Positions 1 through 64,000 of a stretch of DNA of 64,000 bases are shown in pieces (positions within the stretch are counted from its first letter, which is position 1; every line of letters starts with the position of its first letter). Position numbers and translations under genes: made by a program. The stretch comes from Nitrospinaceae bacterium (lineage in GTDB: Bacteria; Nitrospinota; Nitrospinia; Nitrospinales; JACRGP01). The notes under the pieces are model-generated. The model saw only the letters and a list, made by a program, of their open reading frames with translations, was not told the DNA's origin and searched no databases. The DNA lies in the NCBI GenBank assembly GCA_029261555.1, contig JAJDBB010000005.1:1-64000 (forward strand). Reading direction: 5' to 3'.

Positions 1-668
1 ACCGTTTCGTCCGCAACGGAGAAAATATAACCAGCATCATGGACATGCTTGGGAGCGAGCCGGAAAACATGCGCGCCTTCACCGACGCCATGCACGACAA
101 GGGACTCAAGGCCACTTGGGCTCTGGCGCGGGAAATCCCCATTGGCGATTGCAGAAAAATGCTGGACCTGGGCGGCGGACCGGGCACCTACTCGCTGGAG
201 TGGTGCAAGCTCCACTCTCATTTAAAAGCGACGATCTTCGATATCCCTCCCGTATTGGAAGTGGCGAAAGAATATATTAAACGTTACGGTTTGGAAGATC
301 GAGTGACAACCAAGCCGGGAGACTTTCATAAAGACGGTTTGGGAACGGAATACGATCTGGTTCTACTCGCCAATATCCTCCACATGTACGGGGGCGATCA
401 AGGCCGTGCTCTTGTTCAAAAGGCCGCAGATTGCCTTGCGCCCGGCGGACGAATTGTCATCCACGGTTTCTGCACGGACGACGGCGACGTTGCCCCTTTA
501 AACGACGTCCTTTTCAGCGTCAACATCGGTTTGCTGACGCCTGGAGGCCGGGCGCATCCGGTGAAAGAAAAAATCGACTGGCTGGAGGCGGCGGGGATTG
601 GGAAAATCAGGCATTTTCGCGTCGACGCGGTTCCCACCGGCGTCGTCACGGGCGTTAAAAAAGGCTAA
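1..668 (+). CDS. SAM-dependent O-methyltransferase, 5' truncated by window edge
   Basis: Class I SAM-dependent methyltransferase C-terminal part. The reading frame is open from base 3 through the first internal ATG at 39, so the gene enters from the left and its true start is outside the window. The SAM-binding glycine loop LDLGGGPGTY lies about 42 residues after that ATG, followed by an acidic strand end (IFDIP) and a PGG turn typical of the fold. The layout (helical lead-in, then Rossmann domain, with no C-terminal extension) resembles the acetylserotonin/hydroxyneurobilin O-methyltransferase group (Methyltransf_2), whose missing N-terminus would be a dimerisation winged helix. The substrate cannot be read from this fragment. 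It ends 18 bases before the converging permease gene, with no clear terminator between. Confidence 0.8.
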   Translation, partial: RFVRNGENITSIMDMLGSEPENMRAFTDAMHDKGLKATWALAREIPIGDCRKMLDLGGGPGTYSLEWCKLHSHLKATIFDIPPVLEVAKEYIKRYGLEDRVTTKPGDFHKDGLGTEYDLVLLANILHMYGGDQGRALVQKAADCLAPGGRIVIHGFCTDDGDVAPLNDVLFSVNIGLLTPGGRAHPVKEKIDWLEAAGIGKIRHFRVDAVPTGVVTGVKKG

Positions 669-686
669 AGAAGAAGGGATAGGATT

Positions 687-1592
687 TCAGGCTCTTCGCA
701 CCACCAGCACGACTCCAGCCACGGCAATCAAAGCTCCAACCACCCCCATCGTCCCAAGATGCTCCGGCGGAATCCATGAAACCTCCAGGGTATTCATCAA
801 TTTCACAACCGCCATGGTGATCAACGGGTTGACCGCAGTGACCACGCTGATGTGCGCCAGAGGAATGCAACGCACCGCCTCCGCCAATGCGCCGTAGGCG
901 AACAGGGTGTTCAATCCCAACAGCGCCATCAAGGCCCAATACCCAAAACTCAGGTTTTCAAAATCAGCCCAGCTAACCGTCGGCATGAGCGCCAAAGCAG
1001 CGACGCCATAGACGAGCAGATTCAGGGATTGCGCGCCGTATTTTTCGCTCAGGTTTTTCTGGCATATCATGAAAACCACCCACGCGACGGCGCCAAAAAT
1101 CACCCAGGCGTTGGCGACGTGAAATTGAAGTGTGTCGGTTACGAAGGCCAGTTTATCTTTAAAGAAAAGAAAAAAACCAAATCCCGCGACAAGAAATCCC
1201 AAGGCCTGGACGCGCGAAATCCGTTCCTTGAAAATTAACATTCCCGCAATCACCAACAAAGCCGGGGCGAGTTGAATCAGGATGGCGACGTGAGTCGGCC
1301 CGGTCAATTCAATCCCCTGAACCACGCCGAAATAATTTCCCGCCAGGCAGACCCCGGCGACGAGTCCAAGAACGGGAGGCCGCTTGAGCAAGGCGGCGGG
1401 CGAGCGCTTGCCAAAGTGCAACAGGGGATACAAAATCGCGAACGCGCATAAGAAACGGAACCAGACGATAGACCCGGCGGACAGGCGGTTCAATGCGACT
1501 TTTTGTAAGATGGGAAGAATTCCCCACAGGAGTGTCGTGAGGAGTATCATCCCCAGACCGCGCAGGTATCGGCCCCGCGCCGCGGCGTCCAT
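687..1592 (-). CDS. DMT-superfamily (EamA) permease
   Basis: Inner-membrane transporter of the drug/metabolite family, 301 residues, with about ten hydrophobic helices arranged as two EamA halves (roughly residues 12-145 and 158-298). This is the usual size for the family. The substrate is unknown; relatives export amino acids, metabolites or drugs. It begins 13 bases after hisH on the same strand and could be the last gene of the ispA-dxs-hisB-hisH run, but nothing links it to histidine or isoprenoid chemistry. The protein ends in a basic tail (VVRRA), consistent with a cytoplasmic C-terminus. Confidence 0.88.
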   Translation of the reverse strand: MDAAARGRYLRGLGMILLTTLLWGILPILQKVALNRLSAGSIVWFRFLCAFAILYPLLHFGKRSPAALLKRPPVLGLVAGVCLAGNYFGVVQGIELTGPTHVAILIQLAPALLVIAGMLIFKERISRVQALGFLVAGFGFFLFFKDKLAFVTDTLQFHVANAWVIFGAVAWVVFMICQKNLSEKYGAQSLNLLVYGVAALALMPTVSWADFENLSFGYWALMALLGLNTLFAYGALAEAVRCIPLAHISVVTAVNPLITMAVVKLMNTLEVSWIPPEHLGTMGVVGALIAVAGVVLVVRRA

Positions 1593-1605
1593 TGTGACGG
1601 GTATG

Positions 1606-2232
1606 TTAATTCAGGCGAGAAAAGGCCCGGAGCATTTGCAAACCGAGCTTCTGGCTTTTCTCCGGATGAAACTGAAAGGCATGGACGTTGTCGTACTGGA
1701 TTCCGGAAACAAATTCTTTTCCGTAAGAGGTTGTGGTAGCCGCAATTTTTGGATCGTCGGGCTGAACGTAGTAGGAATGAACAAAGTAAAAATACGCTTC
1801 GTCCGGAACGCCTTCAAACAGGGGAGACGGTTTTTGAATTTTGACCTGGTTCCATCCCATATGCGGAACTTTTAAATCCGGCTCTCCTGCCGCTGGGTTT
1901 TCCGGCGAAAACCGCAAGACCTTTCCGGGAACGAGATCCAACCCTTCGACGTCGCCAAACTCCTCGCTCTGGGCGAACAAGACTTGCAGGCCCAGGCAAA
2001 TTCCCAAAAAGGGCTTTCCGCCGGCGACGCTTTTTTTCACGCTATCGATCAGACCCAGTTGATCGAGGTTTTTCATGCAATCGCGAAAGGCGCCGACTCC
2101 GGGCAAGACCACAGCTTGAGCGTTGAGAATGTCGGAGGATTTGCTGGTCACTCGCGCGTCTGCGCCGACGGCTTCAAAGGCTTTTAAAACCGACCGAAGG
2201 TTGCCCATGCCATAATCGACAATGGCGATCAT
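1606..2232 (-). CDS. hisH: Imidazole glycerol phosphate synthase, glutaminase subunit HisH
   Basis: Class I glutamine amidotransferase subunit that supplies ammonia to HisF in histidine synthesis. The catalytic triad is visible: Cys79 in LGICLG, and His189 and Glu191 in FHPEKS. The N-terminal DYGMGNLRSV signature is specific for HisH among GATases. At 208 residues it has the family length. Its ATG directly follows the hisB stop (TGA then ATG), so the two are very likely translationally coupled. HisF, the synthase partner, is not in the window, so the pathway is split over the chromosome. Confidence 0.96.
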   Translation of the reverse strand: MIAIVDYGMGNLRSVLKAFEAVGADARVTSKSSDILNAQAVVLPGVGAFRDCMKNLDQLGLIDSVKKSVAGGKPFLGICLGLQVLFAQSEEFGDVEGLDLVPGKVLRFSPENPAAGEPDLKVPHMGWNQVKIQKPSPLFEGVPDEAYFYFVHSYYVQPDDPKIAATTTSYGKEFVSGIQYDNVHAFQFHPEKSQKLGLQMLRAFSRLN

Positions 2233-2820
2233 TCACAGGGTCCCCTTGGTGGATGGAATTTCGCTGGACCGCGCGTCCAACGAGCAGGCCAGGTCCATCG
2301 CCCGGGCAAAGGATTTAAAAGTCGCCTCGACGACATGGTGCAGGTTGGTCCAGTAGGGAGAGTTTAAATGAAGCGTCGCGCCGCAATTAGCGGAAAAGGC
2401 CTGGAAAAATTCCGGAACCAGTTCGACGTCGAATTCCCCGATCTTGGATTTTGGCAAATCAACCTGGCTGACAAAAAATCCGCGTCCGCTGAGGTCGACC
2501 ACGCAGTGAACCAACGCTTCATTTAAAGGGACTGAGGCCTCGGCAAAACGCCGAATTCCTTTTTTATCGCCCAGGGCTTCCTTGAAAGCCTGTCCAATAG
2601 CGATGCCCACGTCTTCCACCGTGTGGTGAAAGTCGATATGGGTGTCGCCTTCGGCCTTCACCTTGAGATCGAAATACCCGTGCCGTGAAATCTGCGAAAG
2701 CATGTGGTCGAAAAAAGGAATAGTGGTCTGGAGTTCCTGGCAACCGGAGCCGTCCAGATTGATTTCAACCTCGATATTGGTTTCACTCGTTTGACGCTTA
2801 ATTTGGGCTGTTCTGGCCAT
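2233..2820 (-). CDS. hisB: Imidazoleglycerol-phosphate dehydratase
   Basis: Monofunctional IGP dehydratase of 195 residues, without the phosphatase half found in enteric HisB. It dehydrates imidazoleglycerol phosphate to imidazoleacetol phosphate. The metal-binding signatures are present: DHM near residue 38, and HHTVED near 65-70. A second set follows in the C-terminal half around the NLHHVVEATFK segment, giving the two Mn sites typical of the enzyme. The gene lies 59 bases after dxs on the same strand and abuts hisH. Confidence 0.97.
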   Translation of the reverse strand: MARTAQIKRQTSETNIEVEINLDGSGCQELQTTIPFFDHMLSQISRHGYFDLKVKAEGDTHIDFHHTVEDVGIAIGQAFKEALGDKKGIRRFAEASVPLNEALVHCVVDLSGRGFFVSQVDLPKSKIGEFDVELVPEFFQAFSANCGATLHLNSPYWTNLHHVVEATFKSFARAMDLACSLDARSSEIPSTKGTL

Positions 2821-2879
2821 TCGACTTTTACTTTAATATTTTTGGATTATTTAGAGAGCGACGAGGCCTGCACGATTCA

Positions 2880-4799
2880 TCAACCGACCAGTTTGACCGC
2901 GCTGGACCCGGAATAGGAACCGTCCGCCACAGACTGGTAAAAAGTTTTTACGGTATCGTAGACGCCGTCGACGTCGAGCTTTAAATCCCTGCGAATCAGT
3001 TTTGGCGAACCGTGGTGTACTGGAAAATCTCCGACGCCAATACGCTCCACCGGGCAATTCAAAACTTTATTTTCCTGAAGGGTCTCCAGAACTGCGGAAC
3101 CCCAACCGCCATCAAGGGCATGCTCCTCGACCGTGACCAGGCATTTGCATTGATTGGCCATCTTGACGATTAATTCTGAATCCACGGGCTTGGCGAACCG
3201 ACCGTTCACGACGGCGACGCTCACGCCTTCCTGCTCGAGTTTCTCTGCGACCTCCACCGAGGGAGCAACCATGTGCCCGTAAGCCAGGATGGCGACGTCC
3301 GTTCCTTCGCGCACCGTCTCTCCCTTACCGATCTCCAGGATTTGCATTTCTTCCATCGGAACACCCAGGCCGGCCCCTCTTGGATAACGAAGCGCGGCGG
3401 GACCGGGATGATAAATCGCCGTCTTGAGCATGTGGCGCAATTCATTTTCATCCTTGCAGGCCATCACCACCATATTGGGCAAGGTCCGAAGGTAAGCGAT
3501 ATCGTACATCCCCTGATGCGTGGCGCCGTCTTCTCCGACAATCCCCGCCCGGTCCATACAAAAAGTGACGTCCAGGTTCATCAGGCAAACTTCATGGACC
3601 ACCTGATCGTAAGCGCGTTGCAAAAAGGTGGAATAGATCGCGGCCACCGGTCGCATGCCTTCGATGCTCAACGCGCCGGCAAAAGCCACGCCGTGCTGTT
3701 CGGCCATGCCCACGTCGAAGGTGCGTTCCGGAAACTCTTTTCCGAACTTGGTGATTCCCGTGCCGTCCGGCATGGCGGCGGTGAGGCCGACGATTTTTTC
3801 GTCCTCCTTGGCCAGGTCGATCAGCGCCTGCGCAAAAACCGAAGTGTAATTCGCGTTGCCGGACTTCTTATGAAACTCTCCTTTTTGAATATCAAAAGGC
3901 GAAGCACCGTGCCAGACGTCGGCGCTTTCTTCCGCAACCTGATACCCCTTGCCCTTTTGGGTGACGACGTGGAGAAGCGTGGGTCCCTTCAGGTCTTTAA
4001 TGGTTTCGAGAGTTTCGATCATTTCCCTGGAGTTGTGACCATCGACCGGTCCTATATAGCGGAATCCCAGATCCTCGAACAGTCTGCCGGGAATAAACAT
4101 TCCGGTAACCGCCTCGTCGAGTTTATGCGCGTAATGCGAGATGTCTTTTCCAATGCCGGGAATCGACAACAACATTTGGTCGATTTCCTTTTTGAACTTG
4201 GTCATTACCTGGCCGGTCATGATCTGGCTCAGGTGCGTGGAAAGGCCGCCCACGTTGGCGGCAATGGCCATTTCGTTGTCGTTGAGTATGACAATCATGT
4301 CTGTCTTGAGGTGGCCAACATGGTTCAATCCTTCAAAGGCCATGCCGGCGGTCAACGAGCCGTCGCCGATGATGGCGACAACGGAGTTGTCCTCTTTTTT
4401 AAGATCGCGCCCAATGGCAAAACCGACGGCTCCGGAAATAGACGTTCCGCCATGCCCGCAATTCCAATGGTCGTGTTCGCTTTCCTCTCTGCGTGTGAAC
4501 CCGCAAAGGCCTTCGTATTGGCGCACCGTTTCGAAGCGGTCGTTCCTTCCGGTCAAAATTTTATGAACGTAACTTTGGTGGCCGACATCCCAGACAAACT
4601 TGTCTTTCGGAGAGTCAAACACATAATGCAGAGCCATGGTGATTTCCACGATTCCCAGATTGGAACCCAGATGGCCGCCGGTTTTAGAAATGGTTTCCAG
4701 CAAACGGTTGCGAATTTCCTCCGCCAGGTCGGGCAACTGGTCGATATCCAGTTTTTTTAAATCCTGCGGACCGTTAATTTGACTTAAAAAATCGCTCAT
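2880..4799 (-). CDS. dxs: 1-deoxy-D-xylulose-5-phosphate synthase
   Basis: Thiamine-diphosphate enzyme that condenses pyruvate and glyceraldehyde 3-phosphate, the first step of the MEP isoprenoid pathway. It has 639 residues, the family length. The TPP/Mg motif begins at GDGSLTAG (about 145-152) and continues to the NDNEMAI segment about 27 residues on. The transketolase pyrimidine domain (DGTGITKFGKEFP onward) and the C-terminal domain follow. The gene is 12 bases behind ispA, so the first enzyme of the pathway and the prenyl synthase are probably made from one message. Confidence 0.98.
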   Translation of the reverse strand: MSDFLSQINGPQDLKKLDIDQLPDLAEEIRNRLLETISKTGGHLGSNLGIVEITMALHYVFDSPKDKFVWDVGHQSYVHKILTGRNDRFETVRQYEGLCGFTRREESEHDHWNCGHGGTSISGAVGFAIGRDLKKEDNSVVAIIGDGSLTAGMAFEGLNHVGHLKTDMIVILNDNEMAIAANVGGLSTHLSQIMTGQVMTKFKKEIDQMLLSIPGIGKDISHYAHKLDEAVTGMFIPGRLFEDLGFRYIGPVDGHNSREMIETLETIKDLKGPTLLHVVTQKGKGYQVAEESADVWHGASPFDIQKGEFHKKSGNANYTSVFAQALIDLAKEDEKIVGLTAAMPDGTGITKFGKEFPERTFDVGMAEQHGVAFAGALSIEGMRPVAAIYSTFLQRAYDQVVHEVCLMNLDVTFCMDRAGIVGEDGATHQGMYDIAYLRTLPNMVVMACKDENELRHMLKTAIYHPGPAALRYPRGAGLGVPMEEMQILEIGKGETVREGTDVAILAYGHMVAPSVEVAEKLEQEGVSVAVVNGRFAKPVDSELIVKMANQCKCLVTVEEHALDGGWGSAVLETLQENKVLNCPVERIGVGDFPVHHGSPKLIRRDLKLDVDGVYDTVKTFYQSVADGSYSGSSAVKLVG

Positions 4800-4811
4800 G
4801 ACGTAACCCGG

Positions 4812-5702
4812 TCAAAATGTCCGTTGAACAAAGAAACGAGCGATCTCCCGCAAGGGATCTGCGCGCTCGTCGAAATCTCGTAAACTGGCGACGCCTTCCT
4901 CCACCAGCTTCTCGGCTTGTTTTTTAGAGGCGTCCAACCCGTAAAGGGCGGGATAAGTTGCCTTGTTCTTATCAATATCGCTGCCGACGTCCTTACCCAG
5001 CTTTTCCTTATCGCCGACGATGTCCAGAATATCATCCACAATTTGAAAAGCCAGCCCAATGTGCGATCCAAACTCGGACAGGGCGGCCAATTGTTTCTGC
5101 TCCGCTCGGCCCAAAATAGCGCCGCTTCGAATGCAGGCCTTGAAAAAAAACCCCGTTTTATAAATATGAATGTATTCCAGAGTTTCGGGATCAATCTTCT
5201 TGCCTTCGGATTGAATATCGACCACCTGCCCGCCGATCACTCCGCCCGACCCCATGGCGCGGGAGATTTCGTTTGCCGCCCGAAGAATATTGGCGGCGGG
5301 GATGGTCTCCATCAACGCCGACTGGGTCATAACGATAAACGCCTGCGTCAATAGAGCATCGCCGGCCAAAACGGCAATGGCCTCGCCAAACACCTTATGA
5401 TTGGTCGGCTTTCCCCGGCGCAGACTGTCGTCGTCCAAGGCGGGCAAATCGTCGTGGACGAGGGTATAGGTGTGAATAAACTCGACGGCAACCGCAAAGG
5501 GCAAAACGGTTTGGCGATCCGCGCCAACCGCCTCCGCCGCGGCCATGACCAATATGGGCCGCAAACGTTTGCCTCCCGCCATGAGGCTGTAATGCATGGA
5601 TTGATGGATGGTTTCCGGATAGGATTCCTTACTCGGCAAGTAATCGATCAGAACTTCGTCGATTAGCTTCTTTCCATCACCCAGATAATTTTCTATAGAC
5701 AA
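4812..5702 (-). CDS. ispA: Polyprenyl (farnesyl/geranylgeranyl) diphosphate synthase
   Basis: Trans-prenyltransferase of 296 residues that elongates allylic diphosphates with IPP. The first aspartate-rich motif is DDLPALDDD (84-92) and the second is the DDILD segment near residue 223. The CxxC-free chain-length region before the first motif (FIHTYTLVHDD) fits short-chain FPP/GGPP synthases. It precedes dxs by 12 bases. A perfect TATAAT lies upstream on the minus strand (5725-5730), about 22 bases before the ATG, but I cannot find a convincing -35 box. The last residues (RFFVQRTF) are the usual short C-terminal end. Confidence 0.94.
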   Translation of the reverse strand: MSIENYLGDGKKLIDEVLIDYLPSKESYPETIHQSMHYSLMAGGKRLRPILVMAAAEAVGADRQTVLPFAVAVEFIHTYTLVHDDLPALDDDSLRRGKPTNHKVFGEAIAVLAGDALLTQAFIVMTQSALMETIPAANILRAANEISRAMGSGGVIGGQVVDIQSEGKKIDPETLEYIHIYKTGFFFKACIRSGAILGRAEQKQLAALSEFGSHIGLAFQIVDDILDIVGDKEKLGKDVGSDIDKNKATYPALYGLDASKKQAEKLVEEGVASLRDFDERADPLREIARFFVQRTF

Positions 5703-5856
5703 GATTTAGATTTTTTCGCGCTTGATTATAGTGAGAAGATAAATATTTCTGCTTGCTGAATGGAATATTAGCACAATACGCCATTCAGTCAACTGCTAAT
5801 AAAAACCCACCTACAGCTTTATTCTTCAATAGTTTAAGTAAACCCAGAGGACGCCG

Positions 5857-6597
5857 TCAAGCCCGGGCCAGAGTGAAGACGTACACCTTTTCGGCTCCCG
5901 CTTTTTTCAACACACGGGTCGCCTCATTGGACGTTGCTCCCGTGGTAAAAACGTCGTCCACAATCAAAATATTTTCCCCGCGAACCCGCTCCGGGTTCAA
6001 AGCCTGAAAAGCTCCTTTCACATTTTTGATCCGGTCGCTACGCTTCATTCTCGCCTGTGGCGGGGTTTCGCGAACACGGGTCAACGCCCCGGACAACATC
6101 GGCAAACCAAGACAGCGCGCCGTTTCCTCGGCGATGAGATAAGATTGATCAAAACCGCGTTCCTTCAGCTTGTTGAAATGCAACGGAATGGAAGTCACAT
6201 AAAACCCGCTATACAAATCCTCGGTTCCCGAAAAAAAATTTTGCAGGCGGAAGGAAACGTCCCGCATCGCCCCCGGTTTTTTGTCGTATTTCAAATAGTG
6301 GATCAGGTCCTTCAATACTGCGTCGTAGGGACCCAGGGAGCGCGCTCGTTCAAAACGGTAATTCCCGATTCGGCACTTGCCGCATTCGTATTCTTCTACC
6401 GCCGGTTCGTAGGATATTTCCAGAGCTGCTCCACAGCAAAAGCAGTAGGGGTATTTTATTTCTGCAATAGCTTTGCAACAGTCCGTGCAAAGGCTCCGCC
6501 CCCTTGTCCCGCCCGGTCCGTCGCAATGAGGACAGATTTGCGGGTACAGGAAATCCAGGACGCGCTCCAAACCTTCCCTAACATTCCCAAACTCCAT
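5857..6597 (-). CDS. comF: ComF-family phosphoribosyltransferase-like protein
   Basis: ComF/GntX family, associated with DNA uptake in competent bacteria, though many hosts carry it without known competence. The N-terminus has a cluster of paired cysteines (CPHC, CTDC, CFCC, CGKC) forming zinc ribbons, and the C-terminal half has the PRPP-binding loop LIVDDVFTTGAT of type I phosphoribosyltransferases. I start it at the ATG at 6597 (MEFGNVREG...), which has GGAG about nine bases upstream. A start 11 codons further upstream at 6630 is possible. The encoded protein is 246 residues. The 154-base gap to ispA holds a short inverted repeat (GAATGG...CCATTC) and the ispA -10 candidate. Confidence 0.9.
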   Translation of the reverse strand: MEFGNVREGLERVLDFLYPQICPHCDGPGGTRGRSLCTDCCKAIAEIKYPYCFCCGAALEISYEPAVEEYECGKCRIGNYRFERARSLGPYDAVLKDLIHYLKYDKKPGAMRDVSFRLQNFFSGTEDLYSGFYVTSIPLHFNKLKERGFDQSYLIAEETARCLGLPMLSGALTRVRETPPQARMKRSDRIKNVKGAFQALNPERVRGENILIVDDVFTTGATSNEATRVLKKAGAEKVYVFTLARA

Positions 6598-6786
6598 AAA
6601 GTATATCTCCGCATACGCGCCGCCGCTCAATGCCTTCTTAGCGACAACCTGTTAGCGGTTAATTATATCCATTTTATTGCCGTTTAGTCCGGCTTCTTAT
6701 CTCAGGTTTTCCTCCATCCTTTTAAATTGTTTTTGCAAAATAAAATATGCTAGTGTCTCCTTTCAAACTAAAAAAATACTACCGCT

Positions 6787-8004
6787 ATGAAAAAACTCAA
6801 GAGCAACAAAGAAATCGTGCAACTGACTCAAAAGCACACCGCGCATACTTATGGACGCTTTCCCATAGCGCTCGTCCGGGGCAAGGGAACCAGGGTCTGG
6901 GACCGGGACGGCAAGGAATATATCGACTTCGTTAGCGGGCTTGCCGTAAACAATCTCGGCCATTGCCATCCCGCCGTTGTGACGGCCATCCAAAAACAGG
7001 CGGAACAATTGCTTCACGTTTCCAACCTTTACCACATTGAGCCGCAGGCGCGCCTGGCCGAAGAGTTGACCCGCTTGAGTTTTGCCGACAAGGTTTTCTT
7101 TTGCAACAGCGGAACCGAAGCCAACGAGGCCGCCATCAAACTGGCGCGAAAATTTTCATTCGACCAGGGACACAGGAACCGCAACGAGATCGTCACCATG
7201 CACAACTCGTTTCACGGAAGGACGTTCGGAGGCCTTTCCGCCACGGCACAGAAAAAATTTCACGCCGGATTTGCGCCCCTTCTTTCGGGATTTAAATACG
7301 TCCCCTTCAACGACATGCGAGCCCTTAAAAAGGCCGTTTCCAAAAAAACCTGCGCCGTCATGCTGGAACCCGGACAGGGAGAAGGCGGCGTCTACTTTCC
7401 GGATAAAAGTTACCTGAAGGAGTTGCGAAAATTTTGCACAAAAAACAAACTTCTTTTGATCTTCGACGAAGTCCAGACCGGTTTCGGCAGGACCGGTTCG
7501 CTGTTTTCATATCAACGTTATGGAATCAAACCGGACGTAATGACCTTGGCGAAAGCTTTGGGCGGCGGAACGGCAATTGGAGCCATGGCCGCATCCAATC
7601 CTGCGATCCAGTCTTTTGTTCCAGGAACCCACGCCGCCACCTTTGGCGGTAATCCGCTGGCCTGCGCCGCGGCGCTTGCGGCCCTTAAAGTTCTGACCGG
7701 GAAAAACTTTTTAAGCAAGGTTCAAAAAACCGGAGACTACTTTAAAAACCGGCTGGTCAAACTGGCGGAAAAGTTTCCGGAGATTCGCGAGGTTCGCGGC
7801 GAAGGCATGATGCTAGCTCTAGAGCTGGACCGCCCGGCGGCGGACGTCCTCGTACATTGTATGCAAAACGGCTATTTGGTAAACTGCGTCCAAACCAATA
7901 CACTTCGATTCATTCCGCCGTTGACCGTGAGCAAAAAGGAAATCGACGGGTTGATCAAAATCGTGTCTCATAGCCTGGAGCAAATGTCCCGCGCTGAAGT
8001 TTGA
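6787..8004 (+). CDS. argD: Acetylornithine aminotransferase
   Basis: PLP-dependent class III aminotransferase of 405 residues that converts N-acetylglutamate semialdehyde to N-acetylornithine. The PLP lysine is Lys256 in TLAKALGGG, preceded by the cofactor aspartate in LIFDEVQTG. The NSGTEANE phosphate-binding segment and the HGRTFG loop are present. The neighbouring argF makes an arginine role more likely than the related succinylornithine or GABA transaminases. It is divergent from comF with 189 bases between the starts. Confidence 0.95.
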   Translation: MKKLKSNKEIVQLTQKHTAHTYGRFPIALVRGKGTRVWDRDGKEYIDFVSGLAVNNLGHCHPAVVTAIQKQAEQLLHVSNLYHIEPQARLAEELTRLSFADKVFFCNSGTEANEAAIKLARKFSFDQGHRNRNEIVTMHNSFHGRTFGGLSATAQKKFHAGFAPLLSGFKYVPFNDMRALKKAVSKKTCAVMLEPGQGEGGVYFPDKSYLKELRKFCTKNKLLLIFDEVQTGFGRTGSLFSYQRYGIKPDVMTLAKALGGGTAIGAMAASNPAIQSFVPGTHAATFGGNPLACAAALAALKVLTGKNFLSKVQKTGDYFKNRLVKLAEKFPEIREVRGEGMMLALELDRPAADVLVHCMQNGYLVNCVQTNTLRFIPPLTVSKKEIDGLIKIVSHSLEQMSRAEV

Positions 8005-8042
8005 CTCTATCCGCCAATTGAAAATAGCGCATACCCTGTCCT

Positions 8043-8954
8043 ATGAAAAAAGATTTTCTAAGCCTGATCGATTTCACGCAAGAGGAGCTTCTTGCCTTCG
8101 TAACCCGCTCGGCGGAGCTTAAAGCCCTCCGCAAAAAGGGAGAGACTCATCAACCTTTGAGAGGCAAGACCCTGGGAATGATTTTCAACAAACCCTCCAC
8201 GCGAACGCGAATATCGTTCGAGGTGGGCATGTTCGATTTGGGCGGCCACTCCCTGTTCCTCACCTCCGATCAACTTCAACTCAATCGCGGGGAAAGTGTA
8301 AAGGATTCCGCAAAAGTCCTGTCGCGCTACCTGGACGGAATTTTGATCCGCACTTTCGACCACCACGAGGTTCTGGAACTGGCCGAGAATGCCGACGTCC
8401 CGGTCATCAACGGCCTCACGGACCTGAACCACCCCGTGCAGATTCTGGCCGACCTGCTGACCATTCGGGAAAAAATAAATCGCATCGAAGGAGTCAAAGT
8501 TGCCTACATTGGGGACGGTAATAACGTGACCTACTCCTGGATGATGGCCGCTTCGATATTGAACATGGATTTGCGGGTGGCGTCTCCCCCTGGCTACCGC
8601 CTGGACAAGCCGGAAAACCTGGGTTCCCTGGGAACCGTGGAGCTTATGGATGATCCCTATGAGGCGGTAAAAGACGCCGACGTGATATACGCCGACGTTT
8701 GGGTTAGCATGGGACAGGAGAACGAAACGGACGCAAAAAAGTCGGCGTTAAAAAATTATCAAATCAATAAAGACCTGGTCGCCGCGGCGGGTAAAAACGT
8801 TTTGGTCATGCACTGCCTCCCGGCGCACCGCGAGGAGGAAATCACGTCCGAGGTTTTGGACGGACCGCATTCCGTTGTTTTCGATCAGGCGGAAAACCGA
8901 CTGCACACGCAAAAAGCCATTCTAGAAAAACTTCTTTCCAACGGAACCCGGTGA
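8043..8954 (+). CDS. argF: Ornithine carbamoyltransferase
   Basis: Forms citrulline from ornithine and carbamoyl phosphate. At 303 residues it has the anabolic OTCase length. The carbamoyl-phosphate motif is STRTR (52-56). The HPVQ segment lies near residue 137 and the ornithine-binding HCLPAHR begins at His257. It follows argD by 38 bases, so the two form an arginine operon. argG and argH are not in view, although in many bacteria they follow argF. Confidence 0.97.
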   Translation: MKKDFLSLIDFTQEELLAFVTRSAELKALRKKGETHQPLRGKTLGMIFNKPSTRTRISFEVGMFDLGGHSLFLTSDQLQLNRGESVKDSAKVLSRYLDGILIRTFDHHEVLELAENADVPVINGLTDLNHPVQILADLLTIREKINRIEGVKVAYIGDGNNVTYSWMMAASILNMDLRVASPPGYRLDKPENLGSLGTVELMDDPYEAVKDADVIYADVWVSMGQENETDAKKSALKNYQINKDLVAAAGKNVLVMHCLPAHREEEITSEVLDGPHSVVFDQAENRLHTQKAILEKLLSNGTR

Positions 8955-9009
8955 ATGTTTGAAAATTTTTAGCCGGAGTCGCCGCTTGGGAACGGAGCTG
9001 GTCGAATCA

Positions 9010-11896
<2,887 letters not shown>

Positions 11897-11917
11897 TTCC
11901 GGCGAGGACCGCCACCA

Positions 11918-12295
11918 TTACTCTTCAGACAAATCGTCTTCGATCACTCCTCGAATTTTAAATTCATTCAGGACGTAGCCAGAGCGTTCCGGGAAAGAAG
12001 CCTGAAAGGCGATTTTTAACAACCCCACCTTTTTCTTATCCAGCAAATCCAACAGACGGTTGAAAATTTTTTCCGGATAGTAGAGCGTCAGGTTCAATCC
12101 CGCTTTCTGGTACATGTAGCTGTAGCCGGATCGCATGGGATTGTTTCTTATCGGCTGATACTCTACATGGCCGTCGAGCAACCACCCGGCGATATCGCTC
12201 CAAGGCGCTTCTTGATGCTCCAGTTTCCTGCGCACGGAATGCAATAGAGTTTTTCCGTCGGGCAATTCGTAGGTGTAACTTTTTGGTCGATTCAT
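11918..12295 (-). CDS. Hypothetical protein, 125 residues
   Basis: I do not recognise this soluble protein. It has no signal peptide or membrane helix. It is rich in aromatic residues in the middle (EYQPIRNNPMRSGYSYMYQK), with a leucine/lysine helix after that and an acidic tail (EDDLSEE). It starts 30 bases after the methyltransferase gene on the same strand, so the two are probably cotranscribed. It ends 21 bases from tgt, which converges on it. The intact frame, the start next to a close upstream gene and the composition support it as real. Confidence 0.65.
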   Translation of the reverse strand: MNRPKSYTYELPDGKTLLHSVRRKLEHQEAPWSDIAGWLLDGHVEYQPIRNNPMRSGYSYMYQKAGLNLTLYYPEKIFNRLLDLLDKKKVGLLKIAFQASFPERSGYVLNEFKIRGVIEDDLSEE

Positions 12296-12325
12296 AATTT
12301 TTAAATTTGCGCCTCTCGTTCCAGG

Positions 12326-13150
12326 TTATTTCTCGACCGTTACGGCGCGAAGGGCCAGAAAAAGTGGAAACTCTTCGCGCGACCGGTTTTCCGCCCGCGA
12401 CCTCTTGCCCGGCTGGCTGGTCTTGTTGGAATGCCATTCCTCCAGCGCCTCCACCTTCAACCCCGCCTTAGCCAAACCGTCGAAATAACTTTGCAGGGGA
12501 CGGTGATAGGTGAGCGTGTAGCTTTCAGAGTCTGCAAAAGGCGGCGTTAAAATTGGTATCCTCAATTCGGTTGAATACCTTTCCACGCGGCGATATTCCA
12601 GTTTCTTCTCCGCGTCCCATCCCCAATGCGATTGTCGCGGTATACGAAAGCACGGATGCATGGCGACCACAACGAACTTCCCTCCGGGGCGCAACCAGCG
12701 CGTCGCGTTTTTAAAAACCGGTTCGATACGCTCCATATTTTGAATTGCCAGCAGGCAGGAAACGGCGTCGAAGGTTTCTCCCTTAAGCGTATCCGGACTT
12801 TGTGCGTCGCCGGACTCAAAACAGATTTTTTTATCCGAACGTTCCCGAGCCAGATCCACAAGCTTGCTTGAAATATCCATACCCACGACGTCCATTCCCT
12901 TTTGAAAAAGGTAGCGGGAAAATACGCCCTGCCCGCACGCCAGATCCAAAACCCTTGCGCCCTTGTGGAGACCTAACATTTTAAACGCGCCCGGCAAGAC
13001 GATTTCTTTTTGGTAATAGCTTCCCTTTTCCCCCACCAACGCGTCGTACCAGCGGGCGGCCTGGTCCCATAACGGATTTTCCCTTGGGGCATTTGACCGC
13101 GCAGCGCGGCCTTTGGGCTTGTGGTGGGATTTATGGTAGGTTTTTTTCAA
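12326..13150 (-). CDS. Class I SAM-dependent methyltransferase
   Basis: Soluble methyltransferase of 274 residues with a basic His/Lys-rich N-terminus. The SAM loop VLDLACGQG lies near residue 66, then the acidic residue in MDISSK and the motif around GDAQSPDTL. The wording of the fold (N-terminal DQAARWYDALVG and AMHPCFRIP later) is that of the UbiE/Methyltransf_11 group. The substrate is unknown. The basic N-terminal tail (KKTYHKSHHKPKGRAAR) could contact nucleic acid or ribosomes, but that is only inference. Confidence 0.85.
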   Translation of the reverse strand: MKKTYHKSHHKPKGRAARSNAPRENPLWDQAARWYDALVGEKGSYYQKEIVLPGAFKMLGLHKGARVLDLACGQGVFSRYLFQKGMDVVGMDISSKLVDLARERSDKKICFESGDAQSPDTLKGETFDAVSCLLAIQNMERIEPVFKNATRWLRPGGKFVVVAMHPCFRIPRQSHWGWDAEKKLEYRRVERYSTELRIPILTPPFADSESYTLTYHRPLQSYFDGLAKAGLKVEALEEWHSNKTSQPGKRSRAENRSREEFPLFLALRAVTVEK

Positions 13151-13273
13151 GGGAGTTTTATTTCAAGTACGGCTTGCCACGGCGTTGGGCTTAAACTATA
13201 ATTTGGTTTGCCTCGGATCGCGCCAACCGTTAGGGTCGCGCGCTTGCCAACCCTATTATAGCCTTCGCCGGAC

Positions 13274-13774
13274 ATGAATTCACGCTATTCCAAACTTCTT
13301 ATTTTTCTGATCGCCGGGTTGTGCGTTTTCTGGGTTTCCGCCTGCGCAACGGGAGACAAAAAAGAGGACGACTATTTAAAGAATCACAAAACGCTTTCCA
13401 AAAGAATCAAACTTTTTAACCAGGAATTTGAAACCCGGAGCAATATCGCCAGCGACAAGATGGTTAAAGACGATCACAGGGAAGAGTTTTTAAAATATAT
13501 CGACGACATTCACCTCAATATTTTGTTCAATAAAAGCACGATCATCAGCATAAAATATTATCAGGACGGTCTGCCGATCTCGCAAAACTCGCGTTTCCCC
13601 AAAGAAAACTTCAATAAAGCCGTATTGTCCATTAAATATGAAATCGTCGTCCACCCCAGCAGTAAATTAAAGACGCTTTTTGTAAAGCAACCTTGGGAAT
13701 TACTGGAAATTGACGGCAAAAAGAAATGGGTGGTGATTCCTGAAATGGACGTATTCCTCAATAAAAAGAAATAA
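13274..13774 (+). CDS. Predicted lipoprotein, 166 residues
   Basis: It has an N-terminal signal ending in the lipobox VSAC (Cys24), so it should be lipid-anchored. The mature part is lysine-rich with alternating strands and a conserved-looking motif KQPWELLEIDGKKKWVV, as in proteins that carry a single beta domain. I do not recognise the family. It converges on sfsA with a 22-base gap and is divergent from the methyltransferase gene (123 bases). Confidence 0.75.
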   Translation: MNSRYSKLLIFLIAGLCVFWVSACATGDKKEDDYLKNHKTLSKRIKLFNQEFETRSNIASDKMVKDDHREEFLKYIDDIHLNILFNKSTIISIKYYQDGLPISQNSRFPKENFNKAVLSIKYEIVVHPSSKLKTLFVKQPWELLEIDGKKKWVVIPEMDVFLNKKK

Positions 13775-13796
13775 CTCCCTCCCCGTTTAAACCCCT

Positions 13797-14486
13797 TCAC
13801 AAAAAAACCTCCACCTCCCGATTGATCGATAAGGACGACGCCGTAACCCGGCAATTGTATCCGTAAAGCTCAACTCCGGCTTTTTTGGCCGCGCGCAGGC
13901 ATTCCCCGAAAGCCGGATCGACCGCGTCGTTACTGGTGATCGACCGCGTGTCCGACCGGGGCGACACAAAAACAACGGCGGCCCGGCAACCTTCACCGCG
14001 CAATTCGGCAAGCTCTTTAAGGTGCTTTTGCCCGCGCAAGGTGGGCGCGTCCGGAAACCTCCCAACCCCCTGCTCAACAAAACTGACGCATTTGACTTCG
14101 ACGTACGCGGGTCCGGCGGGAAAATCCAGTTTAAAATCGAACCGGCTGGCGCCCATTTTCACTTCGCGGGTTGCTTTTGCATAACCAGAAAAATGTTCTA
14201 TTTTGTTTTTCTCTAACGCTTCTTCCACCAAACCATTGGCCAGGGACGGATAAACCCCCACCCAAATCCGGCCATGACACACCAAAGCCAAAGTGTATTG
14301 TGTTTTGCGATGCGGACCGGGATTGTATATCAACCGTATCTTCCGGCCTGGAATCATGAGACCAGGCAACCTTCCCGGATCGGGAATATGGGCTGGAACC
14401 TCCTCGCCGTCAATTCTAACGCGGGCCAGGTAACGGTTGGGACGCTCCAAAAAAATGCCGTCCACCATTTTCTGCCCCAGTTTCAT
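13797..14486 (-). CDS. sfsA: SfsA family DNA/RNA-binding nuclease-like protein
   Basis: At 229 residues this is the standard length for SfsA, a protein first named as a sugar fermentation regulator and now described as an OB-fold plus PD-(D/E)XK nuclease-like protein. The N-terminal RYLARV...AHIPDPGRLPGL signature and the nuclease-like YVEVKCVSF (the ExK element) with RFDFKLDF just upstream are present. It starts 33 bases after the nuoM stop on the same strand, so it may be read through from the complex I operon. Confidence 0.93.
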   Translation of the reverse strand: MKLGQKMVDGIFLERPNRYLARVRIDGEEVPAHIPDPGRLPGLMIPGRKIRLIYNPGPHRKTQYTLALVCHGRIWVGVYPSLANGLVEEALEKNKIEHFSGYAKATREVKMGASRFDFKLDFPAGPAYVEVKCVSFVEQGVGRFPDAPTLRGQKHLKELAELRGEGCRAAVVFVSPRSDTRSITSNDAVDPAFGECLRAAKKAGVELYGYNCRVTASSLSINREVEVFL

Positions 14487-14519
14487 TTGAAACGACTGAG
14501 AAGCAAATTGGGAGTCAGT

Positions 14520-16037
14520 TTAATGTTGGCCCGAATCTTTTTGGGTGGGGAGATTGACGGTTTTTTCTATGGTGAGTAAACGATCAACGGAAGGGGCCAC
14601 GCGGTCCATAAATATTTTTGGGAACAACCCGATGAACACGACGAGGATACAGGCCGGTAGGAGGACCCCAAAATCCTTGGCTCCAATATCCGTTAAATTA
14701 TCGGGAAGTTTTTCCGGCTTTTCCTGCATCGCCCCCTGGAACATGAACAGCATATAAATAGCCGCAAACACGATGGCCAACCCGCCCATCAATACGTAAA
14801 TCGTAGACAACTCAACCAAGCTTGCCGAGGTCCACACGCCCATCAGAATTAAAAATTCGCCGACAAAACCGTTCAGGCCGGGCAAGCCGAGAGCCGCCAG
14901 CGCAATGAGCATGAACACGCCGTACAGGACGGGCATGGAACCTTTCAGGCCGCGAAGTTGCGCCAGGTTGCGCGTGCCGGTCTTTTTTTCCAGAATGCCC
15001 ACGATAATGAACAATGCCGAGGCGATGATTCCATGATTCACCATTTGCAATACGCTCCCGTCGATTCCCTCGCCGTTCATCGCAAAAATACCAAGCGCGA
15101 TGAATCCTAGATGGCTGACGCTGGACCAGGCCACGAGTGCTTTTAAATCCTTTTGAGCGATCGCGATCCAGGCGCCGTAAACAATTCCAACGGCCGCCAG
15201 GCCTCCGAAAACCAGAGCCAGGTCCGAAAAGGCGTCGGGAAACAGCGGCAGGCAAAACCGGATCAAACCATAAGCTCCAGTTTTGGACATGGCGCCGGTC
15301 AATAGAATCAGGACGGGAATGGGGCTTGCCATGTAGGCGTGCGGTAACCAACTGTGAAAGGGGAAAATGGGGATCTTGATAGCGAATGCCAGAAAGAAAA
15401 ACACAAACATCCAACCCTGGGCGTCCGTCGGAATATGCGTGTGCGTCAAGGTGCGGATATCAAAGGTCAACTCATGCGTCGCCTTAAAATGGATGACGGT
15501 GAGGCTGAGGATCGCCACCAGCATCAACAAACTGCCCACAAGGGTAAAAAGTACAAATTTGATCGTCGCGTAAACCCGTCTGCCCTCGCCCCACAATCCT
15601 ATGAGGAAATACGTGGGCACAAGCATCAGTTCCCAGAAAACGTAAAACAGGATCGTATCGAGCGCGAGAAAGACTCCCAAAGTTCCCGCTTCAAGCAGAA
15701 GCATCAACGCCAGAAAATCACCACGGCGATCTTTCATGTCCAGTGAAACGATAATAGCAATGAAGGACAGAAACGCCGTTAGGACCAGCATCCACAAGCT
15801 GACGCCGTCGACGCCGACCTGAAAATTGATATTGAATGTGGAAACCCAGGAATAGGTTTCGACGAATTGCATTTCCCCGACCCCGGGGTCGAAAGACATG
15901 GCAACGCCGAGCGCCAGCGCCAGCGGCAGTCCCGAACCGGCAAGAGCCACGTTGACCGGACTGATTCCTTCATTATCGCGGGTGAAGACTAAAAACGCCG
16001 CCGCAACAATGGGAGTGAATATGATTATGGAAAGCAT
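14520..16037 (-). CDS. nuoM: NADH-quinone oxidoreductase subunit M
   Basis: Antiporter-like proton-pumping subunit of complex I, 505 residues with about 14 membrane helices. The discontinuous-helix and lysine segments of the Mrp-antiporter family are seen around FWELMLVPTYFLIGLWG and SWLPHAYMASPIPVLILLTG. It begins eight bases after nuoL. It is the last nuo gene of this run; nuoN, which normally follows, lies instead near 43.9 kb. Confidence 0.97.
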   Translation of the reverse strand: MLSIIIFTPIVAAAFLVFTRDNEGISPVNVALAGSGLPLALALGVAMSFDPGVGEMQFVETYSWVSTFNINFQVGVDGVSLWMLVLTAFLSFIAIIVSLDMKDRRGDFLALMLLLEAGTLGVFLALDTILFYVFWELMLVPTYFLIGLWGEGRRVYATIKFVLFTLVGSLLMLVAILSLTVIHFKATHELTFDIRTLTHTHIPTDAQGWMFVFFFLAFAIKIPIFPFHSWLPHAYMASPIPVLILLTGAMSKTGAYGLIRFCLPLFPDAFSDLALVFGGLAAVGIVYGAWIAIAQKDLKALVAWSSVSHLGFIALGIFAMNGEGIDGSVLQMVNHGIIASALFIIVGILEKKTGTRNLAQLRGLKGSMPVLYGVFMLIALAALGLPGLNGFVGEFLILMGVWTSASLVELSTIYVLMGGLAIVFAAIYMLFMFQGAMQEKPEKLPDNLTDIGAKDFGVLLPACILVVFIGLFPKIFMDRVAPSVDRLLTIEKTVNLPTQKDSGQH

Positions 16038-16045
16038 TTTTTATT

Positions 16046-17917
16046 TTATTTAAACACCACAAACAACAGAATAATCGCCAGGCCCGCCATCATGTTGAGA
16101 GCGTACGTTCTCACCCTGCCGTTTTGCCAGTTACTGATTTCTTCGCTCGCCTGCTTCACCATGGCGCCGACTTTGTCGACCACCATATCAATCCCCTGTT
16201 TCTCGGTCAACTGGTCCATGAACACGCCAGTGGCCTTCGTGGGTTTAACGATCAGCAGGTCGTAAAGTTCGTCCACGTAATATTTTTTGTAAAGGATTTC
16301 GTGAAACGGTAAAAGCGCTTCCTTGACCATTTCAACTCGATCCTCATCAGTGAGGAACAATCCCAGCATCGCAACGAACCCGGCCAAACCGGCCAAGAGA
16401 ACGATTGACTCAAGCAAGCCGTCTTCGTAATGCACGGGGATTTGCCCGCCAAAAACCGGAGCCAGAAAATGCATGACTGCGGGTCCCGCAATTCCCAAGA
16501 ACAGAGAAAAGAAGGCCAGCACGGCCAAAGGCGCCAGCATGATCGGCGGCGATTCGTGCGCTTTGACTTCAGAGTTTTTAGGCTGTCCCAAAAAAGCGTA
16601 AAAGAATATTCGGAAGGAATAAAACGCCGTCAAACCCGCCGTCAATACCGCCAGTCCCCAGAACGCAAAATTCCCCATCGGCGCATGGTAGGCGCTCATG
16701 ATGATGGCTTCCTTGCTAAAAAATCCGCTGGTGAGAGGAAACCCCGCCAGGGTCAGCGTTCCTATTAGAAAAACGCCGCAGGTAATGGGCATCGCATTTT
16801 TCAATCCACCCATGTTGCGAATATCCTGCTCGCCGTGCAATCCGTGGATCACGCTTCCCGCGCTCAAAAACAGGAGCGCTTTGAAGAATGCGTGGGTCAT
16901 CAAATGAAACATGGCCAAACTGTACGCGCCGACTCCGGCGGCAAGAAACATATAGCCCAACTGGCTCATCGTCGAGTAGGCGATGACGCGCTTGATATCG
17001 TTTTGCACCAACGCTATGGTCCCGGCAAAGATCGCCGTCGCCGCGCCCACTGTAGCGACCAGATACATCGTGTAGGGAGCCAGATCGTACAACACGTTGC
17101 ACCGCGCCACCAGATAAACTCCGGCGGTAACCATGGTGGCGGCGTGAATCAGAGCGCTCACCGGGGTCGGTCCCTCCATGGCGTCCGGCAACCAGGTATG
17201 CAAAGGCAACTGGGCCGATTTAGCAAAGGCCCCGACCAAAAGGAAAAGGGTAATCAATAAAATCGTTTCGTCGTTTTCGCCAAATAGTTTGGGAGCCTCG
17301 GTAAATATTTCCACGAAATTGAGCGTGCCAAAAGCTTTAAACGCTACAAATGCGGCAATCACCATCCCCACGTCGCCGATCACGTTCATGACAAACGCCT
17401 TGCGCGCCGCCAGAACCGCGCTGGTTTTTTCCGTCCAGAATCCTATCAATAAATAGGACGCCAAACCCACCAAAGCCCAACCGACAATCAGAAAAAAGAA
17501 ATCCGCCGCCAGCACCAAGACCGACATGGAGAAGATAAAAAAGTTCATGTAGGAAAAAAACCGCGTGTACTCAGGGTCTCCATCCATGTAACCGATGGAA
17601 TAGACATGAATCAAAAACCCCACGCCGGTGATGATAAGCAACATGAATACCGAAAGGGGATCGACCAGAATACCAAGGTCTAAATGGAAGCTCCCCGCTT
17701 GGATCCAAGAGTACAGGACGGACACATTATTGATTCTTTGCTCCGGTTCCAGGCTGAGAAGGTGACCGAACGCGAAAAAGGAGACCAGGAACGCTGCGCC
17801 CACGACGGCGCTCGCCGCGTATCCCGACTTGTTATCGGGCAAACGGTCGCCAAACCAACTGAGTCCGATAAAACCCAGAAGCGGAAAAAACAATATGAGC
17901 CAGGCGTATGAAAACAA
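16046..17917 (-). CDS. nuoL: NADH-quinone oxidoreductase subunit L
   Basis: Largest antiporter-like subunit of complex I, 623 residues, with about 16 membrane helices including the C-terminal lateral helix that lies along the membrane arm. The HTWLPDAMEGPTPVSALIHAAT signature and the key charged residues of the LM/N family are present. It begins two bases after nuoK, and the gap to nuoM is eight bases. Confidence 0.97.
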   Translation of the reverse strand: MFSYAWLILFFPLLGFIGLSWFGDRLPDNKSGYAASAVVGAAFLVSFFAFGHLLSLEPEQRINNVSVLYSWIQAGSFHLDLGILVDPLSVFMLLIITGVGFLIHVYSIGYMDGDPEYTRFFSYMNFFIFSMSVLVLAADFFFLIVGWALVGLASYLLIGFWTEKTSAVLAARKAFVMNVIGDVGMVIAAFVAFKAFGTLNFVEIFTEAPKLFGENDETILLITLFLLVGAFAKSAQLPLHTWLPDAMEGPTPVSALIHAATMVTAGVYLVARCNVLYDLAPYTMYLVATVGAATAIFAGTIALVQNDIKRVIAYSTMSQLGYMFLAAGVGAYSLAMFHLMTHAFFKALLFLSAGSVIHGLHGEQDIRNMGGLKNAMPITCGVFLIGTLTLAGFPLTSGFFSKEAIIMSAYHAPMGNFAFWGLAVLTAGLTAFYSFRIFFYAFLGQPKNSEVKAHESPPIMLAPLAVLAFFSLFLGIAGPAVMHFLAPVFGGQIPVHYEDGLLESIVLLAGLAGFVAMLGLFLTDEDRVEMVKEALLPFHEILYKKYYVDELYDLLIVKPTKATGVFMDQLTEKQGIDMVVDKVGAMVKQASEEISNWQNGRVRTYALNMMAGLAIILLFVVFK

Positions 17918-17919
17918 GG

Positions 17920-18219
17920 TCAGCCTTTCAATACGTTGATGTGATCGACGTCGAGGTCGCGCCGCGTTCTAAAAATCGTCAGGATAATCGCCAGTCCCAC
18001 CACCACCTCGGCGGCGGCCACCACCATTATCAACAGGGCGAAAATCTGGCCATCCAATGTGTTCGTGAATTTCGAATAGCCCACCAGAAGAAAATTGACG
18101 GAGTTGAGCATCAACTCGACAGACATGAACATGATCAGCGGATTGCGCCGAATGATGAAACCCGTTGCGCCGATGCAGAATATCGCCGCGCTGACAAACA
18201 ATACAAATTCACTGCCCAT
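17920..18219 (-). CDS. nuoK: NADH-quinone oxidoreductase subunit K
   Basis: Small membrane subunit of complex I with three helices and 99 residues. The two conserved buried glutamates are in SVELMLNSVN and in the helix containing AAAEVVVGLAI. It is one base behind nuoJ and two bases before nuoL. Confidence 0.96.
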   Translation of the reverse strand: MGSEFVLFVSAAIFCIGATGFIIRRNPLIMFMSVELMLNSVNFLLVGYSKFTNTLDGQIFALLIMVVAAAEVVVGLAIILTIFRTRRDLDVDHINVLKG

Positions 18220-18220
18220 A

Positions 18221-18757
18221 TTATTTCACGCGCCTCCCGCCAACCTTCGCTGGAAATTTCGCCAGGCAAATGACCCCAACCGTCGCCGCCAGCAACAGGA
18301 TCGACGCCAGCTCGAATGGGATCAGGTGGCGGGAAAACAATTCCAAACCCACGGCCTGGGCGCTTCCCACGTTGGCGATAAACTCTTCCGTAAACCGTCC
18401 CTGCACAGGTCGCCCCTCGTCCATGGTCAAGGCCATCAACAACTCGCCGAACAGCACCGGGATAAAGGTAAACGCCGCGGGCTTTTCCCAGGACGACGTC
18501 TTCTCTTCCTTTTTCGCTCCGAGCAAGGCGATGATGAACAAAAAGAGAATCATGACCGCGCCCGCGTAAACTATGATCTGAACGGCGGCGATAAACTCGG
18601 CGTTATAAAGAAGAAACAACAGCGCCAGGCAAATCATGTTGCTGATCAAATACAGCGCGCTGTATATCGGGGACGCGCAGAGGATCACGCCAAAACTAGC
18701 CAGGATGGCCGTTCCCCCAATAATTGCGACTATGGTCTGATACGCCAGATCAAACAA
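18221..18757 (-). CDS. nuoJ: NADH-quinone oxidoreductase subunit J
   Basis: Five-helix membrane subunit of complex I, 178 residues. The helix with the pi-bulge region QIIVYAGAVMILFLFI is clearly recognisable. The loop between helices 3 and 4 is charged and somewhat extended (KKEEKTSSWEKP). It lies 47 bases after nuoI, the widest gap inside the operon. Confidence 0.95.
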   Translation of the reverse strand: MFDLAYQTIVAIIGGTAILASFGVILCASPIYSALYLISNMICLALLFLLYNAEFIAAVQIIVYAGAVMILFLFIIALLGAKKEEKTSSWEKPAAFTFIPVLFGELLMALTMDEGRPVQGRFTEEFIANVGSAQAVGLELFSRHLIPFELASILLLAATVGVICLAKFPAKVGGRRVK

Positions 18758-18804
18758 TGCAAACCTCTTTATAATGCAAAATTTTTAAACTCGCCTACCG
18801 GTTG

Positions 18805-19293
18805 CTAGTTTTTCGTCGTGTTGCCGAGAAAATTAACCCGAAATTCGTTGGGTTTGGGATACACCAGCAGGGCGTCCTTGTCGGCGACGTACACGTCGCG
18901 GTCGTAGTCCGCCAACTCGTAATGCTCGCGCAGAATGATGGCGTCCTCGGGACAGGCTTCCTCGCAGTATCCACAGTAAATGCAACGCAGAAGGTTGATC
19001 TCGTATCTTTTTGCGTAGCGTTCGCCGAGAGACACCCTGTTCTCTTCGGAGTTTTCCGCGGCCTCCACGTGAATGCAACCCACGGGACAATTGATCGCGC
19101 ACAGCTCGCACCCCACGCAATTTTCAAACCCATTTTCGTCGCGGGTCAAAAAGTGCCGACCCCGGTAACGCGCCGGCATCTCCCTTTTTACTTCCGGGTA
19201 GCACTGCGTGACCGGTTGGGAAATCATATTTTTGAAAGTGACGCCCAAACCCACCAGTAAATTTTTAATCCCTTCGACGGCTTGGCTAATCAT
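18805..19293 (-). CDS. nuoI: NADH-quinone oxidoreductase subunit I
   Basis: Ferredoxin-like subunit carrying the N6a and N6b clusters that pass electrons to NuoB. Two CxxCxxC...CP motifs are seen, CVGCELCAINCP and CIYCGYCEEACP. I start it at 19293 (MISQAVEG...), where GAGGTGAT lies five bases upstream. The longer frame from 19311 would place that ribosome site inside the gene. The protein has 162 residues. Confidence 0.96.
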   Translation of the reverse strand: MISQAVEGIKNLLVGLGVTFKNMISQPVTQCYPEVKREMPARYRGRHFLTRDENGFENCVGCELCAINCPVGCIHVEAAENSEENRVSLGERYAKRYEINLLRCIYCGYCEEACPEDAIILREHYELADYDRDVYVADKDALLVYPKPNEFRVNFLGNTTKN

Positions 19294-19312
19294 AAAATCA
19301 CCTCGAGGCAAT

Positions 19313-20347
19313 CTAAAGAACTACTTTAATAAAACCGGAGACCATCAGGTTCAATACGGCCAAAGGCAGCAGCACCTTCCACCCAAACGTCATCAACCGG
19401 TCGTAACGGATGCGGGGAAACGTCGACCGCAACCAGATAAATACGCATAACAGAATAAACACCTTGGAAGCGAAAACGATGATCGGTCCGATCACAGGCG
19501 GAACCATGAACTCGAAGATATACGCGTTCCAGCCGCCCAGAAACAACACCGTCACCATCGCGCTCATAGTGATCATGTTGACGTACTCGCCCATGAAAAA
19601 CATGGCGAACTTCATACCCGTGTACTCGGTGTGAAATCCAGCCACCAGTTCTTGTTCCGCCTCCGGCAAATCAAAGGGAGCGCGATTGGTTTCGGCAATT
19701 CCCGCCGTGAAGAATAAAATAAACGCCAGAGGTTGCAGGATGATGTTCGGCACAACAGACTGGTCTTCGACGATTTCCACCAGATTGAGAGAACCCGAAA
19801 CGATGATCACGCCAAGCGCGGCGAGTCCCAGCGTCAACTCATAACTAATCATCTGTGCCGACGACCTCAGCCCGCCCATCAGGGAATACTTATTGTTGGA
19901 GGCCAATCCGGCCAACACGATCCCATAAATGCCCATGGAAGAGATCGCAAACACAAACAACAGACCGACGTTTATATTGGCGACGTGCGGACCGATTTCC
20001 TGGCCGAATAAAGTAAAACTCGCGCCAAACGGAATCGCGGAAAAAGTCACGATCGCCGTGAACACCACCACCGCCGGCGCCAGGAAAAATAAAAATTTGT
20101 CCGCCGACCCTTGAATGATTGATTCCTTGAACAACAGCTTCACCGCGTCCGCAAAGGGTTGGCCCAATCCAAACGGCCCTACCCGGTTCGGACCCAGCCG
20201 AACCTGAAACCTCCCCATCAACCGCCTCTCCAGCCAGACTAGAATGGGCACGGACGACAACAGAGCCACGGCGATGACTGCGGCTTTAACGGCGCCGACG
20301 ATCAAGCCTACGTTGTCGCTTAAAAATTGCGTTACGGTATCGATCAA
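19313..20347 (-). CDS. nuoH: NADH-quinone oxidoreductase subunit H
   Basis: Membrane subunit at the junction with the hydrophilic arm, lining the quinone chamber. It has 344 residues and eight or so helices. The RVGPFGLGQPFADAVKLLFKE loop and the FDLPEAEQELVAGFHTEY segment are the quinone-site signatures. It is 40 bases behind nuoG and 19 bases before the nuoI start. Confidence 0.97.
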   Translation of the reverse strand: MIDTVTQFLSDNVGLIVGAVKAAVIAVALLSSVPILVWLERRLMGRFQVRLGPNRVGPFGLGQPFADAVKLLFKESIIQGSADKFLFFLAPAVVVFTAIVTFSAIPFGASFTLFGQEIGPHVANINVGLLFVFAISSMGIYGIVLAGLASNNKYSLMGGLRSSAQMISYELTLGLAALGVIIVSGSLNLVEIVEDQSVVPNIILQPLAFILFFTAGIAETNRAPFDLPEAEQELVAGFHTEYTGMKFAMFFMGEYVNMITMSAMVTVLFLGGWNAYIFEFMVPPVIGPIIVFASKVFILLCVFIWLRSTFPRIRYDRLMTFGWKVLLPLAVLNLMVSGFIKVVL

Positions 20348-20387
20348 AATCTTTTCCTAAAAAATTTTTGTCTCGCGAAAACTTTGC

Positions 20388-22877
20388 TTATTTTTTTACC
20401 TGAACCCAAGTCGCGGCGTCGGGATCCTTGACTAACGCCATGAGTCCTTGCTCGTCCGATACCCTGGGCATGAGAGCCGCGCCCGGATTGCACCTGTCGG
20501 ATACTTCCGCCACGGCGTCAATCGCTACGTCCCCGGAAACCACCTTGACCTCGCCCCCTGTTTCTATGCCAAGAGCTTTGGCGTCCTCCGCGTTCAGATA
20601 GACGGTAGAGGATTTAAACTGATGAGCCAGCGGAGAAGATGCGTCCAAAATTTTATCGTGCGCGAAAAGGTAATTTGTTACGCGCAGACGCAAGGCGCCG
20701 TTTTCGGGTTTCTCCGCCGCCGGGGCTCCGTTACCTTGAACCTCGGAGCAAGCGAAACCTTTTCTGGGCAGTCCCATTCCTTTAACGGACTTCTTATTGA
20801 TGGCTTCATAGCCGGGAACATTTTTGGAAATTTCGTCCGTCGCATCGAACGAATTTTTATACGACGGCGCTTCGGGATCCAGACTGCGGATCATCCGGGA
20901 GATTATCATCCAGTCCGGCGGGTGATCTTCGCGTACCAGGCTCCGCTTGCGAAACTGTACTCGCCCGCCAATGTTAGTCGTCGTCCCGTCGTCGTAGCCC
21001 GGTCCGTTGGACGCCAGAACCAGGTTTGCCAGTTGGGTCGTTTCGGTTTCCAGCATGTCGTGAACGACCAGATAGTCTAGATTTTTGAGAGCCTCCATCA
21101 CCGCAGATCCACCAGGGAAATCGACAACCGGGTTGGCGCGGAACACGACCAGCGCTTTCAGTTCGCCCGCCGCGGCTTTTTCGATCATCTCCAAAGCGGA
21201 GAAGCCGGGTTGCAAGGGAGACTCGTCTCCCCAAAGAGATTTAATTTTTTCCGCTTCCGACAGGGCCAGCCCGCCGGGATAGAAATTAGGATGCGCTCCC
21301 ATATCCAAGGCGCCGACGGCGTTGGTCCCTGGCGCGACGGGGATGGCGCCGCATTGCTTGTCCGGCAACCCGCCAATGGTTTGCAACAATTCTAATATTG
21401 TGTCCGAAGCCACGCCGTTCAACGCGGCGGGATTATAAATCACGCAAACTTTTTCGCTGCCCTGAATCGTCGCCGCCAGTTCCTTGATTAGTTTGGGAGC
21501 GATACCGGCGGACTTTTCCAACCCGCGAACCTTTTTATCGTTCAGCGCGTCGATCAGCGCCGAGAGAGTCTCGGCTTCAGAACCCACGTTATAACGAAGT
21601 GAGAGGGCCGCCGGTTTGTCCATATCGGTTTTTTGATCGTTCAACACCGCCAGCTTGACGTCGAAAAACGAAACCGATTTTTTAATCCGCAAATCCAGAA
21701 CAGGGGCTTCTTCCGTGGGGTCCGACGCGATCAGCAATACCAGATCCGAGGTCTCTATATCGCCGACGTCGTAATGATCGACGGGCAAACCGGGAGCCTG
21801 CTTGTAAGTTTTGAAATCGATATTGTTAGTTTTCAATTGCTGGCGGAACAATTTCTGGTAGAGGTAGAGTTCCTCGTTGGTCCCATAAGGAGAGCCAATA
21901 AACCCTACACTTTTGGGTCCGTGCTCGTCGGAGATTTTTTTCAATTGCGTCGCCGCTTGCCCGAGCGCGTCGTTCGCCTCCAGCGCTTCGCCCTTGTCGT
22001 TTCTACAGTTTAATATTCGGTTGGCGCTTTCCACGAAACCGTAACCGAACCGTCCCTTATCGCAAATCCAGCCGTCGTCGACGGCGTCGTTGGCCTGGGA
22101 ATTTTCGCCGGACTTGGCCTGAACGCGCATGAACTCGTTCATCCGGGCGCCGACGACGATATTGCAGTTCACCCCGCAATGCGCGCACAGAGTCTCCGCA
22201 TTGTCCAGATCCCATATTCGGGATTTGAAGCGGTAGGTAGTGTTGGTCAAGGCGCCGACGGGACAAATATCGACCACGTTGCCGGAAAATCGCGTCTCGT
22301 AAGGCCGATCCTGAAATGTCTGCACCCGGTTTTGGAATCCGCGATTGACCATGACCAGCGCGGTTTCCTGTTCGACTATGTCGCTGTAGCGGGTACACCG
22401 TTGACAGGCAATACAACGTTCGCGGTCGATGGTAACGACGGGACTCAACGGAACGGCTTTATCTCGGTTATAGCGGGTGAATTCGGTTCGCGTCAGGTCG
22501 GGTCCATGCGCGAAAGTGTTGTCCTGAAGCGGACACTCGCCTCCCTTGTCGCATACGGGGCAGTCCAGCGGATGGTTTAGCAGGGTGAATTCCAGTACTC
22601 CCTGCCGTCCTTTCGTTGCTTTTTGGGACTCCGTATTGATGACCATATCCTGTCCCACGGCCAGGGTGCAGGCGGTGGCAAGCTTTGGCATTTTTTCCAC
22701 TTCCACCAGACACATCCGGCAACAGCCGAAAGGCCCCAGTTTTTCGTGGTAACAAAAAACGGGGATATCGATCCCAACCGTTTTCGCGGCGTCGACCGCA
22801 ACGGTTCCTTTGGGAACGGTGACAGTTTTTCCGTCTATGGTCAACGTGACGGTTTCGGTTTGCGTTTTTTTAGGCAT
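20388..22877 (-). CDS. nuoG: NADH-quinone oxidoreductase subunit G
   Basis: Large iron-sulfur subunit of the N module, 829 residues. The N-terminal [2Fe-2S] site (CYHEKLGPFGCCRMC...C), the His-liganded [4Fe-4S] region (CPVCDKGGECPLQD), the CIACQRC...C cluster and a further cysteine set (CAHCGVNC...C, about residue 228 on) are visible. The last set corresponds to the N7 cluster seen in many bacteria. A molybdopterin-oxidoreductase-type domain follows but shows no sign of binding cofactor. The C-terminal domain (VTNYLFAHDKILDASSP) is of the dinucleotide-binding type. Confidence 0.96.
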   Translation of the reverse strand: MPKKTQTETVTLTIDGKTVTVPKGTVAVDAAKTVGIDIPVFCYHEKLGPFGCCRMCLVEVEKMPKLATACTLAVGQDMVINTESQKATKGRQGVLEFTLLNHPLDCPVCDKGGECPLQDNTFAHGPDLTRTEFTRYNRDKAVPLSPVVTIDRERCIACQRCTRYSDIVEQETALVMVNRGFQNRVQTFQDRPYETRFSGNVVDICPVGALTNTTYRFKSRIWDLDNAETLCAHCGVNCNIVVGARMNEFMRVQAKSGENSQANDAVDDGWICDKGRFGYGFVESANRILNCRNDKGEALEANDALGQAATQLKKISDEHGPKSVGFIGSPYGTNEELYLYQKLFRQQLKTNNIDFKTYKQAPGLPVDHYDVGDIETSDLVLLIASDPTEEAPVLDLRIKKSVSFFDVKLAVLNDQKTDMDKPAALSLRYNVGSEAETLSALIDALNDKKVRGLEKSAGIAPKLIKELAATIQGSEKVCVIYNPAALNGVASDTILELLQTIGGLPDKQCGAIPVAPGTNAVGALDMGAHPNFYPGGLALSEAEKIKSLWGDESPLQPGFSALEMIEKAAAGELKALVVFRANPVVDFPGGSAVMEALKNLDYLVVHDMLETETTQLANLVLASNGPGYDDGTTTNIGGRVQFRKRSLVREDHPPDWMIISRMIRSLDPEAPSYKNSFDATDEISKNVPGYEAINKKSVKGMGLPRKGFACSEVQGNGAPAAEKPENGALRLRVTNYLFAHDKILDASSPLAHQFKSSTVYLNAEDAKALGIETGGEVKVVSGDVAIDAVAEVSDRCNPGAALMPRVSDEQGLMALVKDPDAATWVQVKK

Positions 22878-22882
22878 AATTT

Positions 22883-24142
22883 TTATTCCGCCGCAACGCC
22901 GGCCTTAGCCTGGCTCAAAAGTTCTTCGTAATCTTCGCGGAAGTTCGCAATCCCGCTAAGAACCGGCGCAATCGCCGCGTCGCCCAAAGGACAGAAACAT
23001 TTAAAACTCATGTTGTCGCAAATATCTTGCAACAATCCGATATTTTCGTCCTTGCCGCGCCCGCTTTCAATCTCGCCCAGAATCTGGTGAAGCCAGCGGG
23101 TGCCTTCCCGACATGGAGTGCATTTACCGCAAGACTCGTGCATATAAAAGCTGGCGATACGCAGGGTTTCCTTGACCACGTTGGCCGAGTCGTCCATAAC
23201 GATCAAGGCGCCGGACCCCAACATGGACCCTGCCGCCTGCAGGGATTCGTAATCGTAAGGCGTGTCGACTTTATCCGCAGGCAACATGGGCACGGACGAG
23301 CCGCCAGGGATGAAGGCTTTCAACTTTCGGCCTTCGCGCATTCCGCCGGCCATCTCAATAATTTCACTGGTCGGGGTTCCCAAAACCACTTCGAAATTCC
23401 CGGGATTCCGCACATGGCCGGACACGCTGACCAGTTTGGTGCCCTTGCTTTTTTCGGTGCCCAACGCGGCGTAGGCTTTCGCGCCGCCTTCGACAACCGG
23501 CACAACCGCGCAGAGCGTCTCTACATTGTTGACCACGGTGGGCTTGCCGTACAAACCTTCGACGGCAGGGAACGGCGGCTTCAGGCGCGGCTCTCCGCGC
23601 ATCCCTTCCAGGGAATTGAGCAGGGCCGACTCTTCGCCGCAGATGTAAGCGCCCGCGCCCAGATGGGAATGAAGGTCCAGATTGAATTTTGATTTGAGGA
23701 TGTTCTTGCCCAGGTAACCGCGATCGTAGGCTTCTTCCACCGCCTTGTCGAAAATTTCGCAAAGGTCGTAAAACTCTCCGCGCATGTAGTTGTACCCCGT
23801 CTCTATTTCGCAGGCATAGGCGCATATGATCATGCCTTCGATCAAAAGGTGAGGATTCTTGAGCAGCAACTCGCGGTCTTTACAGGTGCCCGGTTCGCTT
23901 TCGTCGGCGTTGCATACCAGGTAGCGGGGATAAACGTTCTTGGCCAGGAAGCTCCATTTCAGGCCGGTGGGAAACCCGGCTCCGCCGCGCCCGCGCAATC
24001 CGGAGGCCTTGACTGTTTCCAGGATTTCCTCGGGCTTTTGTTTGAGGGCTTTCTTGAGCGTCTCGTAACCGCCGTGCTTTTCGTAAACGTCGATACTGGC
24101 CATGCCCTCGACGTTGATATGTTTGAATAGTAGCTGCGTCAT
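22883..24142 (-). CDS. nuoF: NADH-quinone oxidoreductase subunit F
   Basis: NADH-oxidising flavoprotein subunit, 419 residues. The NADH-binding glycine run (RGRGGAGFPTGLKW), the FMN region (CNADESEPGTCKDRE, GEESALLNSLEG) and the N3 cluster cysteines (SCGKCTPCREG and a later Cys in CFCPLGD) are all present. It is five bases ahead of nuoG and four bases behind nuoE. The C-terminal tail is alanine-rich. Confidence 0.98.
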   Translation of the reverse strand: MTQLLFKHINVEGMASIDVYEKHGGYETLKKALKQKPEEILETVKASGLRGRGGAGFPTGLKWSFLAKNVYPRYLVCNADESEPGTCKDRELLLKNPHLLIEGMIICAYACEIETGYNYMRGEFYDLCEIFDKAVEEAYDRGYLGKNILKSKFNLDLHSHLGAGAYICGEESALLNSLEGMRGEPRLKPPFPAVEGLYGKPTVVNNVETLCAVVPVVEGGAKAYAALGTEKSKGTKLVSVSGHVRNPGNFEVVLGTPTSEIIEMAGGMREGRKLKAFIPGGSSVPMLPADKVDTPYDYESLQAAGSMLGSGALIVMDDSANVVKETLRIASFYMHESCGKCTPCREGTRWLHQILGEIESGRGKDENIGLLQDICDNMSFKCFCPLGDAAIAPVLSGIANFREDYEELLSQAKAGVAAE

Positions 24143-24146
24143 CGCG

Positions 24147-24623
24147 TTATTTCAGGGAATCCAGAATTTGATCGATTTTTTGAGGCGTCAGGTTGACATG
24201 ATAATCGTTGTTGATTCGCATCACCGGCGCGCGCGAACATTCCGCAAGGCACTCTTCGCGGAGCAGGGTGAATTTTTTATCTTCCGTGGTCCCGCCCACT
24301 TCAATATTCAATTTTTTCGCCGTGTACTCCAGCAGATTGTCGCAATTCAGCAAATGACAACTCACGTTGATGCAAAACAGGATGACGTATTGCCCCACCG
24401 GCCGGGTGTAGTACATGGTGTAAAACGAACATACCCCTTCTACATAAGCGGGAGAAAGATCCAAACGGCGCCCGATCTCTTCCATGGCTTCGGGGCTGAC
24501 GTAGCCGTTTTGCTGTTGCGCAATGCGCAGAAGCGCAAGTATCGCTGATTTTTTCCGATCCGGTGGATACTTGACCAGTTGCTTTTCAATTTCCTTTTCG
24601 GAAGTTTCAGAAAACGCAAACAT
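24147..24623 (-). CDS. nuoE: NADH-quinone oxidoreductase subunit E
   Basis: Thioredoxin-like subunit with the N1a [2Fe-2S] cluster. The ligands are in CINVSC (C-x4-C) and CLAEC (C-x3-C). The start is the ATG at 24623 (MFAFSETSEKE...), which overlaps the nuoD stop by one base (TGATG). The longer frame upstream lies inside nuoD and is not used. It has 158 residues, normal for the family. Confidence 0.96.
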   Translation of the reverse strand: MFAFSETSEKEIEKQLVKYPPDRKKSAILALLRIAQQQNGYVSPEAMEEIGRRLDLSPAYVEGVCSFYTMYYTRPVGQYVILFCINVSCHLLNCDNLLEYTAKKLNIEVGGTTEDKKFTLLREECLAECSRAPVMRINNDYHVNLTPQKIDQILDSLK

Positions 24624-25822
24624 CAGCGGTCGACCTCCCCCATTACAATATCCACGCTTCCGATGATCCCCACCACGTCGGCGATAAAATGTCCAGTCAT
24701 CATATGGCACATTCCCGGACTGGCCATGAAAGACGGCGCGCGCAGTTTCACCCGATAGGGAACATTCGACCCGTCGCTGACAATATAAAATCCGACCTCG
24801 CCGCGCGGCCCTTCGGTAGGAACGTAGGTCTCGCCTGCAGGGACCTTGATTCCCTCGGACACAAGTTTAAAATGATGGATCAATGCTTCCATGCTGGTTT
24901 TCAGCGTATTCCTGGGCGGCAAGGAAATTTTATTGTCCGGAATTTTGTAACCGTCGTCAGGCAAAGCGTCGAGCGCCTGCTTGATGATCTCTCGACTTTC
25001 CCGCATTTCCTGAATCCGGCAACGGTAGCGGTCGTAGATATCGCCGTTTTTTCCAACGGGAACCTCAAACCTGAAATTCTCGTACCCGCTGTACGGGCGT
25101 TTTTTCCGGAAGTCAAAATCGACTCCGGAAGCGCGCAAGCAGGGTCCGCTAAAACTCCAGTCGAGCGCCTGCTCTTTGCTGAAAACCCCGACCTCCTGGG
25201 TGCGGTCCATCCAGATGGGATTTTTAGTCAACAGGCTTTCGTACTCGTCTATTTTCTCGGGAAAATAATCAATAAATTTTCGCGTCCCCTGGATCCATTC
25301 CGGCGTGGCGTCCTTGGCGACGCCGCCGATGCGGATGAAACTCGTCATCATGCGCACGCCTGAGATCATCTCGTTCAGGTCCAGAATCATTTCCCGCTCA
25401 CGCCAGGCGTAGAGAAAAACCGTCATGGCTCCGATGTCCAGAGCGTGGGTGCCCAACCATAGCAGGTGACTGGCGATGCGCGTCAATTCGCACATGATTA
25501 CCCGGATGTACTGAGCGCGCCCGGGAATCTCCACTTGCAGAAGCTTTTCCGTAGTCAGACAAAAGGCCAGGTTGTTGCCGGGGGGATTGAGGTAATCCAA
25601 ACGATCCGTCATCGGGATGACGTGAACGTAGCGCTTGTTTTCGGAAGATTTTTCGATTCCCGTGTGGAGGTAACCGATTTCCGGAACGGCGGACAGGACA
25701 ACTTCCCCGTCCATTTCCAACACCACGCGAAAGACCCCGTGGGTGCTGGGGTGCTGGGGACCCATGTTGAGGGTCATAGTGTCTTTATCGCGCTCGAGCA
25801 GACCCTGTTCGGTTACCGTCAT
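24623..25822 (-). CDS. nuoD: NADH-quinone oxidoreductase subunit D
   Basis: 49-kDa subunit homologous to the large subunit of NiFe hydrogenases, forming the quinone-binding cavity with NuoB. It has 399 residues. The GPQHPSTHGVFR motif near the N-terminus contains the quinone-site His, and the typical ASGVDFDFRKKRPYSGYENF segment follows. It is separate from nuoC, not fused as in E. coli. Eleven bases separate it from nuoC. Confidence 0.97.
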   Translation of the reverse strand: MTVTEQGLLERDKDTMTLNMGPQHPSTHGVFRVVLEMDGEVVLSAVPEIGYLHTGIEKSSENKRYVHVIPMTDRLDYLNPPGNNLAFCLTTEKLLQVEIPGRAQYIRVIMCELTRIASHLLWLGTHALDIGAMTVFLYAWREREMILDLNEMISGVRMMTSFIRIGGVAKDATPEWIQGTRKFIDYFPEKIDEYESLLTKNPIWMDRTQEVGVFSKEQALDWSFSGPCLRASGVDFDFRKKRPYSGYENFRFEVPVGKNGDIYDRYRCRIQEMRESREIIKQALDALPDDGYKIPDNKISLPPRNTLKTSMEALIHHFKLVSEGIKVPAGETYVPTEGPRGEVGFYIVSDGSNVPYRVKLRAPSFMASPGMCHMMTGHFIADVVGIIGSVDIVMGEVDR

Positions 25823-25833
25823 AATTTCTCGCC

Positions 25834-26364
25834 TTACCGCTTCGCGGGGCTTTCCTTAACCAGTTCTTTTTTGAAGTCCCGATTGTGGGTGAACGCAATG
25901 TCCTCCCACACCAGCGGATAGTCTTTTCGCAGGGGATGCCCTTCCCAGGTTTCCGGCATGATCAGGCGACGCTTGTCTTCAAGACCTTCAATGTTTATTC
26001 CAAACATATCGAAGATTTCCCGTTCCGGGTACACGGCGGAACTCCATAAATGAGTCACCGTCGGAACGCTGGGATTCTCTTCGCCAATACCCACGCGAAT
26101 GCGCACGCTTTGATTTTTTTCCATCGAATGTAGTTCGTACACCGCCTCAAAACGCGGCTCGCGTTCCATATTCAGATAATCGACCCCCCGGATATCGGAC
26201 AGATAATCGAAGGCCAGGTCGGGGTCGGACTTAAGAAACTCTGCTACTTTTGGAAGAGACTCTGGCGCGAGGTGAACCACGGCGTCGCCCAGGTTCACCT
26301 CGGCGGACTGCACGTCCTCTCCCATGGAGCTTTTAATTTTTTCGACGATTTCCTCTGCGGTCAT
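25834..26364 (-). CDS. nuoC: NADH-quinone oxidoreductase subunit C
   Basis: 30-kDa subunit of the connecting arm, 176 residues, not fused to nuoD. The signatures ERE(I)FDMFGI and [10 protein letters not shown] are clear. I start at the ATG at 26364, which overlaps the nuoB stop as ATGA. The additional 69 codons open upstream lie inside nuoB and have an unnatural, Arg/Gly-rich composition. Confidence 0.96.
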
Positions 26365-26945
26365 GCGATTTTTTCCCTCGCCTTGCCGGTTCCCGCTTCG
26401 GAGAGAATTTTTTCCTGCAGTTTTATGATTCCGTACAACAGGGCTTCCGGACCGGGAGGACATCCAGGAACGTAAACGTCCACGGGGACCACGCGGTCCA
26501 CGCCCTGAACGATAGCGTAATTGTTGAATATTCCGCCGCAGGAGGAGCAGGCGCCCATGGCCATGACCCATTTGGGATCGGGCATCTGGTCGTATATCTG
26601 TTTTAAAATCGGGGCCATTTTTTGCGACACCCGCCCGGAAACGATCATCAGATCGGCTTGCCGGGGCGAAGCTCGGAACACCTCCGCGCCAAAGCGCGCG
26701 GCGTCCCAGCGAGAGTTGGCCATGGCCATCATTTCAATGGCGCAACAGGCCAGTCCGAAGGTGGCCGGCCATAGGGCGTTTTTCTGCGCCCAGCCCACCA
26801 CCTTGCCCAACTTGGTGGTCAATATAGAGTCGTAAACCGAACCGGCCGCTTCGTAATCCAACTGGTCGAAGACGTCCTTGACGTTATCTTTTAAGTGACC
26901 AATTTCTGACTCAACGGTATCGACGGCGCTGTCTATTAATCCCAT
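26361..26945 (-). CDS. nuoB: NADH-quinone oxidoreductase subunit B
   Basis: Carries cluster N2, the last iron-sulfur centre before quinone. The tandem cysteines are in [12 protein letters not shown], with further ligands in [10 protein letters not shown] and [12 protein letters not shown] start at 26945, where GGAGG lies six bases upstream (194 residues). An ATG seven codons earlier lacks such a site. The gene overlaps nuoA by 10 bases and nuoC by four. Confidence 0.97.
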
Positions 26946-27289
26946 TCCAAACCTCCCCGTCCCCAAACGTAGACGTAAGCGATCGCTAGTATAATAATGA
27001 ATACAAACATTTCAATCAGGCCAAAAAACCCGAGTTGATCCAACGACACCGCCCAGGGATACATGAACACCACCTCAATATCAAAGATGATGAACAACAT
27101 GGCAATGGTGGCAAAACGAACGGGAAACCGGCCTTTAGCTTCTTCTTGCGGGATTATACCACATTCGTAAGGGGCGCTTTTTTGCGGCGAGGCGTTGCGG
27201 GGACCCAGTATGGCGGAGAGCGCAAGCAATCCCAAAACCACCACGAGGGCAACCAGGGCAAACACCAATATGAAAAAATATTCGGTCAT
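26936..27289 (-). CDS. nuoA: NADH-quinone oxidoreductase subunit A
   Basis: Three-helix membrane subunit, first gene of the complex I operon, 117 residues. The YECGI segment in the first cytoplasmic loop holds the cysteine conserved at the quinone site, and [13 protein letters not shown] is the middle helix signature. A perfect consensus promoter lies 78-107 bases upstream. Confidence 0.97.
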
Positions 27290-27367
27290 AATTTTTGAGC
27301 CGAAAACATCGTAAATATTTAGTTTCTATCGGCTTGCACAAAATGCCAAAAGCCATTGGAAAGTGGG

Positions 27368-27396
27368 ATTATATTCGGGCTTAATTTACCTGTCAA
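27368..27396 (-). promoter_or_regulatory. Consensus sigma-70-type promoter of the nuo operon
   Basis: On the minus strand TTGACA (27391-27396) and TATAAT (27368-27373) are separated by exactly 17 bases, a full match to the housekeeping consensus. Transcription would begin near 27361, leaving a leader of about 70 bases before nuoA. Such perfect boxes are rare and suggest strong, constitutive expression. I see no obvious operator inside the spacer. Confidence 0.8.
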
Positions 27397-27407
27397 TCAA
27401 AGAATGG

Positions 27408-27643
27408 CAGGCAAGCGCCGGGGTAGCCCCCGGTGGCAGATAGTGTAGCGTTTAAGGGAAGCGGTTCAATATAGGTGAGCTTGCGTCTCGAACTCTGCAC
27501 CCACGGCGAGTGGCCGGGGTAGCCCCCGGTGGCAGATAGTGTAACGTTTAAGAAAAGCGGTTCAAGCTTCAGTGAGCTTGCGTCTCGAATCCTGCCCCCA
27601 CGGCGAGTGGCCGGCCAGCGTAACGCTGGCCGGCGCTTGCCTG
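27408..27643. repeat. Repeat element: two tandem 96-97 base units within inverted ends
   Basis: Two direct copies (27417-27512 and 27513-27609) start with GCCGGGGTAGCCCCCGG and end in CACGGCGAGTG. They differ at a few bases. A perfect 11-base hairpin follows. The whole block is bounded by CAGGCAAGCGCCGG (27408) and its exact inverse (27630-27643), which look like terminal inverted repeats. It occupies the gap between the DUF2231 stop and the nuo promoter. No coding capacity is evident. Together with the promoter this accounts for the gene-free stretch 27290-27649. Confidence 0.85.
27610..27634. repeat. Perfect hairpin, 11-base stem and TAA loop
   Basis: GCCGGCCAGCG, TAA, CGCTGGCCGGC. It is a self-complementary GC-rich hairpin that closes the tandem repeat block. 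There is no T-run on either side, so it is not a simple intrinsic terminator, though it could stall transcription or protect a 3' end of the DUF2231 message. The inner CCAGCG-NNN-CGCTGG core recurs at 55634, and a shorter form at 29079. Confidence 0.85.
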
Positions 27644-27649
27644 GAGACT

Positions 27650-28195
27650 TCAGCTTGTTTTCTTTTCATATTCATGATCTTCATCATGGTCCTCGTGTGC
27701 CGCGTAAAATTTTCCGGACTGAATCAGCGCCTTGGTTTCCGCGGGCAGGTGAATGGTGGCGGCCCCATACTTATAAACCAGCTCTCCTCCCGTATGGCCC
27801 GTAATGCCCAGGGGAATAACGGCCAGAAAACTCGCCACCGCAAACGCCATCCGAAACTTATGAGAATTCCGGAGCGGAATCAAAAAACCCGCCGAGGCCA
27901 TCACTAACAAACCTCCCGCGATCCAGGGAATGGTTTCGCCCATTTCCTCGTGCTCTTCGATCACTTCATGCGCAACCACTTTTTCGACTTTATCCTCGTC
28001 GACCTCGCCAAGCTCTACGGCAACCATCGAAGACGCCGTGTAAACCAGGGCAACCAATACGATAATGGCCCAGGTTTTTTGCGTCAAAAGTTCCTTCCGG
28101 ATGGCCCACCATGTGGCAAGCGCGGCAAAGGGTAAAATGGTTCCGAGAACGATTGGGAAATGCACAACCAGGGGATGCAACGGTAAATTAAACAT
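27650..28195 (-). CDS. DUF2231-type membrane protein
   Basis: Integral membrane protein of 181 residues with four hydrophobic helices. The start MFNLPLHPLVVHFPI matches the DUF2231 signature. Helices 1 and 2 are followed by an acidic/histidine-bearing loop (DEDKVEKVVAHEVIEEHEE). Helices 3 and 4 follow, and the tail is a His/Asp/Glu-rich segment (HEDHDEDHEYEKK) that could bind metal. The function of the family is unknown; several members sit near cytochrome or copper genes. AAAGGAGG lies a few bases before the ATG. It is divergent from the HTH membrane protein next door. Confidence 0.75.
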   Translation of the reverse strand: MFNLPLHPLVVHFPIVLGTILPFAALATWWAIRKELLTQKTWAIIVLVALVYTASSMVAVELGEVDEDKVEKVVAHEVIEEHEEMGETIPWIAGGLLVMASAGFLIPLRNSHKFRMAFAVASFLAVIPLGITGHTGGELVYKYGAATIHLPAETKALIQSGKFYAAHEDHDEDHEYEKKTS

Positions 28196-28339
28196 GCTAA
28201 CCTCCTTTTTCAGTTTTTAATTAACTACTGTTCCCAATTTCGTTCGAAAAAAGAAAAAACACCATCCGGGCTTTGGGCGATAAGTAACCCTTTTAGAATT
28301 AATATGTTGTAGAGCGCATAGGGCAAATGGAGGACGCCG

Positions 28340-28852
28340 TTGATTGATAGCAAGAGGCAAAACTGGTGGTTTCTGGCCTTGTCCGGGGCTTTTTTGATTC
28401 TGGTGGGAGCCGACCTGATAAACGATTATTTTAGCGGCGCCACCGGGGAACACTTACTGCTGGAAGGCATGCTACTGGGAGTCAGCGGAACGGTGTTTGT
28501 GATGATATTAAAAAATCTGGCGCGGGCGAAACTGGAAATTCAAACGCTCAAGATCGACTCTGAAAACCTGCATCAGGAAAAAGAGCGTTGGAAGAATGAA
28601 ACCCACCAATTAATGGAAGGGCTGTCGGTAAAAATCGAGCGTCAGTTCGCCAAGTGGAAACTGACTCCGGCGGAAACAGAGGTGGGCTTTTTACTTTTGA
28701 AGGGGTTTTCTTTAAAGGAAATCGCGGATATGCGAAGTACGAAAATCAAAACCGTCCAGCAACAGTCGCAGTCCATTTACCAGAAAACCGGGACGGCCAG
28801 CCGATCCGAACTATCGGCATTTTTTCTGGAAGACCTCCTGCCGCCGGGGTAG
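28340..28852 (+). CDS. Membrane-anchored LuxR-type HTH protein
   Basis: A 170-residue protein with two N-terminal membrane helices (about 10-28 and 41-58), a charged coiled-coil linker (about 60-105) and a LuxR/GerE-type helix-turn-helix (LTPAETEVGFLLLKGFSLKEIADMR...). The recognition region TKIKTVQQQSQSIYQKTG fits that family. It lacks a receiver, PAS or ligand domain, so any input must come through the membrane part or a partner. The start is TTG at 28340 with GGAGG six bases upstream. Its last residues (PPG) and stop codon lie within a copy of the repeat module GCCGGGGTAGCCCCC. It is divergent from the DUF2231 gene (144 bases), which is a plausible target. Confidence 0.8.
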   Translation: MIDSKRQNWWFLALSGAFLILVGADLINDYFSGATGEHLLLEGMLLGVSGTVFVMILKNLARAKLEIQTLKIDSENLHQEKERWKNETHQLMEGLSVKIERQFAKWKLTPAETEVGFLLLKGFSLKEIADMRSTKIKTVQQQSQSIYQKTGTASRSELSAFFLEDLLPPG

Positions 28853-29100
28853 CCCCCGCCAGGCAAGCGCCTGGAGGCAGTATTTTAACCACCTCTTGCA
28901 AAGAGGGTGGGGATGACTCCTCCTTTAAGAAATTTAATAGAAAATCTTTTAGACAGGATTAACAGGATAGACCCCCAAGACGTCAGGCTGAGCTTGTCGA
29001 AGCCCCGGCCCTTTTCCCACTTCGCCCTTCGACAGGCTCAGGGTGACAAATGGACACTGGCTCCGGGCGCTTGCCTGGCAGCGTCACGCTGGCGCCGGCC
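28843..29100. repeat. Mosaic repeat block filling a convergent gap
   Basis: Starts inside the stop codon of the HTH gene with GCCGGGGTAGCCCCC. A hairpin CCAGGC-AAGC-GCCTGG (28859-28874) follows, then the long palindrome of the TCGAAG family (28982-29047). It ends with the inverse module CGGGCGCTTGCCTGG and a CAGCG-TCA-CGCTG hairpin (29079-29091). It stops two bases before the stop of the opposing PLD-like gene. The block is built from the same modules as the 27.4 kb element but in a different order. Confidence 0.8.
28982..29047. repeat. Long palindrome, TCGAAG/CTTCGA family, copy 1
   Basis: Left arm GTCAGGCTGAGCTTGTCGAAG (one mismatch) pairs with CTTCGACAGGCTCAGGGTGAC across a C-rich loop of about 24 bases. 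A second copy is at 46681-46746. Palindromes with this CTTCGACAGGCTCAGG core are known from intergenic regions of many unrelated bacteria; their role is not established. Confidence 0.75.
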
Positions 29101-29102
29101 GA

Positions 29103-30434
29103 CTATTCCAAATACTCCAAGTCGAGGCGGTATATGAGACCTTTGCGGTTTTCCTCGGGGGAGGCGGCTTTGGGGTGGGCAAAACTGACGAGTTCGAACT
29201 GCACGCTGTTCTCGCATTTCTTCAAATATTTTTCTATATCGATGAAGAAGGGGTCCGGGTAATCGGACCCGCCGTAATCGTGGTTCAGGCTGGACCCGTT
29301 GATGGTCACGCGCGCCACGTCGGCGGCGCGGATGAGCAAATGCGCGCGCTTGATCCGGTCGATCGCCCCATTCGGAATCGTAAAGGCTTGGCGAAATTTC
29401 TCCTTGCTCCCCGTCCGCGCTTCTTCCAGCGAAGGAAAATCCTTTTTCCAGATCCATTGGCACCCCTTGATTCCGCGCCAGTGGTCGGGGATCTGGCATA
29501 GGGTGGAGAGTTCCCAGACTTCCTTCACCTTGTCGAAATGTTCGGTCTCCGATCCGCTGGCGAATACCAACGTACGCACGTCAAAACCGGTGGGTTTTGG
29601 TTCAGTCAGATACGGTTTGCTCGTTTGCCACATGTAATCGTTCATTTCCCGCCAGTAATCGTACATGCCGTCTTTTTTGTTCGCGACCACCATGCTGGGC
29701 CGCGGAGTACTCCGCCCCAGATAAGGTCCGATATCGGCGATGATGACGCCGGAGCTTTTTCCCGAGTCGAGGGAGATGAAGGAGTGGGAGGGAATCATGT
29801 CGTAGGTATGGACCTCGAACTTTCCTTTTTTAACGGAATCGGAAGCCAGATCGATCTCCTCCTGCAATTTATGAAACAGCATAAGGGAGGTTTTGATCTC
29901 GTTCATGAAAGTGGACTTACCGCCGCCCTGCTTGGTGATCAGCTCAACCACCTGGGAGTCCGGCGACATGAGCAGGAGCTTGACGTTGATTCCAGCCAGG
30001 ACTTTCTCCTTGATCATTTCCCGGCTGGCCGTGGAGATGGAAAGCAGGGACGTGCCGCCAATGAAAATTTCCCTTTTCACATTTTTGAAAAGCCGATCAA
30101 ACGTGTAGGCGCGGCCCAGTTCCGACCGGTTCTTGTAAAAACCCTTAATGCCCAGGCGGACTGCGTCGGAGTTGACGATCTCCTGCAAGGCGTCTTTATA
30201 TTCGTTGAAGGTAAGCTCGCGCAGAAACAGTTCGTACCCCAGAGACACGACGCCGATCATGGAAACCAGCAGTGCGAATTCCTTGATGGGATGTACCCAA
30301 AGACTGTGCGGATCGAAAAATTTTGCGGCGGCAATGTAGCCAAAGGCCCCGAGAATGAATATCAGCAGAGCCAGAAATAAGATGCGGTCGCGTATCCAGG
30401 ACTTGATCAGGTGTTGTTTTGGTTCGTGGTCCAT
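29103..30434 (-). CDS. Membrane protein with PLD-like domain and C-terminal beta-sandwich
   Basis: Two N-terminal membrane helices (about 17-36 and 47-66) anchor a cytoplasmic part. Residues ~85-290 resemble the phospholipase-D fold in its inactive or regulatory form (GGTSLLSIS and GINVKLLLMSPDS strands), but I find no HKD motif, so catalysis by the PLD mechanism is unlikely. The last ~110 residues (FRQAFTIPNGAIDRIKRAHL to the end) read as a galactose-binding-like beta sandwich with a DYGGSDYPDPF loop. The 443-residue protein is alone on its strand. Its function is unknown, perhaps sensing or binding of a ligand at the membrane. The stop abuts a repeat block. Confidence 0.7.
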   Translation of the reverse strand: MDHEPKQHLIKSWIRDRILFLALLIFILGAFGYIAAAKFFDPHSLWVHPIKEFALLVSMIGVVSLGYELFLRELTFNEYKDALQEIVNSDAVRLGIKGFYKNRSELGRAYTFDRLFKNVKREIFIGGTSLLSISTASREMIKEKVLAGINVKLLLMSPDSQVVELITKQGGGKSTFMNEIKTSLMLFHKLQEEIDLASDSVKKGKFEVHTYDMIPSHSFISLDSGKSSGVIIADIGPYLGRSTPRPSMVVANKKDGMYDYWREMNDYMWQTSKPYLTEPKPTGFDVRTLVFASGSETEHFDKVKEVWELSTLCQIPDHWRGIKGCQWIWKKDFPSLEEARTGSKEKFRQAFTIPNGAIDRIKRAHLLIRAADVARVTINGSSLNHDYGGSDYPDPFFIDIEKYLKKCENSVQFELVSFAHPKAASPEENRKGLIYRLDLEYLE

Positions 30435-30561
30435 TAAAGGTTCTGTCCGATGTGAGTGAAATTAAAAGATTTGACGAGGCGGGAGAAAGTCCTACAGATA
30501 CGAGTTTACAAGAAATGTATGATAAAGACAATTGCCTTCTATTTGAATCCGGTTAGCCGAG

Positions 30562-32865
30562 TCAGCTCAAGCCAGCCCGGCGCCTCAGCCACCAGTCGAC
30601 AAACAAAAAACCCACGATTAAACCGTAGGCCCACCAATTGTCGCTCAGGCCGATGGTTTTGCTTCGAGCGTCGGCAAATCTTTCCCGGCGCGGAAAGGTC
30701 GGCTCTTTCCAATCCTCTCCCGTTTTCAATACCTGATAAAGGCCTCCAGTTTTTTCCGCCAATTTTTTCAATAAATACGCGTTGATTAACGGGCGCTCAA
30801 ACTCCAGGGTCTGGCTGAACCGCCGAAACTCGGCCTGGCTGGATAAGATCTCTTCGTCGCGCTCCGCCTCGATCTTAACGGAATAGAATCCGTCCTCCGC
30901 AGGGTGAAACTCGAAAGAGCCTTCCCCCTCGGCGTCTGTTTTCAGATCCTCGGAAAGGAGATCCTGTTTTTTGCTGATGGAACGAATGGATAACTTGACG
31001 GGTCTGTCAGGGTCCGGATTATAATCCTCTTTAAGAACTTTAAACTGAATCAGGACTTTCTCGCCGCTCGAGTACTGTTCCTTGTCGGTTTCAATCTGAA
31101 TCAGGCGAGTTGCCGGATCGTCGGTCAGCCAGGCGAGCAGGTTGCTCCAGAATTTCTGGTAATAGCGTCCGCTGCCGCCCTGCCCGACGCTTCTGAAATT
31201 CCAGTTCCACAAACTGTCGGTGGCAACGGCGAATGTCCTCCCCTTGCCGCTCTTCATCGCCGCCAGTACGGGAAGGGGTTTTCCAGACGCGGAATGCGCC
31301 GCCAACACCTGCGCTCTTTTCTTGGGAATCAAACCGCCGTTCAAACCGTTCAAGACAGGCAAGGAACGCCAGGCCCGGCGACTGGCGTCGGAATCTTTTT
31401 CCAGACGGAACAAGGGATGGTTGGCATAGCGATCCGGCGGAAGGAGTTGAAATTTCCCCTGATAAATTCCATCGGGCGTCGACTTGAATCGAACGGGCAA
31501 AATATCTTCAATGGGAGTGTTGCGGTACCCCCCGTTTTGAAACGATAAATCGCCGCCCACCATCAGGAACGCCCCTCCGTTTTCCACGTATCTTTTTATA
31601 TTGAGCAAATACTTTTTGTCGATAAACGGCGCGTACTTGAAGTTGTGGAATATGATCAAATCAAAGGAATACAAATAATCCGTGAACAACAAGTTGGAGG
31701 GAAATGGGATCAAACTCAATTCCCCCGTGGTTGCGGCGACGTCGTCGCTCAGCGTCCTTAAAATGAAAAACGAAAGCAGGTCGACCTTCGGGTTGTTGAT
31801 CAACACCTCGCGAAGAAAGCGCGTGTCCCAGGAAGGCCTGCCGTTGAGGTGTAATATTCGTAGGCGATCACGAACCACCTGCAATTGAAATTCCCGCGCG
31901 TTGTTCGACTCGATGGATTCGCCCGCAAACAAAGGCACGGACAACCGGTAAATCCGCTTGCCCACCGCCTCCGGGGTGAAGGCCATTTCCACCTGGTAAC
32001 GGGTTTGCCCCGGACGAATTTCCACGATCTTTGACGCCAGGATTTTATTGCCTTCCTTCAATACGAGCGGGACGTTCTTTTCTCCCATCGAAGAGGCGAC
32101 CAGGGTAACGGTCACGCTCGCGGGTTGAAATACGAAACCAAAATCCGCTAACTCCGCGCGCTCGATTCCAAGATCCTTGAATCCCTCGTTGTTTCCGGCC
32201 TGAAAAGTATGAATGGGCGCTTGAAAACCAGTTACCAGTTCTTCAAGGTCGGGAGAAAGGCTGTTTGGCAGTTGCGTCAAATCCGCGCCGTCGGAAAACA
32301 AAATCATTCCCCGAAGCGAGTCCTCGGGATAGCGTTCCTGAATTTTTTTTAACACGCCTCCGAAATCCGTATCGACGCCCAGCGGCTTGAACGCGCCCGT
32401 CATTCCCCCTGATTGGGCCGGGCGCAATTGGTCGGAGACCAGATAAAATTCCACGCGGTAATTTTCTTTCAGGCGAGCGAAATACTCCGGGTTTTGATCC
32501 AAAGCCTCGCGGACAAGATCAAACCTGCGCTTCCCGGCGGGGAGAGTTTTAATAGACATGCTCAAACTGTCGTCCAACAAAACCGCCACGGCATTTTTAG
32601 CGGCGCTTTTTTGCTTCATCTCCAAGCTGGGTTGCAACAAAACAAAAATCAATAGAGCGAATGCCAGAATTCTGAGACTGAACAAAAATCCTTTTTTTAA
32701 GGGCGACGTCACGCGCGCAAGACTGGTCCAAAAAAACCACAGCGCGAGCAGAAAAAAAACTCCCATCGCCGGGAACAGCCAGCCAGCCTCGCTCAACGCC
32801 CAATGAATTTCCCAGTCGTTGTACTCGCCCGGCGGCAAACCCAATAGGGCCAACAGAAGTTTCAT
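30562..32865 (-). CDS. VWA/glutamine-amidotransferase-like membrane protein
   Basis: A 767-residue protein with two N-terminal helices, a short linker and a von Willebrand A domain with the MIDAS motif DDSLS (near residue 96). A second half has a GATase-like Rossmann domain (RILHLNGRPSWDTRFLREV, then VENGGAFLMVGG). A beta-rich domain comes next, and a helix before the basic C-terminus. This is the layout of large membrane proteins near MoxR-DUF58-BatA clusters, whose exact role is not known. It overlaps the DUF4159 gene by four bases (ATGA), implying a shared complex. No moxR or DUF58 gene is nearby. Confidence 0.82.
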   Translation of the reverse strand: MKLLLALLGLPPGEYNDWEIHWALSEAGWLFPAMGVFFLLALWFFWTSLARVTSPLKKGFLFSLRILAFALLIFVLLQPSLEMKQKSAAKNAVAVLLDDSLSMSIKTLPAGKRRFDLVREALDQNPEYFARLKENYRVEFYLVSDQLRPAQSGGMTGAFKPLGVDTDFGGVLKKIQERYPEDSLRGMILFSDGADLTQLPNSLSPDLEELVTGFQAPIHTFQAGNNEGFKDLGIERAELADFGFVFQPASVTVTLVASSMGEKNVPLVLKEGNKILASKIVEIRPGQTRYQVEMAFTPEAVGKRIYRLSVPLFAGESIESNNAREFQLQVVRDRLRILHLNGRPSWDTRFLREVLINNPKVDLLSFFILRTLSDDVAATTGELSLIPFPSNLLFTDYLYSFDLIIFHNFKYAPFIDKKYLLNIKRYVENGGAFLMVGGDLSFQNGGYRNTPIEDILPVRFKSTPDGIYQGKFQLLPPDRYANHPLFRLEKDSDASRRAWRSLPVLNGLNGGLIPKKRAQVLAAHSASGKPLPVLAAMKSGKGRTFAVATDSLWNWNFRSVGQGGSGRYYQKFWSNLLAWLTDDPATRLIQIETDKEQYSSGEKVLIQFKVLKEDYNPDPDRPVKLSIRSISKKQDLLSEDLKTDAEGEGSFEFHPAEDGFYSVKIEAERDEEILSSQAEFRRFSQTLEFERPLINAYLLKKLAEKTGGLYQVLKTGEDWKEPTFPRRERFADARSKTIGLSDNWWAYGLIVGFLFVDWWLRRRAGLS

Positions 32866-33632
32866 TGAGAATGATATCTCCGCAAACGTTCCAGAATAAT
32901 GGGCAGGTGGACCATGTCCTTTTTATAATCCAGGGTGAGCGCATACATCGCGATATTTATTCCCAGACGAATCGCCAGTTTTCGTTGTCGTTGGCCGCCG
33001 CCGATCAGATCATATTTCCAATGTCCCAGCTTGTCCCTGGCCCACGCGCCGCCGAGATCGTTGGCGGAGTAAACCAGCGCGGTGCGGCCCTTGAGAGAAA
33101 CCCCCTCCAAAAAAGGATTTACCCGCGCCCTTCCAGTCACCTCGTCGATCAAATAAAACGAACGGAAAATAGAATGATCTTTCGGAATTTTTTGCAGAGG
33201 GTTGTGAGGGAACAATTGAGAAATCATTTCACGAACCGATCGATCAAATTCGGAATGGACCTCCGCCGAGGCGTCGTCGATCAGCAGGAATCCTCCATAG
33301 CTCAGATAGCGCCGCAAAATTTTCAGTTCCTCGGAGGAAAAAGGATCAAACGCGGCGGCGCCCGCAAGATAGAGAAATGGATAGCGATATAAATCCTTGC
33401 TCGCCAAACTCAACTCCAAAAACTCCCGTTTGACCTCGACGGAGGTTCGTTTGGCGGTTTGAATCAACAAACTTTCGACCGCCTGGGGGCGAGGTTTGTA
33501 ATCACCGCCCTGGTATTTGATTTGCGGGATCGCCAGGCGGGAATATTCCCCCATGGCCCAGACGGCCCCGGAAGCGGCCCATTGGACAACGATTAAACCG
33601 AGCGTCAGATAAAAGTTTGTTCTTTTTGTCAT
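32862..33632 (-). CDS. DUF4159 domain protein
   Basis: Exported protein of 256 residues with an N-terminal signal helix (SGAVWAMG end). The body has the QIKYQGGDYKPRPQAVESLL start typical of DUF4159, then the FLYLAGAAAFDPFSSEE segment and GGFLLIDDASAE. The family often sits next to the VWA-type protein coded directly downstream, with which this gene overlaps by four bases. Both probably act at the cell surface or periplasm. It is divergent from the aminotransferase gene with a 97-base gap that holds no clear promoter boxes. Confidence 0.88.
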   Translation of the reverse strand: MTKRTNFYLTLGLIVVQWAASGAVWAMGEYSRLAIPQIKYQGGDYKPRPQAVESLLIQTAKRTSVEVKREFLELSLASKDLYRYPFLYLAGAAAFDPFSSEELKILRRYLSYGGFLLIDDASAEVHSEFDRSVREMISQLFPHNPLQKIPKDHSIFRSFYLIDEVTGRARVNPFLEGVSLKGRTALVYSANDLGGAWARDKLGHWKYDLIGGGQRQRKLAIRLGINIAMYALTLDYKKDMVHLPIILERLRRYHSQ

Positions 33633-33729
33633 TTTTTTATTCTATAAAGAGTAGGAACTAAAAATCCATTTTCCAAGAAACCAACATAGTATAGACTTGC
33701 AAGGAAAAACGCTAACCGGATTCCGTACA

Positions 33730-34830
33730 ATGAAAAAACGCGAAATACTTTTAAATCCCGGCCCCGTCAACACCAGCCCAAGAGTGCAACAAGCCCTCCT
33801 GCGCGGAGACCTGTGCCACAGGGAAGCGGAATTTTCCACATTGATGGCTTCCATCCGCGCCAAACTTCTAAAAGCCTTCGACGTCGAAAAAAACTATAAA
33901 TGCGTTTTGATTTCCGGCTCTGGAACCGCCGCGTTGGAAATGGCCGTCTCCTCCTGCCTGAGTCCCGGTCGAACCCTGCTGGTAATCGACAACGGAGTTT
34001 ACGGCGACCGAATCGCGCAAATGGCCGACGCTTACGGCCTTAACAAAAAGGTTCTTTCTTATAAATGGGGAACTCCCCCGGACCTCGAAGAAATTGAACG
34101 CGCGCTGAAAGAAAACCCCGACGTCGAAGTCCTCGCCGTCGTGCACCACGAAACCACCACGGGACTGCTCAATCCTCTGGAGTCCATAACCGGCCTGGCG
34201 AAAAAATACGGCGTCCGCGTACTGGCGGATTGCATCAGCAGTCTTGGAGGAGATCCGCTGGACTTCGAAAAAATTCCCTTGGATTTTTGTGTCGGCACAG
34301 CCAACAAATGCATTCAAGGATTTCCCGGCGTCTCCTTTGTATTGGTCCAGTCCCCGGAGCTTGAGCGATTGGAATCCATTCCTCCCCGATCCGTCTACTT
34401 CAATTTGCACAAAAATTATAAAGCGCAGGAAAAAGGCGACGCCCTTTTCACCCCAGCCATCCAGGCGCATTATGCGTTTGACGAAGCGTTGTCGGAGTTT
34501 TTGGAAGAAACTCCGGCGGGCAGAATTGAGAGATACCGCGCCACAGCAGAATTGCTACGCGCCGGGTTTAAAAAACTTGGATTGCGTTTTTTGATTCCGG
34601 AGAATTTGCATTCCAACACGCTGACCTCGTTGACGCTTCCCGAGGGAATGAAGTACTTTCGCCTGCACGACCGGCTCAAGGAAAAGGGATTTGTTATTTA
34701 TGCCGGGCAGGGAAATTTTAACGACCGAATTTTTCGCGTGGCCAACATGGGAGAGATAAGCCGGGAAGAATTCCAAGCGTTTCTCTCCGCGCTGGGCGAC
34801 TGTCTCTTGGAGGAAGGCCATGGAAAATAA
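33730..34830 (+). CDS. PLP aminotransferase, class V (PhnW/alanine-glyoxylate type)
   Basis: 366-residue aminotransferase of the 2-aminoethylphosphonate-pyruvate / serine-pyruvate group. The N-terminus LLNPGPVNTSPRV is the family hallmark. The PLP lysine sits in GTANKCIQGFPG, with the cofactor aspartate in LADCISSLGG. I start at the ATG at 33730 (MKKREILLNPGP). An upstream start at 33697 adds only non-conserved residues. The closest pattern is PhnW, but no other phosphonate gene is nearby, so the substrate could be another amino acid. It overlaps the next gene by 11 bases. Confidence 0.88.
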   Translation: MKKREILLNPGPVNTSPRVQQALLRGDLCHREAEFSTLMASIRAKLLKAFDVEKNYKCVLISGSGTAALEMAVSSCLSPGRTLLVIDNGVYGDRIAQMADAYGLNKKVLSYKWGTPPDLEEIERALKENPDVEVLAVVHHETTTGLLNPLESITGLAKKYGVRVLADCISSLGGDPLDFEKIPLDFCVGTANKCIQGFPGVSFVLVQSPELERLESIPPRSVYFNLHKNYKAQEKGDALFTPAIQAHYAFDEALSEFLEETPAGRIERYRATAELLRAGFKKLGLRFLIPENLHSNTLTSLTLPEGMKYFRLHDRLKEKGFVIYAGQGNFNDRIFRVANMGEISREEFQAFLSALGDCLLEEGHGK

Positions 34831-35512
34831 TCCCGGCCTGTACGAATTGATGGACGCCTACGCCCGGCAAACTGGGACGGCGCCAGACGCGGAATCGCCC
34901 ACGCCCAATCTGGGGCGAAGCCTGTCTCTGCTCAACGCCTGCCTGATCGAGGCGGGGTTGAGCCGCATGGACGACGGCCGCCCGCAAACCAGCGCTTTGC
35001 CCGACCAAATTCATCCCGAACATTTGAGCCGCTTCGTCGTTGCGTTTCTTCCCTTCAATTCCGTAACCGGTAAAGAAGAAACCAACCAGACGCTCTTTGA
35101 TGTGTTCTCGTTTTTAAAATGGATGGAGAAGAAAGGCGTCGCTCACGGCTGGCAATCCGTCGATTTCCAACAAGCCGTCCGCGACCTCTCCAACGACCAG
35201 GAACGCTGTCTGAAATTAAGCCACTTGATGGACGAGTTTACCGGACAGGTATTAGACGACCCGCCTCCCATTGTGGATACCGTTCACGGTTTTTTTACCG
35301 TCGTCAAAAAGGAAGGTTCTTATCTTTTCCTGAATTTCGAGGGAAAAAGCGAAGCGTTTCGGTTGCGCTTGTCCGATCCTATTCTTTCCCTAGCGCGCTT
35401 GAGAGACCGGCTGGACCTGGTGTTGGGAGATTCTTCCGACCGCTGGATTCTACTGGAAGCCGGTCAGGTTTTTCCAGAATACGAGACTAGCGGTAATCCC
35501 CCGTCAGATTAA
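34820..35512 (+). CDS. Hypothetical protein, 230 residues
   Basis: I do not recognise a family. The protein is soluble and acidic, without signal peptide or membrane helix. It has a helical N-terminal half (residues 1-140) and a beta-rich C-terminal part (from PIVDTVHGFFTVVKKEGSYLF). The translation start lies 11 bases inside the aminotransferase, so the two should be coupled; its role may be connected with that enzyme. Its last 26 bases overlap the 3' end of the giant CHAT gene on the opposite strand. Confidence 0.7.
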   Translation: MENNPGLYELMDAYARQTGTAPDAESPTPNLGRSLSLLNACLIEAGLSRMDDGRPQTSALPDQIHPEHLSRFVVAFLPFNSVTGKEETNQTLFDVFSFLKWMEKKGVAHGWQSVDFQQAVRDLSNDQERCLKLSHLMDEFTGQVLDDPPPIVDTVHGFFTVVKKEGSYLFLNFEGKSEAFRLRLSDPILSLARLRDRLDLVLGDSSDRWILLEAGQVFPEYETSGNPPSD

Positions 35513-38500
35513 ACGCCGACCAGTAGGAAGGATGCGGGTACAGGCTCTTGACCAGCAACTGCGCCTTTCTTAAGCTCTCCGCTTTGTTTTCCCGATTGTA
35601 ATTCCGGTAAAAATGTTTAATGAGCACCGCCGTGGAGACGTCGCTCACCCGCCACAGGGAAGAGAGCAGAGAGTGCGTTCCGGCGTATAGGAACGCCCGG
35701 TTGAGTCCCACCAGTTCGTCGCCCCCCGTGACCTCGCCCAACCCCGTCTGGCAGGCGCTGAGAGTCACCAGATCCGCCTTGATATTCAACGAGAACACCT
35801 CGCTCACCTGGAGACTGCCGTCCTCCGCCGTGTCCGAAGCCAGCTTCAACGAAGAGAACAGAGGATTCACCGCGTCGAATTCGCCGTGCGACGCGATGTG
35901 GATAATATCGTAATCCGCAATATGATCCCGAATCCAGCTTTCCGTCGCTTTCTCGCGGGTAAAGATATCGATTTCGGGGAAGTCCCATTGAATCGATTTG
36001 GCCTCCAACTCTGCCAAGGGAAGATCGTAATTTAAATTCTTAAGATCCGGATTGCCCATCGCCAGCACACGAACTGGCCCTTGTTTCTTCCGCTTGCGCG
36101 CAAAGGTGTATTTCAAAACCGACGCGCTGGGCGAATAAAACAAGGGATGCTTTTCTATCAGATATCCCTTCTCGTCCTTGAGCGAAGAAAAGGAAACGTA
36201 ATGCAGACGCCCGTGCGGGACGATTCCCAATATGCGTTTTGCGGCGATAAGTTTTTCGATAGGCGTCATCAACAAGCCGTACAATTGCATCGACTGGCTT
36301 TCCACGGGAGCGGAATCTTGGATCCGGTTGCGATAATTTTCGATCAAAGCGTTCAAATCGCTTTCCGCAACGGGAGTGCGCACGGAGGATATTCCGTCCC
36401 GCGTGATCACCCACGCGACCAGTTCCTTTTTGGTCACGAGGTATTCCACCAAAGCCACGTCCTCCTCCAACAATTTTTGCAAATCCTTGAGGGTGATGGA
36501 CTCGACAGTAACGAAGTTGGAAATCTCGGGGCTTTCCGCCTTGGCCTCGATCAGCAAATCCTGATAAGCAGTTCGAGCCTGCGCCAATTGGGACTTCAAC
36601 AATTGCTTTGCCTTCTCGTCGTCCCCGGCAGCGCCCAGGGAATCCTCCAGTTTACGAATTTGGTTCTTTTGGGCGCCTATCCGGTCGAATAATTTTTGAC
36701 TAACGTCGTCCTTCAAACTAATTTTCTGGTTGCCCAGCAAGTCGATAAAGCTCCTCGACTTTCCTCGTTCGGCGAAATTAAACGCCTCCTCCACCTTGCC
36801 CTGATTCAACAGCAGGATGATGAGTTCCTTATAAACGTCTTGCTTGTCCGTCAGAAAACCATTTTGAAATTCCTCGACCTTGATCGCGGCGCGCATATTA
36901 TCGACAACCATCACCGCCTTTTTATAAGCGGCGGTAGCCTCCCCGGATTTGCCCGCCAGGTTCAGGCAAAACCCTTCGCCGCGCAAGGCTCTCCAATGAA
37001 CTTCTTTGATGTTCAATTCTTCCGCCGTCCGCGCAGTTTCCCGGTAAACGGCGACAGCCTGCCCGCAATTCTGGCGCGCCCGATGCAAATTGCCCAGTTC
37101 TAGTTTAGCTTTCACCAGATTGGTGCGATTGCCAATCTCCGCGCTCAATTGAATGGCTTTTTTGATATGCCCTTCCGCTTCGTCCAAGTTCTCCATGCGC
37201 AGATAACTCATGCCCATGTTGCGATGGGTGTAGCCCTGCCCCCATTTGGTTTTTAATTGCACATCCAGATCGAGAGCTTTTTGAAAATACTCCAGGGATT
37301 CGGGATATTTTTTGTCCTTGCGGTAAACAAGGCCGATGTTGTTGTACGCCGAAGACACGTCCAGAAGAGAATGCGCCTCGTCCGCCAGATCGCGGCTGTC
37401 GTGAAGATGTTTTAAAGCGCGCGGCGAATCGTTCAACGTCCAGTGGATCAAACCCAGCGTATTGTAAATGAACGCCTGCTGGCGCTTGTCCTGCAACTCG
37501 TCCGCCAGAGCGAGCGCCTGCCTTTGATACTTGAACGCGTTTTGATAATCGCCCTGAAACCAGGAAGTGTTGGCCTTGTACAAAAGCGCCTTAGACAGGC
37601 TGGACTTGAGATCATGCTCCCTCGCCTGTCCCTCCGCCTGATTGTAATATTTCATCGCCAGCCCGAAGTCGCTCTGCTTTTCCGCCACCAATCCCAGTTC
37701 CAGCAGGGCTTCCACCCATTGGTCCTGCTGATCGATTTCGCGGAAAATATTCAACGCTTCGGAAAAGTAATTCCGCGCCTTTCCGTAATCGTTCAACCGC
37801 AAATAATAAATCCGACCCAGGCGGCGAAGCTCGCGCCCCTGATTCAACTCCTCGCCAATCTCCTGATTGATCGCAAGAGAGGCCTGAAAAGCTTCCAGGG
37901 CCTTATCGTAATCCAAAGAGTTTTCCTCGACCACGCCTAACACGCTGTAACTTTCCGCCAGCTTGTCGAGGATTTCATTTTCCTTATAAATCTTCAGCGC
38001 GGCCTGCAAATTTTTCACCGACTGCGGAAACTGCTCCGCCCGCGAATACAAAATGCCGAGAAAATAAACCGCTCCCGCCAGAACTTCAGGATCGTCGGCA
38101 AGCTTTGCCCTCTCCACCAACACTTTTTGATACTCGACCGCCTTGCCGTAATCTTTCATATTGTAGGCGGCCTGCGACAGCGCCTTATAAATCTGGTCCG
38201 CCTGACTTTGATCTTCCATCAAGTCCAGAAGCGCCAAGGCTCGTTCAAAATAGTTGACTGCGTCGCTCCAGTTTTTCCCGGTAAACGCCGCGATCCCTTG
38301 TTTCGCGTTGGCAAGAAAATGCTCGTTCGCAAATCGGCTTTTTTCCTCCTCGTCCATTCCCGGAAACCCGTAATAGCGGTATTGCGCCCAGGCATGAGAG
38401 CCGGGATGCTTGCGGGCCAGTTCCATTTGCGCTTGGCGCAAACTTTCCGCCGGATATCCCTTGCGAAAATTTGAATAGAATTTTTCAAGAAATTCTTCAT

Positions 38501-41500
38501 GCAACGCCAGGTCGGGGGCGCCAAAATGCAATAGGATTCCGGGGAAGCCCATAAAATCCAGACTGTGGATCAAAGGCGCAGAAGGGGAGATTCCCGATTC
38601 CGGGTCGGCCTGAAAATCGACATGATTCAACGCGATGAAATTTCCTTCCAGACTCTCGCCCAACAGTTTGTCCAGGTAAAGACGCTCGAAATGATCCGGG
38701 CTGGCGCTCAAATTGATGTAAGCGGTTTTGGGCTCCAGACCGCCCAGGTTGGTTTTGCCGTCCACCTGGACGACTCCAAAATTCGCGGACTGTATTTGAA
38801 AGTTTTCCGCCGAGCTGGCGTCTCCCGCCAGCCGGACGGCGGTGGCAAAGGTTTTTGAGATTTTTGCAAACTGGGCCTGCGGCGTTTCCAGAGCTAGAAA
38901 ACGGGAGTTATAAAGGTTCCGGTTTTCCTGCGAATTAACAAACTGGAACAGGGAGGATAAAAACACGACCGGAAAGCGCTCAACCAAAGGCGCGCCCTCC
39001 AACTTGAACGCCTGCCAGGGAAGACTCTCCAGGGCGCCGTTGGCGATCAAATAAACCGATTTGGCGTCGGTCAATGTGCCGGCAATGGGCTGTATCAACG
39101 ACTCGGAAAGAAACTTTAAATCCTCCGGAGAAGCGTTTTTTCCGATTTGGTTCAAATCTTGCGCCAGTTTCAACACGCGCCCTTCGCTTTGGACCGTTCC
39201 GCCCAAAACTTTTTCCGCCGAGAGGGCCCAGATAAAAATCCGGTCGTAAACGATTTGATACTTCAAAATAATTTCGCCCGGTTTCAAAAATTCGCGGACC
39301 CGTTCAAGACTGGGAACGGTAGGAGAAAACAACGAGGCCAGCGCGGAGTCTTCTTCCCTAACAACCTGGAGAAAATCAAAATACTCCAACAGCGCTCCCT
39401 CCATTTCCTCCGAAGAAGAAGCGGCTCTTGGCTCCAACGAAAGTTTCCGGACCGCTTCGGCAAACTCCGCCAGGGTCGTCCACAATTCTTCCCGGGCGGG
39501 TTGATTAAAATGTAGAGGCCTGTCCTGGTTCAGCGAAACCAGAATCTGTTGCAGGCCCTTTTCGGAATAGTGCAGGGCGTTGCTGTATTGTTTTCCTTCG
39601 AAATAATAACGGACCAGCGAGAGGTAAAGCTCCTCCATCATCGTCCGGGAGGGCGCGGCGTCGGGCAACATTCCAAAAGGCAAACGCGAAAGTTCTTCCT
39701 CCGCAGCCAACAGCGACGCGGCCTTTTCCTCTCCTTCAGCCTCGAAATATTCCAGAAAGCGGAACTGCCAATTGGAATTAATGACGATGGAATCGGAAAG
39801 CGCGGAAGCGTCTTCCTTCCTCTCGGTCCTGCCTGTCAGGGAATCAGCCAACTCCAGGTTTTGCAGGAGCGCGGACTCCAACTTTTGCCGCAAGGGATTT
39901 TTAAGTTTTTCGCGGGTGAGCGCCAACGCCTGCTCAAAATAATTTCGCGACTTTTTTATGTAGCTGTATTCTTTTTCCAGATCACCGTAGGCGGACTGCA
40001 AAAGTTGCTTTGCCGAGTCGCCCTTCGCTGCGGGAGTTATTTGCACGGACTCAGAATAAACCGCCCGGTAATGATACAAAATGCCGAGATAGTTTTTAAG
40101 AAACGCTTCGTATTCCGGGTTCGCGAAGTTCTCCGCCTGTTGGACGATCCCGGCGGACTCCTCCAGTAATTCCGTCGCCTCGTCCATTTCATCTTTCAAT
40201 TCTTTCAGCGAATGGGTGCGCGCTCTGGCGATCAAAATCCTGCCCAGGTTGGCGGCGTTCACGGCGACGCCTTGCCGATTGTCAATCGACTTGCTCAGCG
40301 CGTAGGATTCCAGAAAGTAGCGTTTGGCCTCTTCCAGGTTGGCCGCGTGGAAATGGTAATTGCCTATCTGGTTGAGCAGTATTCCCCGTTCAAGCGCTAC
40401 GGGCACGTTTGCCTTTGGATCTGATATTTCCGGAATCAAATCGAGCTTCTTTTGATAATAATCAATGGCCCGCTCGTAATCTCCCAGGTCCCCGTAAATT
40501 TTTCCGATGTAATTGAAGATGAGTTTTTCTTCGCCCGTCTTGTCGAATCCAGAAGCCGCCTGGGACGCATTATCGTTCAGTCCGGTCTCCACGCTCACGT
40601 CAATCAGGCCGGTCTTTTCCTTGGCCGCCTTGGTTCCCAGCCCGTATTTTTCCAGGTTGTCCACGGCCTTGAAATAATTCCCCAGCGCCAGGTTCAAGGA
40701 TTTAACGTCCTGCGACTTCTTGTTCTGGTTGAGGGAGTACAGGTTATTGGCGATGTTCCTCAGGGCCTTGGAAATGGATTGGGTGTTTCCGGTCTGGCGG
40801 TGCAACTCGAGGGTCTTGGAAAAATAATCCACCGCCTTGGCGTAATGTCCTCCATCGTGATACGCCAGGGCGATTCGGTCGTTGATTTCCGCAAGACGTT
40901 TGGGGTCTTTTTTCTTTTCGAGCAGCGCCAGGGCTTTCAAATAATATTCCGCCGCTTCGTCCGGCAAACCGGACTTAAAAGCGCTCTCGCCGAACCGGCG
41001 GTAATAAAGGGCTTCGCGGTCCGCGTTGATAAAATCAATTTTTCGGTCCAGGCGTTTTTTGTAATACAGATAAGCGGAGTTAAAATTTTTCAACAAATAG
41101 TTGCCGTTGCCCAAGTTCAACGCCAGGTCTGCTTCGTTTCGCGGACGCAAAGCCGCGTCGTTCAGCGCCAGAGCAATTTGATATTCGTGAACAGCCCGTT
41201 CCAACGAGCCTTTTTCGCCGTTACTCTCCTTCTGCTCGTAAACATAACCCAGCGTCTGATGATAATACGGGTTCAGGGAATCCGCCGTCAGCGCCTGATC
41301 GATTTCCCTTTCGGCGTCCTTTAGATTGGGAGGAGTTAAATAGGTGTAGGCCAGACCCAGCGCATAATGCTCGGCGGGCAGAGCGTCTTTAACCTTACTA
41401 GTCCGGTCCTTGTAAAATTTGATCGTCTGATTGACCTGCCCCAAACTTGCTTTTGCCAGGATGTAGCCGCGGTGCGCCTCCACAACCTTCGGATCAAAGT

Positions 41501-43592
41501 CAATCAGCTTTTTATAAGTATTGACCGCCAGTTTCACCTCGCCGACCTTGAGTTCCCATTTGCCTTTTTCCAGGGATTTACGAATGTAACCCGCGCGCGC
41601 CTGGCGGTAATCCCCTTCCTGCTGGCGAGTTCCTTCGGTAATCTTTTGGTAAACGTTCAGGCTTCCCTGAAAATCCTCTTCCTCCGCCAGGATTCTGGCG
41701 AGCGCGAACATGGCCTTTAAACGTTCCCTGGGCGCCTTGGGGTAGCGTTTCATGGTTGCCCGGTAAGCTTCCTTCGCCAGCAGGTTCTCATGCGCCTTGT
41801 GGTAAAGCTCCCCGATCCTGTTGCGGACCGCCGCCGCCAGCAAGGGAAGGGTTTTATATTTTTCTTCCAGGTTTTGCAGGCTGAACACTTTCTTTTTCAG
41901 GGTCGGCTGCTTTTCGAAAAGCGCCAGGATTTCGCCGACGGCTTTTTGGGTCCAGAACGGCACGTCGACGTAATTCCGCGTCACTTGAACGAAAGCGTCC
42001 ACCAGTTTTTCCCGTTCTTCCAGAGAGGCGTAAACTTTACTCATGGAAAACGCAGCTTCGGCTGAGGCCCAACGTTGACTGGAAAATTTTTCGACGACTT
42101 GTTTATAATTGTTCAGGGCGCGGACGGGTTGGTTCAGATCAAAATAAACGTGTCCCTTTTCCACCAGCCCGCGCGCCACGACCTCTGGCCGGTCTTGATA
42201 AACGACGATGATTTTTCCAAGCTCGACCAGGGCTTTTTTATTTTCCTCCGCGAATCGTGTGGCTCCCTCGTCCTGATAGTCCGCCGCTGCCAGCAAAAAC
42301 AGTTCGATTTGCGCCAACCCTTTATAGATACGGTTCTGGTCGTGAAACTGGATGATGGACTCAAAATGTTTTCGCGCCGCGTCCCGGTGTCCCAGCTTTT
42401 TATATCCAGACGCGGCGCGGTAGCGAGTCCGGGCCAGTAGTTTCTCCCCCGCAAAATCGCGAATAAGGTTTTCAAAAATTAATTGGCAGGGGTAGGAAAC
42501 GTCGTACCTCGGGCAGAGGTCTTCCGCAAATTGGACGCCCTGCCCAAAATCGGATTGCCGCGGCGCCATGCCATCAAGAGGGATTTCCCAGACGTCCACT
42601 CCGGTTTTTCGCGTGGTAGTAAAAAACACATGCTCCTTGCCGGCGATGGGAAGCAGGTCGTATGTCGAACTGTCGGTCAATTGGCGAAATTTCCCAGGAA
42701 TGGTTCCGCCCATTTCCACGCGCCAGATATTTCCGGGATCGTCGATCGTCAGGCGCCCGTCAAAATTAGCGTCGTCCTGATAACGGGTAAAGAAAATATA
42801 TTGTCCATCCGGAGACCAACGGGGAGTCAGGTCGATTTCCGGTCCGGCAGTGATTTGCGTATTTTTTCCCGTCGCCAGTTCGTGAACCCATAGTCCTCCC
42901 GTGGGATCCTTGAACGTAGAGGTGAAAGCCAGATATTTTCCGTCGGGAGAAACGGAAGGCGAAACGGAATCAATTTGAACAGAGGGTGCAACCGTTTTTC
43001 CGCCCACGGCCAGTTTAACAATCCGGTTTTCGCCGGACAGCGCGGTATTGGAAGCAAAGTAAATGAACTGCCCGTTTGGCGACCAAACCGGTTCTGAATC
43101 CGCCGTTTGCGCGTCGGTCATTTTTTCGAGCGCCGCCTGGTCCTGCTTTTCTTCTTTGTCGCCCAACCCCACGAGGCCCAACAGTTTGTTCTTTTTACTA
43201 ACCGACGCGTTCTGGGCAGAGCCTAGATCCATAATATAGACGTCGCCTTTGGGGTCGCTGCGGTTGGAAATAAAAACCAGTCGCTTGCCGTCCGGACTGA
43301 ATGCAGGCGAGTTGTCGTCGGCGCTGTGAAAAGTTAATTGCCGGTCCGGAGGCTGGCTTCCCGGCCCGATGATCTTCAACCAGATATCCAGGTTCCCGGT
43401 TTGGCCTGAAACGTAGGCCATCATCGATCCATCGGGAGAAAGAGCAGGGGCAAAATCGTCGCCGGGATTGGCGGAAACCTGAACGGCGGAGTTGAATTGC
43501 GATTCCGCCAAAGCTCTTAAGGGAAGTCCGCAGATCATGGTCAGGCAAAACAGAATCAAAAGCGCTGTGTAGGAGCTGAAAGGTTTTTTCAT
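35487..43592 (-). CDS. Giant exported protein: PD40 propeller, TPR, degenerate CHAT, TPR, active-site CHAT protease
   Basis: A single 2701-residue frame without interruption. Residues 1-29 are a signal peptide cleaved after ALA. Residues 30-335 hold five PD40/TolB-type blades (for example PALSPDGSMMAYVS, PAFSPDGKRLVFIS, PRWSPDGQYIFFTR). From about 350 to 1400 run TPR-like helical repeats. About 1430-1745 resembles a CHAT domain whose His and Cys positions are replaced: the counterpart of the active-site Cys is Val1658 in LNHVDF. More TPRs fill about 1750-2310. The C-terminal CHAT (about 2380-2701) has intact His2569 in IASHGEF and Cys2614 in SACQTGLG, the caspase-like dyad. CHAT proteases are usually cytoplasmic; here the signal peptide predicts export. 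The substrate is unknown. The gene is divergent from nuoN, with a 270-base gap. Confidence 0.92.
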   Translation of the reverse strand: MKKPFSSYTALLILFCLTMICGLPLRALAESQFNSAVQVSANPGDDFAPALSPDGSMMAYVSGQTGNLDIWLKIIGPGSQPPDRQLTFHSADDNSPAFSPDGKRLVFISNRSDPKGDVYIMDLGSAQNASVSKKNKLLGLVGLGDKEEKQDQAALEKMTDAQTADSEPVWSPNGQFIYFASNTALSGENRIVKLAVGGKTVAPSVQIDSVSPSVSPDGKYLAFTSTFKDPTGGLWVHELATGKNTQITAGPEIDLTPRWSPDGQYIFFTRYQDDANFDGRLTIDDPGNIWRVEMGGTIPGKFRQLTDSSTYDLLPIAGKEHVFFTTTRKTGVDVWEIPLDGMAPRQSDFGQGVQFAEDLCPRYDVSYPCQLIFENLIRDFAGEKLLARTRYRAASGYKKLGHRDAARKHFESIIQFHDQNRIYKGLAQIELFLLAAADYQDEGATRFAEENKKALVELGKIIVVYQDRPEVVARGLVEKGHVYFDLNQPVRALNNYKQVVEKFSSQRWASAEAAFSMSKVYASLEEREKLVDAFVQVTRNYVDVPFWTQKAVGEILALFEKQPTLKKKVFSLQNLEEKYKTLPLLAAAVRNRIGELYHKAHENLLAKEAYRATMKRYPKAPRERLKAMFALARILAEEEDFQGSLNVYQKITEGTRQQEGDYRQARAGYIRKSLEKGKWELKVGEVKLAVNTYKKLIDFDPKVVEAHRGYILAKASLGQVNQTIKFYKDRTSKVKDALPAEHYALGLAYTYLTPPNLKDAEREIDQALTADSLNPYYHQTLGYVYEQKESNGEKGSLERAVHEYQIALALNDAALRPRNEADLALNLGNGNYLLKNFNSAYLYYKKRLDRKIDFINADREALYYRRFGESAFKSGLPDEAAEYYLKALALLEKKKDPKRLAEINDRIALAYHDGGHYAKAVDYFSKTLELHRQTGNTQSISKALRNIANNLYSLNQNKKSQDVKSLNLALGNYFKAVDNLEKYGLGTKAAKEKTGLIDVSVETGLNDNASQAASGFDKTGEEKLIFNYIGKIYGDLGDYERAIDYYQKKLDLIPEISDPKANVPVALERGILLNQIGNYHFHAANLEEAKRYFLESYALSKSIDNRQGVAVNAANLGRILIARARTHSLKELKDEMDEATELLEESAGIVQQAENFANPEYEAFLKNYLGILYHYRAVYSESVQITPAAKGDSAKQLLQSAYGDLEKEYSYIKKSRNYFEQALALTREKLKNPLRQKLESALLQNLELADSLTGRTERKEDASALSDSIVINSNWQFRFLEYFEAEGEEKAASLLAAEEELSRLPFGMLPDAAPSRTMMEELYLSLVRYYFEGKQYSNALHYSEKGLQQILVSLNQDRPLHFNQPAREELWTTLAEFAEAVRKLSLEPRAASSSEEMEGALLEYFDFLQVVREEDSALASLFSPTVPSLERVREFLKPGEIILKYQIVYDRIFIWALSAEKVLGGTVQSEGRVLKLAQDLNQIGKNASPEDLKFLSESLIQPIAGTLTDAKSVYLIANGALESLPWQAFKLEGAPLVERFPVVFLSSLFQFVNSQENRNLYNSRFLALETPQAQFAKISKTFATAVRLAGDASSAENFQIQSANFGVVQVDGKTNLGGLEPKTAYINLSASPDHFERLYLDKLLGESLEGNFIALNHVDFQADPESGISPSAPLIHSLDFMGFPGILLHFGAPDLALHEEFLEKFYSNFRKGYPAESLRQAQMELARKHPGSHAWAQYRYYGFPGMDEEEKSRFANEHFLANAKQGIAAFTGKNWSDAVNYFERALALLDLMEDQSQADQIYKALSQAAYNMKDYGKAVEYQKVLVERAKLADDPEVLAGAVYFLGILYSRAEQFPQSVKNLQAALKIYKENEILDKLAESYSVLGVVEENSLDYDKALEAFQASLAINQEIGEELNQGRELRRLGRIYYLRLNDYGKARNYFSEALNIFREIDQQDQWVEALLELGLVAEKQSDFGLAMKYYNQAEGQAREHDLKSSLSKALLYKANTSWFQGDYQNAFKYQRQALALADELQDKRQQAFIYNTLGLIHWTLNDSPRALKHLHDSRDLADEAHSLLDVSSAYNNIGLVYRKDKKYPESLEYFQKALDLDVQLKTKWGQGYTHRNMGMSYLRMENLDEAEGHIKKAIQLSAEIGNRTNLVKAKLELGNLHRARQNCGQAVAVYRETARTAEELNIKEVHWRALRGEGFCLNLAGKSGEATAAYKKAVMVVDNMRAAIKVEEFQNGFLTDKQDVYKELIILLLNQGKVEEAFNFAERGKSRSFIDLLGNQKISLKDDVSQKLFDRIGAQKNQIRKLEDSLGAAGDDEKAKQLLKSQLAQARTAYQDLLIEAKAESPEISNFVTVESITLKDLQKLLEEDVALVEYLVTKKELVAWVITRDGISSVRTPVAESDLNALIENYRNRIQDSAPVESQSMQLYGLLMTPIEKLIAAKRILGIVPHGRLHYVSFSSLKDEKGYLIEKHPLFYSPSASVLKYTFARKRKKQGPVRVLAMGNPDLKNLNYDLPLAELEAKSIQWDFPEIDIFTREKATESWIRDHIADYDIIHIASHGEFDAVNPLFSSLKLASDTAEDGSLQVSEVFSLNIKADLVTLSACQTGLGEVTGGDELVGLNRAFLYAGTHSLLSSLWRVSDVSTAVLIKHFYRNYNRENKAESLRKAQLLVKSLYPHPSYWSAFNLTGDYR

Positions 43593-43862
43593 TTGGGAAA
43601 CCGGACCTGAAAAAATTTAGGAGAATGGATTGGCCAGCAAATAGGGTTGCATGGTCGCGCTTCTTATCTTAATTATTATAACAAACTCCAGCAAAACGCG
43701 AAGCGGCTTTAATGCGCCGCTTTGGCCTGGGATTTTTGCCCACGCTAAGGGCGCTCCCGAACCCTTTCGGCCCTCCCCTCGCCATATTTATGCCTTGAAA
43801 AAAACGCGGAAATGTTTTAAAACACCCCCTGCTGACTCCTACACCTTAATAAAGAAAAACAA
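43593..43862. other. Divergent intergenic region between the CHAT gene and nuoN
   Basis: The 270-base gap starts AT-rich near 43660-43685 (ATTATTATAA) and becomes GC-rich with short inverted runs around 43735-43790. I find no promoter boxes with good spacing on either strand, no RNA gene and no repeat module. A plus-strand open frame of 74 codons across it overlaps the nuoN start and looks accidental. Confidence 0.6.
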
Positions 43863-45389
43863 ATGCAGTTTTTAATCAACTACAGCGACATGAACTGGCT
43901 GGCTCTGGGTCCGGAGATTATCATACTGGCGACGGCGTTTAGCCTGTTAATTCTGGGTTTATCCAATACGTTTAACAATATCGAGTACCTTTCCAAAGCT
44001 TCATTCTGCGGCGTATTGATCGCCCTGGTCTTGTCGCTTTACCTGTGGGGATTAGCCCCCTCCGTCAACGCCCAGTCCGACCCGCAAATTTTTAGCAACT
44101 CCCTGATTCACGATCGTTTCGCGCAAACGTTCAATCTGATCTTTCTCGGCATGGCCCTGTTCGCCATTCTGGCCTCGTTTCGTTACCCCGGACCAGGGAT
44201 TGAAAACAAATCGGAATATTTTGTTCTGATATTGACCGCAGTCGCCGGAATGATGTTTCTGGCCAAATCCGGAAATTTGATAACCGCCTTCGTCTCTCTG
44301 GAGGTGTTTTCGATTTCCCTGTACATCCTCTGCGGTTTCTCCGCCAAGCACGGAACAGGAAGGGAAAGCCCGAGCCAGGGAAACGTTCTCGACTGGGAAA
44401 CGCAGGCGTCTCAGGAGTCTTCAATCAAATACCTTTTAACTGGAGCCTTCGCCTCCGCCATTCTGGTCTATGGAATGGCTTTGATTTATGCCGGAACAGG
44501 GACGACGGAGATTCGCCTGATCGCCCACGAGTTGCAGACCAATCCTTACAGCCACAACACCCTGGTCTATATCGGCATGGGACTGTTGTTCGCCGGACTG
44601 GCGTTTAAAGTGTCCGCCGTTCCCTTTCACTCCTGGACGCCGGACGTCTACCAGGGCGCGCCGACTCCGATCACGGCGTTCATGTCCGTGGCCACCAAGG
44701 CGGCGGGCTTTGCCTTGATCGCCAGAGTGTTTTTCACCGCCCTGCCCGAGTTGCAACATGTCTGGGCGCCGATTTTCTTTGGCATTTCGGTATTGACCAT
44801 GCTGGTCGGCAACACGGGAGCGATTTTCCAGGACGATCTCAAGCGCATGCTGGCTTATTCCGGCGTTGCTCACGCCGGTTATTTACTGATCGGTATTCTG
44901 GCCAACACCCAGGACGGCGTGGCCAGCATTATATTTTACATGGCCATTTACCTATTCATGAATATCGGCGCCTTTGCGGTGGTCTATATCATGGAGGGCG
45001 AGGGGAAGGACGGCAATTCCATTTACCGTTTCAAGGGACTAGCCAAGCGTCGCCCGCTTTTGGCGGCGGCCATGGCCTTGTTCATGATTTCGTTGGCGGG
45101 CATTCCCCCCACGGCCGGTTTCTTCGGCAAGCTTTATGTGTTCATGGCCGCCATTCAGGCGGGATATATCTTGATCACCATCCTCGCGGTGATCGCCAGC
45201 ATGATCTCCGTATACTTCTACCTGCGCGTTATCGTGATGATGTATTTCCACGAAGACGAAACTCGCGAAGCCTTGAGCGTTCCTGCCGGTCTTGGCGCCG
45301 TGGTGGCGTTCAGTTCCTTTGTGATTTTGTTTTTTGGATTGTTCCCCTCCGGACTGATGAGTTTAGCGCAGTCCTCCATCCCGTTTTAA
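43863..45389 (+). CDS. nuoN: NADH-quinone oxidoreductase subunit N
   Basis: Third antiporter-like subunit of complex I, 508 residues and about 14 helices. Signatures are SIKYLLTGAFASAILVYG, FHSWTPDVYQGAPTPITAFMS and the lysine helices of the ND2 family. It lies 16 kb from the other 13 nuo genes and on the opposite strand, so its dose is not tied to their operon. The start at 43863 has no strong ribosome site (AAAGAAAAAC precedes it). An alternative Met nine codons in (43890) exists. It is followed by a TPR lipoprotein 68 bases on. Confidence 0.96.
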   Translation: MQFLINYSDMNWLALGPEIIILATAFSLLILGLSNTFNNIEYLSKASFCGVLIALVLSLYLWGLAPSVNAQSDPQIFSNSLIHDRFAQTFNLIFLGMALFAILASFRYPGPGIENKSEYFVLILTAVAGMMFLAKSGNLITAFVSLEVFSISLYILCGFSAKHGTGRESPSQGNVLDWETQASQESSIKYLLTGAFASAILVYGMALIYAGTGTTEIRLIAHELQTNPYSHNTLVYIGMGLLFAGLAFKVSAVPFHSWTPDVYQGAPTPITAFMSVATKAAGFALIARVFFTALPELQHVWAPIFFGISVLTMLVGNTGAIFQDDLKRMLAYSGVAHAGYLLIGILANTQDGVASIIFYMAIYLFMNIGAFAVVYIMEGEGKDGNSIYRFKGLAKRRPLLAAAMALFMISLAGIPPTAGFFGKLYVFMAAIQAGYILITILAVIASMISVYFYLRVIVMMYFHEDETREALSVPAGLGAVVAFSSFVILFFGLFPSGLMSLAQSSIPF

Positions 45390-45457
45390 TATTGCCTTAA
45401 TTTTTTCCGCGAATTATCCTGAACCTGTACCGCATATCGCAGGAGGCAGGCGCCACC

Positions 45458-46639
45458 GTGTTTTTCAATTCTGAAAATTTGAAGCAACTCCCAGCTTTCT
45501 TTCTCGTCTTTTTTATACTCGCTGCTTTGTCGGGTTGCCTTTTTGGGCAGGGCGATCCTGAAAGCGAAATTGCCGGACTGAAAAAAGATTTGATCGAGGA
45601 ACCGCAAAACCCGGAGACCCATTACCAGATTGGCGTGCGTTTGATGAAGCTAAAAAAGTATAAGGACGCGGAGCGCCAGTTTCACGAAGCTCTCCTGTTC
45701 AACAAACTTTTTCCCGAAGCGCATCGGGAAATGGGAATCTCCCGGTTTTATATGGAAAATTACGATCAGGCCGAGGAGTCATTGAAACAAGCGCTGATCT
45801 ACACCCCCGACGACGGTCGCGCCCTGACAAGCCTGGGAACGCTCTACCTCTCCCTGGGAGAAACCGACCAGGCCCTGGAACAATTCGAAGCCGCCCGCGG
45901 GGTCTGGAATCATCCCGACCTGCGTAACAACCTGGGAAGCCTTTACGCAAAATTGGGCGAGGACAAAAAGGCGGAGGTGGAATGGGAAAAAGCCCTGGCG
46001 TTGGATTCAAAAAACGCGACGGCTCATAACAATCTGGGAACGCTGGCCGAAAAATCGGGCGACTTTCCGAAAGCGAAGGAACATTTTAAGAAGGCGGCAA
46101 AATTGAATCCAAATTATGCGCCGCCGTTTTATAACTTGGGCGCGCGTTACGCCCTGGAAGGGAAGTTAAAAAAATCGATTGAACTTTTCCAAAAAGCGAC
46201 GGAACTCAACCCGGAGGAGGGAAAATTTTTTGCCGGTTTAGGCTGGTCCTACATGAGAATGAACCATCGCATGCAGGCGACTCAGGCCTTTGAACGGGCG
46301 GGGAAGTTAAACTTCCAAACCGCCGCCATGCACAACGCTTTGGGAGAGTTGTACTGGGTCGCGGGAAAAACCAAAAAAGCCGAGACGTCGCTAAGGCGCG
46401 CTATTCTCATGACCCCTGAAGACCCTGAACCCTATTACCGGCTTTCAATGATTCTCAATAGCGTTAACCAGGGCAGGAAAAGTATTCGCAACGGACTCGT
46501 TGCCCGCAAATTGTTTCAGGACCGGGGGGATACGACGATGGCACTCAAAGCGCAATCCAACCTGGAAAGATTTTACAAAAAATACCGGCTCGGCCCGGAA
46601 GATTTTAAAAGCCTTACCCTGCCCGGCTCCGGTTCTTAA
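45458..46639 (+). CDS. TPR-repeat lipoprotein
   Basis: 393-residue protein with signal peptide and lipobox LSGC (Cys26), followed by about nine tetratricopeptide repeats from residue 45 to 370 (for example HYQIGVRLMKLKKYKDAERQFHEAL and HNNLGTLAEKSGDFPKAKEHFKKAAKL). Likely an outer- or inner-membrane-anchored scaffold of the NlpI/PilF kind, with no specific pathway evident. The start is GTG at 45458; AGGAGG lies 11 bases before it. The final 25 residues are not repetitive. Confidence 0.85.
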   Translation: MFFNSENLKQLPAFFLVFFILAALSGCLFGQGDPESEIAGLKKDLIEEPQNPETHYQIGVRLMKLKKYKDAERQFHEALLFNKLFPEAHREMGISRFYMENYDQAEESLKQALIYTPDDGRALTSLGTLYLSLGETDQALEQFEAARGVWNHPDLRNNLGSLYAKLGEDKKAEVEWEKALALDSKNATAHNNLGTLAEKSGDFPKAKEHFKKAAKLNPNYAPPFYNLGARYALEGKLKKSIELFQKATELNPEEGKFFAGLGWSYMRMNHRMQATQAFERAGKLNFQTAAMHNALGELYWVAGKTKKAETSLRRAILMTPEDPEPYYRLSMILNSVNQGRKSIRNGLVARKLFQDRGDTTMALKAQSNLERFYKKYRLGPEDFKSLTLPGSGS

Positions 46640-46680
46640 CAGGTTGCAAAAAAGTCTTGAAAAAGGAAGGCTCTGCACCT

Positions 46681-46746
46681 GTCAGGCTGAACCTATCGAA
46701 GCCCGCGCTAAAATTTGCCTTTGCCCTTCGACAAGCTCAGGGCGCC
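46681..46746. repeat. Long palindrome, TCGAAG/CTTCGA family, copy 2
   Basis: GTCAGGCTGAACCTATCGAAG (left arm) and CTTCGACAAGCTCAGGGCGCC (right arm) pair across about 24 bases, like the copy at 28982. The left arm has drifted at two or three sites. The element sits in the convergent gap between the TPR lipoprotein and dtd. Confidence 0.7.
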
Positions 46747-46774
46747 AACAAGTGGTTCAAATACTTTTTTGCTC

Positions 46775-47215
46775 TTACCGTTTTTCCAGGATGAAGGTGA
46801 CTGGACCGTCGTTCTCGATGCTCACCGCCATGTGCGCGCCAAACCGGCCTTGCCGGACTATCGTCCCTGCGGCGGCAATCGCGTCCATGAACCTTTGATA
46901 AAGCTTTATAGCCACCTCCGGCGACGCGGCGCGGTCAAAGCCGGGTCGTCTGCCTTTCGCGCAATCTCCCGCAAGCGTAAACTGAGAAACGGCCAGTATT
47001 TCTCCTCCCACATCCTTGCAGGACAAATTCATTTTACCGTCGGCGTCGTTGAATATCCTGAGGCCGACGGTTTTCTCCGCCAAAAAATCGGCGAACTCAT
47101 CGCGGTCCTCTTTTTCGGCGCCAAACAAGACTAAGAGACCTTTTGAAATGCGCGAAATCTCTACGCCGTCCACCGACACGGCAGCGCTCGTCACTCTCTG
47201 AACCACAAGCTTCAT
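46775..47215 (-). CDS. dtd: D-aminoacyl-tRNA deacylase
   Basis: 146-residue DTD enzyme that clears D-amino acids and glycine from mischarged tRNAs. The catalytic signature SQFTLAGD and the GPVTF motif near the C-terminus (DGPVTFILEKR) are both intact, as in the DTD1 type. It is the last gene of a minus-strand set with the CPYC protein and the TerB-like gene, 24 bases downstream of the former. Confidence 0.97.
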   Translation of the reverse strand: MKLVVQRVTSAAVSVDGVEISRISKGLLVLFGAEKEDRDEFADFLAEKTVGLRIFNDADGKMNLSCKDVGGEILAVSQFTLAGDCAKGRRPGFDRAASPEVAIKLYQRFMDAIAAAGTIVRQGRFGAHMAVSIENDGPVTFILEKR

Positions 47216-47239
47216 TGGATTTTTTCGGAAAGGGAATTT

Positions 47240-47419
47240 TTAACGCGCAGTGAAAATCCGGTTGGAACTGCCTTCGGGACCTATTGTTACGATCACTTCC
47301 CGCTGACAATAGGGACACTTACCCTGGTAGGCGTTGCCCTCCTTATTGATATAAATTCTCCGGTACACGTTGCAACAATCGAACAAAATACCTAGAAATT
47401 TCTTGCGCTCCCCGGCCAC
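47240..47419 (-). CDS. Small CPYC zinc-ribbon-like protein, 59 residues
   Basis: GTG start at 47419 preceded by GGAGGATAAACC, an excellent ribosome site. The frame runs to TAA at 47240 and codes for 59 residues. Two cysteine pairs, DCC (residues 14-16) and CPYC (35-38), suggest a small metal ribbon or redox pair. The ILFDCCNVYRRIYIN and EVIVTIGPEG segments are strand-like. Overlapping minus-strand frames are less convincing. It lies 15 bases after the TerB-like gene and 24 before dtd, in the same direction. I do not recognise a family. Confidence 0.7.
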   Translation of the reverse strand: MAGERKKFLGILFDCCNVYRRIYINKEGNAYQGKCPYCQREVIVTIGPEGSSNRIFTAR

Positions 47420-47434
47420 GGTTTATCCTCCCTC

Positions 47435-48337
47435 TTAGCCCTTGTTCGCTTTTAAGGCCCGCACTTTCGAGTCGATAAACTGTTTGTGGGAAACGCGCAA
47501 GGCTTTGGTAATTTTCCGGATTTCTTCGGTTTCATCGTGGGATATATCGCCGTCCGCAGCGGCAATGGCAAAAAACCCATCGACCAGCGCCAACCGCTCC
47601 TTGTGGGTAAAGAGGCGATTGAATTCTGTCGCCGCTTCGTGAAAATCAAATCCTTCTGTCGCCTGCTCTTCGACGACCTGCAACAATATTTTTACTTCCC
47701 CGGCGGCGAATGCAAATTGATCGGTCAATACTTTTTTTAGCGCTTTCTTCTCCGCCTTGTCGATAGTCCCGTCCACATGAGCGACGGACGCTAGCAGGGT
47801 TCCCAATAGACAAATTTTGTAAAGCGTCTCCTCGTCGAGAGCCGGTTTCTTCTGGTTTCTGGCGCTTTTGATTTCGATTTTTTTCAAGACCCGCTGTTTG
47901 AAATAACGAACCAGTTCGGGATTTTTTTCCGGCCTGACCTTGAACAGGGTTTCCTTCAAAAAATTTCGGACCTTGCCGAAGGACCGTCTTGTGAAAGTGG
48001 ATTTTGCCAGCCAAAGGGTGAACTGCTCTATCAACCGGCTTTCTTCTTCTTTAATATTTAAATCCGCCTGGGTCATGGATTGCAGGGCTTGCATGATTTC
48101 AATTTTATCTTCGGGGGAATTCAATTCCGCGATCAATTGCTTGAACAGCTCCTCCTGTTCTTTTTTGGGGAGCGGGGCGAGGACATAGGGATCCAACTCT
48201 TTTATCTGTGCCTTGCTGAGATTAAACTTCCTGTAAAAAGATTTCAGGACGTTCAACTCTGAGTTGGTCACCTCGCCGTCCGCCCAGGCAATCACGGTAA
48301 GGACTTTCAAAAAAATTAACTTTTTGAATTTTTTCAT
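47435..48337 (-). CDS. Double TerB-like domain protein
   Basis: 300-residue cytoplasmic protein with two TerB-type helical domains, one near residues 10-110 (WADGEVTNSELNVLKSFY) and one near 175-295 (HVDGTIDKAEKKALKKVL, then AAADGDISHDETEEIRKI). The acidic DG motifs correspond to the metal-binding region of TerB. The family is tied to tellurite resistance or envelope stress, but the role of such stand-alone proteins is unknown. I start at 48337, with GAGG seven bases upstream. The longer start adds five residues. Confidence 0.8.
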   Translation of the reverse strand: MKKFKKLIFLKVLTVIAWADGEVTNSELNVLKSFYRKFNLSKAQIKELDPYVLAPLPKKEQEELFKQLIAELNSPEDKIEIMQALQSMTQADLNIKEEESRLIEQFTLWLAKSTFTRRSFGKVRNFLKETLFKVRPEKNPELVRYFKQRVLKKIEIKSARNQKKPALDEETLYKICLLGTLLASVAHVDGTIDKAEKKALKKVLTDQFAFAAGEVKILLQVVEEQATEGFDFHEAATEFNRLFTHKERLALVDGFFAIAAADGDISHDETEEIRKITKALRVSHKQFIDSKVRALKANKG

Positions 48338-48387
48338 CAGTAGGCCTCGCACAGCGCAATTGAAAAATTCAGGTTGAAATTTAAAGT

Positions 48388-49629
48388 TTACTCAAACGTG
48401 GAAACCCACAAACGGGCTTTCCGGGTCTTCGCCGGAATCGTGAAGACGTCCAGAGAACCGTCTCCATTTATATCACCAAACGAGACGTCCTTCAAAGTCG
48501 TAAAATACGGCAGGCGCTTTGAGGTTTCCTGGGAGAAACCCCAGGGACCAAGTCCGCTGAAAAAGTAGGTTCCCTTCTGAGTCAAAAATATAATATCCAC
48601 GGTATCGTTGCCGTCGGCGTCCAACATGTATATCTTTTCGGTGGGCAGAGTGGGAAAGACTTTCAGCGATTTTTTTGTGAAACGTCCGCGCCCTACGTTC
48701 TCCAGAAGATAGCAATATTCCCGCGGGTGATCCCTACTCTTTTCATCCAGATCAAGGGAAACGACCAACAAATCGTTGTCCTTATCCTTGTCAAAATCTG
48801 CCCAGTCTGCGTGAGAATGGCGGCCCTGTATATTGGGCAGCGCGCCTGGCAAGGCTTCGCTCAGCTTGCCCAGGCCGTTGTTTATCAAAAGAACGTTGCC
48901 GCCGCGTTCATAAACCAAAAATACGTCAATCACTGCGTCGCCGTCGTAATCGGCGAATACGGGCGCGACAATACCCGGCCTCAGAGGCGGAGTCAAAATG
49001 AGGCTGGCGTCCTCAAAGATTGCCTGCCCGTTGTTGATCATTATCTGAATCTGGCGTTTGCCCGTTTTCCCTTCTGAGTCCAGCAACTTTTCGCCGGTGA
49101 AAAATAAATCCACGTCGCCATCCTGATCGATATCAACCAGATCGACGCGCTCGACGCCGGGAATCAGGATCGGCAAAGGGGGGGCTTTTTCTTCAACGTA
49201 GAAATACCCTTTTTGATTGTTCAAAAAAATACGCGCCATCGGCTCGTCCTTAGAGCTGGAAACTGCAAGCAAATCGGCGATGCGATCCCCGTTAAAATCT
49301 CCGGCGGAAAAGAAACGCGTCTCTTTATTAATTTCCCGGTCCAGAACTTCATTGGGTTTCGCCATAAACTTTCCCTGAGGGCCGTTAATTAAAACCAGCA
49401 GTTTTTGATCGCCGCCCTTCGCTTGCGCGAGGACCAGCAGGTCTTTTCTGCCGTCGCGATTCAGTTGCGCGACTTCGACCTGGCGGTGGACGCCCGGCAT
49501 TATGGGAAGGGATTTTTTTGTGACGTCGACGTAGCGTTGAGACTCGGGATCGTCCCCAAGCAACGGAGTGTGGGAACAGGCGCAAAGGGCGCCAAAGACA
49601 AAGAGAAGGGCAAGGAAGGTTTTATTCAA
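48388..49629 (-). CDS. FG-GAP/VCBS-repeat lipoprotein
   Basis: Exported protein with seven DxDxDG-type repeats forming a calcium-binding beta-propeller, for example FNGDRIADLL, IDQDGDVDLFF, DYDGDAVIDVF and NGDGSLDVFTI. The signal peptide starts at a TTG at 49629 and ends in a lipobox-like LCAC 18 residues on. The longer frame up to 49725 would give an over-long leader and lie inside the MBL gene. The protein is then about 413 residues. The TTG overlaps the end of the MBL gene by eight bases, so the two are coupled. Ligand and partner are unknown. Confidence 0.78.
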   Translation of the reverse strand: MNKTFLALLFVFGALCACSHTPLLGDDPESQRYVDVTKKSLPIMPGVHRQVEVAQLNRDGRKDLLVLAQAKGGDQKLLVLINGPQGKFMAKPNEVLDREINKETRFFSAGDFNGDRIADLLAVSSSKDEPMARIFLNNQKGYFYVEEKAPPLPILIPGVERVDLVDIDQDGDVDLFFTGEKLLDSEGKTGKRQIQIMINNGQAIFEDASLILTPPLRPGIVAPVFADYDGDAVIDVFLVYERGGNVLLINNGLGKLSEALPGALPNIQGRHSHADWADFDKDKDNDLLVVSLDLDEKSRDHPREYCYLLENVGRGRFTKKSLKVFPTLPTEKIYMLDADGNDTVDIIFLTQKGTYFFSGLGPWGFSQETSKRLPYFTTLKDVSFGDINGDGSLDVFTIPAKTRKARLWVSTFE

Positions 49630-50485
49630 AACATGATTTTGGATAAATAGACTTTTGAAAATCGATTTCCAGCCCCTCATATGCGGCGGTGCTTTTTGGA
49701 AACAGTTCTCGAGCTTCGGATTCAATTTTTTTCACCGTATCATCGCAATGCGCTGGATCGTGATGGAACAAAATCAGCTGCTTGACGTTTGCCGCCTTTG
49801 CCAGCTTCACGCCATGGTTCATGGTGCTGTGTCCCCAACCTATCCGGGGGAAATGCCCGTTCCGCCCGTGGTATTCGTCCTCAGTATACTGACAGTCATA
49901 AATAAGGACGTCGGCGTCGGTGCAAAATTTTTGCAACCGGGGGTCCACAACGTCTTCCGTCATATGCTCTACGTCGGTGGCAAAAACCATGGACTTACCT
50001 TCCGAATCGAAACGGTATCCATACGAACCGTTGGGGTGGTACATGGCAATCAAACTGACCCGGCAATTATCCGTTTCAATAACGTCCCCGGGTTTCTGGT
50101 CGTGAAAGCGAAGCGTGGAAGGCAGGGTTTTCATTGGGACGGGGAACACCGGGGGACTCATTTGCCTGTGCAGTATTTCTTCGATAGTTATAGGAAGGGA
50201 GGTGCCGCCGTATATGTCCAGTTCATTGCCTTCCAAATACAAGGGACCAAAAAACGGCAGGCCCTGGATATGATCCCAGTGAACGTGGGAATACAAAATC
50301 TTCGCCCGAATCGGCAATTGGTTCATCAAGGACAGTCCCAGGTTCCGGATTCCCGTGCCTGTGTCCAGGATGAACAAATCCTCGCCGCAACGAACCTCGA
50401 CGCAGGTCGTGTTGCCCCCGATACCGGAGGTCTCTTTGTTGCCCGAGGGAATACTGCCGCGTACCCCCCAAAATTTAACGCGCAT
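49622..50485 (-). CDS. MBL-fold metal-dependent hydrolase
   Basis: 287-residue metallo-beta-lactamase-fold hydrolase of the lactonase/PhnP-RNase Z-like group. The metal motif HVHWDH (His x His x Asp His) is intact, and further ligands occur in FATDVEH and FHHDPAH. No signal peptide is present, so it works in the cytoplasm. The start MRVKFWGVRGSIPSG is the signature of this subfamily, whose members hydrolyse phosphodiester or cyclic phosphate bonds. The substrate is not predictable. The AT-rich hairpin upstream is described separately. Confidence 0.86.
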   Translation of the reverse strand: MRVKFWGVRGSIPSGNKETSGIGGNTTCVEVRCGEDLFILDTGTGIRNLGLSLMNQLPIRAKILYSHVHWDHIQGLPFFGPLYLEGNELDIYGGTSLPITIEEILHRQMSPPVFPVPMKTLPSTLRFHDQKPGDVIETDNCRVSLIAMYHPNGSYGYRFDSEGKSMVFATDVEHMTEDVVDPRLQKFCTDADVLIYDCQYTEDEYHGRNGHFPRIGWGHSTMNHGVKLAKAANVKQLILFHHDPAHCDDTVKKIESEARELFPKSTAAYEGLEIDFQKSIYPKSCFE

Positions 50486-50517
50486 GAATTAGCCTGAAAA
50501 GTTTTTCGGATGGAACC

Positions 50518-50575
50518 CTAGAATGCAAAATTATTTTGCCTTTAAAAAAGCAAAATAATTCGCCGCCTATTCTAG
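50518..50575. repeat. AT-rich nested inverted repeat in the lipM-MBL gap
   Basis: An outer CTAGAA/TTCTAG pair (50518-50523 and 50570-50575) encloses an 11-base inner stem (AATTATTTTGC, 50529-50539; GCAAAATAATT, 50550-50560) with a 10-base loop. It lies between the octanoyltransferase stop and the MBL start. On the minus strand it could be the 3' hairpin of the former or a leader structure of the latter. The flanks are unusually AT-rich for the window. No T-run follows it on the minus strand. Confidence 0.6.
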
Positions 50576-50668
50576 ATAAAAAAATAATTAAAATCAAAAA
50601 TTAACCGACTCGGCCGGTTTGGATTTCTCTTTTTGAAGCGCTTTTTATTATGTAGAGGTTAATTTACC

Positions 50669-51445
50669 TCAAGTATTTCTTTCCAAACCCACCATAGCCC
50701 TTTTTGAGGTAGGCTTAAAAAAATTTTCAAAACCCTCTTTAAACCCTAGCGCCGCTTCCTGAAAATCGACTTTTTCGCCCAAGGCTTCAGACAGGGAAAC
50801 GGTGGAATTGTTCAATCGCTCCAAGGCTTGCCGACTCGACAGACCATTGCCCTCCACAAACAACGAATTCATAAACTCCCGGTTCAATTCCAGCGGAATG
50901 GAACCGTGTTGCAAAAAAGCTCGACGGGTTCTTTTTTGCGCGCTCCCGATCATTTTTTTTCCATTCCAGACGATTTCAAAATATCCCGCGTTGGCAAAAC
51001 AAATAGGGGATCGATTAGCGGCGCCCAACTTATCATGTTTTGGACGATTTTTTGCCATTGACGCCCCGTCGACGCCTAATTCCTTCAAGCCGGCCAGAAG
51101 AGCAAGGGCCACTCGCTCATAAGCTCCGCGAAGCTGAGAAGGAAATTGCGGATGAGGAATCGGCGCGACCACGCAATAGGTCAACTCCCTGTCGTGCAAA
51201 ACCGCCTGCCCGCCCGTTGGCCTTTGCACAATGGGAACTTTAAATTTTTGACACAACTCCCGGTCAACGTCCGGGAGTTCGTTTTGCGAATACCCCACGC
51301 TCAACGTCGGCCGCGACCAACCGTACAATCGCAATACGGGACTCGTTGGAGCGCTTTCCATAGCCTTGAGAAGAGCGCGGTCCGCAGCCATGTTCGCTTC
51401 GCCTTCGCACAAACCGTCTTGAATAAATTCCCAGCTCATTTTCAA
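50669..51445 (-). CDS. Lipoyl synthesis octanoyltransferase, LipM-like
   Basis: 258-residue lipoate/biotin-ligase-fold enzyme. The conserved RPTGGQAVLHDRELTY segment, and Cys149 in SPICFANAGYFE just before NGKKMIGSAQKR, match the catalytic cysteine of LipM-type octanoyl-ACP transferases rather than LplA ligase, which lacks it. It moves octanoate to GcvH or E2 domains. The C-terminal part lacks a separate ligase accessory domain. It is divergent from the FGE-type gene 51 bases away. Confidence 0.85.
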   Translation of the reverse strand: MKMSWEFIQDGLCEGEANMAADRALLKAMESAPTSPVLRLYGWSRPTLSVGYSQNELPDVDRELCQKFKVPIVQRPTGGQAVLHDRELTYCVVAPIPHPQFPSQLRGAYERVALALLAGLKELGVDGASMAKNRPKHDKLGAANRSPICFANAGYFEIVWNGKKMIGSAQKRTRRAFLQHGSIPLELNREFMNSLFVEGNGLSSRQALERLNNSTVSLSEALGEKVDFQEAALGFKEGFENFFKPTSKRAMVGLERNT

Positions 51446-51496
51446 TTTTGATAAGATATTAAAATTAAGTTTTTAACAATTCATTCCACGCAAACA

Positions 51497-52534
51497 ATGA
51501 ACGCTAACAGACTTTTTTTTATCCTCGCCTTTTTAACTTTTTCCCTTCATGCGCCGCAGGCTTGGGGATTCCAGGGGTTTTTGCATCCCAAGAACCCGAC
51601 CCTAAAATGCCAGACCGCCTGCCATCAACCCGAGAACATACATCAAGCCAGAAAAGACAAAACCAAAAACTCAAAATGCGCCGAATGCCACGTCGGCCGC
51701 ATCGCGACGGAACCGAAGAAAACGCCACTATTCTCGCCGCTTTCAAACCGGCTGAAAAAAGTTTTTAATCCGGGGCTAAATATCGTTCCCAAATTAATCG
51801 CCAAACCGGCTTTAGACTCCGTCGAAAAAAATGCCGTTCATTCCGACGCGCCTCCAAGAATGGCTTTTGTTCCCGCCGGGGAATTCATTATGGGATCCAA
51901 CGAGCGCTGGGCGGACGAGTCGCCGGAATACATCGAAACCGCCGACGCATTTTATATCGACCTGTACGAAGTCACAAACAAAGATTACGCCGCGTTTTTG
52001 AAAAGCGTTTCCGATAGAGACCCTCCGTATCACTGGCCGGACGGCGCGGTTCCCAAAAGCAAGGAAAACCATCCCGTCATTTACGTCAATTGGTTCGACG
52101 CTCGGGATTACTGCGCCTGGGCGGGCAAGCGCCTGCCCACCGAAGAGGAATGGGAAAAAGCCGCGCGCGGACCGGAAGGATGGATTTATCCCTGGGGAAA
52201 CATATGGGATCTCGACAAATCCAACAATCCCTATAAACCGGACGTCGCCGGCCCGGTTCCCGTGGGGAGTTACCCGCAAGGCAGAAGCCCTTACGGTTTG
52301 CACGACATGTCCGGAAACGTCTGGGAATGGGTGGACAGCCATTACCTGCCGCACCCCGGCAACGAGGTCCCAAGTAACGAATACGGGAAAGACAAGCGCG
52401 TGTTGAAAGGCGGTTCGTGGTTCGACTGCCTGTCCTACGGGTGCGGACTCAGTTCGCCGACCTTCAATCGCAGTTTCTTCACCCCGGAAGTGCGCAACAA
52501 CAGTTTTGGATTCCGTTGCGCCAAATCGCCCTGA
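51497..52534 (+). CDS. FGE/SUMF1-type protein with N-terminal haem motifs
   Basis: Exported 345-residue protein. A signal peptide ends near AWG (residue 24). Residues 38-43 are CQTACH (C-x3-C-H), a non-canonical haem spacing, and 61-65 are CAECH, a canonical c-type CxxCH, so one or two haems are plausible. From about residue 115 runs a formylglycine-generating-enzyme domain (MAFVPAGEFIMGSNERWADESPEY, then VNWFDARDYCAWAGKRLPTEEEWEKAARG, SGNVWEWVDSHY). Near the end GGSWFDCLSYGC holds a Cys pair five residues apart, like the FGE active site but displaced by one residue. Its function may be non-enzymatic. I know of no standard member with this pairing. Confidence 0.82.
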   Translation: MNANRLFFILAFLTFSLHAPQAWGFQGFLHPKNPTLKCQTACHQPENIHQARKDKTKNSKCAECHVGRIATEPKKTPLFSPLSNRLKKVFNPGLNIVPKLIAKPALDSVEKNAVHSDAPPRMAFVPAGEFIMGSNERWADESPEYIETADAFYIDLYEVTNKDYAAFLKSVSDRDPPYHWPDGAVPKSKENHPVIYVNWFDARDYCAWAGKRLPTEEEWEKAARGPEGWIYPWGNIWDLDKSNNPYKPDVAGPVPVGSYPQGRSPYGLHDMSGNVWEWVDSHYLPHPGNEVPSNEYGKDKRVLKGGSWFDCLSYGCGLSSPTFNRSFFTPEVRNNSFGFRCAKSP

Positions 52535-52568
52535 CCGGCGCAAAGGGTTGAGCGCCGAGGTAACGGAA

Positions 52569-52760
52569 ATGGCCGAATCATCAAAAGATAAAAACCTGCC
52601 CGCGCTCAGCCGGACCCGAAAAATCCTGATCGTTATTTTTATGATTGGGTTTTGGTTGATCTTTTACTGGCACAAGGGAAGCCAACCCCCGAGCGCGCCG
52701 GATATTCCGGACCCTTCCCAAAGCGCCACCCCCTCGGAGAAGCAGGACCGGAAGAAGTAA
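52569..52760 (+). CDS. Small single-helix membrane protein, 63 residues
   Basis: ATG at 52569 with GAGG eight bases upstream. A charged N-terminus, one hydrophobic helix (about 20-36, KILIVIFMIGFWLIFYW) and a Pro/Ser-rich tail give a signal-anchor topology. It starts 34 bases after the FGE-type gene on the same strand and could work with it. A longer frame from 52506 would overlap that gene and is less likely. No family recognised. Confidence 0.65.
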   Translation: MAESSKDKNLPALSRTRKILIVIFMIGFWLIFYWHKGSQPPSAPDIPDPSQSATPSEKQDRKK

Positions 52761-52766
52761 TTCCTA

Positions 52767-53558
52767 TCAATCCGGGTTCCTGTACCGCTCACGGTTAATA
52801 TCCGGATGGCCCACCAGCAAATCCATGGGATCTTTTTTTCCGTGAAGCTTTATCAATTTGTCAGGCCTCTCGGCCAGCAAAAGGCGGGTTTCGGAAATAC
52901 TTTTGGTAAAGCGCATGGCAGGGTCCGGCGCTGGCAACACTTCTTTTTCGCCGGAGGTTTTGGGCGTTTCAAAATACCCGCCGGGCCGAGAGTGAAAGAC
53001 CAAAGCCTTATCACGTGTCGCCATTCCGTCGCCGATGAATAAAGTCTCCGGCCTGGACTCTTCGGGTTGGGCAACCGACGGTCCTTCAAACTGGCGCTTG
53101 GACGACAAAAATAATCGGTCGCTGGATCGATTTTCAAATCCACCGACGTCCAACCCCCTCCCGCCCAACACCAGGTTTTTTTCCGCAACGGCTAGGCTGT
53201 CAATTTCATCTTCACCCAGCCGCTCCAACTTATCATGAGTCTCTAAAACTCTTTTCAGGGGAACTTCATAACGCTTGAGGGCCAGGTACTTCCGATCGGT
53301 GGGGAATGGTTCCGCAGTCGTTGGAATTACCCGGGACTCTTTGGGCAGGGAAGTTTCAGTCGCGGACGGATCTTTTTCGGCGGTTTCCAGTTTTACCGGT
53401 TTGGATTGAACGACCGGTTTGCTCAAATCAAAGTCGACTTTTGAATCCACCACAATGCCGGGGGCGTCCGTTGCAAATTTATCGCCGCTCCCGCATCCGA
53501 AGAGGATCAAAATAAAAACCGCCAGGCATGCGTAAGTTTTCATTCGTGTGTATATCAT
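52767..53558 (-). CDS. Predicted lipoprotein of unknown function
   Basis: 263 residues from the ATG at 53558, with a signal ending in the lipobox LFGC. The alternative ATG at 53543 drops five residues and is equally possible. The mature part is rich in Lys, Glu and Pro, of low predicted order at first. It has conserved-looking helices in the middle (ALKRYEVPLKRVLETHDKLERL) and a strand-rich C-terminus (ETRLLLAERPDKLIKLHGKK). I do not recognise the family. It converges on the small membrane protein with a six-base gap. Confidence 0.7.
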   Translation of the reverse strand: MIYTRMKTYACLAVFILILFGCGSGDKFATDAPGIVVDSKVDFDLSKPVVQSKPVKLETAEKDPSATETSLPKESRVIPTTAEPFPTDRKYLALKRYEVPLKRVLETHDKLERLGEDEIDSLAVAEKNLVLGGRGLDVGGFENRSSDRLFLSSKRQFEGPSVAQPEESRPETLFIGDGMATRDKALVFHSRPGGYFETPKTSGEKEVLPAPDPAMRFTKSISETRLLLAERPDKLIKLHGKKDPMDLLVGHPDINRERYRNPD

Positions 53559-53831
53559 TTCCCGATCGCTTCTCCTTGGCGCCGTATTCACTAACCAGAG
53601 AATAATAAGATCCCCACCCGTCTTATTATAAATCATCGGACCAAAAACGTATTTCTTGATCGACTGAACAGATTATCGCCGGGGAAAAAGCCCAACTTTG
53701 CCTTGAGGGGAAATTTTTACCCGTTCCCTCGCCGCACTTACAACAAAAATATGTTTAAATTCAATAGCTTACAAAAGGAACGGCTTTTGCTATTACTCAC
53801 GTATTGGAAACCTTTCAGGAGAACTTTAGTC

Positions 53832-54065
53832 ATGAGCGCCATGCCTCAAATGCTGAATCTGCTTGACCCGGCGGCGGTCGAAGTATTGAAACGTAAAGTA
53901 TTGGCCGGGGAAATTTCGCCCGGCTCCTTCAAGAGAGTTTTGAAGCGTCAAATGCTCGTTCAATTTGACCGGTTATATTCCCAACGCTACAAAACCCTGG
54001 CCCGGCTCGCCGGAAATTATATACGGGAAAGGTTTTTCCAGCGTAGCCCGGACAACGCCTCGTAG
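53832..54065 (+). CDS. Small helical protein of unknown function, 77 residues
   Basis: Starts at the ATG at 53832 behind AGGAG (ten bases upstream). A longer frame to 53751 would add 27 residues with a Leu-rich helix and cannot be excluded. The protein is basic and helical (LLDPAAVEVLKRKVLAGEISPGSFKRVLKRQML). No family recognised. Its stop (TAG) is the first part of a GTAGCC repeat module. Confidence 0.6.
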   Translation: MSAMPQMLNLLDPAAVEVLKRKVLAGEISPGSFKRVLKRQMLVQFDRLYSQRYKTLARLAGNYIRERFFQRSPDNAS

Positions 54066-54175
54066 CCAGGCAAGCGCCTGGATGCAATAGTTTGGATTTT
54101 CAAACCCAATGTAGATTGTAGCGTTATCCAAAGTAAGTAGAGCTATCTTGCCCCTCCGGCTAGAAGCCGGGCTAT
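54061..54175. repeat. Mosaic repeat module upstream of recA
   Basis: GTAGCCAGGCAAGCGCCTGGA begins inside the previous stop codon, as in the copy at 28843. It is followed at 54091-54125 by TTTGGATTTTCAAACCCAAT and then GTAGATTGTAGCGTT, which is about 80 percent alike to 55575-55608 on the other side of recA. A short hairpin (CCGGCT-AGA-AGCCGG, 54156-54170) ends the block. The gap 54066-54418 otherwise holds the recA promoter and no recognisable gene. Confidence 0.75.
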
Positions 54176-54258
54176 CGACTATCCCCCTCTATGGTCCGGT
54201 CTGGCGATTTCTCGCCTTCCTGAATTCAACCCCAAAATTATTCAATAACCGTTTGCGT

Positions 54259-54287
54259 TTGACATCGATTTTTCCTCTTTGTAAACT
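54259..54287 (+). promoter_or_regulatory. Candidate recA promoter
   Basis: TTGACA (54259-54264) and TAAACT (54282-54287) are 17 bases apart; the -10 matches the consensus at four of six positions. The start would lie near 54294, giving a leader of about 125 bases. A GAGGAG ribosome site is five bases before the recA ATG. I see no clear LexA box of the enteric or Bacillus type near it. Confidence 0.6.
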
Positions 54288-54418
54288 GTGCCCGAGTAGC
54301 GCTGTTTTATCGCCGTCGATATTCCGCCCTTTACCACCGACATACACTGCTTTGCAAACATACCCATTAATCCAGCCTGATTGGGTTCAACCAATCATCC
54401 CTAATACGAGGAGTCAAA

Positions 54419-55504
54419 ATGTCCCTTGATCCCAATAAAGAGAAAGCCCTGGACCTCGCCTTTTCACAAATTGAAAAACAATTTGGTAAAGGGTCCATCA
54501 TGAAACTCGGCCAAACGGACCCCCTAAAAGGAATCGGAGTCATTTCCACGGGTTCTATTTCGCTGGACAGGGCGTTGGGCGTCGGAGGGGTGCCCAGAGG
54601 ACGAATCGTTGAAATTTACGGCCCAGAGGCTTCGGGCAAAACCAGCCTCACCCTGCACATCATCGCGGAAGCGCAAAAAGCTGGCGGGGTGGCGGCCTTC
54701 ATCGACGCGGAGCACGCTCTCGACCCGCAATACGCGGAAAAGCTGGGAGTCAATCTGGACGACCTTCTGCTTTCGCAACCCGATACCGGCGAGCAATCCC
54801 TGGAGATAGCCGAGGTCCTTATCCGAAGCGGCGCCGTGGACGTCATCGTTATCGACTCAGTCGCCGCCTTGGTTCCAAAGGCAGAGTTGGACGGCGACAT
54901 GGGCGATTCACACATGGGACTCCAGGCGCGGCTCATGTCCCAGGCCATGCGCAAACTCACCGGGGTCATCCAAAAATCCAACACCTGCCTCATCTTTATC
55001 AACCAAATCCGCATGAAAATCGGGGTGATGTTTGGCAATCCAGAAACAACCACCGGAGGCAACGCGCTAAAATTTTACTGCTCGGTACGGATGGATATCC
55101 GACGTATATCCGCCATCAAGGACGCCGACAAGATCATCGGCGGACGAACGCGCGTCAAGGTGGTCAAAAACAAAGTGGCCTCTCCATTCAAAGATTGCGA
55201 ATTCGATATCATTTACGGAGAAGGCATCTCGAAGACGGGAGACTTATTGGACCTCGGCGTGGAGCAGGAAGTGATCGCCAAAAGTGGAACCTGGTTTTCG
55301 TATAACGAAAATCGAATGGGACAGGGAAGGGAAAATTCCAAAAATTTCCTGAAAGAAAACCCGGATATCTATGCGGAGATCGAAGCCAAAATAAAAGCAA
55401 ACCTGGGCTGGGGTCCCGCGCCGGAGGGTGGAGCCGTCGACGATTCCGGGAAAGAATCTCCGGACGAAGAGAATCAGGGAACCCGTAAGAAACGTAAATC
55501 CTGA
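54419..55504 (+). CDS. recA: Recombinase RecA
   Basis: Central recombination ATPase, 361 residues. Walker [10 protein letters not shown] is near residue 66, Walker [14 protein letters not shown] near 141, and the [20 protein letters not shown] segment, with loop 2, is intact. The C-terminal tail is acidic. It is followed by recX after 205 bases, an unusual gap because it contains a repeat module. Confidence 0.99.
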
Positions 55505-55549
55505 CTGACGAGCGCCTCTAAAATTCACCATAGCCGCGAGCGCCCTTAT

Positions 55550-55665
55550 GCCGGACAAGCGCCCGGTGGCAGGGTTTGATTTGCAAATCCAATGCAGCTT
55601 GTAGCGTTCACCGTATAAGCGGCGCTATTGGGTCCAGCGGCACGCTGGCCGACGAGGCGCCAAAA
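55550..55665. repeat. Mosaic repeat module between recA and recX
   Basis: The block contains GCCGGACAAGCGCCCGG near its start and 55575-55608, homologous to 54091-54125. The perfect CCAGCG-GCA-CGCTGG hairpin (55634-55648) shares its stems with the one at 27615-27629. It lies 46 bases past the recA stop, so recA and recX may be separated by partial termination. No coding capacity. Confidence 0.75.
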
Positions 55666-55709
55666 GAGAAAATATTCAATTATTAGAGATCCCCTTATAC
55701 AAAAATCTC

Positions 55710-56174
55710 ATGGAGGCAGAATTCAAACGAGCCAAATCCGCCGCCCTGAAATATCTTGCGCGCAGGCCTCGCAGTCGCTGGGAGGTTCGAACTTATCTCC
55801 ATAAAAAGGAGCATTCTCCGTCCGCCACAGACGCCACCTTGAACTACCTTGCCGACCTGGGCTACATCAACGACCGGCGCTTTGCCGAGGACTGGGGACG
55901 GTCGCGCATCGAAAACCGGCGGTTCGGAAAACTTCGTATCCGGCAGGAACTTTTTCAGAAAGGAGTGGACGAAGGATTGATCGCCTCCGCGTTGGAAAAA
56001 CTTTTTTCCGAAGCGGACGAAATTCAATTGGCCCGGACCTGCGCTGAAAAACGCCTGCCCTCGCTGGCAGGCCTGGACTCGTTAAAACAAAAGCGCCGAC
56101 TGACCCAGCACCTTCAACGCAAAGGATTCTCCTACGATATCATCCGCAATATCGTTGAAACCAAGCTTTCATAA
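55710..56174 (+). CDS. recX: Regulatory protein RecX
   Basis: 154 residues, three-helix RecX repeats that bind and restrain RecA filaments. The first repeat starts at AALKYLARRPRSRWEVRTYL; the following LNYLADLGYINDRRFAEDWGRSRIENRRFGKLRIRQEL segment is the clearest signature. It ends with the FSYDIIRNIV helix. The neighbourhood with recA is standard. The start ATG follows the sequence ATCTC and no good ribosome site is seen. Confidence 0.94.
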   Translation: MEAEFKRAKSAALKYLARRPRSRWEVRTYLHKKEHSPSATDATLNYLADLGYINDRRFAEDWGRSRIENRRFGKLRIRQELFQKGVDEGLIASALEKLFSEADEIQLARTCAEKRLPSLAGLDSLKQKRRLTQHLQRKGFSYDIIRNIVETKLS

Positions 56175-56203
56175 AACCGTAAGATAACCTGCCGCCAACG
56201 ACC

Positions 56204-56983
56204 ATGGAATTTTTCGCTCAGATCCCCTTTGCTTTTCACGTCGCATACGTTGTTTTCATCGGGTTGTGCATCGGCAGTTTCGCCAACGTCTGCATCTACC
56301 GGATGCCGCTCAAGGAGTCGCTGGTCTTTCCCGGCTCCCACTGCCCCTCCTGCAATAGCGCGATAAAAATCTACGACAATATTCCGGTACTCGGCTACCT
56401 CCTTTTGCAAGGCAAATGCCGAAACTGCAAAACCCGTATTTCAGCAAGATATCCGCTGGTTGAAGCGTTGACCGCCGCGTTAATGACCGGGGTATTTTTA
56501 AAATTCGGATTCACCTGGGAATGCCTAGCCTACCTGATCGTCACTCCGGCCCTGGTCATAATCACCGCCATCGACCTGGAACACCAGATCATCCCAGACG
56601 CATTGACCCTCCCGGGAATCGTATTGGGACTGGCGGCGGGGAGCTACATCATGGGTCCCATAAATTCCATCATCGGGTTTCTGGTTGGCGGCGGATTATT
56701 TTACGGCATCGCCGTGGCGTCCCCGTTTATTTTTGGCAAAGAGGGAATGGGTGGGGGCGATATTAAATACATCGCCGGGGTCGGCGCCCTTCTTGGATGG
56801 AAGAGCGTTTTGCTGGTTATCTTTGTCGGCTCGTTTCTGGGAGCCGTAGTCGGCCTAGTCCAGAAGCTCTTCATGGGAAAGGGAAGCCAAATTCCCTTTG
56901 GCCCTTACTTGGCCGCCGCCACCTACATCGTCATCATGGCCGGCGACGAACTGATCCGCCTCTACATCCAACTGGTCGTGTAA
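56204..56983 (+). CDS. Prepilin peptidase / N-methyltransferase (A24)
   Basis: Bifunctional inner-membrane aspartic peptidase that cleaves and methylates type IV pilin-like proteins. The cytoplasmic zinc domain has CPSC and CRNC (residues about 45-75). The catalytic aspartates are in AIDLEHQIIPDALT and GGGDIKYIA. Seven or eight helices give the PilD/GspO topology. The 259-residue length is normal. It is not near any pilus or secretion gene in this window. Confidence 0.93.
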   Translation: MEFFAQIPFAFHVAYVVFIGLCIGSFANVCIYRMPLKESLVFPGSHCPSCNSAIKIYDNIPVLGYLLLQGKCRNCKTRISARYPLVEALTAALMTGVFLKFGFTWECLAYLIVTPALVIITAIDLEHQIIPDALTLPGIVLGLAAGSYIMGPINSIIGFLVGGGLFYGIAVASPFIFGKEGMGGGDIKYIAGVGALLGWKSVLLVIFVGSFLGAVVGLVQKLFMGKGSQIPFGPYLAAATYIVIMAGDELIRLYIQLVV

Positions 56984-56989
56984 CCTTGC

Positions 56990-57934
56990 TCACGCGGCCG
57001 CGACGGCGAAAATTTCATCAATAGCTTCGGCGCTCTCCGGCTCCCAACCCACCGATTCCAGGTTGTCCGCGATTTGGTCCGCGTTCTTGACGCCCGACAA
57101 AGCGCAGGTCAATCCCGATTGACGAATCACCCAGTTCATCGCCAGTTGCGCGCAGGACTTCCCCTCGGCCTGCGAAATTTCTTTCAAGCGGTCGACCTTG
57201 GCAATATTGCGCGCAAAAGCCTCGCCGGTGAACTCGCCTAAAATCCCCTTCCCGCGCCAATCCTTAAAGCGCGTGTTCTTGTCGTACTTGCCGGTCAACA
57301 CGCCGGACGCCAGGGGACTGTAGGCGATAATCCCGATATTATTCTCAAGGCAAAAAGGAACCGTCTCCTTTTCAATCTTGCGCTGCAGTAAACTATACTC
57401 TGGCTGAAGCGAATCAATCCTGCCAAACTTCAGGCAATCCGCCATCTGCGCCGCGGAATAATTGCTCACGCCAATGGCGCGAACCTTGCCCTTTTGCTGA
57501 AGTTCCAAAAGCGCTTCCATGGATTCTTCTGCCGACGTTTTGTTGTCCGGCCAATGCACCTGATACAGATCGATCACGTCGATTTGCAAACGCTTCAAGC
57601 TAAGGTCGACTTCCTCGAAGATCGATTTTTTGGAACAATCTTTATCGATAGCGCCCAATTGCTCCTTTTTCCAGCGCAGGCCGCATTTAGTGGCGATAAG
57701 GACTTTATCGCGGCACGATTTCAGCGCCTCGCCGATCAACTCCTCGGAGCGCCCGAATCCATACACCGGAGCCGTGTCGAAAAAATTGATTCCCAGGTCG
57801 GCGGCTTTTTCGATTGCCCGTATGGACGCCGCGTCGCCCTCGTTTTTCCAAAATGGCGCGCCGCCGATTCCCCAGGCGCCAAAGCCTATGACCGAAACTT
57901 CCAAGTCGCTGTTTCCCAATTTACGATATTCCAT
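56990..57934 (-). CDS. Aldo/keto reductase
   Basis: NADPH-dependent oxidoreductase of 314 residues, TIM barrel. The AKR tetrad is visible: Asp in FFDTAPVYGFGRSEE with Tyr five residues on, Lys in ATKCGLRW, and His in YQVHWPD. The C-terminal part (ALSGVKNADQIADNLESVGW) binds cofactor phosphate. It resembles the AKR11-13 group of general stress/aldehyde reductases. A TATAAT is found at 57970-57975 upstream, with a TTGACG too far away (21 bases) for a good promoter. Confidence 0.92.
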   Translation of the reverse strand: MEYRKLGNSDLEVSVIGFGAWGIGGAPFWKNEGDAASIRAIEKAADLGINFFDTAPVYGFGRSEELIGEALKSCRDKVLIATKCGLRWKKEQLGAIDKDCSKKSIFEEVDLSLKRLQIDVIDLYQVHWPDNKTSAEESMEALLELQQKGKVRAIGVSNYSAAQMADCLKFGRIDSLQPEYSLLQRKIEKETVPFCLENNIGIIAYSPLASGVLTGKYDKNTRFKDWRGKGILGEFTGEAFARNIAKVDRLKEISQAEGKSCAQLAMNWVIRQSGLTCALSGVKNADQIADNLESVGWEPESAEAIDEIFAVAAA

Positions 57935-58075
57935 AGCCCATCCCGTTAAAAAATTATCAATTCGATGTTATTATAAGCTTTCGCCTGAAATTTGGTCGTC
58001 AAAAATTTTTAGCCTCCGCAATAATTCGCCGTTGAATATTATCTTTCTACATTCCAAAAATAATACACAGACAAA

Positions 58076-59800
58076 ATGAAATCACTTTACCGCGTGTTGA
58101 GTTACCTGCGCCCCTACCAACGCCTCGTAATGTGGACGATGTTTTTTGCCGTTTTGACCACGCTTCTGGACCTCGTCCCTCCCTGGGTCATAAAAGAGAT
58201 CATCGACCTGCTGATCGAAAAGCGCGGCGGCGAGTTGGTTTACTGGGCCACAGCGGGCCTGGCGGTGGCCTACCTGGGTCGCAATTTCGCCAATTATATC
58301 CGGATCATGTTCAACAACGTCCTGGAGCAAAAAGTGGTTTACGACATGCGCTCCGAACTTTACCAGGCCATGCAAAAGCTGTCGCTGACTTATTTTGAAA
58401 ATCGGTCGACCGGGGAAATCATGTCGCGGGTGACGGAGGACGTGACCAACGTTGAAAGGATTTTCATCGACGGCGTCGAACAGGTGATTACCGCCATTCT
58501 GACCCTCGTGGGAATCATTATTATTTTATTTTTCCTGCATTGGAAACTGGCGCTGGTCTCCCTGATCCCCATTCCCATTCTGTTTCTGGGAGCGATAAAG
58601 TACACCCACCGCGCCCAGGTCTTATACCAGATCAACCGGGAACGTTCCGCCAAGCTGAGTTCAATTTTGCAGGACACCATATCCGGAATTCGGGAGACGC
58701 TGGCTTTCAACCGCCAACAGCACGAGGCTCAGCGTTTCAACGAAAGAAGCGACGCCTTGTGCAAGGGCACGCTCAACGTGATGCGCCTGTGGGCCATGTA
58801 CTCGCCCGCGATGATGTTTCTAGGGTCGATGGGAACCTTGTTCATCCTGATTTACGGGATCGGTCTCGTGCGCGCGGAAGAAATCACCGTGGGCGCCCTG
58901 GTGGCCTTCATCGGATACTTGGCGCTTTTCTACACCCCCATCAATCAACTGCATTCCCTGAATCATATGTTGCAACACGCTCTGGTGTCGGGCAATCGGG
59001 TGTTCGAGATCATCGACGCGCAACCGGAGGTCCAGGAAGCGCCGGACGCCATTCTGCCCTCGACTAACGTGCAGGGCCGGATCGTTTACGACCGGGTTTC
59101 TTTTTCTTACGCGCAGGGCAAAGAGGTCATTCACGACGTTTCGTTCGCCATCGAACCGGGGGAACACGTGGCCCTGGCTGGGGCCACGGGAAGCGGAAAA
59201 TCCACGCTCGTTAAACTCCTTCTACGTTTTTACGACGCAAACGCAGGGTCGATCGGCCTCGACGGCTTTCCCCTCCGCCAATTGAACCTGGCTTATCTCC
59301 GGGAACAAATCGGTCTCGTTTCCCAGGATCCTTTTTTGTTCAATGGAACCGTAGGAGAAAACATTCTTTATGGCAACCGGGAAGCCAGCCGGGAGCAAGT
59401 CGCCGAAGCCGCACGCGCGGCGCACGCGGACGAATTCATCGAACGACTTGAAAAAGGCTACGACACCCTGATCGGAGAGAGAGGCGTGAAACTTTCCGGC
59501 GGAGAAAAAACCCGAGTGGCCATCGCGCGCGCGTTTTTAAAAGACCCGCCCATCCTGATTCTGGACGAGGCGACCGCTTCAGTGGATACGGCGACCGAAA
59601 GTAAAATCAAAGAGGCCTTGAGCAAACTAACGGCTTACCGGACCACCCTGATCATCGCGCACCGGCTTTCCACGTTGGAAGACGTGGACCGGATTCTGGT
59701 GATCCAAAATGGAACTCTGGTGGAAGAAGGCACCCACGAAGGACTCATCAACGAAAGTTCCGTCTATGCAGATTTGTTTCGGAGCCAGGTGCGGCTGTAG
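58076..59800 (+). CDS. ABC exporter, MsbA-like half-transporter
   Basis: 574-residue fused permease and ATPase. The N-terminal six-helix domain has the usual TM-domain pattern; the ATPase has Walker A GATGSGKST, Q-loop VSQDPFLFNG, signature LSGGE followed by KTRVAIARA, Walker B ILILDEATASVD and the H-loop IIAHRLST. It belongs to the lipid A/multidrug exporter class (MsbA, LmrA). No peptidase domain is present. It converges on accA with a 15-base gap. Confidence 0.93.
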   Translation: MKSLYRVLSYLRPYQRLVMWTMFFAVLTTLLDLVPPWVIKEIIDLLIEKRGGELVYWATAGLAVAYLGRNFANYIRIMFNNVLEQKVVYDMRSELYQAMQKLSLTYFENRSTGEIMSRVTEDVTNVERIFIDGVEQVITAILTLVGIIIILFFLHWKLALVSLIPIPILFLGAIKYTHRAQVLYQINRERSAKLSSILQDTISGIRETLAFNRQQHEAQRFNERSDALCKGTLNVMRLWAMYSPAMMFLGSMGTLFILIYGIGLVRAEEITVGALVAFIGYLALFYTPINQLHSLNHMLQHALVSGNRVFEIIDAQPEVQEAPDAILPSTNVQGRIVYDRVSFSYAQGKEVIHDVSFAIEPGEHVALAGATGSGKSTLVKLLLRFYDANAGSIGLDGFPLRQLNLAYLREQIGLVSQDPFLFNGTVGENILYGNREASREQVAEAARAAHADEFIERLEKGYDTLIGERGVKLSGGEKTRVAIARAFLKDPPILILDEATASVDTATESKIKEALSKLTAYRTTLIIAHRLSTLEDVDRILVIQNGTLVEEGTHEGLINESSVYADLFRSQVRL

Positions 59801-59815
59801 GGCGGGATATTAAAT

Positions 59816-60793
59816 TCAGGAATCTTTTGCCTGGAGTTCTTCATAAACGCCCAGGTTGCGGAATTTTTCCTGTCGGGTTTTTATCAGTTCTTCCGCGGGA
59901 ATGGGGAGCAATTCGTTTAAAGTTGCGCGCAAGGCTTTTTTAACCGCGATGACGGTTCGTTTGGGATGGCGATGCGCTCCGCCCAGCGGTTCCATGATAA
60001 CTCCGTCGATCATTTTCAGCTTGAGCAAGTCCTGCGCCGTCAGGCACAAGGCGTCCGCAGCCTGGACGACTTTCTCTTTATTCCCCCACAAGATGGAAGC
60101 GCAACCTTCAGGAGAAATGACGGAGTAGATGGAATGCTCCAGCATCAGGATGCGGTTGCCCATCCCGATGGCCAAGGCGCCGCCGCTCCCCCCTTCGCCG
60201 ATTACGATGGAAATCAACGGAACTCTTAACGTCGCCATGACCGCCAGATTGCCGGCAATGGCCTCGGACTGGCCTTTCTCTTCCGCGTCGATTCCAGGGT
60301 ACGCGCCCGGGGTGTCGATGAAGGCGACGATGGGCAGGTTAAATTTTTCCGCAAGAGCCATGAGGCGCCGGGCTTTCCGATAGTCTTCAGGCTGAGGCAT
60401 CCCAAAATTCCGAAGGATCTTTTCTTCATTGCTTCGGCCTTTTTGATTCCCCAAAACCACGATGGACTGGTCTCCAAATTTCGCCAGCCCGCCGGTGATG
60501 GAAGGGCCAAATCCGCCGTGCCTGTCGCCGTTCAACTCGACAAAATCCGTAAAGATCCCTTGAATGTAATCTGGAGAATGAGGCCGGTCGCGGTGCCGAG
60601 CCACCTGGGTTTTTTGCCAGCCATTCAGGTTGGAAAAAACTTCGTGCTTCAATCGACGTTCCTTTTTTCTCAGCTTAGCTATCTCGTGGGAAATATCGCC
60701 CACGCTGTCTATCATATGGGAAAGCGAAAGCAGACGCTGGATTTCGTTTTCAAGAGCGAAGATTTCTTTTTCAAATTCCAGAATCTGGATCAT
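59816..60793 (-). CDS. accA: Acetyl-CoA carboxylase carboxyltransferase, alpha subunit
   Basis: 325 residues; joins AccD to transfer carboxyl from biotin to acetyl-CoA in fatty acid synthesis. The long N-terminal helix, the FTDFVELNGDRHGGFG segment, the IDTPGAYPGIDAEEKGQSEAIA segment and the GEGGSGGALAIG oxyanion region are all present. The gene is alone; accD is not nearby. The start MIQILEFEKEIFALENEIQ is normal. Confidence 0.98.
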   Translation of the reverse strand: MIQILEFEKEIFALENEIQRLLSLSHMIDSVGDISHEIAKLRKKERRLKHEVFSNLNGWQKTQVARHRDRPHSPDYIQGIFTDFVELNGDRHGGFGPSITGGLAKFGDQSIVVLGNQKGRSNEEKILRNFGMPQPEDYRKARRLMALAEKFNLPIVAFIDTPGAYPGIDAEEKGQSEAIAGNLAVMATLRVPLISIVIGEGGSGGALAIGMGNRILMLEHSIYSVISPEGCASILWGNKEKVVQAADALCLTAQDLLKLKMIDGVIMEPLGGAHRHPKRTVIAVKKALRATLNELLPIPAEELIKTRQEKFRNLGVYEELQAKDS

Positions 60794-60843
60794 GGAAAAA
60801 CCGTCGGAAAATAATTTAAGAAAAACTATCCAAACTAAAGCTT

Positions 60844-60866
60844 CTGCCTCCGGGGGCTACCCCGGC
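60844..60866 (-). repeat. GCCGGGGTAGCCCCCGG module behind the LRR gene
   Basis: On the minus strand GCCGGGGTAGCCCCCGGAGG runs into CAG, matching the first 23 bases of the tandem units at 27417 and 27513. It begins four bases after the stop of the LRR gene, again immediately behind a coding region. It lacks the second module (CAGGCAAGCGCC). Confidence 0.8.
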
Positions 60867-60870
60867 CTGG

Positions 60871-61953
60871 TTAGTAGAAGCCGAAAATCGGGTGTGTCAG
60901 ATTAGCAAGCGTTTTGGATTCTTTCAGAGCCTTGGCTCCTTCCCAACCGACCCTGTTTTGCCCCAATCGCAGGGATTCCAAACGGATCAGATAAGGCGAG
61001 TCGGCCAGGGCAAAGGCTCCCGCGTTGCCAATGAAATTATAGTTTAAATCGAGCGTTTTAAGGTTTTTAAGATGCTCGGCTTCGGCCAGGGCTTTGGCGC
61101 CTTTGTCGCTGATCATATTTCCCGCCAGTCGAAGGGATTCGAGATGGGAAAGATTTCTCGACTGGGCCAGGGCTATAACGGCAACGTCCGTCAGGTTATT
61201 TTCGCTCAGGTTCAATTCCTTCAACTCGGAAAGCAGGGAAGAATCCAGCAAAGCCCGGACTCCCAAGTCGCCGATGTAGTTTTTTTTCAAGTCGCCGAGA
61301 GCGCCCTGGGACTTGAGCGATTTGAACTTCTGCAACATCTGAAAGCGCGCCCACTCGTTTTTGCCTTTTTCGCCCAGCGGATTATAAGACAACTCAATCT
61401 GCGACAAATTGGAATCCCGCCCCGCGTCGATCAGTTTTTGCGCCCCCGCGTCGGTGATCCGGTTATAACTCAGGTTGATGATGGCCAGACGATTCAGGGT
61501 CTTGGATTCAGCCAGGGCTTCGGCGCCCGCGTCGCCAATCTGGTTGCGATATAAATTCAGAATCTCCAGATTGGAAAAGGTTTTGGATTGAGCCAAGGTC
61601 TCCACGCCGCGGTCGGTGATTTGATTATTTTCCAAATGCAGGGCCTTCAGGTTTTTCAAAACCGATGATTCGGCCAGGGCCTTCGCCCCCTCGTCGCCCA
61701 CCAACCCTTTGTAAATGATCAGAGTCTCAAGCTTGGCCATACCCGGAAGGGCGGCCAGAACTTTTGCGCCCTCGTCTCCGATGCGTTTCTCTCGGAGCCG
61801 CAAAACTTTGGAGTTTCGCTTCAGCTTGCGGTTGACGTATTTTTCGACGTCCCCGGTGGACATCAGCGACGGCGACGCCGCGGAAAAAAGAACAAAAATC
61901 AAAATCAACCCAAGGGCGGTCCCAATGCGGAATTTCATAATTTGGCTTGCCAT
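60871..61953 (-). CDS. Exported leucine-rich-repeat protein (GALA-like)
   Basis: 360-residue protein with a signal peptide (cleaved near SAASP) and about ten repeats of 24-26 residues with a pattern of L..L.L..N.I...GA.ALA. Clear units start at LKALHLENNQITDRGVETLA and LEILNLYRNQIGDAGAEALA. The GDAGAEALAE turn is the GALA type, first described in Ralstonia effectors. The N-terminal ~45 residues are a non-repeat cap. An alternative start five codons on (61938) is as likely. Its ligand is unknown. Confidence 0.82.
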   Translation of the reverse strand: MASQIMKFRIGTALGLILIFVLFSAASPSLMSTGDVEKYVNRKLKRNSKVLRLREKRIGDEGAKVLAALPGMAKLETLIIYKGLVGDEGAKALAESSVLKNLKALHLENNQITDRGVETLAQSKTFSNLEILNLYRNQIGDAGAEALAESKTLNRLAIINLSYNRITDAGAQKLIDAGRDSNLSQIELSYNPLGEKGKNEWARFQMLQKFKSLKSQGALGDLKKNYIGDLGVRALLDSSLLSELKELNLSENNLTDVAVIALAQSRNLSHLESLRLAGNMISDKGAKALAEAEHLKNLKTLDLNYNFIGNAGAFALADSPYLIRLESLRLGQNRVGWEGAKALKESKTLANLTHPIFGFY

Positions 61954-62016
61954 GGTCGGTTTGTTAACGAATGAAAAAAATCATAGGGCTACTCTAATAG
62001 TTTATAGACGCCAAAT

Positions 62017-63030
62017 TTATTTTTCAATCTCATCCAGCCTTTTTTCCAGTTCCTTAATTCTTTTGGCCATTTCAGGAAGTTTATGAGAAAGCGCCACCAA
62101 GCGTCCGTATTCCTTGCGCGGCAGACTGGGAGAGCCGCCTTCAATAGCTCCGTCGGGGACGTCCCGCGCCACTCCGGCCTGCGACATCAGCATCGCCTTG
62201 TCTCCGATCTTGAGATGATCCGCGATTCCTACCTGCCCGCCGATCACCACGTAACTCCCCAATTGGCAACTTCCGGCGATGCCGGCCTGCGACACGATAA
62301 TTGAATGCGGCCCAATGGCGCAATTGTGCCCGATTTGCACCAGGTTGTCGATCTTGGTTCCTTCCCGGACTAACGTCACGCCCAGGTTCGCCCGGTCGAT
62401 GCAGGAGTTGGCGCCTACCTCGACATGGTCCTCCAGCTTGACCGTGCCGATTTGCGGTATTTTAAAATGCCGTCCAGCCTCGTCCAGAGTGTAGCCAAAC
62501 CCATCGGCGCCGATCACCGCTCCGGAGTGGAGCACGACATGGTTTCCTACTCTGGTTTCGGGATAAAGCGTAACGTTGGAATAAAAAAGGCAATCGTCGC
62601 CAATCACGCAATCGTCGCCAACAAAAACTCCGGGATAGAGAACGCAGTTGTCGCCCAGAACAACATTATCCCCCAGGCAAACGAAGGGCGATAGGGTTAC
62701 ATTTTTGCCAAGCCGGACGTTGTCGCCTATCACGGCGCGAGAGTCCACACCGGGCTTGGATCGCTTTTGGGGATGAAAAAATGCCAGCAGTTTTGCAAAC
62801 GCCAGCGCCGGATTTGGGACGACTATCTGCGTCATATCCAAATCGACGACCGCCTCGACCAGAACGGCGGAAGCCTTGCTTTGCTTCAGAGCCTCCAAAT
62901 ATTGCTTGCCGGCCAGGTAGGTAACGTGTCCACTGGACGCGTCCTCCACTCCACGAACGCCAACGACTTCCAAAGTCTCGTCGCCAACGATCTTCCCGCC
63001 CGCCATTTCGGCGATTTCCTTGAGCTTCAA
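62017..63030 (-). CDS. lpxD: UDP-3-O-(3-hydroxyacyl)glucosamine N-acyltransferase
   Basis: 337-residue left-handed beta-helix acyltransferase of lipid A synthesis. The N-terminal uridine-binding domain and hexapeptide repeats (about 105-260) are clear; the catalytic histidine is in the NLVQIGHNCAIGPHSII region (H after IGHN). A short C-terminal helix bundle follows. It marks an LPS-bearing outer membrane. The 36 bases to lolD hold nothing. Confidence 0.97.
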   Translation of the reverse strand: MKLKEIAEMAGGKIVGDETLEVVGVRGVEDASSGHVTYLAGKQYLEALKQSKASAVLVEAVVDLDMTQIVVPNPALAFAKLLAFFHPQKRSKPGVDSRAVIGDNVRLGKNVTLSPFVCLGDNVVLGDNCVLYPGVFVGDDCVIGDDCLFYSNVTLYPETRVGNHVVLHSGAVIGADGFGYTLDEAGRHFKIPQIGTVKLEDHVEVGANSCIDRANLGVTLVREGTKIDNLVQIGHNCAIGPHSIIVSQAGIAGSCQLGSYVVIGGQVGIADHLKIGDKAMLMSQAGVARDVPDGAIEGGSPSLPRKEYGRLVALSHKLPEMAKRIKELEKRLDEIEK

Positions 63031-63066
63031 AACGACTCCTCCTTAGCATCCAAAAAAAAGCGCCGC

Positions 63067-63789
63067 TTAAATTATGAATTCCTTTTCCCTGGGCGTCACT
63101 TTTCCATCGAACATTTGATACACCGCGTGCATTTTCGCGGCGACCTTTTGGCTGTGGGTCACTACCACGAAAGTTTGCCCGGCGTCCTGGTTCAATTGAA
63201 TCAATAAATCCATGAGGGAATCGCTGGCGCGGTAGTCCAGGTTCCCGGTCGGTTCGTCGGCCAGCAACAGTTCCGGATCGTTGACCAAGCCCCTGGCAAG
63301 CGCCACGCGCTGGGTTTCCCCGCCAGACAGTTCCGCCGGCCTGTGCTCCAGTCGATCTCGCAATCCAACCTGGCATAAAAGACTTTCCGCCTTTTCCCGC
63401 GCCAACTTTTTGTCCGTATTTCCAATCAGGGCGGGAAACATGACGTTTTCCAACGCGGTGAAATCGGACAGGAGATTGAAGGATTGAAAAACAAAACCCA
63501 CGTGGCGATTACGGAAGGCTTCGAGGAAACCGTTTTTTTGCGCGAAAATATCCTGGCCGCGAAAATAAACCTTGCCAGAATTGGGCCGGTCCAACCCACC
63601 CAACATGTGCAGCAGGGTACTCTTCCCCGCTCCCGAGGCGCCGACCACGCCGACGATTTCTCCGGGACAAACTTCAAAGGAGGCTCCTTGCAAAACATGC
63701 AAAGGCTCCCCCCGGGTGGCGTAAGTTTTATGCAGATCGACCGCCCGGATCAGAGGTTCCTTCGACAATGAGGAGCTTTTATCATTCAT
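63067..63789 (-). CDS. lolD: Lipoprotein-releasing system ATPase LolD
   Basis: 240-residue ATPase of the lipoprotein exporter. Walker A VGASGAGKSTLL is near residue 53, signature LSGGETQRVALARGL, Walker B LLADEPTGNLD, and the MacB/LolD-specific GRP-type GGLDRPNSGKVYFRGQDI. The start ATG at 63789 overlaps the upstream permease stop by eight bases (ATGAATGA). The long upward extension to 63960 lies inside that permease and is not used. Confidence 0.94.
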   Translation of the reverse strand: MNDKSSSLSKEPLIRAVDLHKTYATRGEPLHVLQGASFEVCPGEIVGVVGASGAGKSTLLHMLGGLDRPNSGKVYFRGQDIFAQKNGFLEAFRNRHVGFVFQSFNLLSDFTALENVMFPALIGNTDKKLAREKAESLLCQVGLRDRLEHRPAELSGGETQRVALARGLVNDPELLLADEPTGNLDYRASDSLMDLLIQLNQDAGQTFVVVTHSQKVAAKMHAVYQMFDGKVTPREKEFII

Positions 63790-64000
63790 AGCGCAAGCCG
63801 TCGACGGGGTCCAGTCGCGAAGCCCGCCAGGAGGGATAAAGCGACGCAGCAAAACAGATGACAATGGAAAACGCGACGATGAGGAAAGAATCCTTCCACT
63901 GAATTTCCGAGGGCAGGCGATTGAGGTAATACACGTCGCTGGGAAATACTTTGATCCCAAAAACGGATTCCACCAGCCCCACCAGCTCGTTGATGTTGGG
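63782..64000 (-). CDS. Lipoprotein-releasing permease LolC/LolE, 5' truncated
   Basis: Only the last 72 residues are in the window; the frame is open to the right edge. The segment GIKVFPSDVYYLNRLPSEI is diagnostic of LolC/LolE FtsX-type permeases, followed by the last membrane helix and SWRASRLDPVDGLRYE. It overlaps lolD by eight bases. Whether this is LolC, LolE or a single fused LolF cannot be told. Confidence 0.93.
   Translation of the reverse strand, partial: PNINELVGLVESVFGIKVFPSDVYYLNRLPSEIQWKDSFLIVAFSIVICFAASLYPSWRASRLDPVDGLRYE

Follow-up and report, generated by a model that had tools for sequence, protein, structure and literature searches.

The window analyzed here (the whole stretch of 64,000 nucleotides) lies on contig 5 of a draft Nitrospinaceae genome (hereafter G000; 3.05 Mb, 129 contigs, 86% complete), which was compared with the single available genus-mate, G001, also a draft of ~86% completeness. 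At 27408–27643 it contains a 236-base element located between the stop codon of a 181-aa ORF and a promoter-like motif (Table 1). The gene downstream of this motif is probably nuoA-like, judging from its own sequence and its neighbours, and its relatives in other genomes are preceded by a similar motif (by eye). The nuoA site holds two repeat units in G000 and one diverged unit with other hairpins in G001, and no unit was seen by eye at this site in four other relatives. The 181-aa ORF, which appears membrane-like, separates the element from its other neighbours in both the window and G001; the nuoA region of G003 and G004 instead borders the gene that lies further upstream (by eye).

Repeat comparison within the element recovered the two direct units of 96 and 97 bases that had been reported from the letters alone (53 nt, 94% identical, at a spacing of 96; 43 nt, 93% identical, at a spacing of 97). 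They are arranged in tandem, and each consists of a short hairpin (hereafter, cap), a ~60-nt core, and a second cap. A perfect hairpin follows on the 3' side of unit 2; it had been described as an 11-base hairpin, and its perfection was borne out, whereas its arms proved to be 12 nt long (27610–27621 and 27623–27634) with a 1-nt loop. The inverted 14-base termini are likewise present, perfect, and bracket both units together with the long hairpin. However, they look like two inverted copies of the CCAGGC-AAGC-GCCTGG cap carrying a common change, and not like family-defining termini. Two ORFs of 91 and 111 aa begin within the element with no sign of either being a gene, in agreement with the lack of coding capacity noted before.

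Table 1 Repeat-family features and neighbouring sequences in the window.
Feature	Position	Strand	Remarks
Promoter-like TTGACA-N17-TATAAT of the nuoA-like gene (outside the element)	27368–27396	-	undamaged beside the element
Left outer inverted arm CAGGCAAGCGCCGG	27408–27421		CCAGGC-AAGC cap with mutations, joined directly to the following hairpin
Unit 1	27417–27512		96 nt
Unit 1 5' cap CCGGGG-TAGC-CCCCGG	27418–27433	+	
Unit 1 core	27435–27493	+	profile R1, 61.8 bits (R1 training copies include this core)
Unit 1 3' cap CCAC-GGCGA-GTGG	27501–27513	+	
Unit 2	27513–27609		97 nt
Unit 2 5' cap CCGGGG-TAGC-CCCCGG	27514–27529	+	
Unit 2 core	27531–27589	+	profile R1, 65.4 bits (R1 training copies include this core)
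Unit 2 3' cap CCAC-GGCGA-GTGG	27598–27610	+	
Long hairpin around CCAGCGTAACGCTGG (27615–27629)	27610–27634		order-wide cap type; near-identical to CCAGCGTSACGCTGG
Right outer inverted arm CCGGCGCTTGCCTG	27630–27643		
181-aa ORF	27650–28195	-	
Cap hairpin	28859–28874		same cap set
Cap hairpin	54066–54081		same cap set
Second, diverged unit: cap-like CCGGACAAGCGCCCGG, core 55574–55628, cap CCAGCGGCACGCTGG	55551–55648	-	core E 0.0031 (R1)
Cap hairpin	55634–55648		same cap set
Cap hairpin	60850–60865		same cap set

The suggestion that the inner modules recur elsewhere in the window also held, with four further cap sites and one diverged core (Table 1). In the region 28859–29077, a second inverted pair of CAGGCAAGCGCC (28860–28873 and 29064–29077) brackets other repeats, including GTCAGGCTGAGCTTGTCGAAG...CTTCGACAGGCTCAGGGTGAC, which we take to be a word present in many unrelated bacterial genomes.

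Copy number, modular build, and taxonomic range

The element belongs to a high-copy, dispersed, intergenic family that exceeds chance expectation by far. Using the whole element as a query, at least 47 matches were found in G000 (E ≤ 0.001; best 40 of 156 candidates), and the 96-nt unit gave at least 46 matches in G001 (best 40 of 90 candidates). A profile of the ~60-nt core made from 34 copies (R1) matched at least 145 places in G000 and at least 144 in G001 at E ≤ 0.01; since only the best 150 candidates were considered in each genome, the true numbers are probably higher. Core hits numbered 106 in 902,504 bases of G000 and 104 in 824,111 bases of G001, compared to none in the reversed sequence of the same bases, although these stretches were mostly picked for holding copies and the densities are therefore biased upward. 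The genome-wide search proposed with the original prediction, which a lack of further copies would have contradicted, returned many copies.

A typical unit (~96–101 bp) comprises a cap, a tag (usually AGGCA or ACCCA), the ~60-nt core (consensus GGCAGnTAGTGTAACGTTTAAGGGAAACGGTTCAAGnATCGGTGAGCTTGCATCTCAAAC, tag included), another tag, and a closing cap. The caps are drawn from a small set with 6-bp stems, mostly CCRGSS, and nearly fixed loops (CCAGGC-AAGC, CCAGCG-TGA, CCGGGG-TAGC or -AAGC, CCGGCG-AGG, and CCGGGC-GTT, plus the shorter CTGC-TCGCC and CCAC-TCGCC). Perfect 6-bp stems were found in 74 of 117 upstream flanks compared to 19 of 2000 random 28-mers; on the 3' side, 31 of 108 copies lacked a hairpin under the cap-typing rule. 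Among the 92 flanks with at least five pairs, 74 stems were perfect, whereas shuffling the arms between copies left a mean of 17 and a maximum of 28, showing that the two arms of a cap change together, apparently through replacement of whole modules. The two hairpins enclosing a core are usually of different types. Tandem arrays proceed in steps of 96–98 nt (four units at G000:C39 21995–22340; three at C56 1190–1444), and aligned loci form a mosaic of caps, cores, and an additional 3' module (by eye). In a longer form of the unit, a ~65-nt module (TGCAATAACGAAAGTTCG...AATCGCCAAC) stands between the core and the closing hairpin (G000:C122, C33, and C36; G001:C200 and C108).

Caps and cores differ in range. 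R1 did not match three other genomes of the same family, and in the phylum it matched only 2 of 77 genomes, both from the window's genus. In contrast, the exact CCAGCGTSACGCTGG hairpin occurs in 29 of 41 relatives with up to 85 copies per genome (reversed pattern: at most one), and paired CCAGCGTSACGCTGG hairpins 70–98 nt apart were found in 8 of the 41 genomes, representing six genera. In genus g2, the one such genus read in detail (20 stretches from two genomes; other genera were judged from listed matches), ACCCA or ACTCA comes after a cap, then ~60 nt of sequence and a second member of the cap set; the tandem periods are 97–99. Homology between these g2 cores and those of the window's genus (g1) was considered and went undetected in both directions, although distant homology is still conceivable: R1 did not match the 20 stretches of G002 and G004, and a g2 profile (21 stretches, some of them not full units) reached best E-values of 0.36 in G000 and 0.17 in G001, with none of its weak hits (0 of 11 and 0 of 12, respectively) on g1 cores. 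Since the caps are order-wide and the g2 cores not detectably related, the caps are the older, common component, and the cores are genus-specific as far as seen in the sequences compared. Two genomes of another family in the same order, G024 and G016, hold 85 and 54 exact CCAGCGTSACGCTGG hairpins and gave no PF01797 (Y1/RAYT) match.

Genomic position, turnover, and insertion footprints

Using gene positions from a simple longest-ORF rule, 146 of 177 clusters lie between two genes, 14 inside a predicted ORF, and 17 at segment ends. Of 168 neighbouring 3' ends, 95 have a core within 40 nt, compared to a mean of 63 and a maximum of 80 when cores were placed at random in the same gaps (1000 runs); the corresponding number for 5' ends is 20 of 124 (random mean: 32). 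Units therefore mostly sit just past stop codons. In 74 of the 107 single-core clusters, the core has the same orientation as the closer upstream gene; in 33 it does not.

The sister genomes usually differ in the units they carry at the same site. Alignment of G000 and G001 gave 86 collinear gaps, 30 of them with a core (14 in G000 only, 8 in G001 only, and 8 in both); a further 12 core-bearing aligned blocks, 6 with cores in both genomes, were excluded, some of the short ones being repeat matches and not orthologues. In the eight shared gaps, the best core pairs are 47–85% identical, hardly more alike than random pairs (63%, sd 9), whereas the flanking aligned blocks, among those displayed, are mostly 77–91% identical; core pairs beyond these gaps include repeat matches, one of them at 92% identity. 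In G001, units also occupy short gaps between tRNA-like genes (C19 218–446 and 1425–1712), and at the counterpart of the first of these gaps G000 has only ~20 nt between the two genes.

Comparison of occupied with empty sites revealed footprints of several kinds. At G000:C122 (~54116–54216), a 101-nt unit adjoins a CCAGCG hairpin; in G001, this joint is present but holds no unit and no duplication past an ambiguous 3 nt. At G000:C43 (core 45903–45963), the unit lies between perfect 39-nt repeats of the upstream gene end, stop codon included (the first 3 nt fit the element end too), whereas G001 has one copy of the 39-nt stretch and no unit. At G001:C200, ~24 nt of a gene end occur twice, the copies differing at a few positions. 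The duplication at G001:C11 covers at least 34 nt surrounding what appears to be a gene start, with other sequence in between. A 14-nt hairpin stands on both sides of the unit at G000:C122 ~29371, and the G001 counterpart has a single one. With family repeats masked, which leaves hairpin-made duplications uncounted, unique DNA was duplicated at 3 of 164 clusters, compared to zero in each of five shuffled controls. Flanks sharing a word of at least 14 nt were found for 36 of 195 copies (8–11 in shuffled controls), the majority being tandem arrays or caps that recur; joint microhomology was judged by eye. The target duplications that were to be looked for according to the original prediction thus have no single length (none, ~14, 24, ≥34, or 39 nt), a spread resting on few events: one clean insertion and three unique-DNA duplications. 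This variation, which includes the absence of any duplication, speaks against a transposase that makes a fixed staggered cut. A different element, bounded by long inverted ends (AGGGTCAGGACTCATTAATTATG...), occurs at G001:C45 (L098 ~216–520) and G001:C83 (~4732–5169); a hairpin-capped unit has landed inside the latter copy.

Known repeat systems and the mode of spread

Based on its architecture, the element at 27408–27643 is very probably a tandem pair from a REPIN/BIME-like repeat family. This agrees with the initial view of a non-autonomous mobile repeat or BIME-like cluster, since the family is multicopy, extragenic, hairpin-bounded, modular, partly tandem, and variably present between sisters. 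In the parts of PMC3116915 consulted, REPINs are described as extragenic hairpin doublets of ~100 bp with a spacer in the middle, present in many copies and partly arranged as ordered tandem clusters, all of which applies to the present units. However, the two hairpins of a unit here are usually of different types, a conserved core particular to the genus takes the place of the spacer, no RAYT was found in either carrier, and some copies have long flank duplications. The GTAG- and CGTC-tagged REPs, according to the consulted parts of PMC3733652, are high-copy palindromes downstream of genes that form dimers with 20–100 bp spacers, including heterodimers with different stems. GTAG-23 of T. roseum lies within small palindromes (CCGSSCC-n3,4-GGSSCGG) whose S-variability resembles that of the caps and offers the nearest parallel found; the words Nitrospina, Nitrospira, and CCAGCG are absent from the main text of that paper. 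In contrast to these REPs, the conserved hairpin foot in our alignments is AGGCA/ACCCA (reverse TGCCT/TGGGT) and not GTAG or CGTC (by eye). With neither the GTAG/CGTC tag nor a RAYT found, the family is not filed here as a member of the REPs or REPINs. Enterobacterial BIMEs are mosaics of hairpin modules and short motifs that cluster at gene 3' ends (in part PMC2817692); the present clusters also mix hairpins with other short motifs (by eye), the likeness meant being one of build, but each unit here has one long core with a hairpin at each end. No earlier report of such repeats in this phylum was found in the literature as far as its texts were accessible.

As the best explanation overall, we propose a short non-coding mobile repeat spread by hairpin template switching (probability roughly 0.45). 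The unit would replicate as a passenger of intergenic regions, lodging next to hairpins already present and directly past stop codons. When such a region becomes single-stranded in replication, its hairpins may stall synthesis; the growing strand could then switch to another copy of the unit, copy it, and return at or slightly before its point of departure, so that the insertion is either clean or accompanied by a flank duplication whose length varies. Tandem arrays and swapped caps would result from slippage among similar hairpins. This route, template switching at hairpins during replication, would need no dedicated enzyme and is put forward tentatively. It is favoured by the variable duplications together with the distribution of PF01797, a family not found in either G000 or G001 but present in 11 of 41 relatives, among which hairpin number shows no relation to its presence (41 genomes; p = 0.82).

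An enzyme acting in trans is the main competitor, although a somewhat unlikely one: the units would be true REPIN-type elements, and a Y1 (RAYT/IS200-like) or other HUH enzyme, recently lost or missing from both drafts, would recognise their hairpins in single-stranded form. For REPINs, dependence on RAYT transposases is the prevailing view. The ~100-bp doublet, extragenic 3'-end position, and tandem clusters match REPINs (PMC3116915, in the parts consulted), one insertion lacks a duplication, and the order-wide conservation of the caps is easier to explain with a protein recognising them than by template switching. Against this stand the different caps at the two ends of a unit, the AGGCA/TGCC tag in place of GTAG or CGTC, and the PF01797 counts. 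The RAYT link raised by the original prediction also found no support among relatives, where 9 of 11 stretches around PF01797 genes contain no cap hairpin. Since IS200/IS605-type transposition is not known to make target duplications, the ~24–39 nt duplications at some copies argue against it as well. With drafts ~86% complete and PF01797 as the sole family searched, another or a missed enzyme is possible. A classical MITE, moved by a DDE transposase through cut-and-paste, is disfavoured and very improbable: the element is short, non-coding, multicopy, and has inverted ends, and a separate element with such ends (AGGGTCAGGACT...) is present in G001, but a MITE would show constant terminal repeats and a short target duplication of constant length, whereas here duplications range from none to 39 nt and the ends are exchangeable hairpins. 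Because the caps vary, fixed terminal inverted repeats were also rejected as a family mark. A phage or plasmid origin was dropped, with no phage or plasmid match obtained.

The position just after stop codons, the predominance of the sense orientation, and the co-varying cap arms would also fit an RNA or DNA element retained because it serves the host, e.g., a 3'-end stabiliser or transcription stop, with mobility being incidental. We consider this improbable. Sites are mostly not kept between the sisters, and cores in shared gaps differ about as much as random ones. A structured RNA core was rejected, with no pairs predicted by RNAalifold on 34 copies and single-copy folds in disagreement, as was a two-helix core, whose proposed helices covary no more than expected from shuffling (on the five measures, 37 to 453 of 500 shuffles scored as high or higher); Rfam covariance models gave no match at gathering score over the window.

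Hairpin-induced template switching may also be part of a wider system, although this extension seems rather unlikely. Across the Nitrospinales, exchangeable caps would mobilise any ~60-nt core that two of them enclose, with no RAYT involved; each genus would have amplified an unrelated core of its own beneath the same caps, and copying would sometimes duplicate the neighbouring gene end. The present family is REPIN-like in build, abundant, and recently active, apparently has no RAYT, and combines order-wide caps with cores replaced from genus to genus; it thereby offers a way to test whether short repeats can spread by means of hairpins alone. The family explains much of the intergenic difference between close relatives in this group.

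Follow-up and report, generated by a model that had tools for sequence, protein, structure and literature searches.

The window, i.e., the whole 64,000-nt stretch of DNA analyzed here (contig JAJDBB010000005.1 of a Nitrospinaceae bacterium, GenBank assembly GCA_029261555.1), carries a gene for a giant protein in which a predicted leader is followed by a PD40 β-propeller, a first TPR stretch (TPR1), an internal CHAT-related block that has lost its catalytic dyad (the dead block), a second TPR stretch (TPR2), and a C-terminal CHAT protease block that retains the dyad (the live block) (Table 1). A Pfam scan of the full-length protein returned 5 PD40 stretches, 11 TPR_12 stretches, and a C-terminal CHAT domain (Pfam ID PF12770) at residues 2435 to 2699 (E=1.5e-68, 231.8 bits versus a curated cutoff of 24). 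The propeller, which also matches TolB structures at E values of ~1e-12, had already been recognized in a first-pass annotation of this DNA and may play the “sensor” role suggested there; the catalytic His and Cys residues of the C-terminal domain likewise lie at the positions given in that annotation. The second CHAT stretch in the whole-protein scan is probably a part of the same C-terminal domain, because Pfam finds no match when the dead block is scanned alone. By the Pfam model, this is the sole CHAT gene found in the source genome, which is 86% complete. Colinear full-length orthologs are found in more than 20 independent genomes, single-contig ones included, which rules out a chimera or another artifact of metagenomic assembly.

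Table 1. Features of the giant gene and its product (coordinates are positions in the window)
Feature	Coordinates	Strand	Evidence or remarks
Whole gene	35487..43592	minus	2701 aa, ATG start; 31 orthologs
Signal peptide, residues 1-29, AXA site ALA/ES (cleavage at the slash)	43506..43592	minus	Leader rule, 26/26 orthologs with intact N terminus
PD40/TolB-like β-propeller, residues ~39-345	42558..43478	minus	Pfam PD40, E=1.8e-41
Cys360/Cys369 pair directly after the propeller	42486..42515	minus	Both in 28/28 orthologs covering both positions
TPR1, residues ~380-1390	39423..42455	minus	Pfam TPR; hhalign versus TPR2
Dead CHAT block, residues 1395-1750	38343..39410	minus	hhalign, AF2, Foldseek, dN/dS
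K1613, opposite catalytic His2569	38754..38756	minus	P/R/K/L/T in 32 sequences, never His
V1658, opposite catalytic Cys2614	38619..38621	minus	V/I/A/L in 32 sequences, never Cys
TPR2, residues ~1755-2240	36873..38330	minus	Pfam TPR; regular helix pairs, high pLDDT
Live CHAT protease block, residues 2345-2701	35490..36560	minus	Pfam CHAT; 81% mean column identity, 32 sequences
Catalytic His2569 (SHGE motif)	35886..35888	minus	H, G, and E invariant, 32/32
Catalytic Cys2614 (SACQTG motif)	35751..35753	minus	Invariant, 32/32

The first-pass annotation regarded the internal block as a degenerate paralog of the C-terminal one, and this view is upheld at the levels of sequence, profile, and predicted structure. 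BLASTP aligned residues 1376 to 1760 with residues 2331 to 2701 (E=9e-8, 15% identity) in a colinear stretch of 364 positions that pairs V1658 with C2614, and the local alignment score of the two blocks is 111, compared to 36 ± 5 (maximum, 65) for 1,000 shuffles. An hhalign comparison of the two 32-sequence profiles gave a probability of 99.2 and E=1.7e-19 over 331 columns. The AlphaFold2 (AF2) model of the internal block (pLDDT 88.6, pTM 0.88) folds as a caspase-like CHAT domain, the outcome on which the claim had been staked beforehand, and its Foldseek matches include the Craspase TPR-CHAT (E=6e-13, TMq 0.65), Csx29, DdvA, separases, and SAVED-CHAT; a PDB sequence search with the same block returned only noise. 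Chance likeness of the two blocks can be rejected on the basis of the shuffles, the profile comparison, and the structure, and the internal block is, as far as alignments and models can tell, a true CHAT homolog. Judging from the model, it may correspond to an entire CHAT block, with a CHAT1-like part and a dead CHAT2-like part. Because the homology runs upstream into the TPR helices (hhalign E=1.7e-25 for residues 1290 to 1755 versus 2225 to 2701) and TPR1 also matches TPR2 (hhalign E=6.3e-12, weak evidence given the repetitive nature of TPRs), the chain looks like two successive TPR-CHAT units. The model of TPR2 with the live CHAT has an overall pLDDT of 76.9 and is confident only in its TPR part, with values of ~40 to 60 across much of the CHAT part.

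In the alignment of the window protein with its 31 orthologs (32 sequences, full length or nearly so, plus a few partial ones), the C-terminal His/Cys dyad is invariant, and so is Glu2571, located two residues past His2569; none of the 32 sequences has a Cys residue in the live block other than Cys2614. The spacing of His2569 and Glu2571 is the same H-x-E as that of H615 and E617 in Csx29 (PMC10028731). The dyad is absent from the internal block in every sequence (0/32), and no ortholog keeps the His or Cys there. The initial observation that this block has no catalytic His thus stands, while the site itself lies at residue 1613 and not, as thought at first, near residue 1608. Since the live dyad is invariant while the first copy has lost its own, catalysis appears to be under selection. 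The dead and live blocks have nearly the same dN/dS (0.078 and 0.076, respectively) in a comparison of the window with a genus-mate (L039), whereas their order-wide mean column identities are 53% and 81%. The dead block has two invariant motifs, GxLExLPW and WxxYRxYG, and contains no breaks in any aligned ortholog. To judge from these sequences, it is a conserved pseudo-enzyme, kept across the lineage under purifying selection equal to that on the live block.

Export of the giant, also proposed in the first-pass annotation, is supported by its N terminus and its Cys content. A leader with a hydrophobic core and an AXA-like site, i.e., one that looks cleavable, was recognized by a simple rule (not SignalP) in all 26 orthologs with a recognizable N terminus, and the same rule-based scan revealed no membrane-like segments beyond the leader. 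Cys makes up 0.16% of the mature chain versus 1.1% in the neighboring genes; the window protein has 5 Cys in 2672 residues versus ~30 expected (P=1.6e-8). These five are C360/C369, C2176/C2209 (both present in 13 orthologs), and the nucleophile Cys2614, and 11 near-full-length orthologs have no Cys other than the C360/C369 pair and the nucleophile in some 2,500 to 2,600 residues. C360 and C369 probably form a disulfide bond, and the overall pattern is as would be expected for a protein of an oxidizing compartment with one working cysteine.

The giant was detected in 38 of the 77 Nitrospinota genomes scanned. Strong matches (E<1e-100) come from 37 genomes, all from one order, and the 38th (G063), which belongs to another family of the same class, has a diverged match, L106. 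This protein, its N terminus cut by the contig end, is colinear with residues 871 to 2700 (39% identity) and combines a dead internal site, within a very diverged dead block, with a live C-terminal site. The genome-wide survey for the double architecture covered Nitrospinota only (these 77 genomes); in a pattern scan, the titles of matching contigs read Nitrospinota, Nitrospinae, or Nitrospina, many of them Nitrospinaceae, and one was labeled Nitrospirae. There was no match to the giant in phages, and plasmids gave only two weak matches, annotated as CHAT-TPR proteins. The locus is constant across the order: the giant gene is divergent from nuoN and, on its other flank, lies upstream of convergent orphan and PhnW-like genes, followed by DUF4159 and GATase1-like genes. 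The giant thus appears to be chromosomal and vertically inherited at a fixed site. The survey for coconserved genes, suggested in the first-pass annotation, showed instead that these flanking genes are retained without the giant: in G011, G013, and other well-completed relatives, the flanks are intact and the giant is cleanly missing. The giant is therefore dispensable, and an obligatory functional link to any of its neighbors (nuoN and the orphan, PhnW-like, DUF4159, and GATase1-like genes) can be rejected. The neighbor genes give no clue to the partner of the giant.

Most of what is known of CHAT proteases concerns defense in the cytoplasm and their kinship to separase, and Nitrospinota include major marine nitrite oxidizers. 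The novelty of the giant lies in its tandem: a complete TPR-CHAT unit that is dead precedes a live one in a single chain that is predicted to be exported and also carries a propeller. In one environmental lineage, a CHAT system would have moved outside the cytoplasm and become a tandem of units, the first of which was killed yet kept. The role of pseudo-caspases in CHAT and separase proteases thereby becomes testable within one chain, and the giant would point to a regulated proteolysis step in the Nitrospinota envelope.

Csx29, the TPR-CHAT of the type III-E Craspase, gives the best sequence match of the giant (E=0.015) and, with the dead block, the best structural matches. In Csx29, as in the giant, a TPR solenoid leads into a CHAT block that bears a His/Cys dyad, and this block, as in separase, pairs a pseudo-caspase (CHAT1) with an active caspase (CHAT2). 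However, Csx29 is cytoplasmic, RNA-guided via Cas7-11/gRAMP, and ~700 aa long, with one CHAT block, whereas the giant, by its leader and Cys depletion, is predicted to lie outside the cytoplasm, is 2701 aa long, and carries a whole second (dead) block and a propeller. No gRAMP/Cas7-11 or CRISPR genes are found beside it, the neighbors being nuoN and the aminotransferase, DUF4159, and GATase1-like genes. The early impression that the protein is unlike the described TPR-CHATs is therefore justified for the exported tandem of dead and live units but not for the inactive caspase-like partner, since Csx29 has its own pseudo-caspase. Export is not unique either: Nitrospinota also have TPR proteins with a single CHAT that carry a leader or a lipoprotein-type leader, and one of the top structural matches, DdvA, is a transmembrane protein. 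TPR-CHAT has been noted to resemble separase (PMC9729208), which, like the giant, is a very large α-solenoid protease with a caspase fold (Foldseek E=1e-10 with the dead block). Separase is eukaryotic and controlled by securin, whereas in the giant the dead and live blocks are parted by a long TPR stretch; no separase family appeared among the Pfam, NCBIfam, or PDB sequence matches, so that the likeness lies in the fold only. DdvA, a transmembrane anti-sigma factor of Myxococcus, has a similar TPR/CHAT-like fold by Foldseek but is anchored in the membrane, while the giant has no transmembrane segment beyond the leader and no anti-sigma domain detectable by Pfam.

We favor, with moderate confidence, the view that the giant is a cysteine protease exported by the Sec route to the envelope of Nitrospinota, where it is controlled through a TPR relay and has the dead block as a structural or allosteric partner. 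Such a protein would work on the cell surface or in the periplasm, with the propeller and TPR1 binding a partner in the envelope. As in Csx29, the TPR solenoid would pass the binding signal on to the live CHAT, which would then specifically cleave a single envelope protein or a small number of them; the dead block would hold the live block or the substrate, serving as a clamp or docking site. In Csx29, activation involves a change in the TPR part that is passed on and repositions the catalytic residues (PMC10028731), and in gingipain, a second subdomain similar to the active one has been suggested to have a stabilizing role (PMC4626109). Because inactive caspase-like domains are thought to be scaffolds or allosteric partners in Csx29 and gingipain, the same role is the most likely one for the dead block. 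It is conceivable, though doubtful, that the live CHAT unit is regulated from within the chain by the dead one, the two forming an intramolecular pseudo-heterodimer whose switch would be the binding of an envelope ligand to the propeller. This arrangement could be likened to the pairing of cFLIP with caspase-8, except that the pair in the giant would lie outside the cytoplasm; as a regulated protease of the caspase-like kind in the envelope, the giant would then have no described counterpart.

Alternatively, the giant could be chiefly a periplasmic receptor or scaffold, whose TPR-CHAT units bind and signal, as may hold for DdvA, with proteolysis being secondary. DdvA (8rw5, 8rot) is indeed among the best structural matches of the dead block (Foldseek E=7.5e-12) and the best match of the TPR2-CHAT model (E=7.9e-14, although with low TM-scores of 0.37 to 0.39), and DdvS, the related sigma factor, governs a defense island (PMC12288465). 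Nevertheless, the lack of a transmembrane segment and an anti-sigma domain, together with a live dyad retained in 32/32 sequences after its loss from the first copy, makes this reading unlikely. Even less probable is a relic in decay, with the internal block reduced to a functionless spacer between two TPR solenoids: its conservation is lower than that of the live block and it is very diverged in L106, but its ω of 0.078 between close relatives, its two invariant motifs, its unbroken state in every aligned ortholog, and its confident fold all argue otherwise. We give very little credence to a cytoplasmic defense or cell death protease, either Craspase-like or gasdermin-activating. The CHAT homology to Csx29 and defense CHATs would fit such a role, but the leader and the Cys depletion do not, no CRISPR, gasdermin, or other defense gene was found among the neighbors tested, and the PADLOC matches are only partial, of the TPR/BovA type. 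The orphan gene adjoining the giant gave no match in the family scans of the neighbors. A defense island finds no support in the neighbor genes or in the fixed locus, and vertical inheritance at a site beside complex I genes is unlike that of mobile defense islands.

The origin of the tandem can be approached through the exported single-CHAT proteins of Nitrospinota, L107, L108, and L113, which share with the giant the leader, the live CHAT, and, in L107 and L108, the TPRs but are only ~1000 to 1175 aa long and have neither a propeller nor a dead block. The dead block may have come either from an internal duplication or from fusion with another CHAT protein. In the tree, the dead blocks form a long-branched cluster of their own, and the long branches make the rooting and the placement of the L106 dead block unsure. 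L107 and L108, from a related family, align to residues 2223 to 2701 of the giant at 38% and are sister to the live blocks (support, 97/96), which suggests that the tandem was probably preceded by a single TPR-CHAT that was already exported.

The genomes of L070, L071, and L072 (loci from relatives' genomes, like the other L-numbers) encode a second kind of predicted exported CHAT system: a TPR-CHAT protein of ~1060 aa with a lipoprotein leader and both His and Cys retained, followed directly 3' by a gene for a 686- to 691-aa product whose N-terminus is membrane-like.

The gene for the giant, the 2701-aa predicted exported CHAT protease, overlaps at its 3' end by 26 bases (window 35487-35512) with an orphan gene that most relatives also conserve. 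The DUF4159 gene and the GATase1-like gene, encoding a 767-aa membrane protein, are kept beside the nuo region throughout the order and are also carried by genomes without the giant. In one relative that lacks the giant, a TonB-dependent receptor gene occupies the interval.

Features of the window and of relatives' loci
Feature	Location	Strand	Remark
Orphan gene	window 34820..35512	+	convergent with giant
DUF4159 and GATase1-like genes	window 30562-33632	-	conserved pair adjoining nuo region
Giant as two adjacent ORFs	L040 5952-14378; L063 5929-13761		
TonB-dependent receptor gene	L118 8100-10238	-	in giant's interval
TPR-CHAT gene and downstream gene	L070 3641-8881; L071 2975-8254; L072 3482-8752		

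In two relatives, whose sequences were left as found, the giant reads as two adjacent ORFs, which may reflect a real fission, a stop, or a sequencing error; the break in L040 lies immediately upstream of the dead block (the internal CHAT-like block without the His/Cys dyad). Predicted structures of this block and of the TPR2-CHAT part both match ciliary central-apparatus proteins (PDB 7n6g_1N, 9ijj, and 7sqc), a hint that a pseudo-enzyme fold resembling CHAT occurs in axonemes.
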